Source: a virus
Direction: 5' to 3' (one strand)
Virus record (IMG/VR): IMGVR_UViG_3300044646_000195
Span: 1 to 37,763 of that record
DNA: 37,763 bases
The position numbers and the translations under genes were made by a program. This document shows, in pieces, positions 1 through 37,763 of the stretch; the first letter of the stretch is position 1, and the number at the start of each line of letters is the position of its first letter. The notes beneath the pieces are model-generated. The model saw nothing but the letters and a program-made list of their open reading frames with translations, was not told where the DNA came from and did not search any database.

Positions 1-127
1 AGCATTGTTAGGCGTAGGCGCAAGTCTATTCTGCGGGGGCATAAGAAGTCTCCGGCGTATACGCCAAGGATGCCGCTTGCGGAGCGTCTAATGCAACCGC
101 TTCACCCTGCAATATTCTGCCCTGGAT
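1..127. repeat. Terminal overlap, left copy (assembly circularity signal)
   Basis: Bases 1-127 are identical to 37637-37763, checked by reading both ends. The repeat lies across the junction of the small terminase gene and the ART-like gene, and each copy completes a gene that the other end truncates. It is therefore best read as the overlap of a circular contig. A length of exactly 127 matches a common maximum k-mer in de Bruijn assemblers. This gives a unique length of 37,636 bp. Confidence 0.95.
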
Positions 128-508
128 AACGCGAGACTCCGCTTCTTGCAGTGCCGCCGTGATGCTGATCTGGGATTTGATGTCGATGTTGATTTGCTGC
201 TTCGGCATCCAGTCATGCAAATGGGTGAGGAGTGCCATAGCTGCCTTGCTATCTCCCTCCATAGCCGCTGTGCGCACAACGGAAGCCGCCTCAACCTCAC
301 TATCGGCACGACCTTTCGCCTCGGCAATGGATGCACGCTGATCTAGCGCCAGAAGCCGACGATACTCGATCGGCAACAACCCAGCAGCAAATGCCAAAGC
401 ATCACCTTTTACGCCGAGCTTGGCAGCATCGTAAATCCTGTCCAACACCTCCTGAGTCGCTTTCAACTCACGAGGCTCAAACGGTATAGATCGAAACGTA
501 TCGTCCAT
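26..508 (-). CDS. Terminase small subunit-like protein
   Basis: A 160-aa protein, likely the DNA-recognition subunit of the packaging motor. Residues about 20-55 form a helical region resembling a helix-turn-helix (a GVKGDALAFAAG stretch followed by EYRRLLALD). A long helix rich in A, E and R follows (about 55-100), with a C-terminal oligomerisation-like segment containing ISITAALQEAESR. Length and layout fit small terminases. It is first in the leftward late operon, followed through the circle junction by the ART-like gene (17-nt overlap) and the large terminase. The ATG at 508 is preceded by a GGGGA stretch at suitable spacing. The assignment rests on position and general resemblance; no catalytic motif exists to confirm it. 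Confidence 0.65.
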   Translation of the reverse strand: MDDTFRSIPFEPRELKATQEVLDRIYDAAKLGVKGDALAFAAGLLPIEYRRLLALDQRASIAEAKGRADSEVEAASVVRTAAMEGDSKAAMALLTHLHDWMPKQQINIDIKSQISITAALQEAESRVIQGRILQGEAVALDAPQAASLAYTPETSYAPAE

Positions 509-593
509 TACATCCCCAAGCTCAAGCGTGCAGGCTCATCCTGCCGGGAGGCCGCGATCCCGAACATCCGTCGGGACTGTGTGCCGAGGCGGA

Positions 594-623
594 GTGCAAA
601 GCGCAAGGGGGTAACGCTTGCAC
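594..623 (-). other. Leader hairpin upstream of late operon
   Basis: Inverted repeat GTGCAAAGCG (594-603) and CGCTTGCAC (615-623) with an 11-nt loop: nine pairs with one bulged base. It lies in the presumed 5' leader of the late transcript, about 90 nt before the small terminase start. No T-run follows on either strand, so it is not an intrinsic terminator. It may protect the RNA or serve as a regulator or antitermination site. Confidence 0.5.
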
Positions 624-717
624 CTGTTGCCTTAGATGTCCGGTATGGACTAACCCACCACACCTTCAGTTTCCTCTCGGTCGCTGCGTGCGCATCACGC
701 CAGACGCTGTAGCGCCG

Positions 718-746
718 AAGATACACAACACAATGTGAAGTGACAA
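718..746 (-). promoter_or_regulatory. Candidate late promoter (leftward)
   Basis: Read on the minus strand: TTGTCA (-35, 746-741), a 17-bp spacer, then TATCTT (-10, 723-718). The match is 5/6 and 4/6 to sigma70 with ideal spacing. It would give a leader of about 200 nt before the small terminase gene. No other promoter as good is visible between it and 508. Confidence 0.45.
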
Positions 747-824
747 GAAAGGTTTGGTGAGAAATAAAAAAAAATTGTTCACGAGTCCTACCGTAACAGT
801 AAAGGCAAATCCCCTGGCCCTGTA

Positions 825-851
825 CCCCCCACCCCCACCCCCTCCCTGCCC
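825..851 (-). other. G-quadruplex-forming tract
   Basis: The plus strand reads C6-A-C5-A-C5-T-C3-TG-C3, so the minus strand has five G-runs separated by loops of only 1-2 nt. This satisfies the canonical G3+N1-7 pattern and should be a very stable quadruplex. It sits within the non-coding region upstream of the leftward late promoter candidate. Confidence 0.8.
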
Positions 852-876
852 AAGGTTGTCTGTCCGCCTGGTGGTC

Positions 877-1014
877 GTAGCGTAGATGTCCGGACAATGT
901 CAGGACACCAAACAAAGTGTAGCGCGTAAGCAACAAGTTTGTTGCGCAGATACCACACCACATGGTTATGCGAGAGTGTGGCGTAGATGCGACAGAGTGT
1001 TGCGTAGACGCAAC
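877..1014 (+). repeat. Array of degenerate 16-bp repeats (iteron-like)
   Basis: The best copy, GTTGCGTAGACGCAAC (999-1014), is a perfect inverted repeat with 7-bp arms and an AG centre. Related copies lie at 877-892, 919-934, 941-956 and 978-993. Three are preceded by AGTGT. Start-to-start distances are 42, 22, 37 and 21 bp, several near whole helical turns. This resembles replication iterons or a multi-site operator. Confidence 0.5.
887..907. promoter_or_regulatory. Tandem palindromic operator-like sites
   Basis: TGTCCGGACA (887-896) is a perfect 10-bp palindrome. One base later comes TGTCAGGACA (898-907), the same motif with one changed half-site base. The 11-bp period places both on the same helix face, as expected for a cooperatively binding dimeric regulator. 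A related sequence, TGTCCGG, occurs near 637-643. Confidence 0.55.
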
Positions 1015-1118
1015 GGAAAGGCTGGGCAAAAGGTGTGCCGATCCATAACCACAGCGTGGACGCAGAGTGATGGTAAGCCCTCAAAACAAGATGACCATGC
1101 GTAAGTGCATGACGCGAA

Positions 1119-1161
1119 AGGCTAAAAACCCATTTTCTGGTCATTTTTCAGAAAAAAGCCT
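1119..1161. other. AT-rich stem-loop
   Basis: Outer arms AGGCT (1119-1123) and AGCCT (1157-1161) enclose inner arms TTTTCTG (1133-1139) and CAGAAAA (1149-1155) with a 9-nt loop. It borders the AT-rich part of the non-coding region. It could be an origin hairpin or a weak terminator; function is unknown. Confidence 0.4.
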
Positions 1162-1327
1162 AACTACTACTCTGTATTTTTCTTGCGTGTCACTTCCCTC
1201 CTTTATATATTTTTTACCATAACTCTCACTTCCCCCTTATTTTTCAACGACTTGCACATGGTCAACTCTAGGCTATCCGCTAGATGGTCACGCCTGCAGA
1301 TTGCTACTTGCGCGTAAAGAATTGTTT

Positions 1328-1333
1328 TATGAT
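1328..1333 (+). promoter_or_regulatory. Candidate -10 box for the rightward small-gene operon
   Basis: TATGAT (5/6 to TATAAT) lies 35 nt before the ATG at 1369. A GAGG Shine-Dalgarno precedes that ATG by about 8 nt. No -35 hexamer is convincing at 16-18 nt: TTGCGC is only 14 nt away. An activator or a phage-specific mechanism may be needed, so only the -10 is called. Confidence 0.35.
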
Positions 1334-1368
1334 GGATGCCGTCAGATAACTAAACCGAGGTTAAAACC

Positions 1369-1623
1369 ATGTCATTCGATTACGCCGATTACGTCAAACA
1401 CGCGCCCAAGTATGAAAACTACAAGACGGCACGCGTTGCCGCTCACGTTTTCACAAATGACGGCATAGACGATCTTGAGAAAGGTCAATTTGTCGCTGTT
1501 CGCTTTATGCATACCGCATACAACGGTTTGCGTCATCGCGTTGAACCAGTCTACGGCATCACCGCCAACGGTAAGACATGGGGCGTAATGTTCGCGTCAT
1601 CGCTCGCCGACTTCGTTCTGTGA
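1369..1623 (+). CDS. Small early protein, unknown function
   Basis: An 84-aa protein; I do not recognise a domain of known function. It is mixed alpha/beta in appearance, with several aromatic residues in the first 20 (Tyr-rich DYADYVKHAPKYENY) and a beta-rich second half (FVAVRFMHTAYNG, VYGITANGKTWGVMF). There is no signal peptide or membrane segment. It is the first gene of the rightward operon and has the clearest ribosome binding site there (GAGG, 8 nt before ATG). First position and small size fit an early host-takeover or anti-defence role, but that is inference from position only. Confidence 0.7.
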   Translation: MSFDYADYVKHAPKYENYKTARVAAHVFTNDGIDDLEKGQFVAVRFMHTAYNGLRHRVEPVYGITANGKTWGVMFASSLADFVL

Positions 1624-1632
1624 GGTGCAATC

Positions 1633-1818
1633 GTGAACGTCACCATTACCGCGCAAACGTCTAACCCCATCCGCAACGCTGCCTACCCGCGCTTCCGCGT
1701 CATATGGGGCTGCAACGCCGACAACGTGTCTACCTTTTGGACGGATTACCACGCCGCCCAATATGTCCGCGCCTTGACCCTCAACAACACACCCTGCCGA
1801 TTGGAGGTGCTGCCGTGA
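1633..1818 (+). CDS. Small early protein, unknown function
   Basis: A 61-aa protein starting with GTG at 1633, 9 nt after the previous stop, with a weak AGG-containing binding site. It holds two Cys (VIWGCNADN and TPCRLEVLP) and several aromatic residues (FRVIW, FWTDYHAAQYV). The fold is not recognised. It overlaps the next gene by 4 nt (GTGA), which argues that both are translated and coupled. It looks like the cis-context small DUF proteins common in early regions of environmental phages; no specific function can be proposed. Confidence 0.6.
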   Translation: MNVTITAQTSNPIRNAAYPRFRVIWGCNADNVSTFWTDYHAAQYVRALTLNNTPCRLEVLP

Positions 1819-1961
1819 AAATGTCCCCCATTTTTGGCGGGTTCGCCGTCCTGCTCCTTATCGCCTCCCCTTGGGTTGTGCCGTCCGCTGCGTGGATTGT
1901 CTACTCAATGGGCGCGACGTGTGTCGCCCTTGCTCTTATCCTGCGATTGTTCAACGACTAA
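1815..1961 (+). CDS. Two-helix membrane miniprotein
   Basis: A 48-aa protein starting with GTG at 1815, which overlaps the previous stop as GTGA and is preceded by a good GGAGG site 7-8 nt upstream. Two hydrophobic segments (about residues 8-25 and 28-45) are separated by a short turn containing VPSAA, so it should be an inner-membrane hairpin. It ends LRLFND. Candidate roles are membrane-acting anti-host or exclusion functions or a second holin-like protein. It is far from the lysis cassette, so I favour an early function; this is inference. Confidence 0.6.
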   Translation: MKMSPIFGGFAVLLLIASPWVVPSAAWIVYSMGATCVALALILRLFND

Positions 1962-1993
1962 TCATTACTCACTAACTAAAAAGGAAATACACC

Positions 1994-2434
1994 ATGTCAA
2001 ACATCACAACCCTTGACCTCACCGCCGACATCATCGATGTGCGCGACATCATCGCCCGCGTCGAAGAACTGGAAAACGAGCGCGACAACTACACCGCGCC
2101 AAACCGTGACGGCTATCAAACCTCAATCGGGGCTGACGAAATTTGGCACAAAACGCACCTTGGTGATGCGGCAGAGTTGGCAACCCTGTGCAACATTCTC
2201 GCCGAACTGGTCGGTTACGGCGGCGACGAACAATGGCGCGGCGATTGGTATCCCGTAACTTTGATTCAAGACAAGTATTTCGAGGATCACGTCCGCGAAC
2301 TGCTTGACGATTGCGGCCTTATCCCAAAAGACCTCCCGCACTACGTCGCCATCGATTGGGAGACGACCGCGCAGAATGTCCGCGTGGACTATACGCCCGT
2401 CGAGATTGACGGCCTTACCTACTGGTACCGCTGA
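1994..2434 (+). CDS. Strongly acidic protein, possible ArdA-like antirestriction/DNA-mimic
   Basis: A 146-aa protein with 30 Asp/Glu against 11 Lys/Arg, giving a net charge near -19. Conserved-looking blocks are an N-terminal helix (IIDVRDIIARVEELE), a central region with GYGGDEQWRGDWYPVTLI, and a C-terminal block containing VAIDWETTA and DGLTYWYR. Proteins of this type recur in phage early regions and plasmids, and the acidic surface and IDWE block are reminiscent of ArdA-type antirestriction DNA mimics. I cannot verify homology without a search. The ATG at 1994 has an AAGGAA site about 9 nt upstream. It is the largest gene of this operon and follows a 32-nt gap. Confidence 0.6.
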   Translation: MSNITTLDLTADIIDVRDIIARVEELENERDNYTAPNRDGYQTSIGADEIWHKTHLGDAAELATLCNILAELVGYGGDEQWRGDWYPVTLIQDKYFEDHVRELLDDCGLIPKDLPHYVAIDWETTAQNVRVDYTPVEIDGLTYWYR

Positions 2435-2435
2435 C

Positions 2436-2660
2436 ATGAGCGCACAGCGATGGGAGGTGCTGACCCTTATCGGCAACCATTGGGAGAACGTGTGGAGCTT
2501 AGACGAAGAGCCGGAGACGTTCGCCAGTTATCAGGATGCATCAGTCGCACTCAAAGAGCATCTCTGGGAGTGCCAAGGGGCCGTGAAGGCCGGACACCTC
2601 GAAGATATGCCGACCCGTGACGCATTCCGCATTGCGCCGCACGTTGGGGAGGCCGCATGA
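2436..2660 (+). CDS. Small acidic early protein, unknown
   Basis: A 74-aa protein. The ATG at 2436 lies 1 nt after the preceding stop; longer in-frame starts would run deep inside the previous gene. It is acidic and helical in the middle (EEPETFASYQDASVALKEHLWE) with one Cys. No domain is recognised. It overlaps the next gene by 4 nt (ATGA), indicating translational coupling within the rightward operon. Confidence 0.6.
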   Translation: MSAQRWEVLTLIGNHWENVWSLDEEPETFASYQDASVALKEHLWECQGAVKAGHLEDMPTRDAFRIAPHVGEAA

Positions 2661-2896
2661 CCCGCACCACCCCAACCAAGTCCCCACGCCGCAGAACGTC
2701 GCCCCTGCCTATCAAAGAGCCGCAGGAGCTTTTAACCGACGCGCTAGTGTTGGGCTTGACAGCCGACACCGACCCCGAGGTTGACCGGGCCGTGGCGCTC
2801 GCGGAACGGATCGCCGTGCTGTGTTCTGAGTTTGAAATCTTCGCGGCAAAACGTGACGCGCTCACGCGTGTACGAATGCTCAAGGGGGCGACATGA
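2657..2896 (+). CDS. Small early protein with basic N-terminus, unknown
   Basis: A 79-aa protein. Residues 1-20 are basic and Pro/Thr-rich (PTKSPRRRTSPLP); the rest is a helical domain with acidic heptad-like content (LLTDALVLGL, VDRAVALAERIAVL, FAAKRDALTRVRML). A basic tail joined to a helical hairpin could bind nucleic acid, but no family is recognised. It overlaps both neighbours by 4 nt (ATGA), so it sits in a coupled chain. Confidence 0.55.
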   Translation: MTRTTPTKSPRRRTSPLPIKEPQELLTDALVLGLTADTDPEVDRAVALAERIAVLCSEFEIFAAKRDALTRVRMLKGAT

Positions 2897-3081
2897 TACA
2901 GACAGAGGCTATTGAGGTGCCTATTCGGGTGCTGGCTGACGACGTAATGGACGGCGTAGACCGTGACGTGTCCGACTATGTGCGGTACAAATTCGGGGAC
3001 GCGACTATTTCACACATCACGCTGACCGTACACTTGCGGGTATACACCGACGCAGAGAGGAGGGCGAACCGTGACGCTTGA
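2893..3081 (+). CDS. Small early protein, unknown
   Basis: A 62-aa protein with start ATG overlapping the preceding stop (ATGA). The sequence is largely beta-like (AIEVPIRVLAD, ATISHITLTVHLRVY) with an acidic middle and a basic end (AERRANRDA). No domain is recognised. It overlaps the following GTG-start gene by 11 nt. Compact coupling suggests co-expression with the other small early genes. Confidence 0.5.
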   Translation: MIQTEAIEVPIRVLADDVMDGVDRDVSDYVRYKFGDATISHITLTVHLRVYTDAERRANRDA

Positions 3082-3274
3082 AGAATTGCACCGGCTCGCA
3101 GAGGAGTGCGGCGGCCTATTGATACCCGACGAAGAAGACGGGCCAGAGGTCGTCTTCGACATTGACGCTTTCGAGAAGTTCACCGACGCGGTATATCGCT
3201 CGGGTACGGTATTCGGGTTAGACCTCGCGCAACGGATCGCCGACAAGGTACGGGTGACGAATGCGAAGTCTTAA
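3071..3274 (+). CDS. Small acidic early protein, unknown
   Basis: A 67-aa protein starting with GTG at 3071 inside the end of the previous gene; a GAGAGGAGGG run about 8 nt upstream is a strong ribosome binding site. It is acidic (LIPDEEDGPEVVFDIDAF) with two helical segments. No known domain is recognised. The strong binding site decides the GTG start. Confidence 0.6.
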   Translation: MTLEELHRLAEECGGLLIPDEEDGPEVVFDIDAFEKFTDAVYRSGTVFGLDLAQRIADKVRVTNAKS

Positions 3275-3391
3275 ATGGCTGTGGCGTCGATTCGCGCCAT
3301 GGCCTCCGGAGTGGCCGTCAAACTCATGGCGGCGCGTGCCGCCTCCCAACTGGCGATGCTCTCGGGGTGGCTCTTACTGGTAACGGGGTGA
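3275..3391 (+). CDS. Possible hydrophobic miniprotein
   Basis: A 38-aa frame from ATG 3275 (immediately after the previous TAA) to TGA 3391. It is Ala/Met/Leu-rich, with a hydrophobic C-terminal half (QLAMLSGWLLLVTG) that could be one membrane helix. There is no good ribosome binding site, so it would depend on coupling to the previous gene. A competing frame from ATG 3261 to the TAA at 3381-3383 gives a 40-aa Trp/Arg-rich peptide. Only one is likely real and I cannot decide firmly. Confidence 0.3.
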   Translation: MAVASIRAMASGVAVKLMAARAASQLAMLSGWLLLVTG

Positions 3392-3394
3392 CAT

Positions 3395-3655
3395 ATGGGG
3401 TGGTTACTGTCTGATGATGAGCGGGCCGCGTTGTGGCCTTCTGACGAGTTACCGTGCGGCGAGGCCGCCAGACTCTGGCAATCGCCTGAGGCGCGTCTAA
3501 AACGATATGAGGACGCGTTAAACGGCATTCTAGCGTGCTATCCGGCCAGCCCTGCCATTTGTATGCTTCAAGCGGTAGCGGCGACTGCGCTCGGCAAGGA
3601 TGACCTAGCACACGACCTCCTGCACCGTGCCGAACGGGCGGAGCGTGGCGAATGA
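3395..3655 (+). CDS. Small early protein, unknown
   Basis: An 86-aa protein, mainly helical. The N-terminal half contains LSDDERAALWPSDELPCGEAARLW; the C-terminal half (ALNGILACYPASPAICMLQAVAATALGKDDLAHDLLHRAERA) looks like a helical hairpin similar in pattern to a TPR-type pair. No family is confirmed. It overlaps the next miniprotein start by 4 nt (ATGA). Confidence 0.55.
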   Translation: MGWLLSDDERAALWPSDELPCGEAARLWQSPEARLKRYEDALNGILACYPASPAICMLQAVAATALGKDDLAHDLLHRAERAERGE

Positions 3656-3711
3656 CCGCGCTCCTTGTGGCGGTTGCCGTGGCGGTAATCGTGGAAATTC
3701 TGACCGACTAA
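3652..3711 (+). CDS. 19-residue membrane miniprotein
   Basis: A 20-codon frame whose ATG overlaps the previous stop as ATGA, as at other junctions in this operon. The product is MTALLVAVAVAVIVEILTD: one hydrophobic helix ending in an acidic cap. Its TAA abuts the stop of the convergent helicase gene (TAATTA, 3709-3714). The coupling and the clean hydrophobic composition favour a real single-pass miniprotein, but so short a frame could arise by chance. Confidence 0.4.
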   Translation: MTALLVAVAVAVIVEILTD

Positions 3712-5019
3712 TTACTTGACGACGTGCAGCCCCGGGGGTGACTCCACCATGTTGCGGAGTTGCGCCCGGGGTAGCTCGGCGAATTCAGGCGCAGCCCACA
3801 GATGCTTCGGGGACTGATGCTCCCCGCTATGCGCCCGGCCTATGTCCTTCCACCCCGCAGCCGTCAACGCTGCAAACATCGTCTCGCGTGAGACGACCTT
3901 TGCGCTGCCCTTGCTGATGGCGGCGGCTAACTCGTTCCATGGGCTGCCAACCACGCCACGAACGAACGGGCCTTCGCGATTCTTCGCAAGCTCGGCGATA
4001 AAGGCTTCGCCACCAGAGAGGCCCAAATCAACCATGGCAAGTTTGGCCTCGGTGACTGGCGGAGCGGCCCCAGGATTGAAAGCCGATACGTCACGAGCAT
4101 CGAGCCACGCAGCCACATGAGCCATGCCGCCGTCGTAGTACCAGGCCCACAGGCGTTCGGCCTCATGCGGCGGAAGCGGCCCGGCGTCCGACCACACGAC
4201 AAACCATCGACGATCCGTCGCCGGAATCGTAATAGCGGCGCGTTCGTTGCTGAAGGCCAGTACGAGAATGCGGTTCGCGACGTAATACGGGTGCTGCTGC
4301 TTTTTATTGACGAGCAAATTATCAGGCGGCGCGGCGATCACGGGCTTCAGCGCATTTTCAAGCGCACGCCGGTCGGTATTCGCGCCCTGCCGTAGTTCGT
4401 TCAGGACGATGACCTCAGACTCAAGCGAGTAGCCCCACGCACCGGCGACTTCCTCGGCCCGTGAGGTCGCCACGTTCGCAAGCGTAGAGCCGCCAATCGA
4501 CCACAAGAAGGGCGCATAGAGCGTGTCTTTGCCCGACCCTGGCAGGCCGCCATGAAGGATCGCGTGGTTGATCTTTCGGTTCGGGTGCTGGCGCTTGTAT
4601 GCGAGGACGTTGAGGACGTGTTCACGCTCCATCGGGTTCGGAATCATGCGCTCGACGTGGCGCAACCAGAGCGTCGCATCACCAGACACGCCCTCAGGCC
4701 GTGCGTCCTGCCAACGGTTGGCGTGGGGCTTGCCGCCCTTCGCCACGAGGACGGTTTCCCCGGCGGCGTAGGTCAGGCCGATGACGGCACGACTGCCAAG
4801 CGCATGGCGGTTCTCATCAAAAAAGGTCGCCGCCTCAACCCGCCGCGTCTTATTGTGGACGCTGTAACATGCCTGACCTCGCATAATCGCGTTGAAGGCG
4901 TTGCGCGGGTACTCCTGCCGCTCTAGCACATCGAAGTAGTAATCGCCCTCAGCAACGTAGACAAATCGCTTGAACCAATCAGCCGGTGCGAGGTCGGCGA
5001 CATCGCTTGCGTTTTCCAT
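3712..5019 (-). CDS. SF3/D5-like replicative helicase (primase-helicase C-terminal type)
   Basis: A 435-aa ATPase for DNA unwinding at replication. Residues 158-166 hold Walker A (GLPGSGKDT), 203-209 a Walker-B-like VIVLNEL, 256-258 a sensor (FSN), and 270-271 the RR expected of an arginine finger (TDRRW). These fit the helicase domain found in phage D5/NrS-1-like primase-helicases (DUF5906-type). The 150 residues before Walker A lack the usual primase motifs, so this appears to be a helicase without a fused primase. The ATG at 5019 has a GAGGGG site 5 nt upstream. It is the last gene of the leftward early operon, separated from it by 89 nt, and converges head-on with the small-gene operon. 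Confidence 0.85.
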   Translation of the reverse strand: MENASDVADLAPADWFKRFVYVAEGDYYFDVLERQEYPRNAFNAIMRGQACYSVHNKTRRVEAATFFDENRHALGSRAVIGLTYAAGETVLVAKGGKPHANRWQDARPEGVSGDATLWLRHVERMIPNPMEREHVLNVLAYKRQHPNRKINHAILHGGLPGSGKDTLYAPFLWSIGGSTLANVATSRAEEVAGAWGYSLESEVIVLNELRQGANTDRRALENALKPVIAAPPDNLLVNKKQQHPYYVANRILVLAFSNERAAITIPATDRRWFVVWSDAGPLPPHEAERLWAWYYDGGMAHVAAWLDARDVSAFNPGAAPPVTEAKLAMVDLGLSGGEAFIAELAKNREGPFVRGVVGSPWNELAAAISKGSAKVVSRETMFAALTAAGWKDIGRAHSGEHQSPKHLWAAPEFAELPRAQLRNMVESPPGLHVVK

Positions 5020-5074
5020 ATAACCCCTCTACGATGCCTCTCGACATCGGTTCTTTTGACATGACACCCTCTCT

Positions 5075-5110
5075 GCCCCGGTCGGCCCCCGCCTTCCGGG
5101 GCTTTTTTTT
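5075..5110 (+). terminator. Rightward intrinsic terminator
   Basis: Perfect 7-bp arms GCCCCGG (5075-5081) and CCGGGGC (5096-5102) are followed by eight T residues (5103-5110) on the plus strand. An alternative shorter hairpin exists inside. The orientation is rightward although genes on both sides are leftward. It would therefore stop transcription coming from the 1369-3711 operon through the helicase gene in antisense. Confidence 0.75.
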
Positions 5111-5312
5111 ACCCCGTCACGCCGTGGCACTTCTCCGCCCAGCGCACTCCGGCGTAAAACGCGGCCTTCTCCGTTGAACTCCAATTATCGCCGAGAGTCT
5201 GCAATTTGAACTCAATCGCATCGTTACGCAGCGGCGACCCTTTCTCTGCAAGCATACACCAGGACGTTTCGTCCCCTTGCCGGTATGGGCAGATAGCTTC
5301 CTTTTCAGCCAT
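5109..5312 (-). CDS. Small protein, unknown
   Basis: A 67-aa protein, probably cytoplasmic, with three Cys (ICPYRQGDE, SWCMLAEKG, EKCHGVTG) that could bind a metal, though spacing fits no family I recognise. The C-terminal part (SSTEKAAFYAGVRWAEKC) is helical. It starts 4 nt after the stop of the secreted protein gene in the leftward operon and ends at the rightward terminator. Confidence 0.55.
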   Translation of the reverse strand: MAEKEAICPYRQGDETSWCMLAEKGSPLRNDAIEFKLQTLGDNWSSTEKAAFYAGVRWAEKCHGVTG

Positions 5313-5316
5313 GCAA

Positions 5317-5634
5317 TTACTTCCTATTGCGATTCATGTAGTTGAGAAATTCATCCGACGGAATAAGGTTGTCTGCCGGGTAGGTGTACACATCGCCATC
5401 TACCCATTTGACAAAAAATTGATTACTAACTAAGCGATAACAGCCCGTCAATGAAATCTTCCCGCCATCGGCTTGGGTATAAACCAGGTATTGGTCTTTT
5501 GGGCAATCGCCCTGCACGGTCGTAAACGTGATATTGCTGTTATCACGGTTTGGTAACGTACCGAGGATCGTCGGCGTTTCTTGCGCTGCCGCAAACGGCA
5601 TCAATGCAGCCAATAAAACGGTATAACGCTTCAC
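5317..5634 (-). CDS. Secreted (periplasmic) small protein
   Basis: A 105-aa protein with a clear Sec signal peptide: basic start (MKRY), hydrophobic core (TVLLAALMPF) and AAA/Q cleavage near residue 17. The mature part of about 88 residues has two Cys (C44 and C65) that could form a disulphide, and beta-rich segments (NITFTTVQGD, VKWVDGDVYTYP). No lipobox is present. No family is recognised. A secreted protein inside a recombination/replication operon is unexpected; superinfection exclusion or envelope modification is a possible role, by inference only. Confidence 0.65.
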   Translation of the reverse strand: MKRYTVLLAALMPFAAAQETPTILGTLPNRDNSNITFTTVQGDCPKDQYLVYTQADGGKISLTGCYRLVSNQFFVKWVDGDVYTYPADNLIPSDEFLNYMNRNRK

Positions 5635-5635
5635 G

Positions 5636-5860
5636 TTAAGCCCTCACTTCAAAAGGTAATGACGCCTGCCCCCGCAGGACGTACGCGGCGTAACGCTTGC
5701 CGTTACGCGTCTGGGTGACGGTTTCAATGTCCATGCCTTCCTTGCGCAGTTGATCAATACGGGCTGCCAATCGAAAGCATCCGAATTGATTGAGTGCGTC
5801 AATGGGAGTAATGGCCGCGCCGGATTGCAGCGCAGCCTTGATCTGCTGAGTCTGTGTCAT
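5636..5860 (-). CDS. Helix-turn-helix protein (HTH_39-like)
   Basis: A 74-aa DNA-binding protein. Residues 1-45 match the pattern of small winged-helix/HTH phage proteins: TQQIKAALQSGAAITPIDALNQFG followed by CFRLAARIDQLRKEGMDIET. A beta wing follows (TQTRNGKRYAAYVL). I chose ATG 5860 because it forms an ATGA overlap with the preceding stop, as at other junctions here. An upstream ATG at 5887 would add nine residues. Its place in the early operon suggests a transcriptional or replication regulator. Confidence 0.65.
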   Translation of the reverse strand: MTQTQQIKAALQSGAAITPIDALNQFGCFRLAARIDQLRKEGMDIETVTQTRNGKRYAAYVLRGQASLPFEVRA

Positions 5861-6177
5861 ACGGTTCCTTGCCTCTTGTTTGCGCATAGTGTTCTAAATA
5901 CGTCCAATACGATCCGCTCGGTGTCGCGCTTGTTCGCCAAGAATGCGTGCGCCTTGAGCGCCTCAACGTACGCATCGTGCGCTTCTACGGTCTTCGGATG
6001 CTGTGCAGCGGCGGCTTGGCGCTCGGCTACCGTGCCGTCGGCGTGAGAGAAGATCGCCTCACGGGTTCGCTTAAATGCGAACTCCGCTCGTTCGACCTCT
6101 CCCTTCGCCACGGCTGCACGCTCGTCGGTGTCAACGAGAAAGCGCAACGCCTTTTCTGCCCTCTCTTCGGAAATCAT
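5857..6177 (-). CDS. Helical protein of the recombination operon, unknown
   Basis: A 106-aa protein, almost entirely helical and charged, with coiled-coil potential (EERAEKALRFLVDTDERAA and AEFAFKRTREAIF). One Cys lies near the end. It resembles small helical proteins that accompany ERF/YqaJ cassettes in phages, but I know no function. The ATG overlaps the SSB-like gene stop by 1 nt. Confidence 0.6.
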   Translation of the reverse strand: MISEERAEKALRFLVDTDERAAVAKGEVERAEFAFKRTREAIFSHADGTVAERQAAAAQHPKTVEAHDAYVEALKAHAFLANKRDTERIVLDVFRTLCANKRQGTV

Positions 6178-6497
6178 CAGAATGCGATGTCGTCGTCTTT
6201 GAAGTCCGCCGACGCCCAGTTGTCTTCGGTCAGGCCAGAGTTAGCGGCCTTCTTCACAGCAGGCGGTGCGCCCTTCGGCTTGACCTTGATTGAGAAGTAT
6301 TCGTTACCGTTGCGGCCTTTCTTCTTGTAAAGATCGACCCAGTAATTGACGCCACCAATCAGGCCGCTGCCTTTGTAATCCGCATCCGTGCGCACCCACT
6401 CGGTGCCGTCCGGGTTTTTCATCACTTGATCCGGGCGCTTGTCTTCGTTCGCAAATAACGTCGCCGTATTCGGTTTCGGTTCGTACTTCGTCTTCAC
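6177..6497 (-). CDS. SSB-like protein with acidic C-terminal tail
   Basis: A 106-aa protein. The centre (residues 34-76) is beta-rich with WVRTDADYKGSGLIGG, NYWVDLYKKKGRNGNEYFSIKVKP, compatible with a small OB-like core. The C-terminus reads DFKDDDIAF, close to the DFDDDIPF tail by which bacterial SSB recruits partner proteins. It sits directly after the YqaJ exonuclease (4-nt overlap) and near the ERF annealase. I infer a phage single-strand-binding or SSB-mimic role in recombination and replication. Fold assignment is uncertain; the tail motif is plain in the sequence. Confidence 0.6.
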   Translation of the reverse strand: MKTKYEPKPNTATLFANEDKRPDQVMKNPDGTEWVRTDADYKGSGLIGGVNYWVDLYKKKGRNGNEYFSIKVKPKGAPPAVKKAANSGLTEDNWASADFKDDDIAF

Positions 6498-7105
6498 AGG
6501 GTCATCTCCTTCAGGGCTTTAACCTTTTCGTCGAGTTCAGCCAAAAACTTCTGAACTTCGTCCTCTAGCACTTTGATCGTGTCGTCATCGCGCTCAATTC
6601 GCACGATTAAAAGTCGCAAGTTCTCCGGCATACGCGGGTCATACGACACCCAATCGCAGAACGTCGCCATGGCACAGGCCATCTGCCACTGCATCTGGTA
6701 GTAATACTTTTGCGGCGGCTCCTTAGTCATTAGGTATTCGATATGCTGCGCAGTGTTCGGGCACTTAATTTCAACTATGCCACTCGGTGGCACAGTGCCG
6801 TCGGGGGATGCGCCGGTCATCGGGATCGTCGGATGCGGCAGAAAGCCCACCTCGGTTACGAGTTCGCCGCGTGCGGCGCTATACGCATCACGGGCCATCG
6901 GTTCTTTTTCAATGCCCCACATCATGGCCGTGCTGCTAAAGCCTTCGGTCGGCTTGCCGGTTAGACGCTCGACAACGAGTTCGGCCAAGTAGTTGTTGCG
7001 AGAAGCGGCGTAGCCGGTCTTCGTGCGGGCCATCACATCTGCGATGCGTGATGCCGTCGCCTTACCGACACGAGCCTCCCACCATTCCGGTGTTCGCTGA
7101 TCCAT
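6494..7105 (-). CDS. YqaJ/lambda-type exonuclease
   Basis: A 203-aa PD-(D/E)XK nuclease that resects double-stranded ends to give single strands for annealing. Motifs: N-terminal RTPEWWEARVGKATAS, D102 in SPDG, E112 and K114 in VEIKCP, and a QMQWQMA helix (137-143). This is the YqaJ family signature; the length is normal. It stands with the ERF protein and the SSB-like protein in one operon, a typical two-component phage recombination system. It overlaps the next gene by 4 nt and abuts the coiled-coil gene at its start. Confidence 0.92.
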   Translation of the reverse strand: MDQRTPEWWEARVGKATASRIADVMARTKTGYAASRNNYLAELVVERLTGKPTEGFSSTAMMWGIEKEPMARDAYSAARGELVTEVGFLPHPTIPMTGASPDGTVPPSGIVEIKCPNTAQHIEYLMTKEPPQKYYYQMQWQMACAMATFCDWVSYDPRMPENLRLLIVRIERDDDTIKVLEDEVQKFLAELDEKVKALKEMTL

Positions 7106-7329
7106 TAGTCATCTCCCATCAATGCTTTGAGTTCACGGATTTCACGCTCCAGGCGATAGATGCGCTCCTGCGCCAGTTGCGCACGCATCTCGGCATCGGC
7201 TCGGAGTTTAGTCTGCGAGCGCAGACGAATTGCCAGCACTTGCGAAAGTTCGGAGGCATCGTCAGCAAGTGCCATAACGTGCCCCACTAACTCGCCTTCG
7301 GTCATCCCTTCGTAGTAGTAGAGGCTCAT
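7105..7329 (-). CDS. Coiled-coil small protein
   Basis: A 74-aa protein. After a Tyr-rich start (SLYYYEGMTEGE) it is one long helix, with heptad pattern in ELVGHVMALADDASELSQV and ERIYRLEREIRELKALM. It overlaps ERF by 4 nt and lies between the annealase and the exonuclease, so it may bridge or regulate them, by inference. No family is recognised. Confidence 0.6.
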   Translation of the reverse strand: MSLYYYEGMTEGELVGHVMALADDASELSQVLAIRLRSQTKLRADAEMRAQLAQERIYRLEREIRELKALMGDD

Positions 7330-7874
7330 GCGGATAACGCCTTCTTGCGTGCCTTGAACACGTCGATATGCGCTTCACGCACGTCCTGCGGGACGCTGTT
7401 GTAGAGCTTGTTGAGTTCGTCTGCCGTGGCGGTCGCGGCGATCTTGGCAAGGAGTTCCGCGTTCTGCGGCGCAGATACCTTGTGGCGGCCCTGTGCAGCC
7501 TCAGCGTCATCGTCAATCTGAGCAAGGCCGACAATCGCAGCGAGGGCGTAGCGGCGGGCGTAGGTGATGCCGCTGCCTTGTCCCTGCGGGCTGTCGTCTT
7601 TCGTCAGGATCGGGCAGTACGACTTGATCCACTCGCCGCTGCTGTGGGCAAGCGTAGTTACAAGAATGGCCCGGCCCTCACCGACCTCAATGGTCTGGAT
7701 GACGGCAAGTCCGTTCTCACTGAGTTGCTTGCGGCAGGCGTCCCAGCACGCGGCAAGGTCGGCGTACTTGGACTTGAAGAATGGGTTGCTGCTGTCCTTG
7801 AGTGCGCCTGTGATGTTGGCTTGCGCCTTTGACAGTGCCGCTGCGAGGGCGGCGATAGATTCGGACTGATTCAC
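7326..7874 (-). CDS. erf: ERF-family single-strand annealing protein
   Basis: A 182-aa recombinase that anneals complementary single strands. Signature blocks: NPFFKSKYADLAACWDACRKQL (30-51), NGLAVIQ, LAHSSGEWI (76-83), and GSGITYARRYALAAIVGLAQIDDD (100-123). These are diagnostic of the ERF family (P22 Erf). The C-terminal third (about 130-182) is a separate helical region. The ATG overlaps the previous gene by 4 nt. With the exonuclease it forms the phage's recombination pair, probably for genome circularisation after injection. Confidence 0.93.
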   Translation of the reverse strand: MNQSESIAALAAALSKAQANITGALKDSSNPFFKSKYADLAACWDACRKQLSENGLAVIQTIEVGEGRAILVTTLAHSSGEWIKSYCPILTKDDSPQGQGSGITYARRYALAAIVGLAQIDDDAEAAQGRHKVSAPQNAELLAKIAATATADELNKLYNSVPQDVREAHIDVFKARKKALSA

Positions 7875-8086
7875 TTGACACCTCCGAGTTCGGCACGGGC
7901 CTTGTCGATGGCGGCAATGATGTCGCGCAGCCCGTTGCTAAATTGCGTGGAACACGCGGATTCGATTTCGTTGACTTCGCGCAGGCTGGCGAGTGCATTC
8001 CAAGCGGCCTGCTCGACGCGCTGCTGCGCCTCCAAATAACGCTCGGTCATCTCCTGAAGGTCACGACCTTCTTGTGCTTCGTTCAT
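7871..8086 (-). CDS. First gene of leftward early operon, helical, unknown
   Basis: A 71-aa helical protein (EGRDLQEMTERYLEAQQRVEQAAW, NGLRDIIAAIDKARAEL) with one Cys. I chose ATG 8086 because an AGGAGA binding site sits 7 nt upstream; a TTG at 8110 would extend it by eight residues without such a site. It is the first gene after the leftward promoter and overlaps ERF by 4 nt. Function unknown; coiled-coil character suggests a partner or regulatory role. Confidence 0.65.
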   Translation of the reverse strand: MNEAQEGRDLQEMTERYLEAQQRVEQAAWNALASLREVNEIESACSTQFSNGLRDIIAAIDKARAELGGVK

Positions 8087-8102
8087 CGGTTGTCTCCTAA
8101 GC

Positions 8103-8130
8103 GGGGCCAATCCCCGTAGCCAATCCTACG
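8103..8130. promoter_or_regulatory. Tandem operator-like sites on the leftward promoter
   Basis: Two sites share the direct repeat GCCAATCC (8106-8113 and 8119-8126, 13-bp period). Each is flanked by inverted arms: GGGG-CCAAT-CCCC (8103-8115) and CGTAG-CCAATC-CTACG (8115-8130). The second covers the -10 box of the leftward promoter and the first its start point. They are the natural targets for the adjacent Cro-like protein; binding is inference. Confidence 0.6.
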
Positions 8131-8150
8131 CTCTCTAGCGGGCTTGTCAA
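8123..8150 (-). promoter_or_regulatory. Leftward early promoter
   Basis: On the minus strand: TTGACA (8150-8145, perfect -35), 16-bp spacer, TAGGAT (8128-8123, 4/6 to -10). Transcription would start about 8116, 30 nt before the first gene with its AGGAGA site. The -10 lies inside an operator-like palindrome. Confidence 0.7.
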
Positions 8151-8172
8151 CACCTCTTGCGTAGCGTATCGT
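8144..8172 (+). promoter_or_regulatory. Rightward promoter, overlapping -35, leaderless start
   Basis: On the plus strand: TTGTCA (8144-8149), 17-bp spacer, TATCGT (8167-8172). The expected start point falls on or next to the ATG at 8180, which has no Shine-Dalgarno. The -35 overlaps that of the leftward promoter, so polymerases would compete. Confidence 0.55.
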
Positions 8173-8179
8173 CCGCGTC

Positions 8180-8368
8180 ATGGACATCGACAAACTCATC
8201 AAGCATTTCGGCAGCGTCAAGGAAATGGCTAAAGCCCTCGACGTTTATCCTCAGGCTATTTACCAGTGGAAAGAGGGCGGCATCCCCCTGCTGCGGCAGT
8301 ATCAAATCCAAGTCGTCACGAAGGGCCGCTTCAAGGCCATCGAAGACGGATACCGAGGACCGATATGA
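8180..8368 (+). CDS. cro: P22 Cro-like transcriptional regulator
   Basis: A 62-aa HTH repressor. The pattern IDKLIKHFGSVKEMAKALDVYPQ, then AIYQWKEGGIPLLRQYQIQVVTKG and an AYR-like end, closely follows P22 Cro (DVI-HFGT, AVAKALGI, AVSQWKEVIP, AYRLEIVTAG). The recognition helix is around residues 24-32. It is divergently transcribed from the early recombination operon and should bind the sites in 8103-8130. No Shine-Dalgarno precedes the ATG and the -10 box ends 7 nt before it, so the mRNA is probably leaderless. No CI partner is visible. It ends in an ATGA overlap with the next gene. Confidence 0.85.
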   Translation: MDIDKLIKHFGSVKEMAKALDVYPQAIYQWKEGGIPLLRQYQIQVVTKGRFKAIEDGYRGPI

Positions 8369-8712
8369 ACAATCCAGTCACGACATCAAGCGACATCACT
8401 TACGCCAGCCAAGCGGGCATGAAGCATTGGGATGAGAAGGTCGGCACCGTTATCGGCAAGTTGCATCTGGCCGACGCCTACCTTGCCCGCATCACCGTGG
8501 GTGACTGGCAGCAGCGCCGGGAAAAGACGGAGTGGCTGAAGGGTCAGGTCGGGCCGCTCGTGCGAGAGGCTGACCCGGCAGCGATCCTCGGCGACTCTGG
8601 ACTCACCGGGTTAGTCCGCAGCCTATGGGGTGAGCCAGGCGTGACCCGACTTCGTGATAAAGTCAAGGCGTGCGCTACGCCAAACGTCGAGACAACAACC
8701 ACGCCGAAATAG
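8365..8712 (+). CDS. Unknown protein downstream of cro
   Basis: A 115-aa protein. ATG 8365 overlaps the cro stop by 4 nt; a longer frame from 8266 would run through cro and has no binding site. Mostly helical with WDEKVGTVIGKLHLADAYLARITVGDWQQRREKTEWLKGQVGPLV and a Thr-rich unstructured end. No family is recognised. Translational coupling to cro suggests a small regulatory or replication-linked role, unproven. Confidence 0.6.
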   Translation: MNNPVTTSSDITYASQAGMKHWDEKVGTVIGKLHLADAYLARITVGDWQQRREKTEWLKGQVGPLVREADPAAILGDSGLTGLVRSLWGEPGVTRLRDKVKACATPNVETTTTPK

Positions 8713-8978
8713 TCTCCGCCCTAAGACAGTGCGGGTTTGAGGTCATCGACTTCGCCAGTGCCGGACACGACATCCCCGATATACTCGCCGTAAAAGCCAT
8801 TACAGACGACCTGTCGTGGGCCTGTTGGGTAGAGGTGAAGTCTAAGAACGGACGGCTCTCAGACGGCCAGAAGCGGTTTCAGGCCATATTCCAACCGAGG
8901 GGCGAGTGGTACGAGGGCCGTGACCCCGAGGAAACGGTCGCCGCGCTACAGGAAATGTACTTGAAGGCAGCCCGATAA
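8670..8978 (+). CDS. VRR-NUC-type PD-(D/E)XK nuclease
   Basis: A 102-aa nuclease, length typical of phage VRR-NUC/Holliday-junction-resolvase-like proteins. Residues 33-40 read HDIPDILA (D37 as catalytic Asp), 53-58 VEVKSK (E55 and K57), followed by NGRLSDGQKRF with Q67. The usual RDxNH-like start is present (YAKRRDNNHAEI). It starts with GTG at 8670, inside the end of the previous gene (43-nt overlap). Probably processes branched DNA during replication or packaging. Confidence 0.85.
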   Translation: MRYAKRRDNNHAEIVSALRQCGFEVIDFASAGHDIPDILAVKAITDDLSWACWVEVKSKNGRLSDGQKRFQAIFQPRGEWYEGRDPEETVAALQEMYLKAAR

Positions 8979-8989
8979 AACATTATTCT
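8961..8989 (+). promoter_or_regulatory. Candidate promoter with leaderless start
   Basis: TTGAAG (8961-8966), 17-bp spacer, TATTCT (8984-8989), each 4/6 to sigma70. The -10 ends 6 nt before ATG 8996 and no Shine-Dalgarno is present, the same geometry as at the cro gene. The promoter lies at the 3' end of the nuclease gene. Confidence 0.4.
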
Positions 8990-8995
8990 GTGCCC

Positions 8996-9262
8996 ATGGT
9001 CGGCACTTGGAAAGAACTCAACGAGTCCATCGCCTCAATGACCGAGGACGATGTGAAATCATTTCTTGACGCGGAACTCACCGGCAAACGCCGCTGGACG
9101 ATTGTGAAGCGTCTGCACCAGAGAGCGTGCGCCCTCCGGGCAGCGCGTGAGCGGGCAGTGCTTAAAGCCGCTTGCGGAGGAAGGTCAGATACTCCGCGCC
9201 CTGTTCTGGCTCCCACCACACTTTCACCATATCAGGGTGATCCGGCGGTAGTTCCGGGTTAA
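8996..9262 (+). CDS. Small protein, unknown, convergent overlap
   Basis: An 88-aa product. The first 55 residues are helical and look conserved in style (TWKELNESIASMTEDDVKSFLDAELTGKRRWTIVKRLHQR then ALRAARERAVLKAA). The last 30 are Pro-rich and overlap the metallophosphoesterase gene tail to tail by 101 nt. The overlapped part may be a non-conserved extension. A GTG at 8990 is an alternative start. No function is recognised; the basic helical region could bind nucleic acid. Confidence 0.6.
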   Translation: MVGTWKELNESIASMTEDDVKSFLDAELTGKRRWTIVKRLHQRACALRAARERAVLKAACGGRSDTPRPVLAPTTLSPYQGDPAVVPG

Positions 9263-10241
9263 TCGTCGTCAGGCAGCACGGCGAGAGCGTGTTGTCCCTG
9301 AATCCCTTTTCCTTGGCGAAACGGTCGAAAACCTTATAGCTGCTCACCTTGATCGCGTGCATAGCGATGCCGTGGATAGGGTCTTTCAACACTGAGTACG
9401 CCGATTCGTGCTTGTGCCCTGCGACGTAGATATGGTCACGGGTGCCCAAGACTGCCGCCTTCATCGGGCCGTGCGCCGGGTTCCAGATTGACGAACCGGA
9501 GTGGTCGTGCCGAGCGTTGATGCGCACTTCGGTCTTGTTCGGGAACTTGAGCGCAAGACGGGCTTCCGACGACTTGTACAGCGCATTCTGTTGGCGTGCG
9601 ATCCAACGCAGCGGGTCGCCCGCGCCTGACCACAGGTCGTGGTTTCCGCCAATCATGTAGAGCCAGCGGCAGCGGTTGACGAACCATTCGGCCAACTTCC
9701 ACGACTGCGCCGCTGACGTACTCTGCTCGCCGTAAAGCCGCGCCAAGCGCCCCGTCCAGTTGTTGGTCGTATCGCCTACGTTGGCGGCAAACAAACCCTC
9801 AGTGTTGTTGACGAGCGCCGTGTGACGCTCAATGGCTTCGATGTCGCAGCCGTCGTCATCGACGTGCGGGTCGCCAAAATGCAGGATGCCAATCGGCCCA
9901 GGTATCGTTATGCGAATTGGGATGAGCTTCGAGGCTTCTTCGTATTCGCGCTTGTGAGCGAACTGACGCTTACGGATCGCTACCAAGTCTTCGACGCTGA
10001 TATCGTCTTCGGGCAACGGGGTAAACTTAAATTCTTCAGGCTTCTTGTCGAATCGTTCGCGGATGGCATCGCCTGGATGATACGTTGAGGCCGGAACATC
10101 CAAGCCCTTTGCCATCATCGTTTGCGTTCGGTCGATTACAGCGCGAGGGCTGATACCCAAGATCATGGCCGCTTTGGCACGAATGCCATTGGTTTCTTTT
10201 AGTGCGGCTAAGATTTGTTCATCGGTGCATCGTTTCGGCAT
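9162..10241 (-). CDS. Metallophosphoesterase with N-terminal HTH
   Basis: A 359-aa protein. Residues 5-45 form an HTH-like helical unit (EQILAALKETNGIRAKAAMILGISPRAVIDR). The calcineurin-like domain follows with D124-x-H126 (GDPHVDD), GD at 156-157, GNHD at 199-202, a HDH at 245-247 and GHKH at 275-278, the full metal-binding set. The family includes phosphodiesterases, nucleases (Mre11/SbcD) and protein phosphatases; the HTH suggests DNA as target. It is the last gene of the late unit, after the HExxH gene with a 2-nt gap. Unlike SbcD there is no ATPase partner nearby. Confidence 0.85.
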   Translation of the reverse strand: MPKRCTDEQILAALKETNGIRAKAAMILGISPRAVIDRTQTMMAKGLDVPASTYHPGDAIRERFDKKPEEFKFTPLPEDDISVEDLVAIRKRQFAHKREYEEASKLIPIRITIPGPIGILHFGDPHVDDDGCDIEAIERHTALVNNTEGLFAANVGDTTNNWTGRLARLYGEQSTSAAQSWKLAEWFVNRCRWLYMIGGNHDLWSGAGDPLRWIARQQNALYKSSEARLALKFPNKTEVRINARHDHSGSSIWNPAHGPMKAAVLGTRDHIYVAGHKHESAYSVLKDPIHGIAMHAIKVSSYKVFDRFAKEKGFRDNTLSPCCLTTINPELPPDHPDMVKVWWEPEQGAEYLTFLRKRL

Positions 10242-10243
10242 GA

Positions 10244-10540
10244 CTACTCCATCGTTGTGAGCATTTGCTGCAACAAGTGGCCTAGCCTATCTACCAAGAC
10301 TTCATCGTCCGACAACGTCTCATAGCCCGCGAGGTCAAGCATTGCGTGCATGGCCTCATGCGCCCAGATTTGTTGTCGGTGCGAGCCTTTTACCGTCGAA
10401 ATTACGTCAATTCGATACTGCTCGGGCAACCATATCCCTACGGTGCCCTTGCCGTGACGCCATCGACTCGGAGAGACAACCCTGACTTGGATGGTATGCC
10501 CCAGCAGTTGGAACTGCTTGGGGATTCCGTCAGAGCGCAT
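10244..10540 (-). CDS. HExxH metallopeptidase-like protein
   Basis: A 98-aa protein with H61-E-A-M-H65 in an IWAHEAMHAMLDL helix, followed by an acidic SDDE and a second helix (VLVDRLGHLLQQML) that could supply the third zinc ligand. A beta-rich part (IQVRVVSP, RIDVIST) precedes it, as in compact zincin folds (IrrE/SprT-like). The ATG is preceded by AGGGGG 5 nt upstream. It lies between the endolysin and the metallophosphoesterase. The substrate is unknown: it may process a host regulator or a phage protein. Confidence 0.65.
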   Translation of the reverse strand: MRSDGIPKQFQLLGHTIQVRVVSPSRWRHGKGTVGIWLPEQYRIDVISTVKGSHRQQIWAHEAMHAMLDLAGYETLSDDEVLVDRLGHLLQQMLTTME

Positions 10541-10549
10541 CTAGACCCC

Positions 10550-11026
10550 CTATCGCATTAAGTTATCTGCGATTCGCCTCGCCCAACCCCGACCAAAATT
10601 AGCCCAGCCGGGGAGGCTTGCAAGGAAATGTAGACGAGTGCCGTTATACTTTGCAAGAAATTTGTTTACGTTTACTGAGTTAAGTGCCTGAATTGTCACA
10701 GGACCGACCTTTCCGTCATCTGGCACACCGACAATTCTTTGTGCCCAGCGTATGGCTTGTGTCGTCCCCGAGTTCACGGCAGCATCAAATAAATCAAACC
10801 GCATACCCGGCGGCAGATCATCAAGGCGCAGCATCGTCCAGTACCGCTTGCGGTAGACGCGCTTGGCTTCGGACATAGGGTATTCACGCATATTGCCCTT
10901 GTAGCCCTCAGAGCGGGCTACGTTCTGCGTGACGCCGAAACGAGTCGCCCCGCCTGGATCGGCGGGGTGGTCTACGAATCCCCCCTCGTGCAGCAGCAGC
11001 GCGGCAAATGCCTCATCGAACGTCAT
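10550..11026 (-). CDS. Endolysin, GH108 muramidase
   Basis: A 158-aa peptidoglycan hydrolase. The N-terminal domain carries the GH108 signature LLHEGGFVDHPADPGGATRFGVT with catalytic E14; the C-terminal part (GVPDDGKVGPVTIQALNS) matches the PG_binding_3 region that usually follows. I chose ATG 11026, 14 nt inside the Rz end, because the product then begins directly with the catalytic domain; an upstream ATG at 11074 would add 16 residues. There is no signal peptide, so release needs the holin. Confidence 0.92.
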   Translation of the reverse strand: MTFDEAFAALLLHEGGFVDHPADPGGATRFGVTQNVARSEGYKGNMREYPMSEAKRVYRKRYWTMLRLDDLPPGMRFDLFDAAVNSGTTQAIRWAQRIVGVPDDGKVGPVTIQALNSVNVNKFLAKYNGTRLHFLASLPGWANFGRGWARRIADNLMR

Positions 11027-11477
11027 TACGAATCCACTTTTGCAAAGCGCGGAGCTTGGCAAACTCCGCATCACACATTTGTGCTAGGGCGTAGAGGTCG
11101 GGACCGATGTCTGGCCCTTGCGCAAAATCGCTTCGAGCAAGTTCGTTGCCGCCTGCGGGGGCGGGGGCGGAACCATCAACTCTTTCGGGGGCTGGCCCGA
11201 CGGGCGCTGGGGTTTCGACGCACAGCCGGACAGGAGCGCGAGGCACAGGGCGACTCCGAAGAGCATCAATCTCGGATCGGTACGCATTTGCAGCAGCCTC
11301 CGCACGCGCTCGGTCAGCACGCTCCGCTTCAAGCTGCGCTTCCAGATTCTCAATCTTCGGCTCAAGTTCAGCACGGACTTGCTCCTTCGCCCGATGTATC
11401 CCAAAGGCTACGACTAGCCCCAACAACGCCGCAACAATTGCGTGTGGTGCATAGCGCCACACCCAGAACGGGATCAT
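11013..11477 (-). CDS. Rz: i-spanin (Rz-like)
   Basis: A 154-aa inner-membrane spanin subunit. One N-terminal membrane helix (about residues 10-27, AIVAALLGLVVAF) is followed by a long coiled coil (EQVRAELEPKIENLEAQLEAERADRARAEAA) and a Pro/Ala-rich periplasmic part with two Cys. Together with the nested Rz1 it would fuse inner and outer membranes at lysis. It overlaps the previous gene by 4 nt and the endolysin by 14 nt. Confidence 0.85.
   Translation of the reverse strand: MIPFWVWRYAPHAIVAALLGLVVAFGIHRAKEQVRAELEPKIENLEAQLEAERADRARAEAAANAYRSEIDALRSRPVPRAPVRLCVETPAPVGPAPERVDGSAPAPAGGNELARSDFAQGPDIGPDLYALAQMCDAEFAKLRALQKWIRNDVR
11084..11287 (-). CDS. Rz1: o-spanin lipoprotein (Rz1-like), nested in Rz
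   Basis: A 67-aa outer-membrane lipoprotein encoded wholly within Rz in another frame. From ATG 11287 it has a short basic start, a hydrophobic signal (LMLFGVALCLALL) and a lipobox LLSGC with lipidated C22. The mature part is Pro-rich (VPPPPPQ), typical of Rz1. An upstream in-frame ATG at 11404 would place 39 charged residues before the signal, so it is rejected. The embedded arrangement is the lambda type. Confidence 0.88.
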   Translation of the reverse strand: MRTDPRLMLFGVALCLALLSGCASKPQRPSGQPPKELMVPPPPPQAATNLLEAILRKGQTSVPTSTP

Positions 11478-11695
11478 TTGTCTACCTTATCGTCCAGTCG
11501 GTCCCAGATGCGCATCAGCATATGCTCAATACGCTCAAGGGCCGCTTTGTAGTCATCCCGGCGGACAAACTGATTCATCATTTCGCGGTGATCGCGCTGC
11601 AAGTTTTCCATGCTGGTCGTCAACGAACGCAGAATCCAGCCTCCCAAGGCTCCTGCTAGCAACACTGCAAGATTGAAAGCCACCTGATAGTCCAC
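11474..11695 (-). CDS. Single-pass membrane/coiled-coil lysis-cassette protein
   Basis: A 73-aa protein. GTG 11695 is preceded by GGAG 7-8 nt upstream, directly after the holin stop; an ATG at 11758 would overlap the holin by 62 nt. One membrane helix (about residues 5-22, VAFNLAVLLAGALGGWIL) leads into a cytoplasmic or periplasmic coiled coil (MENLQRDHREMMNQFVRRDDYKAALERIEHMLMRIWDRLDDK). Its position suggests an antiholin or second holin component. Confidence 0.65.
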   Translation of the reverse strand: MDYQVAFNLAVLLAGALGGWILRSLTTSMENLQRDHREMMNQFVRRDDYKAALERIEHMLMRIWDRLDDKVDK

Positions 11696-11696
11696 G

Positions 11697-11891
11697 TCAC
11701 TTCTCCGAAAGTGCCTGCGTTGTAATGGTACGGAGCGCCACGTTGCCGAGCGATCCAACTAGAAGAATAGCAGCAGCGACTTGCGAGCCGAACAGCGTCG
11801 TCAAGTGGGAGGCCACAAGTTCAAGCGAAGCGAGAACGGCGAGAAACACGTTCCACCAGATCATCTTTGATTTGAGTGCGCCTTTAACCAT
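11697..11891 (-). CDS. Holin (two membrane helices)
   Basis: A 64-aa protein with hydrophobic segments at about 11-29 (IWWNVFLAVLASLELVASHL) and 37-55 (QVAAAILLVGSLGNVAL), a short linker and charged ends. Size, topology and position just before the other lysis genes identify a class II-type holin. It lies 9 nt after the large ejection protein gene. Confidence 0.78.
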   Translation of the reverse strand: MVKGALKSKMIWWNVFLAVLASLELVASHLTTLFGSQVAAAILLVGSLGNVALRTITTQALSEK

Positions 11892-11900
11892 GGTCGTCTC

Positions 11901-14114
11901 CTACTGTGCTAAAGCGTTAAGAGGCTGACGTTCCGGCGGCGGCGTAATCGCCGACGTGCGTGCCGCATTTGCCACTTCGCGGCTAAAACGGCTCCAGCTC
12001 TCAGCATTCTTAAACTGTGCCAAAAACGCGCTGCGTTCCTTGGCAGGAATTTGTTGCAGCAGGCGATCAAAGTCACGGCCAGACTGTGCGGCGCGGATCA
12101 GCACGTCCATCGTTTCGCCCTTCATGCGCTGCTCAAGGCCAGCAACGACTTCGTTGACAGCCGTGGATGCGCGAGTAAAGAACGGAAAGCGGATACGGGC
12201 ACTGCCTTTCTTTTGCGCCTCAGTGAGTGCAGCGCGGCCCGCAGCGGCCTGCTGAACGGCCTTTAGGTCAAGGTCAAGCGTGTCAGCAATCTTGCGCAGG
12301 AACGGCATATCTTTTGCCATCTCTTCGCTGATCTTGTAGCGGCCAGAGCCAAACAAATCTTCGACCACATCGGGCGTTTCGCCACGCACGAGGTCAATGA
12401 TCTGCTGCTTTGACGCAGGCGTGCCCTTCGCGTAGAGCTTGCGAATATTGTCTGCGAGTTCCATGCCGCGAATGTCCGACATACCGCGCTCGAACGACTG
12501 CAAGTAGTCACGGAATCCTTTGCCACCCGCCTGTTCGATGGCGTCATCAAATACCGGCTTGATGCGGGTCAATACACTCGCTGCCAATCGCGCTTGCGCT
12601 TTGGCATCCATGTTCGGGTTTAGGTCGCGGATCGCACCGGCCACAGCGTTCTTGCGAATTGCGTAGAGGGCTTCCGGTGTAACTACGCCAAACTGATTCG
12701 TCCAATCGCCGACCATCTGATTGACGCGGGTTAGCGCAGCCGAAGCCTCCCGATTCGTAGCAATGTCCGGATTGGCCAACATACGATCAATCGGTCGCGT
12801 CAGGTCAGCGCCTGTAATCGGCTTGATGCCGCGATCCGCCATGCTTTGCAGGGTGCTTTCTGCGGCACGAGCGCGACCGCCCGCAACTAACGACTCGGCT
12901 GCCGCTTCGCCTGCACGACGCTCTGCCGTCACGGCAAGTTCGCCAGGGAATGTATATCGGCCCGGTGGGCGTGGGGCTGCTGCACGAGCGCCGCCACTGG
13001 CAACCCAAGTCTTTGCCCAATTTTCTGCACTATCAATTGCGCCAGTAAACCGACGCACGCGATCCACTGCCTCAGTCGCCTCTTTTCGAGCATCGGCAGC
13101 AATCGTCTGAAGTTTCGGCACGACTTCACCAGTGCGACGAGCCTTCCCAAGTGCCTCTTCACGCATACGGCCAGTGATGTCCGTAAGCGTTTCTTTGGCC
13201 GTTTCCCGTGCGGTACGGGCTGCTTCGGAAGTCGGGCCGCCAGCAATACGGGTCAACTGGTTAATCGTGTCTTGCGCCTCACGCGCACGGAATGCGTTAA
13301 CCACGCCACGAGGGTCTTTAGCCTCTGCCTGTGCAAGCAACGCCTGAAGGACAGGCAAGTCAAGGTTCGCCGCAACACGGCTTGCTGGTTGATCCGGCGC
13401 AGCCTGCATCGCTTGACGTAGCGCATTAATCTCGTTGTTTGCTGCCGTGCGGATTAGTTCGTTGGCGCGGATGTCTGCCGTCCGGCCTTGCAGCGCATCA
13501 ACAACTGCGCCGCCGCCTTTTGCCACAATCTTGGCAACGGGCGGGGCTAATACTGAAATGCCAGCGCCAATAGCCGCGCCTGTCTCGGCTTCTTCGGGCG
13601 ATACAACCGCGCCCGTAATTGCGCCGGGAATCGCGCCACCCGCAGCACGCAAGGCTACCCGTTGAGCAGCAGGGGCCGCAGCAGACACGCCTGTACGAAA
13701 GCCCGAAGTCGTAACGGCTTCGGCAAGAGGGGCAGTAAATCGAGCTATAGCAGGGGCAGCAACTCCAGCGCCTCTAATAACCGCGCCCGCTGCCGGACCC
13801 GCAGCCAAGCCAACGGCGTAGGGGATCATCCCGGCAACAGCAGCCTGTCGTTCTTCCGGGGTCATGCCGGTCGCCTCAACTTGCGCACGGAAACCTGTAG
13901 CCCGGTCGCCAATGTCAGCCAGTGACGGACCACGACGGCGCGTCGGAATCTCCGTTACAGGAGCAGGAGCTGCCGCAACAGGGGTCGGCGCAACTACAGC
14001 GGCCTCTTCCTCTTTTGCAAGGCGATACGCAGCGGCAACCGTCTCAAATTCCTTAGTGCCTTTCTTGTCCTTGTTGCGGACAATCCAATCTGCGTATTGA
14101 TCGGCGGTAGCCAT
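11901..14114 (-). CDS. Large ejection/internal virion protein (gp16-like)
   Basis: A 737-aa protein, the third of three in the P22 position of gp7/gp20/gp16. The N-terminus has ADQYADWIVRNKDKKGTKEFETVAAAYRLA, a motif frequent at the start of such large virion proteins. An Ala/Gly-rich, partly amphipathic region (about 90-210) contains several segments that could enter membranes (GMIPYAVGLAAGPAAGAVI, AIGAGISVLAPPVAKIV). A long helical remainder follows. Role by analogy: injected with DNA to form a channel across the envelope. Family membership is by position and composition, not by catalytic motif. Confidence 0.72.
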   Translation of the reverse strand: MATADQYADWIVRNKDKKGTKEFETVAAAYRLAKEEEAAVVAPTPVAAAPAPVTEIPTRRRGPSLADIGDRATGFRAQVEATGMTPEERQAAVAGMIPYAVGLAAGPAAGAVIRGAGVAAPAIARFTAPLAEAVTTSGFRTGVSAAAPAAQRVALRAAGGAIPGAITGAVVSPEEAETGAAIGAGISVLAPPVAKIVAKGGGAVVDALQGRTADIRANELIRTAANNEINALRQAMQAAPDQPASRVAANLDLPVLQALLAQAEAKDPRGVVNAFRAREAQDTINQLTRIAGGPTSEAARTARETAKETLTDITGRMREEALGKARRTGEVVPKLQTIAADARKEATEAVDRVRRFTGAIDSAENWAKTWVASGGARAAAPRPPGRYTFPGELAVTAERRAGEAAAESLVAGGRARAAESTLQSMADRGIKPITGADLTRPIDRMLANPDIATNREASAALTRVNQMVGDWTNQFGVVTPEALYAIRKNAVAGAIRDLNPNMDAKAQARLAASVLTRIKPVFDDAIEQAGGKGFRDYLQSFERGMSDIRGMELADNIRKLYAKGTPASKQQIIDLVRGETPDVVEDLFGSGRYKISEEMAKDMPFLRKIADTLDLDLKAVQQAAAGRAALTEAQKKGSARIRFPFFTRASTAVNEVVAGLEQRMKGETMDVLIRAAQSGRDFDRLLQQIPAKERSAFLAQFKNAESWSRFSREVANAARTSAITPPPERQPLNALAQ

Positions 14115-14116
14115 CT

Positions 14117-15334
14117 TTACAGCCCCAGAATTGCATCAGCCTCGGAACGAATCGCCGCAGCATCCGAGCCTCGGCGCTGTGTCGGATCACCACGGCGACC
14201 ACGCGACTTAGGTTCGACCGCTCGGTATGCATATTCGTCATCAAATGCCGACGTAAGATTGCGCTTTGAGAATTCCAAATCGGCAATTACTGCGTCAATT
14301 TGGTTGCGGAAGTCTTCGTCCTGCTGCGTCTGCGACAACGCGCCAAAACTGTCGCGCAGTGCTTTACCTTCCGCATCGGACACGTTACCCACCGCGCCGC
14401 CCGTTGGGCTGGCGTCACGAAGCGCCTGCAACGAACGGAACTGGCCTTTGGCCAACACGCGATCAAGAATCGCTTGTGCTGCGGTCGCCTCTTTGCTCAC
14501 GCTTGGCAAACGACCTTCGATACCGCCCGTGATTGCGGGTAGACCCGGATGTTCGCGCAACTGACGCAGATTTGTGATAAGGCCGTCGATGTCATTATTA
14601 GCCGTGCGGAATGCAGCACTCGCTTTCGGGAACGCTTTTTCGCGCTCACCGCGAGTTTTTTGGTCAATCTTAACTTCCTGATAACCAGGCTGCGCTTTAC
14701 GCTCTTCCAATTGAACGCGACGATCCTCTAACTCTACGCGGCGCTGCTCTAGACGCGCACGCATCTCATCAACAGCAAGTCGTCCTTCAGACGCACGCGC
14801 TTCACGAGCGCGAAGTGATGCACTGATGCGCTGATCCGCAGTCAGTAGAGAATTCTCTAAAGTTCCAAGCAGTCTTTCGTCGTATTGCGGCGTCAAGCCC
14901 AACTTATTTAGTTCGTCTTGTCCATATCGCTCTACAGCTTGCGCATAAATCTGGCCATACGCCTGCGGATTTTTAGCGGCCGTAACCAACTTCAAAACTT
15001 CATCAACCTGAGCTTTTTGTTGCGCCTTTCTAACATTGTCCATTTCGAGCAAACTTTGCTCTCTTTTAGCGCGTTCAGCACCGATCTTTGCGCCACGTTC
15101 GGCAATCTCCATGCCTTGCGGACCAAACTGCATTAATGCCCGCTGGCCTTCAGGGGTCGCAATATCTACGCCGCCAGCCAAAGCATTTTGGATTTGGCGA
15201 TTGACCTCGGCCTGTTGTCGCGCAGCCATTTCCTGCTCACGCGCCAAACGATTGACACGACCGAGTTCCATTCCCTGCATATACGAGCCGAGGATATTGA
15301 CCGGCTCAAGTTGAGTAGCGCCAATGATCGGCAT
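14117..15334 (-). CDS. Ejection protein (gp20-like), helical
   Basis: A 405-aa, highly charged and largely helical protein with a long coiled coil (about 165-220, dominated by EEL/RRVELEDRRVQLEERK). The start (PIIGATQLEPVNILGSYMQGMELG) is a recurring N-terminus of DNA-ejection proteins. It lies between the gp7-like and gp16-like genes with 2-3 nt gaps. A virion protein delivered into the host is the expected role; this is inferred from order and composition. Confidence 0.68.
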   Translation of the reverse strand: MPIIGATQLEPVNILGSYMQGMELGRVNRLAREQEMAARQQAEVNRQIQNALAGGVDIATPEGQRALMQFGPQGMEIAERGAKIGAERAKREQSLLEMDNVRKAQQKAQVDEVLKLVTAAKNPQAYGQIYAQAVERYGQDELNKLGLTPQYDERLLGTLENSLLTADQRISASLRAREARASEGRLAVDEMRARLEQRRVELEDRRVQLEERKAQPGYQEVKIDQKTRGEREKAFPKASAAFRTANNDIDGLITNLRQLREHPGLPAITGGIEGRLPSVSKEATAAQAILDRVLAKGQFRSLQALRDASPTGGAVGNVSDAEGKALRDSFGALSQTQQDEDFRNQIDAVIADLEFSKRNLTSAFDDEYAYRAVEPKSRGRRGDPTQRRGSDAAAIRSEADAILGL

Positions 15335-15337
15335 AAA

Positions 15338-16075
15338 TCACCCATACCCGCCGTAACGCGGACCCATGTAGTTCATCGTCATTGCGCTAGGCGGCGCTAC
15401 GCCAACCGGCGGCGCGGCAGGACGGTCAAAATAACCGCCACGCGACAAGCCGTAACCCATCGCTGCCTGCCCAAGTGCGTTTGCAAGAGCGTTAGACTGT
15501 CCGATATAGCCGGACGCACGGGCGGCTCCGCCCATGCCGATGGCTTGTCCAGCGCCTGCCGCGTATCGCTGCGCAGCGCCACTCATCGCGCCCGTTGACT
15601 CTGGGCCTAAAACGCCAAGTCCCTGCAAGGCATTCGTTGTCATGGCACGCTGTTGCATCGCACGGGTAAACGCGTTTTGGAATTCCTGCGAACCCATTTC
15701 CTGACCGTAGCGAACGCCCGCGCGGATCGCCCCGCCGCCCAACAACTGACCTCGGGCCGCTTGCATTCTAGAAAGTGCTTTTTCGCCCTCTGCGAGTCTA
15801 AACGCATAGCCAGGGTCCATCTGGATTTCTTCGGCAGTCGGTGCGCGAGCGAACTGGCCGCCTTCGCCATATAACTGAGCGAGGCGATTGAGGTTTTGAA
15901 GGCCGATCTGACGGAACGGCTCCTGCAACTCAATCTGCCGTTGAAACATCTCGCGCTCAAGTTGCTGCTGCTGCGTTGCAGCCTGCTGTTGCGCAGAGGC
16001 AGCCTTTTTGGCAGCCCGCGAACTCATCGCGCCGCCAACGACCGCACTACCAATAATTGCCGCTTCGATGCCCAT
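15338..16075 (-). CDS. Ejection protein (gp7-like)
   Basis: A 245-aa protein. A Gly/Ala-rich hydrophobic start (AAIIGSAVVGGAMSSRAAKKAAS) is followed by a Gln-rich helix (AQQQAATQQQQLEREMFQRQIELQEPF), the arrangement seen in gp7-type injection proteins. The second half is Gly/Ala/Met-rich and low in charge. It is the first of three ejection genes. Likely released with DNA to assist membrane crossing. Confidence 0.72.
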   Translation of the reverse strand: MGIEAAIIGSAVVGGAMSSRAAKKAASAQQQAATQQQQLEREMFQRQIELQEPFRQIGLQNLNRLAQLYGEGGQFARAPTAEEIQMDPGYAFRLAEGEKALSRMQAARGQLLGGGAIRAGVRYGQEMGSQEFQNAFTRAMQQRAMTTNALQGLGVLGPESTGAMSGAAQRYAAGAGQAIGMGGAARASGYIGQSNALANALGQAAMGYGLSRGGYFDRPAAPPVGVAPPSAMTMNYMGPRYGGYG

Positions 16076-16076
16076 G

Positions 16077-16430
16077 TCAGTGGCCTCTCACAAATAATCC
16101 GTCTTGGTTTCTAAATCCGAGTCTTTCCAAAATACTGTTCATGTACTCATGGCCCGGCGTTACCCGCGTTGTAACACGATCTTTTGCGAAAAGGGTCGCA
16201 AGTAGACCGCGAGTGGCCCATTTGCGCCGCCATTCCGGCAGGATCGAAACGTGCAGTTCGTCGCCGTTAAAATACGCTGCGCCAACACATTTGTCATTAC
16301 GGATGATGGCCTTAACGTCCCAGCCCTCTACCGCCTTTTCATAATCTTTGTAGGCAATCGGCGTTGTCCAATCAGTGGCGTCATAACCCACTCGAAGGGC
16401 AAGTTCTCGGTTGTCTACTAATCCGGTCAC
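16077..16430 (-). CDS. GNAT-like head-morphogenesis protein (DUF2824/gp14-like)
   Basis: A 117-aa protein. The pattern KAIIRNDKCVGAAYFNGDELHVSILPEWRRKWATRGLLATLFA resembles the core of acetyltransferase-fold proteins, and the gene sits exactly where P22 gp14 lies, just before the gp7-like gene. DUF2824-type proteins are thought to help assemble the virion interior rather than acetylate. It overlaps the preceding gene by 4 nt. Confidence 0.68.
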   Translation of the reverse strand: MTGLVDNRELALRVGYDATDWTTPIAYKDYEKAVEGWDVKAIIRNDKCVGAAYFNGDELHVSILPEWRRKWATRGLLATLFAKDRVTTRVTPGHEYMNSILERLGFRNQDGLFVRGH

Positions 16431-16762
16431 GAAATCTCCCGACCCGAAGCCCGGATATTGATAGCCGAGGCTGCCGAGGCAATCGTAGAAATTGACCCGC
16501 CCGGGGCCAGCACATGGCCCACAATCTCAGGGAACGTGTACGTTTCCGAGGGCAGCAGGGTCTTGCTTTTAATGATTAGGTTCTGGTTTCCGGCGTTATC
16601 AAACTGCGTCACGAGGTTGACCGAAATGGTCCGGGCCGTCGTGTCGAAGTTGGTCGCCGTAAACTTGTCAATAATCGCCGACACGTTGGTCGCCGTGTAC
16701 TGCGAGGTTTGACTGTTTTCGGCAATTTTTGCCGGAATCAGAACTTTGACGCTAACTGCCAT
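16427..16762 (-). CDS. Structural protein, beta-rich, unknown
   Basis: A 111-aa, beta-rich protein of low charge (VSAIIDKFTATNFDTTARTISVNLVTQF, LLPSETYTFPEIVGHVLAPGGSISTIASAA). It has the look of a small beta-sandwich; such proteins recur in the tail-tip region of podoviruses. It lies between the Gly-rich tip protein and the gp14-like gene. Exact location in the virion is unknown. Confidence 0.6.
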   Translation of the reverse strand: MAVSVKVLIPAKIAENSQTSQYTATNVSAIIDKFTATNFDTTARTISVNLVTQFDNAGNQNLIIKSKTLLPSETYTFPEIVGHVLAPGGSISTIASAASAINIRASGREIS

Positions 16763-16770
16763 GTATCACC

Positions 16771-17403
16771 TTAGAATGTAAAGACCATACGCACGCGGCC
16801 TGCAAGCCCCGCATCGCCGTCAAAAAGCTCGCCACCGTTACCGCCACCGCCTGCAGTTAAAGACCCTACACCGGCGATTCCTGCTGCACCAGCTTGGGTA
16901 AAGAAGGCGCCTCCGTTACCTGACGTGTTGGTAGTATTTCCACCGGAGGCTGACCCACCCGCACCTTGTTGAGCAAACTGACCTGAGTCGCCGCCATTCC
17001 CGGGGTTAGCCGTCATGGTCGTAATCGTATACGTGCCGCTTGACACGTTAGAAAACGTGCCTGGCTCACCGTTCGGTGCAAACGCCGTACCGCCCGCGCC
17101 CCCTGATCCTACAATGTAATTGATTGTTTTGCCGGGGTCGCCGACTCCAAGCACCAAAATAGTTTTGGAATAGCCGCCCCCGCCACCGCCGCCGCCAGGG
17201 AACACTTCAGGCTCACCGGGGGCGATAAAGCCTAAGTAACCATAACCGCCGCCCCCGCCCGCACCCCAAACTTCAATTGTTACGCCTGTCGCCGCAGCCG
17301 GAATTGTTACCGACCCGCTACCCGGCGTTGAATGATCGTAAACGCCAGCACCAGACCCGCCGGAACTGCCGTTAAAAAACGCGCCGAGAGTCGCTCCGCC
17401 CAT
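16771..17403 (-). CDS. Glycine-rich tail tip/adhesin-like protein
   Basis: A 210-aa protein. ATG 17403 shares one base with the previous stop (TAATG), the junction used elsewhere in this operon; an ATG at 17433 would add ten residues. The N-terminus (FFNGSSGGSGAGVYDHSTPGSGSVTIPAAATGVTIEVWGAGGGGG) and runs of up to eight Gly suggest a polyglycine-rich lattice like that of some phage tip adhesins. It ends in a conserved-looking RVRMVFTF strand. Receptor contact is a plausible role, by inference. Confidence 0.65.
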   Translation of the reverse strand: MGGATLGAFFNGSSGGSGAGVYDHSTPGSGSVTIPAAATGVTIEVWGAGGGGGYGYLGFIAPGEPEVFPGGGGGGGGYSKTILVLGVGDPGKTINYIVGSGGAGGTAFAPNGEPGTFSNVSSGTYTITTMTANPGNGGDSGQFAQQGAGGSASGGNTTNTSGNGGAFFTQAGAAGIAGVGSLTAGGGGNGGELFDGDAGLAGRVRMVFTF

Positions 17404-18203
17404 TAGGTCAATCCTGCTCCGCTGATCAGCCACGAAGTCGCGCCGATTTTAATGCACGTCGCCACGCCGTTACGGGCAAGAGTGCGCGTGCCGGTGGTAG
17501 TGCTGTTGGCAAGGGTCAACGTGTCAGAAGTAATTGCGATTGATAAATTAGTCGTATTGACGTTGACGATAATGACGACGGTGCCGACTGCAAACGATAC
17601 TGAAGCATCGGCAGGGATCGTTAGCGTTATGCTGGTGCCGTTCATCAAAATCGACTTACCGGCGTCCGATGCAATCAGCGTGTAGTTGGTCGTTTTGCTG
17701 ACCTGCGGCGCGTCTCGATAACCCGCCACTTGGTTCGTGTTAGACGGTGCGTTATCGGGGATGAGAACCGTACCAGTAAACGTCGGGCTAGCAATTGGCG
17801 CAAACTTCGCGTCGGAGGCCGTTTTGGTATACGCATCCGTAATACCATAACCAGAAAGCGTCGTCGGCGTTCCACTAATGTCGGCCCACTGGACGCCTTC
17901 AATACTGAAGTCATTGACGCCCGGCACGTTGTCGCTTTCGCCAAGCTGTACGTCAGTAGAATCGGTAACGACAAAACGATAAGTAACGCCGCCAGTTAGC
18001 CAAATCTGATCTGGCAAGCGCCCTGCCGAATCAAGGATGATCGGATTAGAGTTCGCCGTGCTGCCCGTGGAATCGGTATATGTTGCACGCGGCGTAGTTG
18101 TTCCGGCGTCATACGTGTATATCTTGCCGCCTGACAAAATGTTGCCGTTGTCGTCAAAAAACTGCGTGCCCGTTCCGGCAAACGCTGAGATATAAACGGT
18201 CAT
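17403..18203 (-). CDS. Tail fibre protein
   Basis: A 266-aa protein. The N-terminal domain (about 1-95: GTGTQFFDDNGNILSGGKIYTYDAG and DSAGRLPDQIWL) is a common phage fibre/tail head-domain pattern. It is followed by a fibre repeat (ISGTPTTLSGYGITDAYTK) and SPTFTGTV, typical of tail fibre shafts. The C-terminal 90 residues are beta-rich (TNYTLIASDAGKSILMNG, VGTVVIIVNVNTTNLSI). It overlaps the previous gene by 4 nt. Confidence 0.8.
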   Translation of the reverse strand: MTVYISAFAGTGTQFFDDNGNILSGGKIYTYDAGTTTPRATYTDSTGSTANSNPIILDSAGRLPDQIWLTGGVTYRFVVTDSTDVQLGESDNVPGVNDFSIEGVQWADISGTPTTLSGYGITDAYTKTASDAKFAPIASPTFTGTVLIPDNAPSNTNQVAGYRDAPQVSKTTNYTLIASDAGKSILMNGTSITLTIPADASVSFAVGTVVIIVNVNTTNLSIAITSDTLTLANSTTTGTRTLARNGVATCIKIGATSWLISGAGLT

Positions 18204-18904
18204 ACGTACACCTGCATAACGGTCAATATAATGGATGGAATTGCCGGCACGGGAGCAGCCGCGGCAAACGTTTGAAGCTGCACGTCAAGGCTGTCCACCG
18301 AAAAATATAACTGAAAGTAGTCGCCGTTGGATAGCGGCAAGAAAAAGTTTGCAGCCGAGAAGATTTCGGAGTTGTTGCCCTGAATCTGAATCAACGACCC
18401 AGAATTGGCGACCGCCGTGCCGTTGATAGCGGGCCAAATGTAAAACTTGCCGCTACCGCCTGAAGTCTTGTCCACCTGAATGGAAAACTGCACGTTGTAG
18501 ATGGCAGGCCGCGCAACTTTGATTTTGCTGTTATCCGCCGGATCACGGTAGACGCCATACGCCGTGTCGGCGTTGTTGTAAGTAATGGCATAACCCGTAT
18601 TGATAACGGTCGCCGCTTGCGTCTGCGTTGAAAAAAACGACCCAAAATTTACCACATTCGGTTCGGGATACCGGGGCAGCAGTTTAAGCGCCTGTATCTC
18701 AGACTCTAGTACCGGCACCATATCTTCAACAGTGGCTGCCAGCGCCGGGGTCAACTCAAGATCAGCCGTCGTAATTTGAGTCGTTCCGCTGCCCGTTAGC
18801 ACAAAAATGTTGTTGAGGTAACGGAACCATTCACGGCTAATTAGCCCCGTCCGCTCGTCAATGAACGGCACGCGTGGGGCGGGAATGTTAGTAATGTTTG
18901 CCAT
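18200..18904 (-). CDS. Tail tip/needle-position protein, beta-rich C-terminus
   Basis: A 234-aa protein in the place of the P22 gp26 tail needle. Residues 1-35 (IPAPRVPFIDERTGLISREWFRYLNNIF) are a short helical anchor often seen in podoviral tail genes. The C-terminal 130 residues look like a jelly-roll (AIYNVQFSIQVDKTSGGSGKFYIWPAINGT, YFQLYFSVDSLDVQL), similar to C1q/TNF-like caps. It shows no resemblance to the gp26 coiled coil. Overlaps its neighbours by 1 and 4 nt. Confidence 0.6.
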   Translation of the reverse strand: MANITNIPAPRVPFIDERTGLISREWFRYLNNIFVLTGSGTTQITTADLELTPALAATVEDMVPVLESEIQALKLLPRYPEPNVVNFGSFFSTQTQAATVINTGYAITYNNADTAYGVYRDPADNSKIKVARPAIYNVQFSIQVDKTSGGSGKFYIWPAINGTAVANSGSLIQIQGNNSEIFSAANFFLPLSNGDYFQLYFSVDSLDVQLQTFAAAAPVPAIPSIILTVMQVYV

Positions 18905-20433
18905 TACGAACCCGTCGGACTCAGCACCAGCTCTGCGCCCATGATGGCAACCTTGACGGGATCAGTGCCGCTTAGTTCATATACACGGTCGCGCAGTTTT
19001 ACGGTCATGCCAAGGCGGCGGAAGATAGCGCGGGTTCCATACTGGCCAATTCGGCCCATAGACGCCTCACGCGGCGCATTCCACGTGTGCCCGCCATCGT
19101 CGGACCAACGCAGCATCAGCTTTGGGTTTGCGCCAATAACAAATGGCAACTCAATAACGATTTCGTCGCCGCTTTCGGTAGCTAAAGCAATTGGCGTTTC
19201 CGTTGCAAGGATGCGCTCTCGATTGTCAAAAAAGTCAAATCCCGCCAGCCCAACGCCAGTTTCGCAGTCAATCTGCAAAATGTGCTGGGCAGTACGATTT
19301 AAGTTGTTTGCGCCAGTGGGCAACGCACGCCATGATCGTAGCCACTTTTGCGTGACGCCAGCGTCTTCGTAAACCTCAAGACTAAACTGGTAAATGTTTC
19401 CGTTTTCGTAATCGCCAAGCGTTGGGTCGCCATTGAACCGGGCATGGTTATTGGCACGGTGGCGCTTAAAATCGCCATTTCGATACGCTGCGCGTTCATG
19501 CCACGATCCGGTGGCTGCGTCATACACCCACGTCGTGTCAGCGTCGGTAAAGTTCAAGACATAAAACGTATGGCCGTCTTGCTGATAGGTATACCCTACC
19601 GCGTCAGCCAAATTGCCGTATTGTTGAATGGCAAACTCAACCGCATGGGTTGATACGCGCACGCCTTGGTAGCCATTAGCGCGGTATACGATGCCTTGGC
19701 CGCGAGCGTCCGCTCCAAGCCAAAACACGCTGTTGTCCATCTTGGCAACAGAGTAGGGCGCAATACATCCGATTTCGTTATATGCGCCTTGGATGCGCGT
19801 CAACGGAAAATCTGCTTCGCCGCTGTTGTACCAAACTTCAACACTGTTGGTTCCAAACAGCCATGCCTCTCGATGGTCAATGATGAGAGACACCAATCCA
19901 TCCGGCGATCCTTCAGCAGACGCAAAATCAAGCGGGTCAATTGATAACCCATCAAGAAGCGACGTAACCCAAATGCGCTGGCTATTTGACTCGTTAAATA
20001 CAAAGTATCCGTCAAGATAGCCAACCGTCACCGCGCCGGGGTAATCCGGGTCAGTAATCTGCGCAAACACGTTGGTTGCCGTGTTATAGATGTATCCGTC
20101 TGGGTTGCAAGCAACAAAGATTTGCGTGCCGTTATCGGCCATTGATACGGCATCCGCGCCGGTAATGTTGCCAAGTTTTACAGCAACAAAATCTGAATCA
20201 ACCTTAAAAAACTCAGACCCGGAAGCTACGTAAAGATAATCGCCAAGCGAATAAACGCCTCTGATTGGCCCAGACCCAATGGTCGCTTTTAGCACCAGCC
20301 CAGGGCAACGCTGTAGATACGCAGGTTCTTTACCGCCTTCTGCAATGACTTCCGGGTAGAGATTGACCATCCGGTTGTCGGCAGCATTAACCGACCGGAT
20401 TACATACGACGATCCGAGGATGGGTGATTTCAA
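18904..20433 (-). CDS. P22 gp10-like tail accessory factor (packaged DNA stabilisation)
   Basis: A 509-aa protein of the Phage_stabilise type; it seals the portal after packaging. N-terminal SYVIRSVNAADNRMVNLYPEVIAEGGKEPAYLQRCPGL is the family hallmark, followed by beta-propeller-like repeats (GVYSLGDYLYVASGSEFFKV, MADNGTQIFVACNPDGYIYN, VTVGYLDGYFVFNE). The length is near that of gp10 (about 470). It follows the gp4-like gene, matching P22 order. Confidence is high from motifs and order together. Confidence 0.88.
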   Translation of the reverse strand: MKSPILGSSYVIRSVNAADNRMVNLYPEVIAEGGKEPAYLQRCPGLVLKATIGSGPIRGVYSLGDYLYVASGSEFFKVDSDFVAVKLGNITGADAVSMADNGTQIFVACNPDGYIYNTATNVFAQITDPDYPGAVTVGYLDGYFVFNESNSQRIWVTSLLDGLSIDPLDFASAEGSPDGLVSLIIDHREAWLFGTNSVEVWYNSGEADFPLTRIQGAYNEIGCIAPYSVAKMDNSVFWLGADARGQGIVYRANGYQGVRVSTHAVEFAIQQYGNLADAVGYTYQQDGHTFYVLNFTDADTTWVYDAATGSWHERAAYRNGDFKRHRANNHARFNGDPTLGDYENGNIYQFSLEVYEDAGVTQKWLRSWRALPTGANNLNRTAQHILQIDCETGVGLAGFDFFDNRERILATETPIALATESGDEIVIELPFVIGANPKLMLRWSDDGGHTWNAPREASMGRIGQYGTRAIFRRLGMTVKLRDRVYELSGTDPVKVAIMGAELVLSPTGS

Positions 20434-20451
20434 CTAGGCGCTCCGCTCGGA

Positions 20452-21165
20452 TTAGAAGTTGCCGGTGTAGATGTTAAAGCGCGGGCGGTTGACCATCAGC
20501 GCCGACGGCATTGACATCACGTCATCCGGGTTGTTGATGCGCTTGAGATTGCGCTTGCTGTACATCGCAATACGGCGCACTTGCGGAGAAGGCTCTACGC
20601 CAAACTCCGGTGCCAGCTCACAGGCAAGATTGTAACGAAATGCGCGCAGATAACCTGGCGGGAACGTTAGGTTGGTATCAAGCGCAGCAGGCTCAGTAAG
20701 CGGCTGCACCGAAACAAAATGGAACTCCAGCACCCGCGACGGCACCGGATAGAGATAAATCTCAATGTTCGGATAAGTCGGGTTGTACCACAAGATTTGC
20801 GGGTAAGTAGACGTTACCGTCTTAACCGCAATGTTGTTGTACTGCTGTTGGTTAATCATCTTAATGCCGTACGACACATTGGTCGAGGCATCGCGGAAAA
20901 ACGTCGAATCATCGAGCAGGATCGGTCGCTGCCCAACAAAGTCGCCAGTGGGGCCAAGCGTGCGAATACGCGTGCTAGGCGGCCAGTTAAATATCTGGTC
21001 AATCGTTGAGAATACGGATAGACGTTCCGTATTCCACGAATCAATCATCTGGTTAAGCGCTGTAAGGGCATCTTGCGAAGTCGCCGCCGAGGGAACCTCG
21101 CCCTCCGCCAGCATGCCGATCAAGCGCAGCGCACCGTTGATCTGGTCAGCAGCGGTGGTAGCCAT
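20452..21165 (-). CDS. P22 gp4-like tail accessory factor
   Basis: A 237-aa protein. N-terminal AADQINGALRLIGMLAEGEVPSAATSQDALTALNQMIDSWN is the characteristic helical start of gp4/tail-tubular-A-like adaptors that bind the portal ring. The rest is beta-rich with LEFHFVSVQPL and LTFPPGYLRAFRYNLACELAPEFG. It is longer than P22 gp4 (166 aa) but lies directly before gp10. It shows no lysozyme-type catalytic motif that I can identify. Confidence 0.82.
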   Translation of the reverse strand: MATTAADQINGALRLIGMLAEGEVPSAATSQDALTALNQMIDSWNTERLSVFSTIDQIFNWPPSTRIRTLGPTGDFVGQRPILLDDSTFFRDASTNVSYGIKMINQQQYNNIAVKTVTSTYPQILWYNPTYPNIEIYLYPVPSRVLEFHFVSVQPLTEPAALDTNLTFPPGYLRAFRYNLACELAPEFGVEPSPQVRRIAMYSKRNLKRINNPDDVMSMPSALMVNRPRFNIYTGNF

Positions 21166-21168
21166 CTT

Positions 21169-21369
21169 TTACTCCTTGCGCCGTCGCCGCGCCCTTAACG
21201 TGTTAGCAGAATTCTCCAGCGCCCCCGTTTCCGAGGACGCCGGAGATTCTGAGTCATCTGGGTCGTTTGGATCAAATTCCTCCCAACCCCATTCCATATC
21301 ATCTTTCGCTTCATGCGCGGAACAGGCGACCTTAGTGCCATGCTTGGGATGACGTAAATAAATAATCAT
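21169..21369 (-). CDS. Small acidic/basic-tailed structural-region protein
   Basis: A 66-aa protein: a short beta start (IIYLRHPKHGTKVACSAHEA), an acidic centre (WGWEEFDPNDPDDSESP) and a basic tail (LRARRRRKE). It is common-looking in podovirus genomes just upstream of gp4. ATG overlaps the previous stop (ATGA), and it ends 3 nt before gp4. Function unknown. Confidence 0.6.
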   Translation of the reverse strand: MIIYLRHPKHGTKVACSAHEAKDDMEWGWEEFDPNDPDDSESPASSETGALENSANTLRARRRRKE

Positions 21370-21539
21370 TCCTGCTTTGACTCCAAAGCTTCGCCTATTT
21401 CCGGCGCTTCAATACGATTCACCAACATTTTGTAAGCTGAGACAACCGCTTGGCATTGAGCAATGTACGTGTGCGACTTTGCAATTTCTTGCTCAAGCGA
21501 ATCAATCTCAACCAACAAAAACTCTTTGGTGATCTGCAT
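21366..21539 (-). CDS. 57-aa helical protein
   Basis: A short frame with ATG at 21539, one base before the end of the upstream gene (stop 21540-21542), and TGA inside an ATGA overlap with the next gene. It is one long amphipathic helix (EFLLVEIDSLEQEIAKSHTYIAQ), likely a coiled coil, with an acidic end. Tight packing at both ends supports it as real. No function recognised. Confidence 0.6.
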   Translation of the reverse strand: MQITKEFLLVEIDSLEQEIAKSHTYIAQCQAVVSAYKMLVNRIEAPEIGEALESKQE

Positions 21540-22160
21540 TTACACCACAGCCATCAGAAAGAACGTCGTGCCCGCATCCGTCACGCACGCAATCTTACGG
21601 TTCGGCGTGGCAGAAGTGCCACCCAGAACTGCAACCATCGCAGCGGGAAGGTTAAGCAGGTTCGTTACCGATCCTGAACCGCTGTTAGAAGCGCGGATAA
21701 ACGCCGCAGAACCCGGCAGGGTTACGCTGCTCGGGAAGTCCGAGTCAACGTTTACCGCCGCCAGCGTACCGCCCGGCGTCACGCCAGTGGCTACGCCAAG
21801 GGTCGCACGAATTGCGTTCGCAGCGCCCGAGATCGAACCACCAGAGTTAACCGACAAGCTAATATGCGCGCCGTTCGTCGTCTGGCCTGCACCCTGCGCA
21901 GCCGCCACAGTCGAAAACGCACGGAGGGTTTCTCCAGCGCCAGCGCCCGTGAAGTTCACGCGAGAGTAGATGCCACGCACATCGCCCGAAGCATGGGAAG
22001 CAGTCACATAAAACTGATTCACACTGCCCGAGGACGACTGTGCAATCGGCGACGAAGACGCGCCAGAGGACACGCCACCGGAGGTGACGCGGCCCGTAAC
22101 GCTAACGCTTTCAAATTCCGGGTCAGCGAAAGCAACACCAATTGCCTTTGTATTCGGCAT
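21540..22160 (-). CDS. Decoration-like or structural protein, beta-rich
   Basis: A 206-aa, low-charge protein rich in Ser, Gly, Ala and Thr, beta in character (SVNQFYVTASHASGDVRGIYSRVNF, AAFIRASNSGSGSVTNLLNL). It lies two genes after the coat protein, where decoration or head-fibre proteins are usual. The absence of Lys is notable and fits an exposed virion surface. Function is inferred from place and composition only. Confidence 0.55.
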   Translation of the reverse strand: MPNTKAIGVAFADPEFESVSVTGRVTSGGVSSGASSSPIAQSSSGSVNQFYVTASHASGDVRGIYSRVNFTGAGAGETLRAFSTVAAAQGAGQTTNGAHISLSVNSGGSISGAANAIRATLGVATGVTPGGTLAAVNVDSDFPSSVTLPGSAAFIRASNSGSGSVTNLLNLPAAMVAVLGGTSATPNRKIACVTDAGTTFFLMAVV

Positions 22161-22180
22161 AGTCAGTACCTCTTAGAGAT

Positions 22181-22208
22181 GCCCCCGACGAGTCTCCCCG
22201 CCGGGGGC
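22181..22208 (-). other. GC-rich hairpin between capsid-region genes
   Basis: Perfect 7-bp arms GCCCCCG (22181-22187) and CGGGGGC (22202-22208) with a 14-nt loop. It lies after the stop of the 135-aa gene and before the next start. No T-run follows, so it is more likely an RNA-processing, stability or partial attenuation element than a full terminator. Confidence 0.5.
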
Positions 22209-22215
22209 GTTGCTA

Positions 22216-22623
22216 TTAGCCGAGACGGTAGGCCGTCCAAGCCGCATCGCCAGACTTACGGGCGCGGAAATGAGCCGACGTACCGTCAGCCACCACCGCA
22301 GAACCCACAACCGTCCAGCCCGTGCCCGAGAACGTAATGTCGTTGCCCGAGTCGTCGCCGAGGTTGATGCAGTAGAAATCGAACGTGCTACCAACTTTGG
22401 CGCTCGAAATCTCGTCATCAACGTCAGCCGCCGCAGCCAACGAATACGTACCCGCGCTGGAGCCACCCGGATCAACGGTAAACACACCCTTTTCAAGGTC
22501 TGCAACCGCAATCGTGCCGGACGCGCCCGCATAGGCCGTCACCGTTCCAAGAACACCAAGCGTGGCTTCGGCAAGGTTGCCGTCGCCTACTTGATAACCA
22601 CCAGTACCATTAGGAATTGCCAT
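22216..22623 (-). CDS. Probable head decoration protein
   Basis: A 135-aa protein directly after the coat gene. Beta-rich and acidic, with SGTIAVADLEKGVFTVDPGGSSAGTYSLAAAADVDDEI and FDFYCINLGDDSGNDITFSGTGWTVVGS; it ends AWTAYRLG. Such short beta proteins after the coat gene are usually capsid-stabilising. No family was confirmed. It is followed by a GC-rich hairpin, perhaps setting expression relative to downstream genes. Confidence 0.6.
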   Translation of the reverse strand: MAIPNGTGGYQVGDGNLAEATLGVLGTVTAYAGASGTIAVADLEKGVFTVDPGGSSAGTYSLAAAADVDDEISSAKVGSTFDFYCINLGDDSGNDITFSGTGWTVVGSAVVADGTSAHFRARKSGDAAWTAYRLG

Positions 22624-22650
22624 GATTAGTTACTCCTGTGAATTTAAAAA

Positions 22651-23856
22651 TTAGCCCCAGAGGCGAACGGCCATCTGCGGACGGATCACCGAGTAGCCAT
22701 ACAGCACGTCGATACGGCACGGCATACGGTCGTTGTTGATGTCGTACTGACGGACAACGCGCATGCTAATGCCGTTGTGGACCTGACGCGAAGCCATGTC
22801 AACGCCCTGCGGCATGAGCAAGTCAGCCGTGGCGAAGGCAATCGCATCGCGGTGGTACACAAGGTTCTGCGGATACTGGGTCGAAGCGCCGCCAAGGAAC
22901 GTCACAGCAGCGCTGTTCTGCGGGAACGAATCCACAGTCGCCAGAGCATGCGAGGCCGTGTAGATGGCCGGGCTGATCTTGACGTTGGTGAACGCGCTGG
23001 CCGCTGCGGTGATGTCTTCCGTCACCACAAACTGCTGGAGCGAACCAGTGGACTCGCGGGTCTGCGGGTTCACGGAGTACACATTTGCAATCGTGAACAC
23101 GTCGCCCTTCTTGAGCGTGTTGCCAGTCGTTCCGTTGAACGAAATGGTCGTCGCGCCCTGAGTGGAAACGGTGCCGTTGACCGTGATCGTGCCCGTGCGG
23201 CTGCCGGTCGTGAACTGCTTGATCGACTGGGACATGTTGAGTTCGTTGAACCCAAGGATGCCTTCGCCGAACATGCCATTCTTAAACTGCGCCGAGATGG
23301 TGCTGACCGGGTTGAAAAGACCCTTCATGCCCTCAATGAGCGCAGCGTTCGCAGCCGGGTTGACGGTCACGTAGCGCGGCGACATCACAGCAGCGGCTTC
23401 GTTGAGCTTCTGCTGGGCCGACAGCAGCACCTGAGTCGTGGCCGGGGTCGTGCCCGGGGTGCCAACCGACTGATAGATGCTGTTGAAGGAGTTGGCAACG
23501 TCCGCGTCAATGCTGGCGGCAAGCTGCGAAATACGCGGCTTGAGCACACGCTCGGCGAAGTCGTCCAACTGCATGGTCATTTCGGCAGTCGTAAAGTTGA
23601 CGCCAATGTGCTTCTGGTTGGCGACGGTGAGCGTGGTGAACTGCTCGTTGTCGTCCTGAACCTGAAGGGCGGCGCCATCGGTCACAAGAGCGCGGTCCGG
23701 CAGACGGATACGCAGCGTGGTGCCAATCTTGGCGCCTTCAACGGCGTAGCTGTTGTCGTACTGGCGGTTGACGTTGCGGGTGAGCACGAGGTTGTTCTCA
23801 AGGATTTCGAGAGCCTTTCTCGTGATCATGTCGATCGTAAGAAGTGTATTAGCCAC
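22651..23856 (-). CDS. Major capsid protein (P22 coat type)
   Basis: A 401-aa HK97-fold coat protein. The N-terminus (LLTIDMITRKALEILENNLVLTRNVNRQYDNSY) and the following block (GAKIGTTLRIRLPDR, QKHIGVNFTTAEMTMQLDDFAERVLKPRISQLAASIDADV) are characteristic of P22-like coat proteins. The length is close to P22 gp5 (430). It starts 21 nt after the scaffold gene, the standard order. A GTG/ATG choice is not an issue; ATG 23856 begins the conserved start. Confidence 0.92.
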   Translation of the reverse strand: MANTLLTIDMITRKALEILENNLVLTRNVNRQYDNSYAVEGAKIGTTLRIRLPDRALVTDGAALQVQDDNEQFTTLTVANQKHIGVNFTTAEMTMQLDDFAERVLKPRISQLAASIDADVANSFNSIYQSVGTPGTTPATTQVLLSAQQKLNEAAAVMSPRYVTVNPAANAALIEGMKGLFNPVSTISAQFKNGMFGEGILGFNELNMSQSIKQFTTGSRTGTITVNGTVSTQGATTISFNGTTGNTLKKGDVFTIANVYSVNPQTRESTGSLQQFVVTEDITAAASAFTNVKISPAIYTASHALATVDSFPQNSAAVTFLGGASTQYPQNLVYHRDAIAFATADLLMPQGVDMASRQVHNGISMRVVRQYDINNDRMPCRIDVLYGYSVIRPQMAVRLWG

Positions 23857-23877
23857 TGAAATTACTCCAATAAAGTG

Positions 23878-24669
23878 TTAACGACGTTGCTGCGCTTCCC
23901 ATTGACGAATCTGGCGTCGGCGTTCTGCTTCGATCCATTCCGACGTGCTCATGCTCTGAACGGAGCGAGGGTCGGTCGTTTCGTAGCCGCCGGTGCCCGA
24001 TCCCTTAGCCGTTACCGGCTTGATGGGAGGCGGAGCGCTGGTTGACTTTTTAATCGGCGGATTGTCGGCCAATTTGACCTCAATCTTACCGATTTCCTTA
24101 GCCTGCAAGTACGGCGATAGGCGGGAAATACGTTCAGCCTCTTTCGGGTTGGACCCAAGGTAATAAGCTAGGTCCGGCCCCACATCTGATGCCTGAATCG
24201 TCTGAGCCATCACGGTCGTAATAGGTAACTTCGGGTTGTAGGCGACTTGCTCAAAGTCGTCGTACTTGTCCCGAGCCATCTCTTCGCGCTCGTGATACTG
24301 GTTCAAAAGCTCAAACTGCTGGCGCTCGGCTTCCCGCTTGGCAAGCAACTCTTCCGCTTTACGGACGGCCAAAGCCTCCGCGTAAGCGTCAGGGTCCGCT
24401 TCCCGATCAGGTAACTCCGCAGGCGTGAAAGCTGAATCAGCTACCTTTGCCTTCAGCGTTTGATCTCTTTCCCACTTGCGACGTTCCTTCGCAAGCCTTT
24501 TGCCTACTACCGCGTCTAGTTCCTCTTGGGTAAAGACTTTGGTTGCAGGCTTCTCTTCCGGCTTTCCGGCCTCTTCGGCCATTACTTCGGATTCGAGGGC
24601 TGCCGTCGCCTCCGGTTCCGGCGCGGGGTTAGCCGCTACCACTTCAGGGAGTGTATTTTCGTCTGCCAT
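23878..24669 (-). CDS. Capsid scaffolding protein
   Basis: A 263-aa, highly charged, helical protein. It has an acidic, Pro/Ala-rich start (VVAANPAPEPEATAALESE), a coiled coil (VVGKRLAKERRKWERDQTLKAKV; RKAEELLAKREAERQQFELLNQYHER), a flexible Pro/Lys segment, and a basic helical C-terminus (SEWIEAERRRQIRQWEAQQRR) of the kind that binds coat protein. Its place immediately before the coat gene fits. It follows the strongest sigma70-like promoter in the late region. Confidence 0.85.
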   Translation of the reverse strand: MADENTLPEVVAANPAPEPEATAALESEVMAEEAGKPEEKPATKVFTQEELDAVVGKRLAKERRKWERDQTLKAKVADSAFTPAELPDREADPDAYAEALAVRKAEELLAKREAERQQFELLNQYHEREEMARDKYDDFEQVAYNPKLPITTVMAQTIQASDVGPDLAYYLGSNPKEAERISRLSPYLQAKEIGKIEVKLADNPPIKKSTSAPPPIKPVTAKGSGTGGYETTDPRSVQSMSTSEWIEAERRRQIRQWEAQQRR

Positions 24670-24687
24670 TTCAGTTCCTTACGGAGC

Positions 24688-24704
24688 CTGGTGAACCGCA
24701 CCAG
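24688..24704 (-). other. Leader hairpin before scaffold gene
   Basis: Perfect inverted repeat CTGGTG-AACCG-CACCAG (6-bp arms, 5-nt loop) lies between the internal promoter and the scaffold ribosome site (AAGGA). It would fold at the 5' end of the mRNA starting near 24707 and could protect it. Confidence 0.45.
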
Positions 24705-24713
24705 TACGGTATG

Positions 24714-24741
24714 AATATAGTATGTAGCAAAAAAACGTCAA
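24714..24741 (-). promoter_or_regulatory. Internal promoter for scaffold and coat genes
   Basis: On the minus strand: TTGACG (24741-24736), 16-bp spacer, TATATT (24719-24714), each 5/6 to sigma70. It fills the 83-nt gap between the tailspike block and the scaffold gene, an otherwise unusually wide gap for this operon. Confidence 0.65.
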
Positions 24742-24752
24742 GAGTTATTTGT

Positions 24753-27284
24753 TTACGCCTTAATTACTTTTCCGGTTAACGTCCCGCTCGCCAAGTCAAT
24801 TGCACCGCCAGTTTCGTTTTGGAATCTTACGGTTGGCGTATTCGCAGCTGACACATATCCGGTTAATGTAATTCCTTGCAAATCTTGAGAAAACGTCGGT
24901 AAAACAATATCGCCAATCGACACTCCGCTGGTTGCGTTCATGTTTTGGGTAGCCCCATCGCCATCCACCAGATTTGGCGGGTCATACGTAGAGGCTTGAA
25001 TCTCCCATTCCGATCCTCTCATATACCCAGTCACTGAGTTACGGCTTACCGGCAAGTTTCTGGCATCAACATTTCGCGCAACATAAGCGGTCGTAACATC
25101 GTTAAGTGTCACGGATTTATCAACCGCATATGCGTTCGCAGTGGTAATGGTTGTGGTTGCGCCACTCGGAGATGCCGTAATGGTTTCTCCGATGACGAAT
25201 GGGCCGCCTGTCAATGAAGCGCCAATACCTAGCCTTTTTGATGCAACAACAATTTGGTTTATTACGCCTGTCGCGCCGCTAGTCCCGCCGGTGATGGTGT
25301 CTCCCAGCGCAAACCCAGAAACGCTATTAACAACAATGAACTGATAAAAGTTTGCGCTGAAGTTATCTTTTAAAACGCCATAGCTAGCGTTGTAAAGTGC
25401 CGCTCCAGTATCCGTCAATGACGAACTGGTTGGGGTGCTAAGGCAATTAATAATCGTATTGTTAGAAATTTCAGAATATTTGGTTCTGATGCTGGTAATT
25501 GCTTGGTTGCCAGTTATGATCCCAAATCCCAAGAAATCCGTCACCGTATTTCCAGTAACTCTCACGCTATTTGAGATGTTTGTAAAAAACATTGCGGTTG
25601 TTGACCCAAAACTTAGGTCGTTGTTGGTAACAACAACATCGTCAGCGATAGCGGTAGTTAACGTCGCTCCGCTATCAAACAACGAAATCCCGCCGCAATT
25701 TCCGGTGTTTCCAGAAATAGAAATGTTTTGAAACGGCAGCGCAGCGCTAGCTGTCTTTCTTACCAGTACCGAATTAGGAATTCTTACGCTGCTTATCGAC
25801 GCAAAAGTATTGTTTTGGATGTCAATGCTAATGCGATCTGAAATTGTAGTGTTGCTTATCAACAGTATTGCGTCATTTCCGTTGTTGGTTGTTCCCTGCC
25901 ACGTAAATGAATTATTTTTAATGGTTGTAGTCCCGCCAACAACCATTGTTCCATTGACATAAGCAAAATATACAAACAACGGAAAGTTTGAACTAGCGTT
26001 CGGATTGTTGTTCCAAACGGTATTTCCTTCGATGTTTATTGTCGCGCCTCGAAGGCTTGTGCAATAGATCGGCACCCTTTGGGTGGGGTCCGCTCCTTTA
26101 AAAATATTGTTTTTAACGGAAATAAAATTTCCGCCAACCGTGATTCCTGAATTAATTACGCAGTTGTAATATCCGCTATATTCGGAGTTTTCGTGGAAAT
26201 CTGCCGCTCCAATTGAGCCGCTTGTGTTAAGCGAAGCCCCATCAATTACGATGTATCGATTAGTTACGCTTCCAAGAAAATCGCCGCCGCCAACGGTGAT
26301 TGAATGGCGTGCCGCAGCAAAGTATCCGCCAACAACATTAATGTTTTGGCTGTTTCCGATTGAAAGTCCGTAATCTCCGCCAAACGACGCCGCAAAATCT
26401 TCTTCTGTACTGCATCCCCTGAGCTGCACATTGAAGCATTGAGATACGTAAATTTGAGAATATGAACAATTCCATACCCTTACGTTCTCAAAACAGCTAT
26501 CAACCGCTTTATCGAGCTTTATCCCAAAAATTGGGTTTGCAATGTCTTTCAAGCCCTTCAGTGTAAAATTACGCAACGAACAACTACTTGGATTGTCAAG
26601 GCGATAAATGTTTACTGCGGACGTGGTATAGCTATCAGCTAACCCGCCTTGCAAGTTAACAGTACTGCTAGAAACTGACGCAACTCTAGCCCACTCTCCA
26701 GCCCGATATTCTGGATTTACTGGGCACCAAGACCCATTCGTCGGGTTATAAATAAGAATAATATCGTTGACGTTAAGAGTCGGCGCGCCTGTTAAAACTA
26801 TTGATCTACTTCCGATGGTCGCGTTTGACCCCAAACCTTGAATTTGCGTCAAAGTTCCTGGCGCAGAAACAATGTGTGTTCCGCCAGTTAATGCGGAATA
26901 AGTAGTAGTACTTCCGTCAAATATCGTTGCGCCGATCCCATCTCCTTCTAAACTGACGTTAGTAGGAATCGTCAGGGTTGAAAGAATTTTATACGTACCG
27001 GCAGGCGCATATACGCGCTTTGCGCCACTATTGAGGGCAGCTTGAATTGCTGAGGTATCGTCAACAACACCATTTCCAACCGCGCCAAAATCTTTAACGC
27101 TAACTATATCTCTTAGCTTATCCTGTATTGTTCGCGTTGTTGCACCTGCGCCTGACGCTACATATCCCAAGCTGCTTACTGCGGCTTTTTTTGTAATGCC
27201 ATTTTGAACAACGGGCATTACGTCCGCCGGCGACCCAGGGGACGTTGCCGGTGGAAGTTGGGAAATTTTTATCAGCGTCATCAT
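24753..27284 (-). CDS. Tailspike 2, right-handed beta-helix
   Basis: An 843-aa receptor-binding protein. Residues 1-75 are a virion anchor nearly parallel to that of the other tailspike (LIKISQLPPATSPGSPADVMPVVQNGITKKAAV, GATTRTIQDKLRD). SVKDFGAVGNGVVDDTSAIQAAL (about 80-103) is the pectate-lyase/beta-helix entry motif. A long series of N-rich rungs follows (ISIDIQNNTFASISS, VVTNNDLSFG, VRVTGNTVTDF). The C-terminal part is a separate beta domain. The gene is AT-richer than its neighbours, suggesting acquisition. It probably binds or cleaves surface polysaccharide. Confidence 0.85.
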   Translation of the reverse strand: MMTLIKISQLPPATSPGSPADVMPVVQNGITKKAAVSSLGYVASGAGATTRTIQDKLRDIVSVKDFGAVGNGVVDDTSAIQAALNSGAKRVYAPAGTYKILSTLTIPTNVSLEGDGIGATIFDGSTTTYSALTGGTHIVSAPGTLTQIQGLGSNATIGSRSIVLTGAPTLNVNDIILIYNPTNGSWCPVNPEYRAGEWARVASVSSSTVNLQGGLADSYTTSAVNIYRLDNPSSCSLRNFTLKGLKDIANPIFGIKLDKAVDSCFENVRVWNCSYSQIYVSQCFNVQLRGCSTEEDFAASFGGDYGLSIGNSQNINVVGGYFAAARHSITVGGGDFLGSVTNRYIVIDGASLNTSGSIGAADFHENSEYSGYYNCVINSGITVGGNFISVKNNIFKGADPTQRVPIYCTSLRGATINIEGNTVWNNNPNASSNFPLFVYFAYVNGTMVVGGTTTIKNNSFTWQGTTNNGNDAILLISNTTISDRISIDIQNNTFASISSVRIPNSVLVRKTASAALPFQNISISGNTGNCGGISLFDSGATLTTAIADDVVVTNNDLSFGSTTAMFFTNISNSVRVTGNTVTDFLGFGIITGNQAITSIRTKYSEISNNTIINCLSTPTSSSLTDTGAALYNASYGVLKDNFSANFYQFIVVNSVSGFALGDTITGGTSGATGVINQIVVASKRLGIGASLTGGPFVIGETITASPSGATTTITTANAYAVDKSVTLNDVTTAYVARNVDARNLPVSRNSVTGYMRGSEWEIQASTYDPPNLVDGDGATQNMNATSGVSIGDIVLPTFSQDLQGITLTGYVSAANTPTVRFQNETGGAIDLASGTLTGKVIKA

Positions 27285-27309
27285 TCGCTCCGCTAAACGG
27301 CTATCTAAA

Positions 27310-27615
27310 TCAAACGTAATAGCTGATGTTTAACTTTGCAGACGCCGATTGCTCAATAAACCTAATGTTCTGAAGATTGCCGTCGTACTGCAACGGAACG
27401 CCCACGGCGAGCGGCATGCCAACCGATGCGGTCGGGTTGGTGCCGTCATCGCGCCATCGAACCGGAGCGCCTTCCGCAACAATTAGCGCAAATACCGGCT
27501 GAACTTTTAGCCCGTTAGGCGTAACCGTCGGAACGGTTAATCCCGTCGCCGAGTTAAGGGAAGTAATTTGCTGGTAGCCGAAACATACGGTTACGGCCTT
27601 GAGAGAGCTAGCCAT
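27310..27615 (-). CDS. Small structural protein, unknown
   Basis: A 101-aa beta-rich protein (KVQPVFALIVAEGAPVRWRDDGTNPTASVGMPLAVGVPLQYDG; FIEQSASAKLNISYYV). VRWRDDGT...GMPL is a pattern I associate with small phage virion proteins near tail genes, without known function. It shares one base with the previous stop (TAATG) and lies 25 nt before the second tailspike. Confidence 0.6.
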   Translation of the reverse strand: MASSLKAVTVCFGYQQITSLNSATGLTVPTVTPNGLKVQPVFALIVAEGAPVRWRDDGTNPTASVGMPLAVGVPLQYDGNLQNIRFIEQSASAKLNISYYV

Positions 27616-29783
27616 TAGAATTGCCTCATTTCAGTAAATGATCTTAAACGATACGTATATTCCGCGCCACCAACAACCGGCGAGATTCCAAAATCCCACC
27701 CGTCATTATTCCCGTTATCTACGTTCTGTTGATCGACATAAGCCAGCCAAGTCGCTCCGCCTGTGGCATTGCTGTCTTGGATAGTGAGATATGACGCATT
27801 GACGGTGCCGGATGCTTGGCTGATGGTCGCCTGGTTCCCAGCCGACGTTGACTGCAAAAACTTCTGGTTGGTGCCGCTTGTAGCAAATGCGCCAACCGTA
27901 GAAGTCACGCCGTTTTTAAGCTGAACGGTTCCGTTAGTCAGCGTAAACGCTCGGGTTGATCCTTGCGTTAGCGCGTCTTGGAATGCGAAGGTTCCCCCAA
28001 TCCCATTAAACGTAAGCGCTTGATCAATGGTTAAACCGCCTGTCGTAATAGACTGGGTTCCAGTCGTTGCGGCAAATGTCATAGCGCTTGACGTTCCAAC
28101 CATTGACATGCCGGAAACATACGTCAAGTTTCCGTAAACGGTTGTTGTTGTTGCGTTATATGCGCCGGTGTACCCGGTAAAATTCAAATTATTTACTGTT
28201 CCAGCAACTTGTGTGGCGTCAGACCCCGCCGTAATGTTTACATTAATAGCGTTACTTGCAGAGCCGCCCGCTGTCGATCCATGCAATATAGTTCGGGTTC
28301 CGGTTGCCCCAGAATAATTAAATGAGATGCTTTGAGTCCCAGTAAATGAAAAATTTGTAACCGTTGCGGCATTCCAAACCGTTGCGTTATTACCTGTAAC
28401 GGTGATTGCGCCAGTTCCAAATATAATTGATCTAATATTGGAATTGCTCGAAGAAAACAATCCAATACTTAATGTCCAGTTCCCGGTATTTCCGGTTAAA
28501 TCCAGCGATCCTGCAGTAATTGTAAATGTTCTTGTGTTGCCTACAGTGCAATTATCTTGTAGTTGCAATGTTGGAGATGTGGAAGCGCTACCAATAGTGA
28601 TAGGACGATCAAATGTTTTCCCGTTAGTCGTTAATTTTTGAATTCCCGACGATTTCAAAAATGACATTGCTGATGTTGACGCAGAAATTGTCATTCCGGT
28701 TGAAAAAACTATGTCTCCGACGGTATCAATAGCTCCCGCGGCTAATGTTCCAGAAAACCCAGTAAAATCGACCGTTCCGCATCTAAAGCCGCTTGCTAAA
28801 GTAAAAGTTCCAGTTCCCGATTTAATATATACGTCGCCAATGCTCACGGTCGTTGCTGACCCGCGAATGCCAGAGCTAACGGCAAAGTTTCCAGTAAACT
28901 CCCATACTGGAGTTCCGGTAAGAGTTAAGTTTACAGAGGCATTGAATAAATCAACCGCATAAGTACCACTGGCAGTTCTGGTGTTAACAATTTTCCCTGT
29001 TGCTCCAAACGCCAACGTTCTGACGTTTGCAGCGGTCGAGTTAATGCTATCAGTTGTTAACGTCTTCCCTGCCAAATCAAATGTTCCGGCTGTTAACAGC
29101 GTTGATTTGTTTAGCCCCGTGTTTAAATTGTCTTGTAATTGAACGGTTGCGCCGGGCGCGTTAATCGTAACTGGAAAATTTAACGTAACTCCTGAACTCG
29201 TTATTTTTTGCGTTCCTGAAGTTGCGGCAAACGTCATCACTGCTGTAGATGACTCGTGAACCATCGTTGAGCTAAAAATTGCGTCGCCGTAAATGGTTCT
29301 TGCAGAATTGTTTAAAGTTCCAGAAAACCCAGTAAAGTCATAATTTTTAAACGCTTGCGTGCCGGTCGAGCGAAGAATATCGGTTCCAGCAATTACTTTA
29401 AGGCTGATGGAATTTGCTTCAGTTGTTGCACCCGGGTTAAACGTGCGAGTGCCCGTCGCGCCAGAATAAGTGCATTCAATTAACGGTGTCCCGGTGACGC
29501 TGTACGTTGTCGCGCCGGTAAAAATTGTTGCGTTATTTCCAGCAATGCTAATCTTGTTTGATCCAAACGCCAACGTCCCGGTAAATCCGGTCATGGTAAG
29601 CGTCAAACATACTGCGCCGGTATCAATCGTGACCGTATTAGCGCCAGACGCCGCGTCAAAAAATACCGTATCTGCCGCAGTAGGAACCGATTGGCCGCCC
29701 GCGCCGCCAGAGGTGGAGGCCCACTTTGTGCCAGCGGTTGCGTCCCACGTATCAGTCCCACCAACCCAATATCTTGCTGCCAT
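27615..29783 (-). CDS. Repeat-built adhesin-like tail protein
   Basis: A 722-aa beta-rich protein of very low charge. The N-terminus (ARYWVGGTDTWDATAGTKWASTSGG then SVPTAADTVFFDA) is a frequent start of phage adhesins. The body shows internal repeats: FTGFSGTL at about 150, FTGFSGTL at about 340 and FTGYTG at about 535, each beginning a block of some 95 residues that runs through an LQLQD/FQDAL-like element. Blocks with GNNAT and YSGATGTRT alternate with them. It lies between two tailspike genes, so a receptor-binding or fibre role is likely. No catalytic motif is visible. Confidence 0.7.
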   Translation of the reverse strand: MAARYWVGGTDTWDATAGTKWASTSGGAGGQSVPTAADTVFFDAASGANTVTIDTGAVCLTLTMTGFTGTLAFGSNKISIAGNNATIFTGATTYSVTGTPLIECTYSGATGTRTFNPGATTEANSISLKVIAGTDILRSTGTQAFKNYDFTGFSGTLNNSARTIYGDAIFSSTMVHESSTAVMTFAATSGTQKITSSGVTLNFPVTINAPGATVQLQDNLNTGLNKSTLLTAGTFDLAGKTLTTDSINSTAANVRTLAFGATGKIVNTRTASGTYAVDLFNASVNLTLTGTPVWEFTGNFAVSSGIRGSATTVSIGDVYIKSGTGTFTLASGFRCGTVDFTGFSGTLAAGAIDTVGDIVFSTGMTISASTSAMSFLKSSGIQKLTTNGKTFDRPITIGSASTSPTLQLQDNCTVGNTRTFTITAGSLDLTGNTGNWTLSIGLFSSSNSNIRSIIFGTGAITVTGNNATVWNAATVTNFSFTGTQSISFNYSGATGTRTILHGSTAGGSASNAINVNITAGSDATQVAGTVNNLNFTGYTGAYNATTTTVYGNLTYVSGMSMVGTSSAMTFAATTGTQSITTGGLTIDQALTFNGIGGTFAFQDALTQGSTRAFTLTNGTVQLKNGVTSTVGAFATSGTNQKFLQSTSAGNQATISQASGTVNASYLTIQDSNATGGATWLAYVDQQNVDNGNNDGWDFGISPVVGGAEYTYRLRSFTEMRQF

Positions 29784-29796
29784 GTCTTTTTACCGA

Positions 29797-31839
29797 TTAG
29801 AAGCTGACAAGCGTTGCCGATCCGGTAACTGCCGCAGCCGTGCCGCCAGCGCCAGCATTGATTAACGTGTTTCCAATAATTCCAAGTTCGCCTTGATCCT
29901 GCTGAACAATCGGCGCTTGCGACGAATTGCAACTAATGTAATTCATCGTTACTTTTGAGGTTGTGTTGTCTGTTGCACTGTTGTTAGAAATAATTGAAAC
30001 AGCCGGCGTTGTTGTTGCAGACGCTGACAGAATGTAGTTGCTATGAATCTCCACTAAAGCCTTAGCGGCGTATCCTACGTTCGTGCAATCAATGGCTCTT
30101 TGAATGTTTGCCGACGGCATAATGATCGTGTTGTTAGTTATATAAACACGATCACTGTCTTCTACAAGAATTGCGCCGCCAGCTATGTTGTTATGGATGT
30201 TTACGTCTTTGAACGTATTAACGTCAACAAATCTAACGGTTGTTGCTCCAGTCCCGTTAATTGAAAGCAAATGATTGCCTTCAATATTTACCGACGCATA
30301 TGCTCCACTTCCCGTCAAAACTAGCGGAACAAAACCAGAAACATCTGTTTCAATGTTAAATACGTTGTTAGTAAACCAAGATTTCGCTGCAAGTTTTAGA
30401 ATAATAAGACGCGAATTCGCCGCATCACCATCAAAAAAGAAATTGTTTTGGCTGCAAACAAACCAAGTTAAGGCAACATTGTCGTTAAAAACATATTGGG
30501 ACGAACTCGCTGCGGTTACACGATTGTTATTAAATGTGATGTATCCAGAGCCAGCGCCAAATGCGCTATAGCAGACTGTATCGTTATACCCGCCAGCGGT
30601 TGATCTCAACACATTGTTGCTGATGTTGACGTACGACAATCGCGCCGTCATGTACAGGCACGATTCGGTTACTTCAACAAAGTTACCAAAAAACTTAGTG
30701 TCATTACACTCGTTAATTTTGATGCCGTTTCCGGTGCCTTTAATGTTATTTCCTTCGACCAGAATTCTCATCTGGAACGAAGATGTCCAAGTTGACGAAG
30801 CAAAATCTGATTGACCATCAACTTCAAGCGCATGGTCAAAAGTGCCGTTGATTACATTTCCAGAGCAAATCCCTTGAATGTACGACAACTGGTTTCCGCT
30901 CGCGTCGTATGGGCCAAAGTCGTTTGAGTACAAACGCAATACGCGAAGGCTTCCGATGCTGCCAATCGCCATCCCAAGAAAACGATTGTCTCGACAAACG
31001 AAGTTAATGCACCCCGTTAAATGCGCGCAGACTGTGCTGCGGTCACTGCTGTACCCGTCAAAAACATTGTTGATGAATGACGGAGCAATCGGAGAATACT
31101 TAATTGATAGATCACTAGCCGCGTCATAAAAATATACATTTCCCGCATAGCCAATGTGTACCGTGAAGCCGTTGTCCACGACATTGTTGTTTTCAAACCG
31201 GAGATTTTCTCCAGCTTGGAAAAACATGCAGCGATCTTGCCCACCTTCAAAGTTGTTGTGGTGGATATAAGTATTGTTGCTAAACTGACCGCCGATGCTG
31301 GGAAAGTACGAGCCGAATCCAGCAGCCAACGCGGGGAAAGACGCGTTGTTAGTTGTAAACGTAAATCCCGTAATTTCTACGTTTTCCGATCCTCTTTTTA
31401 GAAAGAACGCTGCGCTAACCTTGTATTGCCCGGCGCCACCAACCGTCGTTGAGTTGACATTATCGTGGCTTTGAATAATTGTTGACCCGTTTCCGTTAAG
31501 TTTAATGTTTCCAGTTTCAATAAAAATCATCTTAACGGCATAACTACCAGCCGGAAAATCTACAACCGCGCCGACGGTTTCTGCGTAATCAACCGCAGCT
31601 TTAATAGCAGTCGTATCGTCTGTTACGCCGTCGCCAACTGCGCCGAAGTCTTTAACACTAACGGTATCGCGCAGTTTGTCCTGAATAGTGCGCGCGGTCG
31701 CGCCAGAACCCGCAGCAAGATAGCCGAGCTGATTAATTGCCGCTTTACGGGTGATTCCCGCCTGGACGATAGGCAGCACATCCGATGGCGATACCGGAGA
31801 ACTCGCAACCGGAAGTTGTGAAATCTTGATGAGGGCCAC
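29797..31839 (-). CDS. Tailspike 1, right-handed beta-helix
   Basis: A 680-aa receptor-binding protein. Residues 1-75 are the same anchor type as in tailspike 2 (LIKISQLPVASSPVSPSDVLPIVQAGITRKAAI, GATARTIQDKLRD), followed by SVKDFGAVGDGVTDDTTAIKAAV, the beta-helix entry motif. Many N-rich rungs follow (ENVEITGFTFTTNNA, NTYIHHNNFEGG, VNISNNVLRST, FKDVNIHNNIAGG). After the anchor and entry motif, the two spikes diverge. The role is adsorption, perhaps with glycan hydrolysis, though I cannot pick out catalytic residues. Confidence 0.85.
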   Translation of the reverse strand: MALIKISQLPVASSPVSPSDVLPIVQAGITRKAAINQLGYLAAGSGATARTIQDKLRDTVSVKDFGAVGDGVTDDTTAIKAAVDYAETVGAVVDFPAGSYAVKMIFIETGNIKLNGNGSTIIQSHDNVNSTTVGGAGQYKVSAAFFLKRGSENVEITGFTFTTNNASFPALAAGFGSYFPSIGGQFSNNTYIHHNNFEGGQDRCMFFQAGENLRFENNNVVDNGFTVHIGYAGNVYFYDAASDLSIKYSPIAPSFINNVFDGYSSDRSTVCAHLTGCINFVCRDNRFLGMAIGSIGSLRVLRLYSNDFGPYDASGNQLSYIQGICSGNVINGTFDHALEVDGQSDFASSTWTSSFQMRILVEGNNIKGTGNGIKINECNDTKFFGNFVEVTESCLYMTARLSYVNISNNVLRSTAGGYNDTVCYSAFGAGSGYITFNNNRVTAASSSQYVFNDNVALTWFVCSQNNFFFDGDAANSRLIILKLAAKSWFTNNVFNIETDVSGFVPLVLTGSGAYASVNIEGNHLLSINGTGATTVRFVDVNTFKDVNIHNNIAGGAILVEDSDRVYITNNTIIMPSANIQRAIDCTNVGYAAKALVEIHSNYILSASATTTPAVSIISNNSATDNTTSKVTMNYISCNSSQAPIVQQDQGELGIIGNTLINAGAGGTAAAVTGSATLVSF

Positions 31840-31855
31840 GTTGCGCTACCTGTTA

Positions 31856-32221
31856 TTAGGCCAAGAAGCGCAGTTTGTACAAAGTGCTGAGATAAAGAGC
31901 AACAATCTCGTCAATGATGTTTTGGATCGCGGAGTCTTTCTCTTCGCAAACCTTGTAGCGGTTTGACTCAATCTCATCAAGTGAGTCCTGCAAAAACTCA
32001 ACAATGTTGCCGTTTTTGGATTTCGCCGATTGCAGCGAGATCGGCCCAATTAGACCGTGACGGCCTTGATAGGCTTCGGCAAAGTCGTCAGCCAAGTCAA
32101 CAACCTTATCGTAAAACGCCCCGAGCGCCTTGTGTTTGGCGTAGCTGCGCGTGTTGAGATGCACAGAATGGGTAACATCTCGCGCCAAAAACAAATGACC
32201 TACAAAATCAGCCGCTTTCAT
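31856..32221 (-). CDS. DUF5856-like protein
   Basis: A 121-aa, all-helical protein. The segment VHLNTRSYAKHKALGAFYDKVVDLADDFAEAYQGRHGLIG is characteristic of a conserved phage family (DUF5856) with a pattern somewhat like ferritin/Dps helices; H21, H30 and E49-type positions could bind metal but this is speculation. It overlaps the portal stop by 4 nt (ATGA). The role is unknown; its neighbours suggest virion association or a late function. Confidence 0.72.
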   Translation of the reverse strand: MKAADFVGHLFLARDVTHSVHLNTRSYAKHKALGAFYDKVVDLADDFAEAYQGRHGLIGPISLQSAKSKNGNIVEFLQDSLDEIESNRYKVCEEKDSAIQNIIDEIVALYLSTLYKLRFLA

Positions 32222-34419
32222 TGCATCTCTCCGCCTTGCATGGGCATTTCTGGGGCCGCCATCGGCATTTCTTCGCCGATCATGGGTGTTTCACGTGGAA
32301 CAGGCTCGGATACTAGATCACCCGATGACATCATGCCAGCCAACGTGCCCGCTACAATATCTTGAATTTGCTGCTCATTGAGGCCCGACTCCACCGCCTT
32401 AATGCGGTCGGTTTCAGCTTGATACGCCTTGACCTGCGCCTCAAACTCCTTGACCTGAACTTCTCGCGCTTCCATCGACTGCTGCACATTTTGGAGCATG
32501 CCAAACATCTGCTCCATTTCGGCAGACATGGCTTGCATCTGAGCCTGTGCCGCCTGTAGCGCCGGGCTTTCGTCGGATGATTCAAGAAGTTTCGGATCAA
32601 TGGTCTTAGCAAGCCGCTCGGCAATCTCCTGCGCACCCGGCCAATCCATGTTCTTAACGAACAGGTCGCCAGCAACAGACCAGAGCTGCGGGTTGGCTTG
32701 CAGAATCTCGCCCATCGCCGCCATCGCTTCCTGCCGCTTCGTGTAATACGAGGGGCCAGTCGTGACAGCAACGTCGTACTTGCCGACGGACGGGTTGTAA
32801 ATCTTCTCGATAACAATACCCGCCTCATCGACGATCTTGCGCACCGGCTCCGGCTGCATCGGGTCGATCTTTACCGTCGAAGTCTCCCCGTCCATGCCGA
32901 TAATCCGCGCAATACGCTGCGTATCGTAGATTTTAGGTATCAAGTCCACGAGTTGACGCGTGACATAGCGAATGGCGCGAGCCAGGTTATCGACGTAATG
33001 GTATGTGCCTGTGTCGCCTTGCCGTTCACGCGCCAAGATTGCTCGTCCCGAACGCTCGTTAGACGTGGCGCCGAGGCTTGAATCGTATTGACCCGTTGTG
33101 GACTTGATATCGTCGGATGCGCCCATCTTGGCCTGAATAAGGCCGGTCTGCGGCAGGGGCGGCGCTGCACGCTGCGGGAGAGGGAGGATTGACCCTTGCC
33201 CATCCGTTACGTCTGGATTGACTTCAAGGTACGGCCAGTTGGTCGTATTCGCAGTCTTCCACTGCGTCTCGTAGCCTTCAAACTGACCGCCGTAACCGAT
33301 AAACGGCGCTTTGGGCGCAAGAGCCAGCATTTCGGCTTCCTGCGATACCCAGTAGTTGTACATGCGTTGCGCATCTTTGGCGTTACGCACGAGGCCGGAA
33401 ATGTAAATACGGCCATCGACTTCAAATTCGTTGCCAACGACGCGCACCACCGGAATCCACTTACCCGGCCAGTCCTGCTCTTCGAGGACTTCGTAGCCGT
33501 TAGTTTTCATCCACTTTATACGGCGGATTTCAACGTCGCGGGTACGGATCGGGCGCACGCCCATCATTTCGTACTGCTTGGCCTCCGGTGACCCTGCAAA
33601 GGCAGTGTTGTTGCCCGGATAAAGATGCAATTTGGCGCTTTCGTAGACGGCGTAGAAGTATTCTGCAATACGAACCGTATCTTCGCGTATCCACTGCGAC
33701 AACTGTTCGTCGCCTACGCCGCGTACCGCAATAGAAGAAATAGGCTCTGCGTTAGGAAACTGCCGCTCAAAGTCGCTTTTCGGCATGTCCTCGGTGATAA
33801 AGCAGTATTCAGCGTCGGAACCGCATGGGTCTTGGATGTGTGGGTCCATGTAGACGCTAAAACTGTTACGCACGCGACAGATACGGATATCTTGATCAAA
33901 CGTGTTTTCGTCGCAGTATTCGGTGAGGATACGCACGTACCCTTCGCCAAACGTCACCTGATTTTCGCAGGCCGTGTCATAGGCCACGTCGGCATCAGAG
34001 ATGTACTCAATGTGCCGCACCATGCCGTCAAACACTTCGGCGACTTCAACGTCTGCGCGATCATCAACCGGGATGACCTTGCCCGCCGGGCGGTTCTGGC
34101 GCTGATCGTTCGTGACCTGGCGCACATGCTGCGGGAGCTTGTTAATCGTCAAGCACGGACGGGCGTTAATCGTCTGACCCTGCACGGCACCGCGAGTTGC
34201 CAGCACTTCCTGCGGCCACTGCCAGCGGTTATCCGGGGAACCGGCCATAAAGCGCAGGTCATCGAGTTCGCTGTCACGCGATTCGCTGTACGCCGATAGC
34301 GATTGTTCTAAGCGTTCGCGCATGCGCGCCAACACGTCAGCAGCGTCACGCGTACTGCGCGACTGCGGGGTGTTAGCGACCTGTGCCGCCCCTTTTAAGC
34401 CGGTCGGGTCTTTCGCCAT
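32218..34419 (-). CDS. Portal protein (P22 gp1-like)
   Basis: A 733-aa portal subunit forming the dodecameric DNA channel. Diagnostic stretches include the start of the core (LDDLRFMAGSPDNRWQWPQEV; RPCLTINKLPQHVRQVTNDQRQNRPAGKVIPVDD), then DADVAYDTACENQVTFGEGYVRI and YMDPHIQDPCGSDAEYCFITEDM. The C-terminal 130 residues form a long helix with coiled-coil pattern (QAQMQAMSAEMEQMFGMLQNVQQSMEAREVQVKEFEAQVKAYQ), matching the P22 portal barrel, and a Met/Pro-rich end. Length matches P22 gp1 (725). Confidence 0.92.
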   Translation of the reverse strand: MAKDPTGLKGAAQVANTPQSRSTRDAADVLARMRERLEQSLSAYSESRDSELDDLRFMAGSPDNRWQWPQEVLATRGAVQGQTINARPCLTINKLPQHVRQVTNDQRQNRPAGKVIPVDDRADVEVAEVFDGMVRHIEYISDADVAYDTACENQVTFGEGYVRILTEYCDENTFDQDIRICRVRNSFSVYMDPHIQDPCGSDAEYCFITEDMPKSDFERQFPNAEPISSIAVRGVGDEQLSQWIREDTVRIAEYFYAVYESAKLHLYPGNNTAFAGSPEAKQYEMMGVRPIRTRDVEIRRIKWMKTNGYEVLEEQDWPGKWIPVVRVVGNEFEVDGRIYISGLVRNAKDAQRMYNYWVSQEAEMLALAPKAPFIGYGGQFEGYETQWKTANTTNWPYLEVNPDVTDGQGSILPLPQRAAPPLPQTGLIQAKMGASDDIKSTTGQYDSSLGATSNERSGRAILARERQGDTGTYHYVDNLARAIRYVTRQLVDLIPKIYDTQRIARIIGMDGETSTVKIDPMQPEPVRKIVDEAGIVIEKIYNPSVGKYDVAVTTGPSYYTKRQEAMAAMGEILQANPQLWSVAGDLFVKNMDWPGAQEIAERLAKTIDPKLLESSDESPALQAAQAQMQAMSAEMEQMFGMLQNVQQSMEAREVQVKEFEAQVKAYQAETDRIKAVESGLNEQQIQDIVAGTLAGMMSSGDLVSEPVPRETPMIGEEMPMAAPEMPMQGGEMQ

Positions 34420-34421
34420 AA

Positions 34422-34562
34422 TTACTTGCGCTTTTTGCTCTGAGCCTTGCGTTTAACAGAATACGCGATGGCAACGGCTTGCTTTACGGGCTTGCCGGAC
34501 CGCACTTCTGCGCGGATATTCTTACGAAATGCAGCCTTGCTGCTGGATTTAACGAGAGGCAT
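34422..34562 (-). CDS. Small basic protein (DUF6496-like)
   Basis: A 46-aa, very basic protein from ATG 34562 to TAA 34422-34424. It reads [23 protein letters not shown] then [16 protein letters not shown] and ends QSKKRK, a pattern well known among phage genomes as a short uncharacterised family. It is 2 nt before the portal gene. It may be packaged with DNA or bind it; this is inference from charge. Confidence 0.7.
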
Positions 34563-34759
34563 TACGGCCCACCTCGGCGTTTCGGCATCGGGGTCGAGCG
34601 AAAATCCACCGTGGTGCGGATGGCATCCTCCTGAACGGGACGCTTACGCATTCCAAGCGGGCTGCGAGCGGGTCGCTGCTGCTGACGCATCTGACGCTGC
34701 GATTCGATAATGATGTCGCCGACGCTGCCGGGGGCAAAACCCATACGATCCATTGGCAT
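34562..34759 (-). CDS. Small basic Pro/Gln-rich protein, unknown
   Basis: A 65-aa basic protein ([39 protein letters not shown]). No domain is recognised and it looks largely disordered. The TAA shares a base with the next ATG, the junction type of this operon. Position among other basic miniproteins between terminase and portal suggests a packaging- or head-related role. Confidence 0.55.
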
Positions 34760-34761
34760 AA

Positions 34762-34920
34762 TTACTTCCTCTTTTTTGCAGTTTTTGCCGATTTACGGAA
34801 TGCCGCAGCAGTCGGAGCGCCTTTAGTCCCCGGTTTGCGCATTTTCTCGCCCGATCCCGCCGCAATTCGTTTCCGCTTGGCGTGGATATTAGCGTAAAGA
34901 CCCTTTTTGTGACTGCTCAT
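34762..34920 (-). CDS. Small basic protein, unknown (52 aa)
   Basis: A 52-aa very basic protein from ATG 34920 (TGATG overlap with the previous stop) to TAA 34762-34764. It reads HKKGLYANIHAKRKRIAAGSG then EKMRKPGTKGAPTAAAFRKSAKTA and KKRK. This recurring phage miniprotein has no known function. Its charge suggests nucleic-acid binding. Confidence 0.65.
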   Translation of the reverse strand: MSSHKKGLYANIHAKRKRIAAGSGEKMRKPGTKGAPTAAAFRKSAKTAKKRK

Positions 34921-35180
34921 CAACATTTCCACCGTTTAAGTGACGCTTTAGCCCTCTCAGCCGGGCCTTTGGCTTTGCGCACAACGCCGCGCATCCGAGC
35001 GCAAAATGACTTTTTACGGCCCGCTTCGGCCTTAGATTTAGGGTTTGGCGCGGGAGCTTTGAGTTTGCTACCCGTCGCACGATTGTACTTGGCGCGGCCC
35101 TTGGCGGTCAGTCCGGCTCCTTTGGAAACCGGCAGTTTTTCGCCTCGACCGACTGCCAAACTGACCGATTTACGTGCCAT
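34920..35180 (-). CDS. Basic protein, DUF6321-like
   Basis: An 86-aa, Lys/Arg-rich protein. GAGLTAKGRAKYNRATGSKLKAPAP followed by GRKKSFCARMRGV is the DUF6321 pattern. It begins immediately after the terminase stop and shares one base with the next gene. The role is unknown; a DNA-binding head or packaging protein is plausible. Confidence 0.7.
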   Translation of the reverse strand: MARKSVSLAVGRGEKLPVSKGAGLTAKGRAKYNRATGSKLKAPAPNPKSKAEAGRKKSFCARMRGVVRKAKGPAERAKASLKRWKC

Positions 35181-36710
35181 TTAGGCGCCCATCCAAGAGT
35201 TAACCATGCTGCCGGTGTCGCTTGTCGTGACGCGGCGCGGTCGTTCTCGATATTCGCGGTTTGCAACAGGGAAAGCGAATGTGCAGGCGAGAGCGTCAGC
35301 CGCATCGGGCGATGCCAGTCCGCGAGACTTCATTTCCTTTTTACTTTCCAACTGAATCGACCCTGCCGAATTCGGCTTTTGATGCGGTGCGAGGAGGTCG
35401 GCTTTCAGTTGGCGATCTTGCGGGATAGAGGCTGTTTGCAGCCATTCACGCATTTGCCCCCAGAGTTCGGCGCGTTTATTCGCGTACATCTGCGGGGTTT
35501 TAGCCTTCCAACTAAAGTTTACGCCCCTGACAACCTTATACCGCTGCTCTTTTAAGCGGTCAAGAATGCCATATCCGAGTCCGCCTTCATCGAGAACGAC
35601 TAGGGCAGGATTGAACTCTTCAATCGCGTCAATGACTCGACCGACCGTTTCCATTGTGTCTTCACCTTGGTAGCGACGGATTGCCACCAGGTCTCTTCCT
35701 TGTCGGACAACAATAACCGTGCTGTCCGCGCCGCTTCGCGCCGGATCAACTCCGATGATGCGTGGCGCGCTATCGTCCCTGTACCGCTCGCGAGTTGCTG
35801 CACTTTCCACGTAGGAAGGAGGAATAAATTGGTCGGAGTCGTCGGTAGGGAACTGGCCGTAGACTTCGATTTTGGCTTGGCGCGAGTCCGCACCGTATTC
35901 GGCGATGATTTGCTCGTAGACCGCTTTGTCGGTGTCTTCGACTTCGCGGGCATCGATGTTTTGCGTGGACCAGAAGTTTCGTTTTGCATTGAAAGCCTCA
36001 AAAAAGTACCCCTCGTTACGACGCGGGTTGCTGAACGCGCACCAAAAACGGTTCGGCGTGTTTTCCGTAAAGAAGCCCGCCGTCACCGACCAAATGGAAT
36101 CGGGAATGCCCGACGCCTCATCGAATATCACCATGACGCCATCGTGGTTGTGGACACCGGCATACGAATCCGGGTTTTCTTCCGACCACAGGCGGCCTTC
36201 GACGGACCAATAGCGCGTGCCTTTCTTGAGGTCGCGTTCAACGAGTTCAGCGATCCACTTGGCGGGCATCACGCGGGTGGCACTCAACTCAAACCAATGC
36301 GAGTTAATCAGGAGCGCCGCCCATTTGGTGATTTCTGCCCAAGTGACTGAGCGGAGCTGCGCTTCGGAGTTCGCCGAGACAATCGTGGTACTGCCGATAC
36401 GGGTTGTGAGCATCCAAAGGATGAGCCACGACACCAGCGCAGATTTACCGATACCGCGTCCTGAAGCCGTTGCCATACGCAAGACTTCGTAAGAGGTAAG
36501 GTCTTTCTGTTTAGCGATGTGGTCGCGTACTTGGCGCAGCACCTGACGCTGCCATTTGCGCGGACCTTTAAAGTGTTCGAGGGGCGTATTCTTTTGCCCC
36601 CACGGAAACACGAATAGCACGAAGGCTTCTGGGTCGTCCTTGACGGCGGCAGACCAGAGCTTGCTCATTAGAGCCTGCTCGTCCTCCGGGCTATAGATTG
36701 GCAGTTGCAT
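35181..36710 (-). CDS. terL: Terminase large subunit
   Basis: A 509-aa packaging ATPase-nuclease. Walker A is GRGIGKS (84-90), Walker B VMVIFDEAS (191-199, with catalytic E), and a coupling-like motif is around FSNPRR (225-230). The nuclease domain has D321 in IIGVDPARSGADST, D373 in LVVLDEGGLGYG, and D468/D471 in SPDAADAL. All expected catalytic acids are present. The ATG shares one base with the ART-like gene stop (TAATG). It cuts and pumps concatemeric DNA into the prohead, probably by a headful mechanism. Confidence 0.96.
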   Translation of the reverse strand: MQLPIYSPEDEQALMSKLWSAAVKDDPEAFVLFVFPWGQKNTPLEHFKGPRKWQRQVLRQVRDHIAKQKDLTSYEVLRMATASGRGIGKSALVSWLILWMLTTRIGSTTIVSANSEAQLRSVTWAEITKWAALLINSHWFELSATRVMPAKWIAELVERDLKKGTRYWSVEGRLWSEENPDSYAGVHNHDGVMVIFDEASGIPDSIWSVTAGFFTENTPNRFWCAFSNPRRNEGYFFEAFNAKRNFWSTQNIDAREVEDTDKAVYEQIIAEYGADSRQAKIEVYGQFPTDDSDQFIPPSYVESAATRERYRDDSAPRIIGVDPARSGADSTVIVVRQGRDLVAIRRYQGEDTMETVGRVIDAIEEFNPALVVLDEGGLGYGILDRLKEQRYKVVRGVNFSWKAKTPQMYANKRAELWGQMREWLQTASIPQDRQLKADLLAPHQKPNSAGSIQLESKKEMKSRGLASPDAADALACTFAFPVANREYRERPRRVTTSDTGSMVNSWMGA

Positions 36711-37678
36711 TAATCAATAAACTCGGAAATACGTTCAATTTGTTTGGGATCAATCGCAACAATTTGCGACGGCATGGAGCTTGCTGCAAATTCTGGGCGT
36801 TGGTAAATAAACCCATCAAACCCATTTTTCTTGAGCAATTCAACATCGAAGTCATTAATAACTTCTGGATTCATCAACCTAAACAATTTTCCTTGTCTAG
36901 CAGCGGCAAGCAGATTTTTTTCTTGTTCTTTCCAAGTATCTGCATGGGCCATAGTTTTTCCCGCCACAACGTCATCTACGCTGTTAGCAGCAACTAATCC
37001 GCCTTTGCTCAAAAAACGTGGGTCTTTTTTAATTTGCTCCAAAACCGCTTTTTCAGAAACAGGCAAAATTGAGCGTGGTACGGAACGCACGCCACTATTG
37101 ATCTGCAAAACAGGCGCGGGGTTTTTGACTTTAACGTCGGCTTTAATAACGTGACGACCAAAAATTTGTGCCGTTGGGTCGTTAACGTCTGGCGAAAAGT
37201 AATAGCCTTGTGGACCAGCAAACGAAACGCCGATTTTGTTTTTTTCTTTACGAAACTCGCCTTCAAACGGCGTTGTCGTTCTGTGATACCCAATAATCTC
37301 TGACTTCACCGGCGCAGGTTGTCCACGCATTCCTGGCGTCACGTTCTCGCCGATCAATTCGCCAAGACCAAGCGCACCAGAAGCGGCTCGTTGGCGGGCT
37401 TCGCGAAGCATATCCAAAACAATACGCGGATCGTCGCTTATCTGACGCGCTGCCTCAAGCAAGGCTTTAGCCGTCACAACGGGCTGCGTCACCATTTGTT
37501 TGGTGCCTTCTAGGCCAGAAACAAATCCACGCCCAAGGCCAATAGAAAGGTTTTCGAGTTCGCGGCGCGGAACAAATTGCGTAGGCGGAGGCGGCAGTAT
37601 TCCTGCGTCAAATGGCACAGGGACGCTATAAGCCAAAGCATTGTTAGGCGTAGGCGCAAGTCTATTCTGCGGGGGCAT
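36710..37678 (-). CDS. ADP-ribosyltransferase-like (ART-PolyVal-type) protein
   Basis: A 322-aa protein. Residues 1-120 are Pro-rich then helical (a linker or virion-association part). From about 128 comes an ART-like domain: IIGYHRTT with H132, then GVSFAGPQGYYFSPD with Y159/Y160, FGRHVIKADVKVKNPAPV, and near the end KKNGFDGFIY followed by SQIVAIDPKQIERI. This H-Y-(E/Q) layout with a KNP and a GyDG element is that of ART domains in phage polyvalent proteins; Q305 or a nearby residue would stand for the usual Glu. The gene lies between the terminase genes and crosses the circle junction (its ATG equals 40-42). Substrate unknown; no activity is proven. Confidence 0.65.
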   Translation of the reverse strand: MPPQNRLAPTPNNALAYSVPVPFDAGILPPPPTQFVPRRELENLSIGLGRGFVSGLEGTKQMVTQPVVTAKALLEAARQISDDPRIVLDMLREARQRAASGALGLGELIGENVTPGMRGQPAPVKSEIIGYHRTTTPFEGEFRKEKNKIGVSFAGPQGYYFSPDVNDPTAQIFGRHVIKADVKVKNPAPVLQINSGVRSVPRSILPVSEKAVLEQIKKDPRFLSKGGLVAANSVDDVVAGKTMAHADTWKEQEKNLLAAARQGKLFRLMNPEVINDFDVELLKKNGFDGFIYQRPEFAASSMPSQIVAIDPKQIERISEFID

Positions 37679-37763
37679 AAGAAGTCTCCGGCGTATACGC
37701 CAAGGATGCCGCTTGCGGAGCGTCTAATGCAACCGCTTCACCCTGCAATATTCTGCCCTGGAT
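37637..37763. repeat. Terminal overlap, right copy
   Basis: Exact second copy of 1-127. It contains the start codon of the ART-like gene (37676-37678, equal to 40-42) and the 3' end of the small terminase gene. It should be trimmed when the sequence is circularised. A real direct terminal repeat is possible, but a P22-type headful packager normally has circularly permuted ends, which assemble as a circle. Confidence 0.95.

What the first reader, a model, noticed from the sequence alone, without database searches (positions are those of the whole stretch)
36710..37678. ADP-ribosyltransferase-like gene wedged between small and large terminase
The C-terminal half has an H-Y plus late Q/E arrangement with KNP and GFDGF elements, as in ART domains of phage polyvalent proteins. 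It is joined to the terminase genes by overlaps on both sides. An ART expressed late and together with packaging genes suggests modification of a virion or host target during assembly, or packaging and delivery at the next infection.
Basis: partly seen in the sequence, partly recalled or inferred. Interest (0 to 1): 0.8.

Follow-up and report, generated by a model that had tools for sequence, protein, structure and literature searches.

The report
Swappable phage effector in terminase operon
A gene between the two DNA-packaging genes of an uncultured P22-like phage has a constant front half and an exchangeable enzyme back half, here probably an ADP-ribosyltransferase, so the slot looks like a cassette for swapping proteins used against the host cell.

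Summary
The gene is real. The window is a complete P22-like phage with 127-bp identical ends; across that junction the gene overlaps a TerS-like gene by 17 bp and TerL by 1 bp. The ART call is probably right: residues 131-318 hit ART-PolyVal (E 0.0014, below cut-off), and the AlphaFold model matches phage PolyVal ARTs, AcrIF11 and PARP catalytic domains. H132, Y160 and Q305 are conserved; Y159 and D310 are not, so the apparent triad is H-Y-Q.

The first ~118 residues are a constant leader found in 58 distinct proteins from two phage lineages, in the terminase operon wherever testable. The C-terminal half is swapped: three ART types, GNAT, zincin (LPD23), a helical domain, singletons. Near-identical leaders carry unrelated modules, near-identical modules sit behind diverged leaders, and phages with identical TerL carry different modules. 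The focal ART also occurs behind an unrelated leader. No module-specific immunity gene was seen. The leader is absent from 50,697 phage records.

Most likely these are exchangeable anti-host or anti-defence effectors made late with packaging proteins, possibly packaged and ejected. Delivery, activity and target are inferred.

The parts
36710..37678 (-). Cargo gene, 322 aa: constant leader plus exchangeable ART-like module, stop included
37325..37678 (-). Leader, residues 1-118 (Pro-rich start, then three predicted helices at 40-61, 66-79 and 84-99, low pLDDT); shared by 58 distinct proteins with different C-termini
36713..37312 (-). ART-like module, residues 123-322
   Evidence: Pfam PF18760 E 0.0014; fold matches; family alignment
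37283..37285 (-). Codon of H132, invariant in the module family
37199..37201 (-). Codon of Y160, invariant in the module family (Y159 is F in L101)
36764..36766 (-). Codon of Q305, invariant in the module family; candidate third active-site position
   Evidence: end of alignment to PARP1
26..508 (-). TerS-like gene, 160 aa, upstream of the cargo gene across the circular junction (its tail is repeated at 37662-37763)
35181..36710 (-). Terminase large subunit, 509 aa, starts on the last base of the cargo gene

Best explanation
The gene is one allele of a polymorphic effector slot in the terminase operon. A constant ~118-residue leader is followed by an exchangeable enzymatic module, here a diverged H-Y-Q ADP-ribosyltransferase of the PARP/diphtheria/PolyVal kind. 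Recombination near the end of the leader and at the TerL start replaces the module while leaving the coupled TerS-X-TerL arrangement intact. The protein is made late with the packaging enzymes. Most likely the leader ties it to the assembling head or packaging complex, it leaves with the DNA, and in the next cell it modifies a host protein, probably part of a defence system or of host gene expression; turnover of modules would reflect changing host defences. Shown: operon position, leader/module architecture, module exchange, ART-like fold, conserved H and Y. Inferred: enzymatic activity, virion packaging, ejection, kind of target.
For: Constant leader with at least eight unrelated C-terminal module groups. 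Near-identical leaders with unrelated modules and near-identical modules behind diverged leaders. Identical TerL with different modules; 12 module changes on the TerL tree against a shuffled mean of 13.5. 17 of 18 lineage-1 loci keep the 1-bp TerL overlap, so modules are swapped in frame without a partner gene. Empty site TerS-TerL in phage DSL-LC05. ART fold; nearest solved structure 6kyf is AcrIF11, a phage ADP-ribosyltransferase that disables CRISPR-Cas. Same ART behind an unrelated leader between TerL and portal, and a further ART behind that leader beside an ejection-like gene. Published arguments that phage ARTs beside packaging genes and polyvalent domains are packaged and injected: PMC9503650, PMC5512222.
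Against: No direct evidence for packaging, and the leader matches no known virion protein family. PF18760 score is below its cut-off; profile comparison with the other ART modules was not significant. The third residue is Q, without a carboxylate, and D310 is not conserved. A module-only AF2 model with four sequences did not reproduce the ART match.
Confidence: 0.55

Rival explanations
1. Late in-cell effector that is not packaged: the protein acts in the producing cell late in infection, protecting assembly or packaging from host defences that sense terminase or portal, or shutting off the host. The leader docks it to terminase or procapsid.
For: Coupling to TerS and TerL by overlaps; PMC9503650 raises this alternative for ARTs encoded beside packaging genes.
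Against: Polyvalent-type domains are argued to act early after injection; a second leader with ARTs lies beside an ejection-like gene.
Confidence: 0.25
2. Polymorphic toxin for competition, as proposed for MuF toxins: the module poisons cells that lack an immunity protein.
For: Constant N-terminus, variable C-terminus, packaging-module location (compare PMC5576092).
Against: No MuF domain in 58 proteins. In lineage 1 there is no room for an immunity gene between cargo and TerL (17 of 18 loci overlap by 1 bp), and in lineage 2 the small gene between them is largely the same whatever the module.
Confidence: 0.1
3. The ART fold is a pseudoenzyme or binding module, and the leader carries the function, for instance as an accessory packaging factor.
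For: The leader is the common part; the third residue is Q; DSL-LC05 lacks the gene, so at most an accessory role in packaging.
Against: The ART module is under strong purifying selection (dN/dS 0.11-0.13), and H, Y and Q are invariant. Repeated acquisition of enzyme folds argues for selection on the enzymes.
Confidence: 0.1

Closest known systems
Phage polyvalent proteins with ART-PolyVal (PF18760) and LPD domains (Iyer et al. 2017, PMC5512222)
   Same: Same domain repertoire (ART, zincin/LPD23), late-gene context, likely host-directed
   Different: Here one enzyme per protein behind a constant leader, exchanged at a fixed slot; the focal ART is below the PF18760 cut-off and lacks the H-Y-D third residue
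MuF polymorphic toxins of temperate phages (Jamet et al. 2017, PMC5576092)
   Same: Constant N-terminus plus variable C-terminal effector in the DNA packaging module; ARTs among the effectors
   Different: No MuF domain; no adjacent module-specific immunity ORF; slot lies at the terminase genes of podovirus-like phages
AcrIF11 (PDB 6kyf; PMC12421852)
   Same: Small phage ART with H-Y core; first-ranked PDB match of the model
   Different: Stand-alone anti-CRISPR with essential acidic D115; no leader and no sequence similarity detected here; target of the present protein unknown
Phage T4 Alt
   Same: Model for a late-made ART injected with the DNA to modify host RNA polymerase (as described in PMC5512222)
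   Different: R-S-E class ART with a different context; packaging of the present protein is untested
PARP1/PARP2 catalytic domains
   Same: Fold match over model residues 123-322, H and Y in equivalent order
   Different: Q in place of the catalytic Glu; Z 6.3-6.8 only; about 10-14% identity

Membership tests
ART superfamily, H-Y-x (PARP/diphtheria-like) | ART split-beta core fold | tested here: met
   AF2 model matched phage PolyVal ARTs at E 9.8e-5 and PARP domains at Z 6.3-6.8; moderate pLDDT, and a module-only model did not reproduce it
ART superfamily, H-Y-x (PARP/diphtheria-like) | Conserved His in strand 1 and Tyr in strand 2 | tested here: met
   H132 and Y160 lie in the first two predicted strands and are invariant in the module family
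ART superfamily, H-Y-x (PARP/diphtheria-like) | NAD-dependent ADP-ribosyl transfer | not testable with these tools
   Needs an enzyme assay
ART-PolyVal (PF18760) | Score above the Pfam gathering cut-off | tested here: not met
   19.8 bits against 31.2; a sister module (L016) does pass with 32.0
ART-PolyVal (PF18760) | H-Y-D active site (PMC5512222) | tested here: not met
   H and Y present; third conserved residue is Q305, and D310 is N in L017 and K in L101
Polyvalent proteins | Several disparate domains in one large polypeptide | tested here: not met
   Leader plus one enzymatic domain in 322 aa; some longer sister proteins have further C-terminal segments
Polyvalent proteins | Phage late-gene neighbourhood | tested here: met
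   Between TerS-like gene and TerL
MuF polymorphic toxins | MuF domain at the N-terminus | tested here: not met
   No MuF match in Pfam for the 58 proteins
MuF polymorphic toxins | Small immunity ORF directly downstream | tested here: not met
   Lineage 1: 17 of 18 overlap TerL by 1 bp; lineage 2: mostly one common small gene regardless of module
MuF polymorphic toxins | Constant N-terminal part with variable C-terminal effector | tested here: met
   exchange shown
Virion-delivered effectors | Presence in the virion and entry into the next host | not testable with these tools
   Needs virion proteomics

The most novel reading that the evidence does not exclude
The leader defines a previously unnamed delivery or docking signal of uncultured podovirus-like phages, and the terminase operon holds a dedicated slot for exchangeable, virion-delivered enzymes (ART, GNAT, zincin and unknown folds) whose allele turnover tracks host defences. 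Within the commonest ART allele two hypervariable inserts recombine independently, which may change target choice.
Probability: 0.4. Interest if true: 0.8.

Novelty: new variant of a known kind. Interest (0 to 1): 0.62.

Why it matters
It gives a defined position in a common type of environmental phage where new anti-host or anti-defence enzymes can be found simply by reading what follows the leader. The unknown modules (L010/L036, L037, L089) become candidate new effectors. A constant leader also makes a long-standing question testable: how short-tailed phages choose which proteins to load into the head and eject.

Tried and rejected
PHROGs: no hit for the focal protein. tblastn of the protein and of two leader versions against 50,697 phage records: no match. 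Two genome-contig scans with leader profiles: candidates, none confirmed, so host and prophage state stay unknown. hhalign of the focal ART against the other ART modules: not significant, the profiles hold too few sequences. PDB sequence search: no relative; the HIV gp41 hits of the ART3 profile are short matches that I read as artefacts of a Gly/Ser-rich linker. Module-only AF2 model and its fold searches: no ART match; the first 66 residues were not modelled with confidence. MuF and toxin-immunity readings were considered and are disfavoured. Alignment A7 was discarded because MAFFT misplaced the L101 fragment. Literature searches for a described effector in a terminase slot gave nothing on point.

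Full report
What is there. The window is an IMG/VR virus record with 127-bp identical ends, so it is most likely a complete, circularly assembled genome of 37,636 bp. Its late genes are P22-like: TerL, portal, major head protein, head closure Hc3, DNA ejection protein and an infection-released protein by PHROGs. The finding lies at the very end of the record. Its identity as TerS rests on position and a short match to an annotated TerS. The cargo gene overlaps it by 17 bp and overlaps the TerL start by 1 bp. These overlaps are not chance: 17 of 18 distinct lineage-1 relatives keep the 1-bp TerL overlap, and those with a readable TerS end keep a 14 or 17-bp overlap. The coding sequence is under purifying selection.

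The C-terminal half. Pfam ART-PolyVal matches residues 131-318 at E 0.0014, below the curated cut-off. AlphaFold with 30 sequences gave a poor leader and a moderately confident C-terminal half. Foldseek against viral predictions returned phage proteins named PolyVal ADP-ribosyltransferase at E 9.8e-5 and probability 1.00. Against the PDB the first rank was 6kyf at E 0.0093, followed by PARP ART domains among weaker rows. 6kyf is AcrIF11, an ADP-ribosyltransferase anti-CRISPR. VIA-align listed only PARP-family catalytic domains in its top 50, Z 6.3-6.8, with model 123-322 mostly on PARP1 853-1005 or the equivalent. A Z in that range is middling by itself; the weight comes from the uniform list, the sequence hit and the conserved residues together. 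If the ends of that alignment are ungapped, H132 falls on PARP1 H862 and Q305 on E988, and GYYF resembles the PARP GIYF around Y896 (inference; PARP1 residue roles from general knowledge). In the module family, H132, Y160 and Q305 are invariant down to 53% identity, while Y159 and D310 vary. The module is thus H-Y-Q. By general knowledge PARP-family proteins without the Glu can be mono-transferases or inactive, so activity is open. A module-only model with four sequences failed to show the fold.

The front half and the module swap. A search with the whole protein returned relatives that match only residues 1-120. Reading those genes showed the same leader joined to different C-termini. With the leader as query, 94 loci gave 58 distinct proteins. 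All-against-all comparison of what follows the leader gives these groups: a commoner ART type here called ART3 (30 proteins), an HExxH zincin type (15), the focal ART (3), a second ART type with a WHGS motif here called ART2 (3; assigned by motif, no Pfam match), a GNAT type (3), a helical type (2), and singletons L037 and L089. Pfam supports ART-PolyVal, LPD23/DUF6782 and acetyltransferase assignments. No family above its cut-off was found for the leader.

Exchange is recent and repeated. L005, L016 and L018 share leaders at 95-97% nucleotide identity, then have unrelated modules, then similarity returns in the last few codons and in TerL; L010/L011 and L014/L015 behave the same. Conversely the GNAT modules of L006, L009 and L012 differ by 0-2 of 519 nt behind leaders that differ at 18-24% of sites, and the focal ART of the window and L005 is closer (dS 0.72) than their leaders (dS 2.0). 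On a TerL tree the module type needs 12 changes where 7 is the least possible and shuffling gives 13.5; L015 and L029 have identical TerL over the compared stretch and different modules. Phage DSL-LC05, 67% identical in TerL, shows the empty site with TerS abutting TerL.

Wider pattern. The same leader family occurs in a second lineage with a different 446-aa TerL, where a largely shared small gene lies between the cargo gene and TerL. The focal ART also occurs behind an unrelated leader between a 419-aa TerL-like gene and a portal-like gene (these two named from sequence, not scanned), and that second leader carries yet another ART-like module beside an ejection-like gene in L104. In the ART3 type the catalytic framework is about 78% identical at the median, whereas the two inserts are around 20% identical and recombine: eight pairs share insert 1 at 92% or more with insert 2 at 26% or less, and two pairs show the reverse.

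How it most likely works. A late protein is translated together with the terminase subunits. The leader is the only part common to all alleles and so should carry the shared function, which I take to be docking or loading at the head. The modules are mostly enzymes that modify or cut proteins, as in polyvalent proteins, which are inferred to be injected (PMC5512222), and as argued for phage ARTs beside packaging genes (PMC9503650). Allele turnover without a partner gene fits host-directed effectors better than toxin-immunity pairs. The operon, leader, swap and fold are shown; the loading, ejection, enzymology and target are inferred.

Relation to known systems. In architecture it works like MuF toxins and polyvalent proteins, but the MuF domain, the adjacent immunity gene and the multi-enzyme architecture were tested and not met, and the focal ART fails the curated cut-off and the H-Y-D rule of ART-PolyVal. 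I therefore call it a new variant of a known kind.

Noticed in passing
window 1-127 and 37637-37763: 127-bp identical ends: the record is a complete circular assembly, so features at either edge of the window continue at the other.
   Followed up: yes
L016, L020, L042-L094 (ART3 modules): The commonest ART module has a conserved catalytic framework and two hypervariable inserts that recombine independently between phages.
   Followed up: partly
L101 845-1816, L102, L104 3998-5536, L105: A second, unrelated N-terminal leader (MATGAYYGNPNI...) also carries different ART modules in the packaging or ejection gene region.
   Followed up: partly
L010 1778-2632, L036 848-1714, L037 6-773, L089 4875-5798: Leader proteins whose C-terminal modules have no convincing Pfam family: candidate unknown effectors.
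   Followed up: partly
window 31856-32221: 121-aa protein (PHROG 858) downstream of the portal; its homolog sits upstream of the leader gene, often directly, in the second phage lineage.
   Followed up: no
window 24753-27284 and 29797-31839: Two large tailspike-like proteins with near-matching N-terminal segments (LIKISQLP...) and different remainders, probably alternative receptor-binding proteins.
   Followed up: no
L044, L083, L088 between the cargo gene and TerL: A 1.6-kb stretch with 131-aa and ~402-aa ORFs shared by the three loci, the longer one looking ParB/methyltransferase-like by eye.
   Followed up: no
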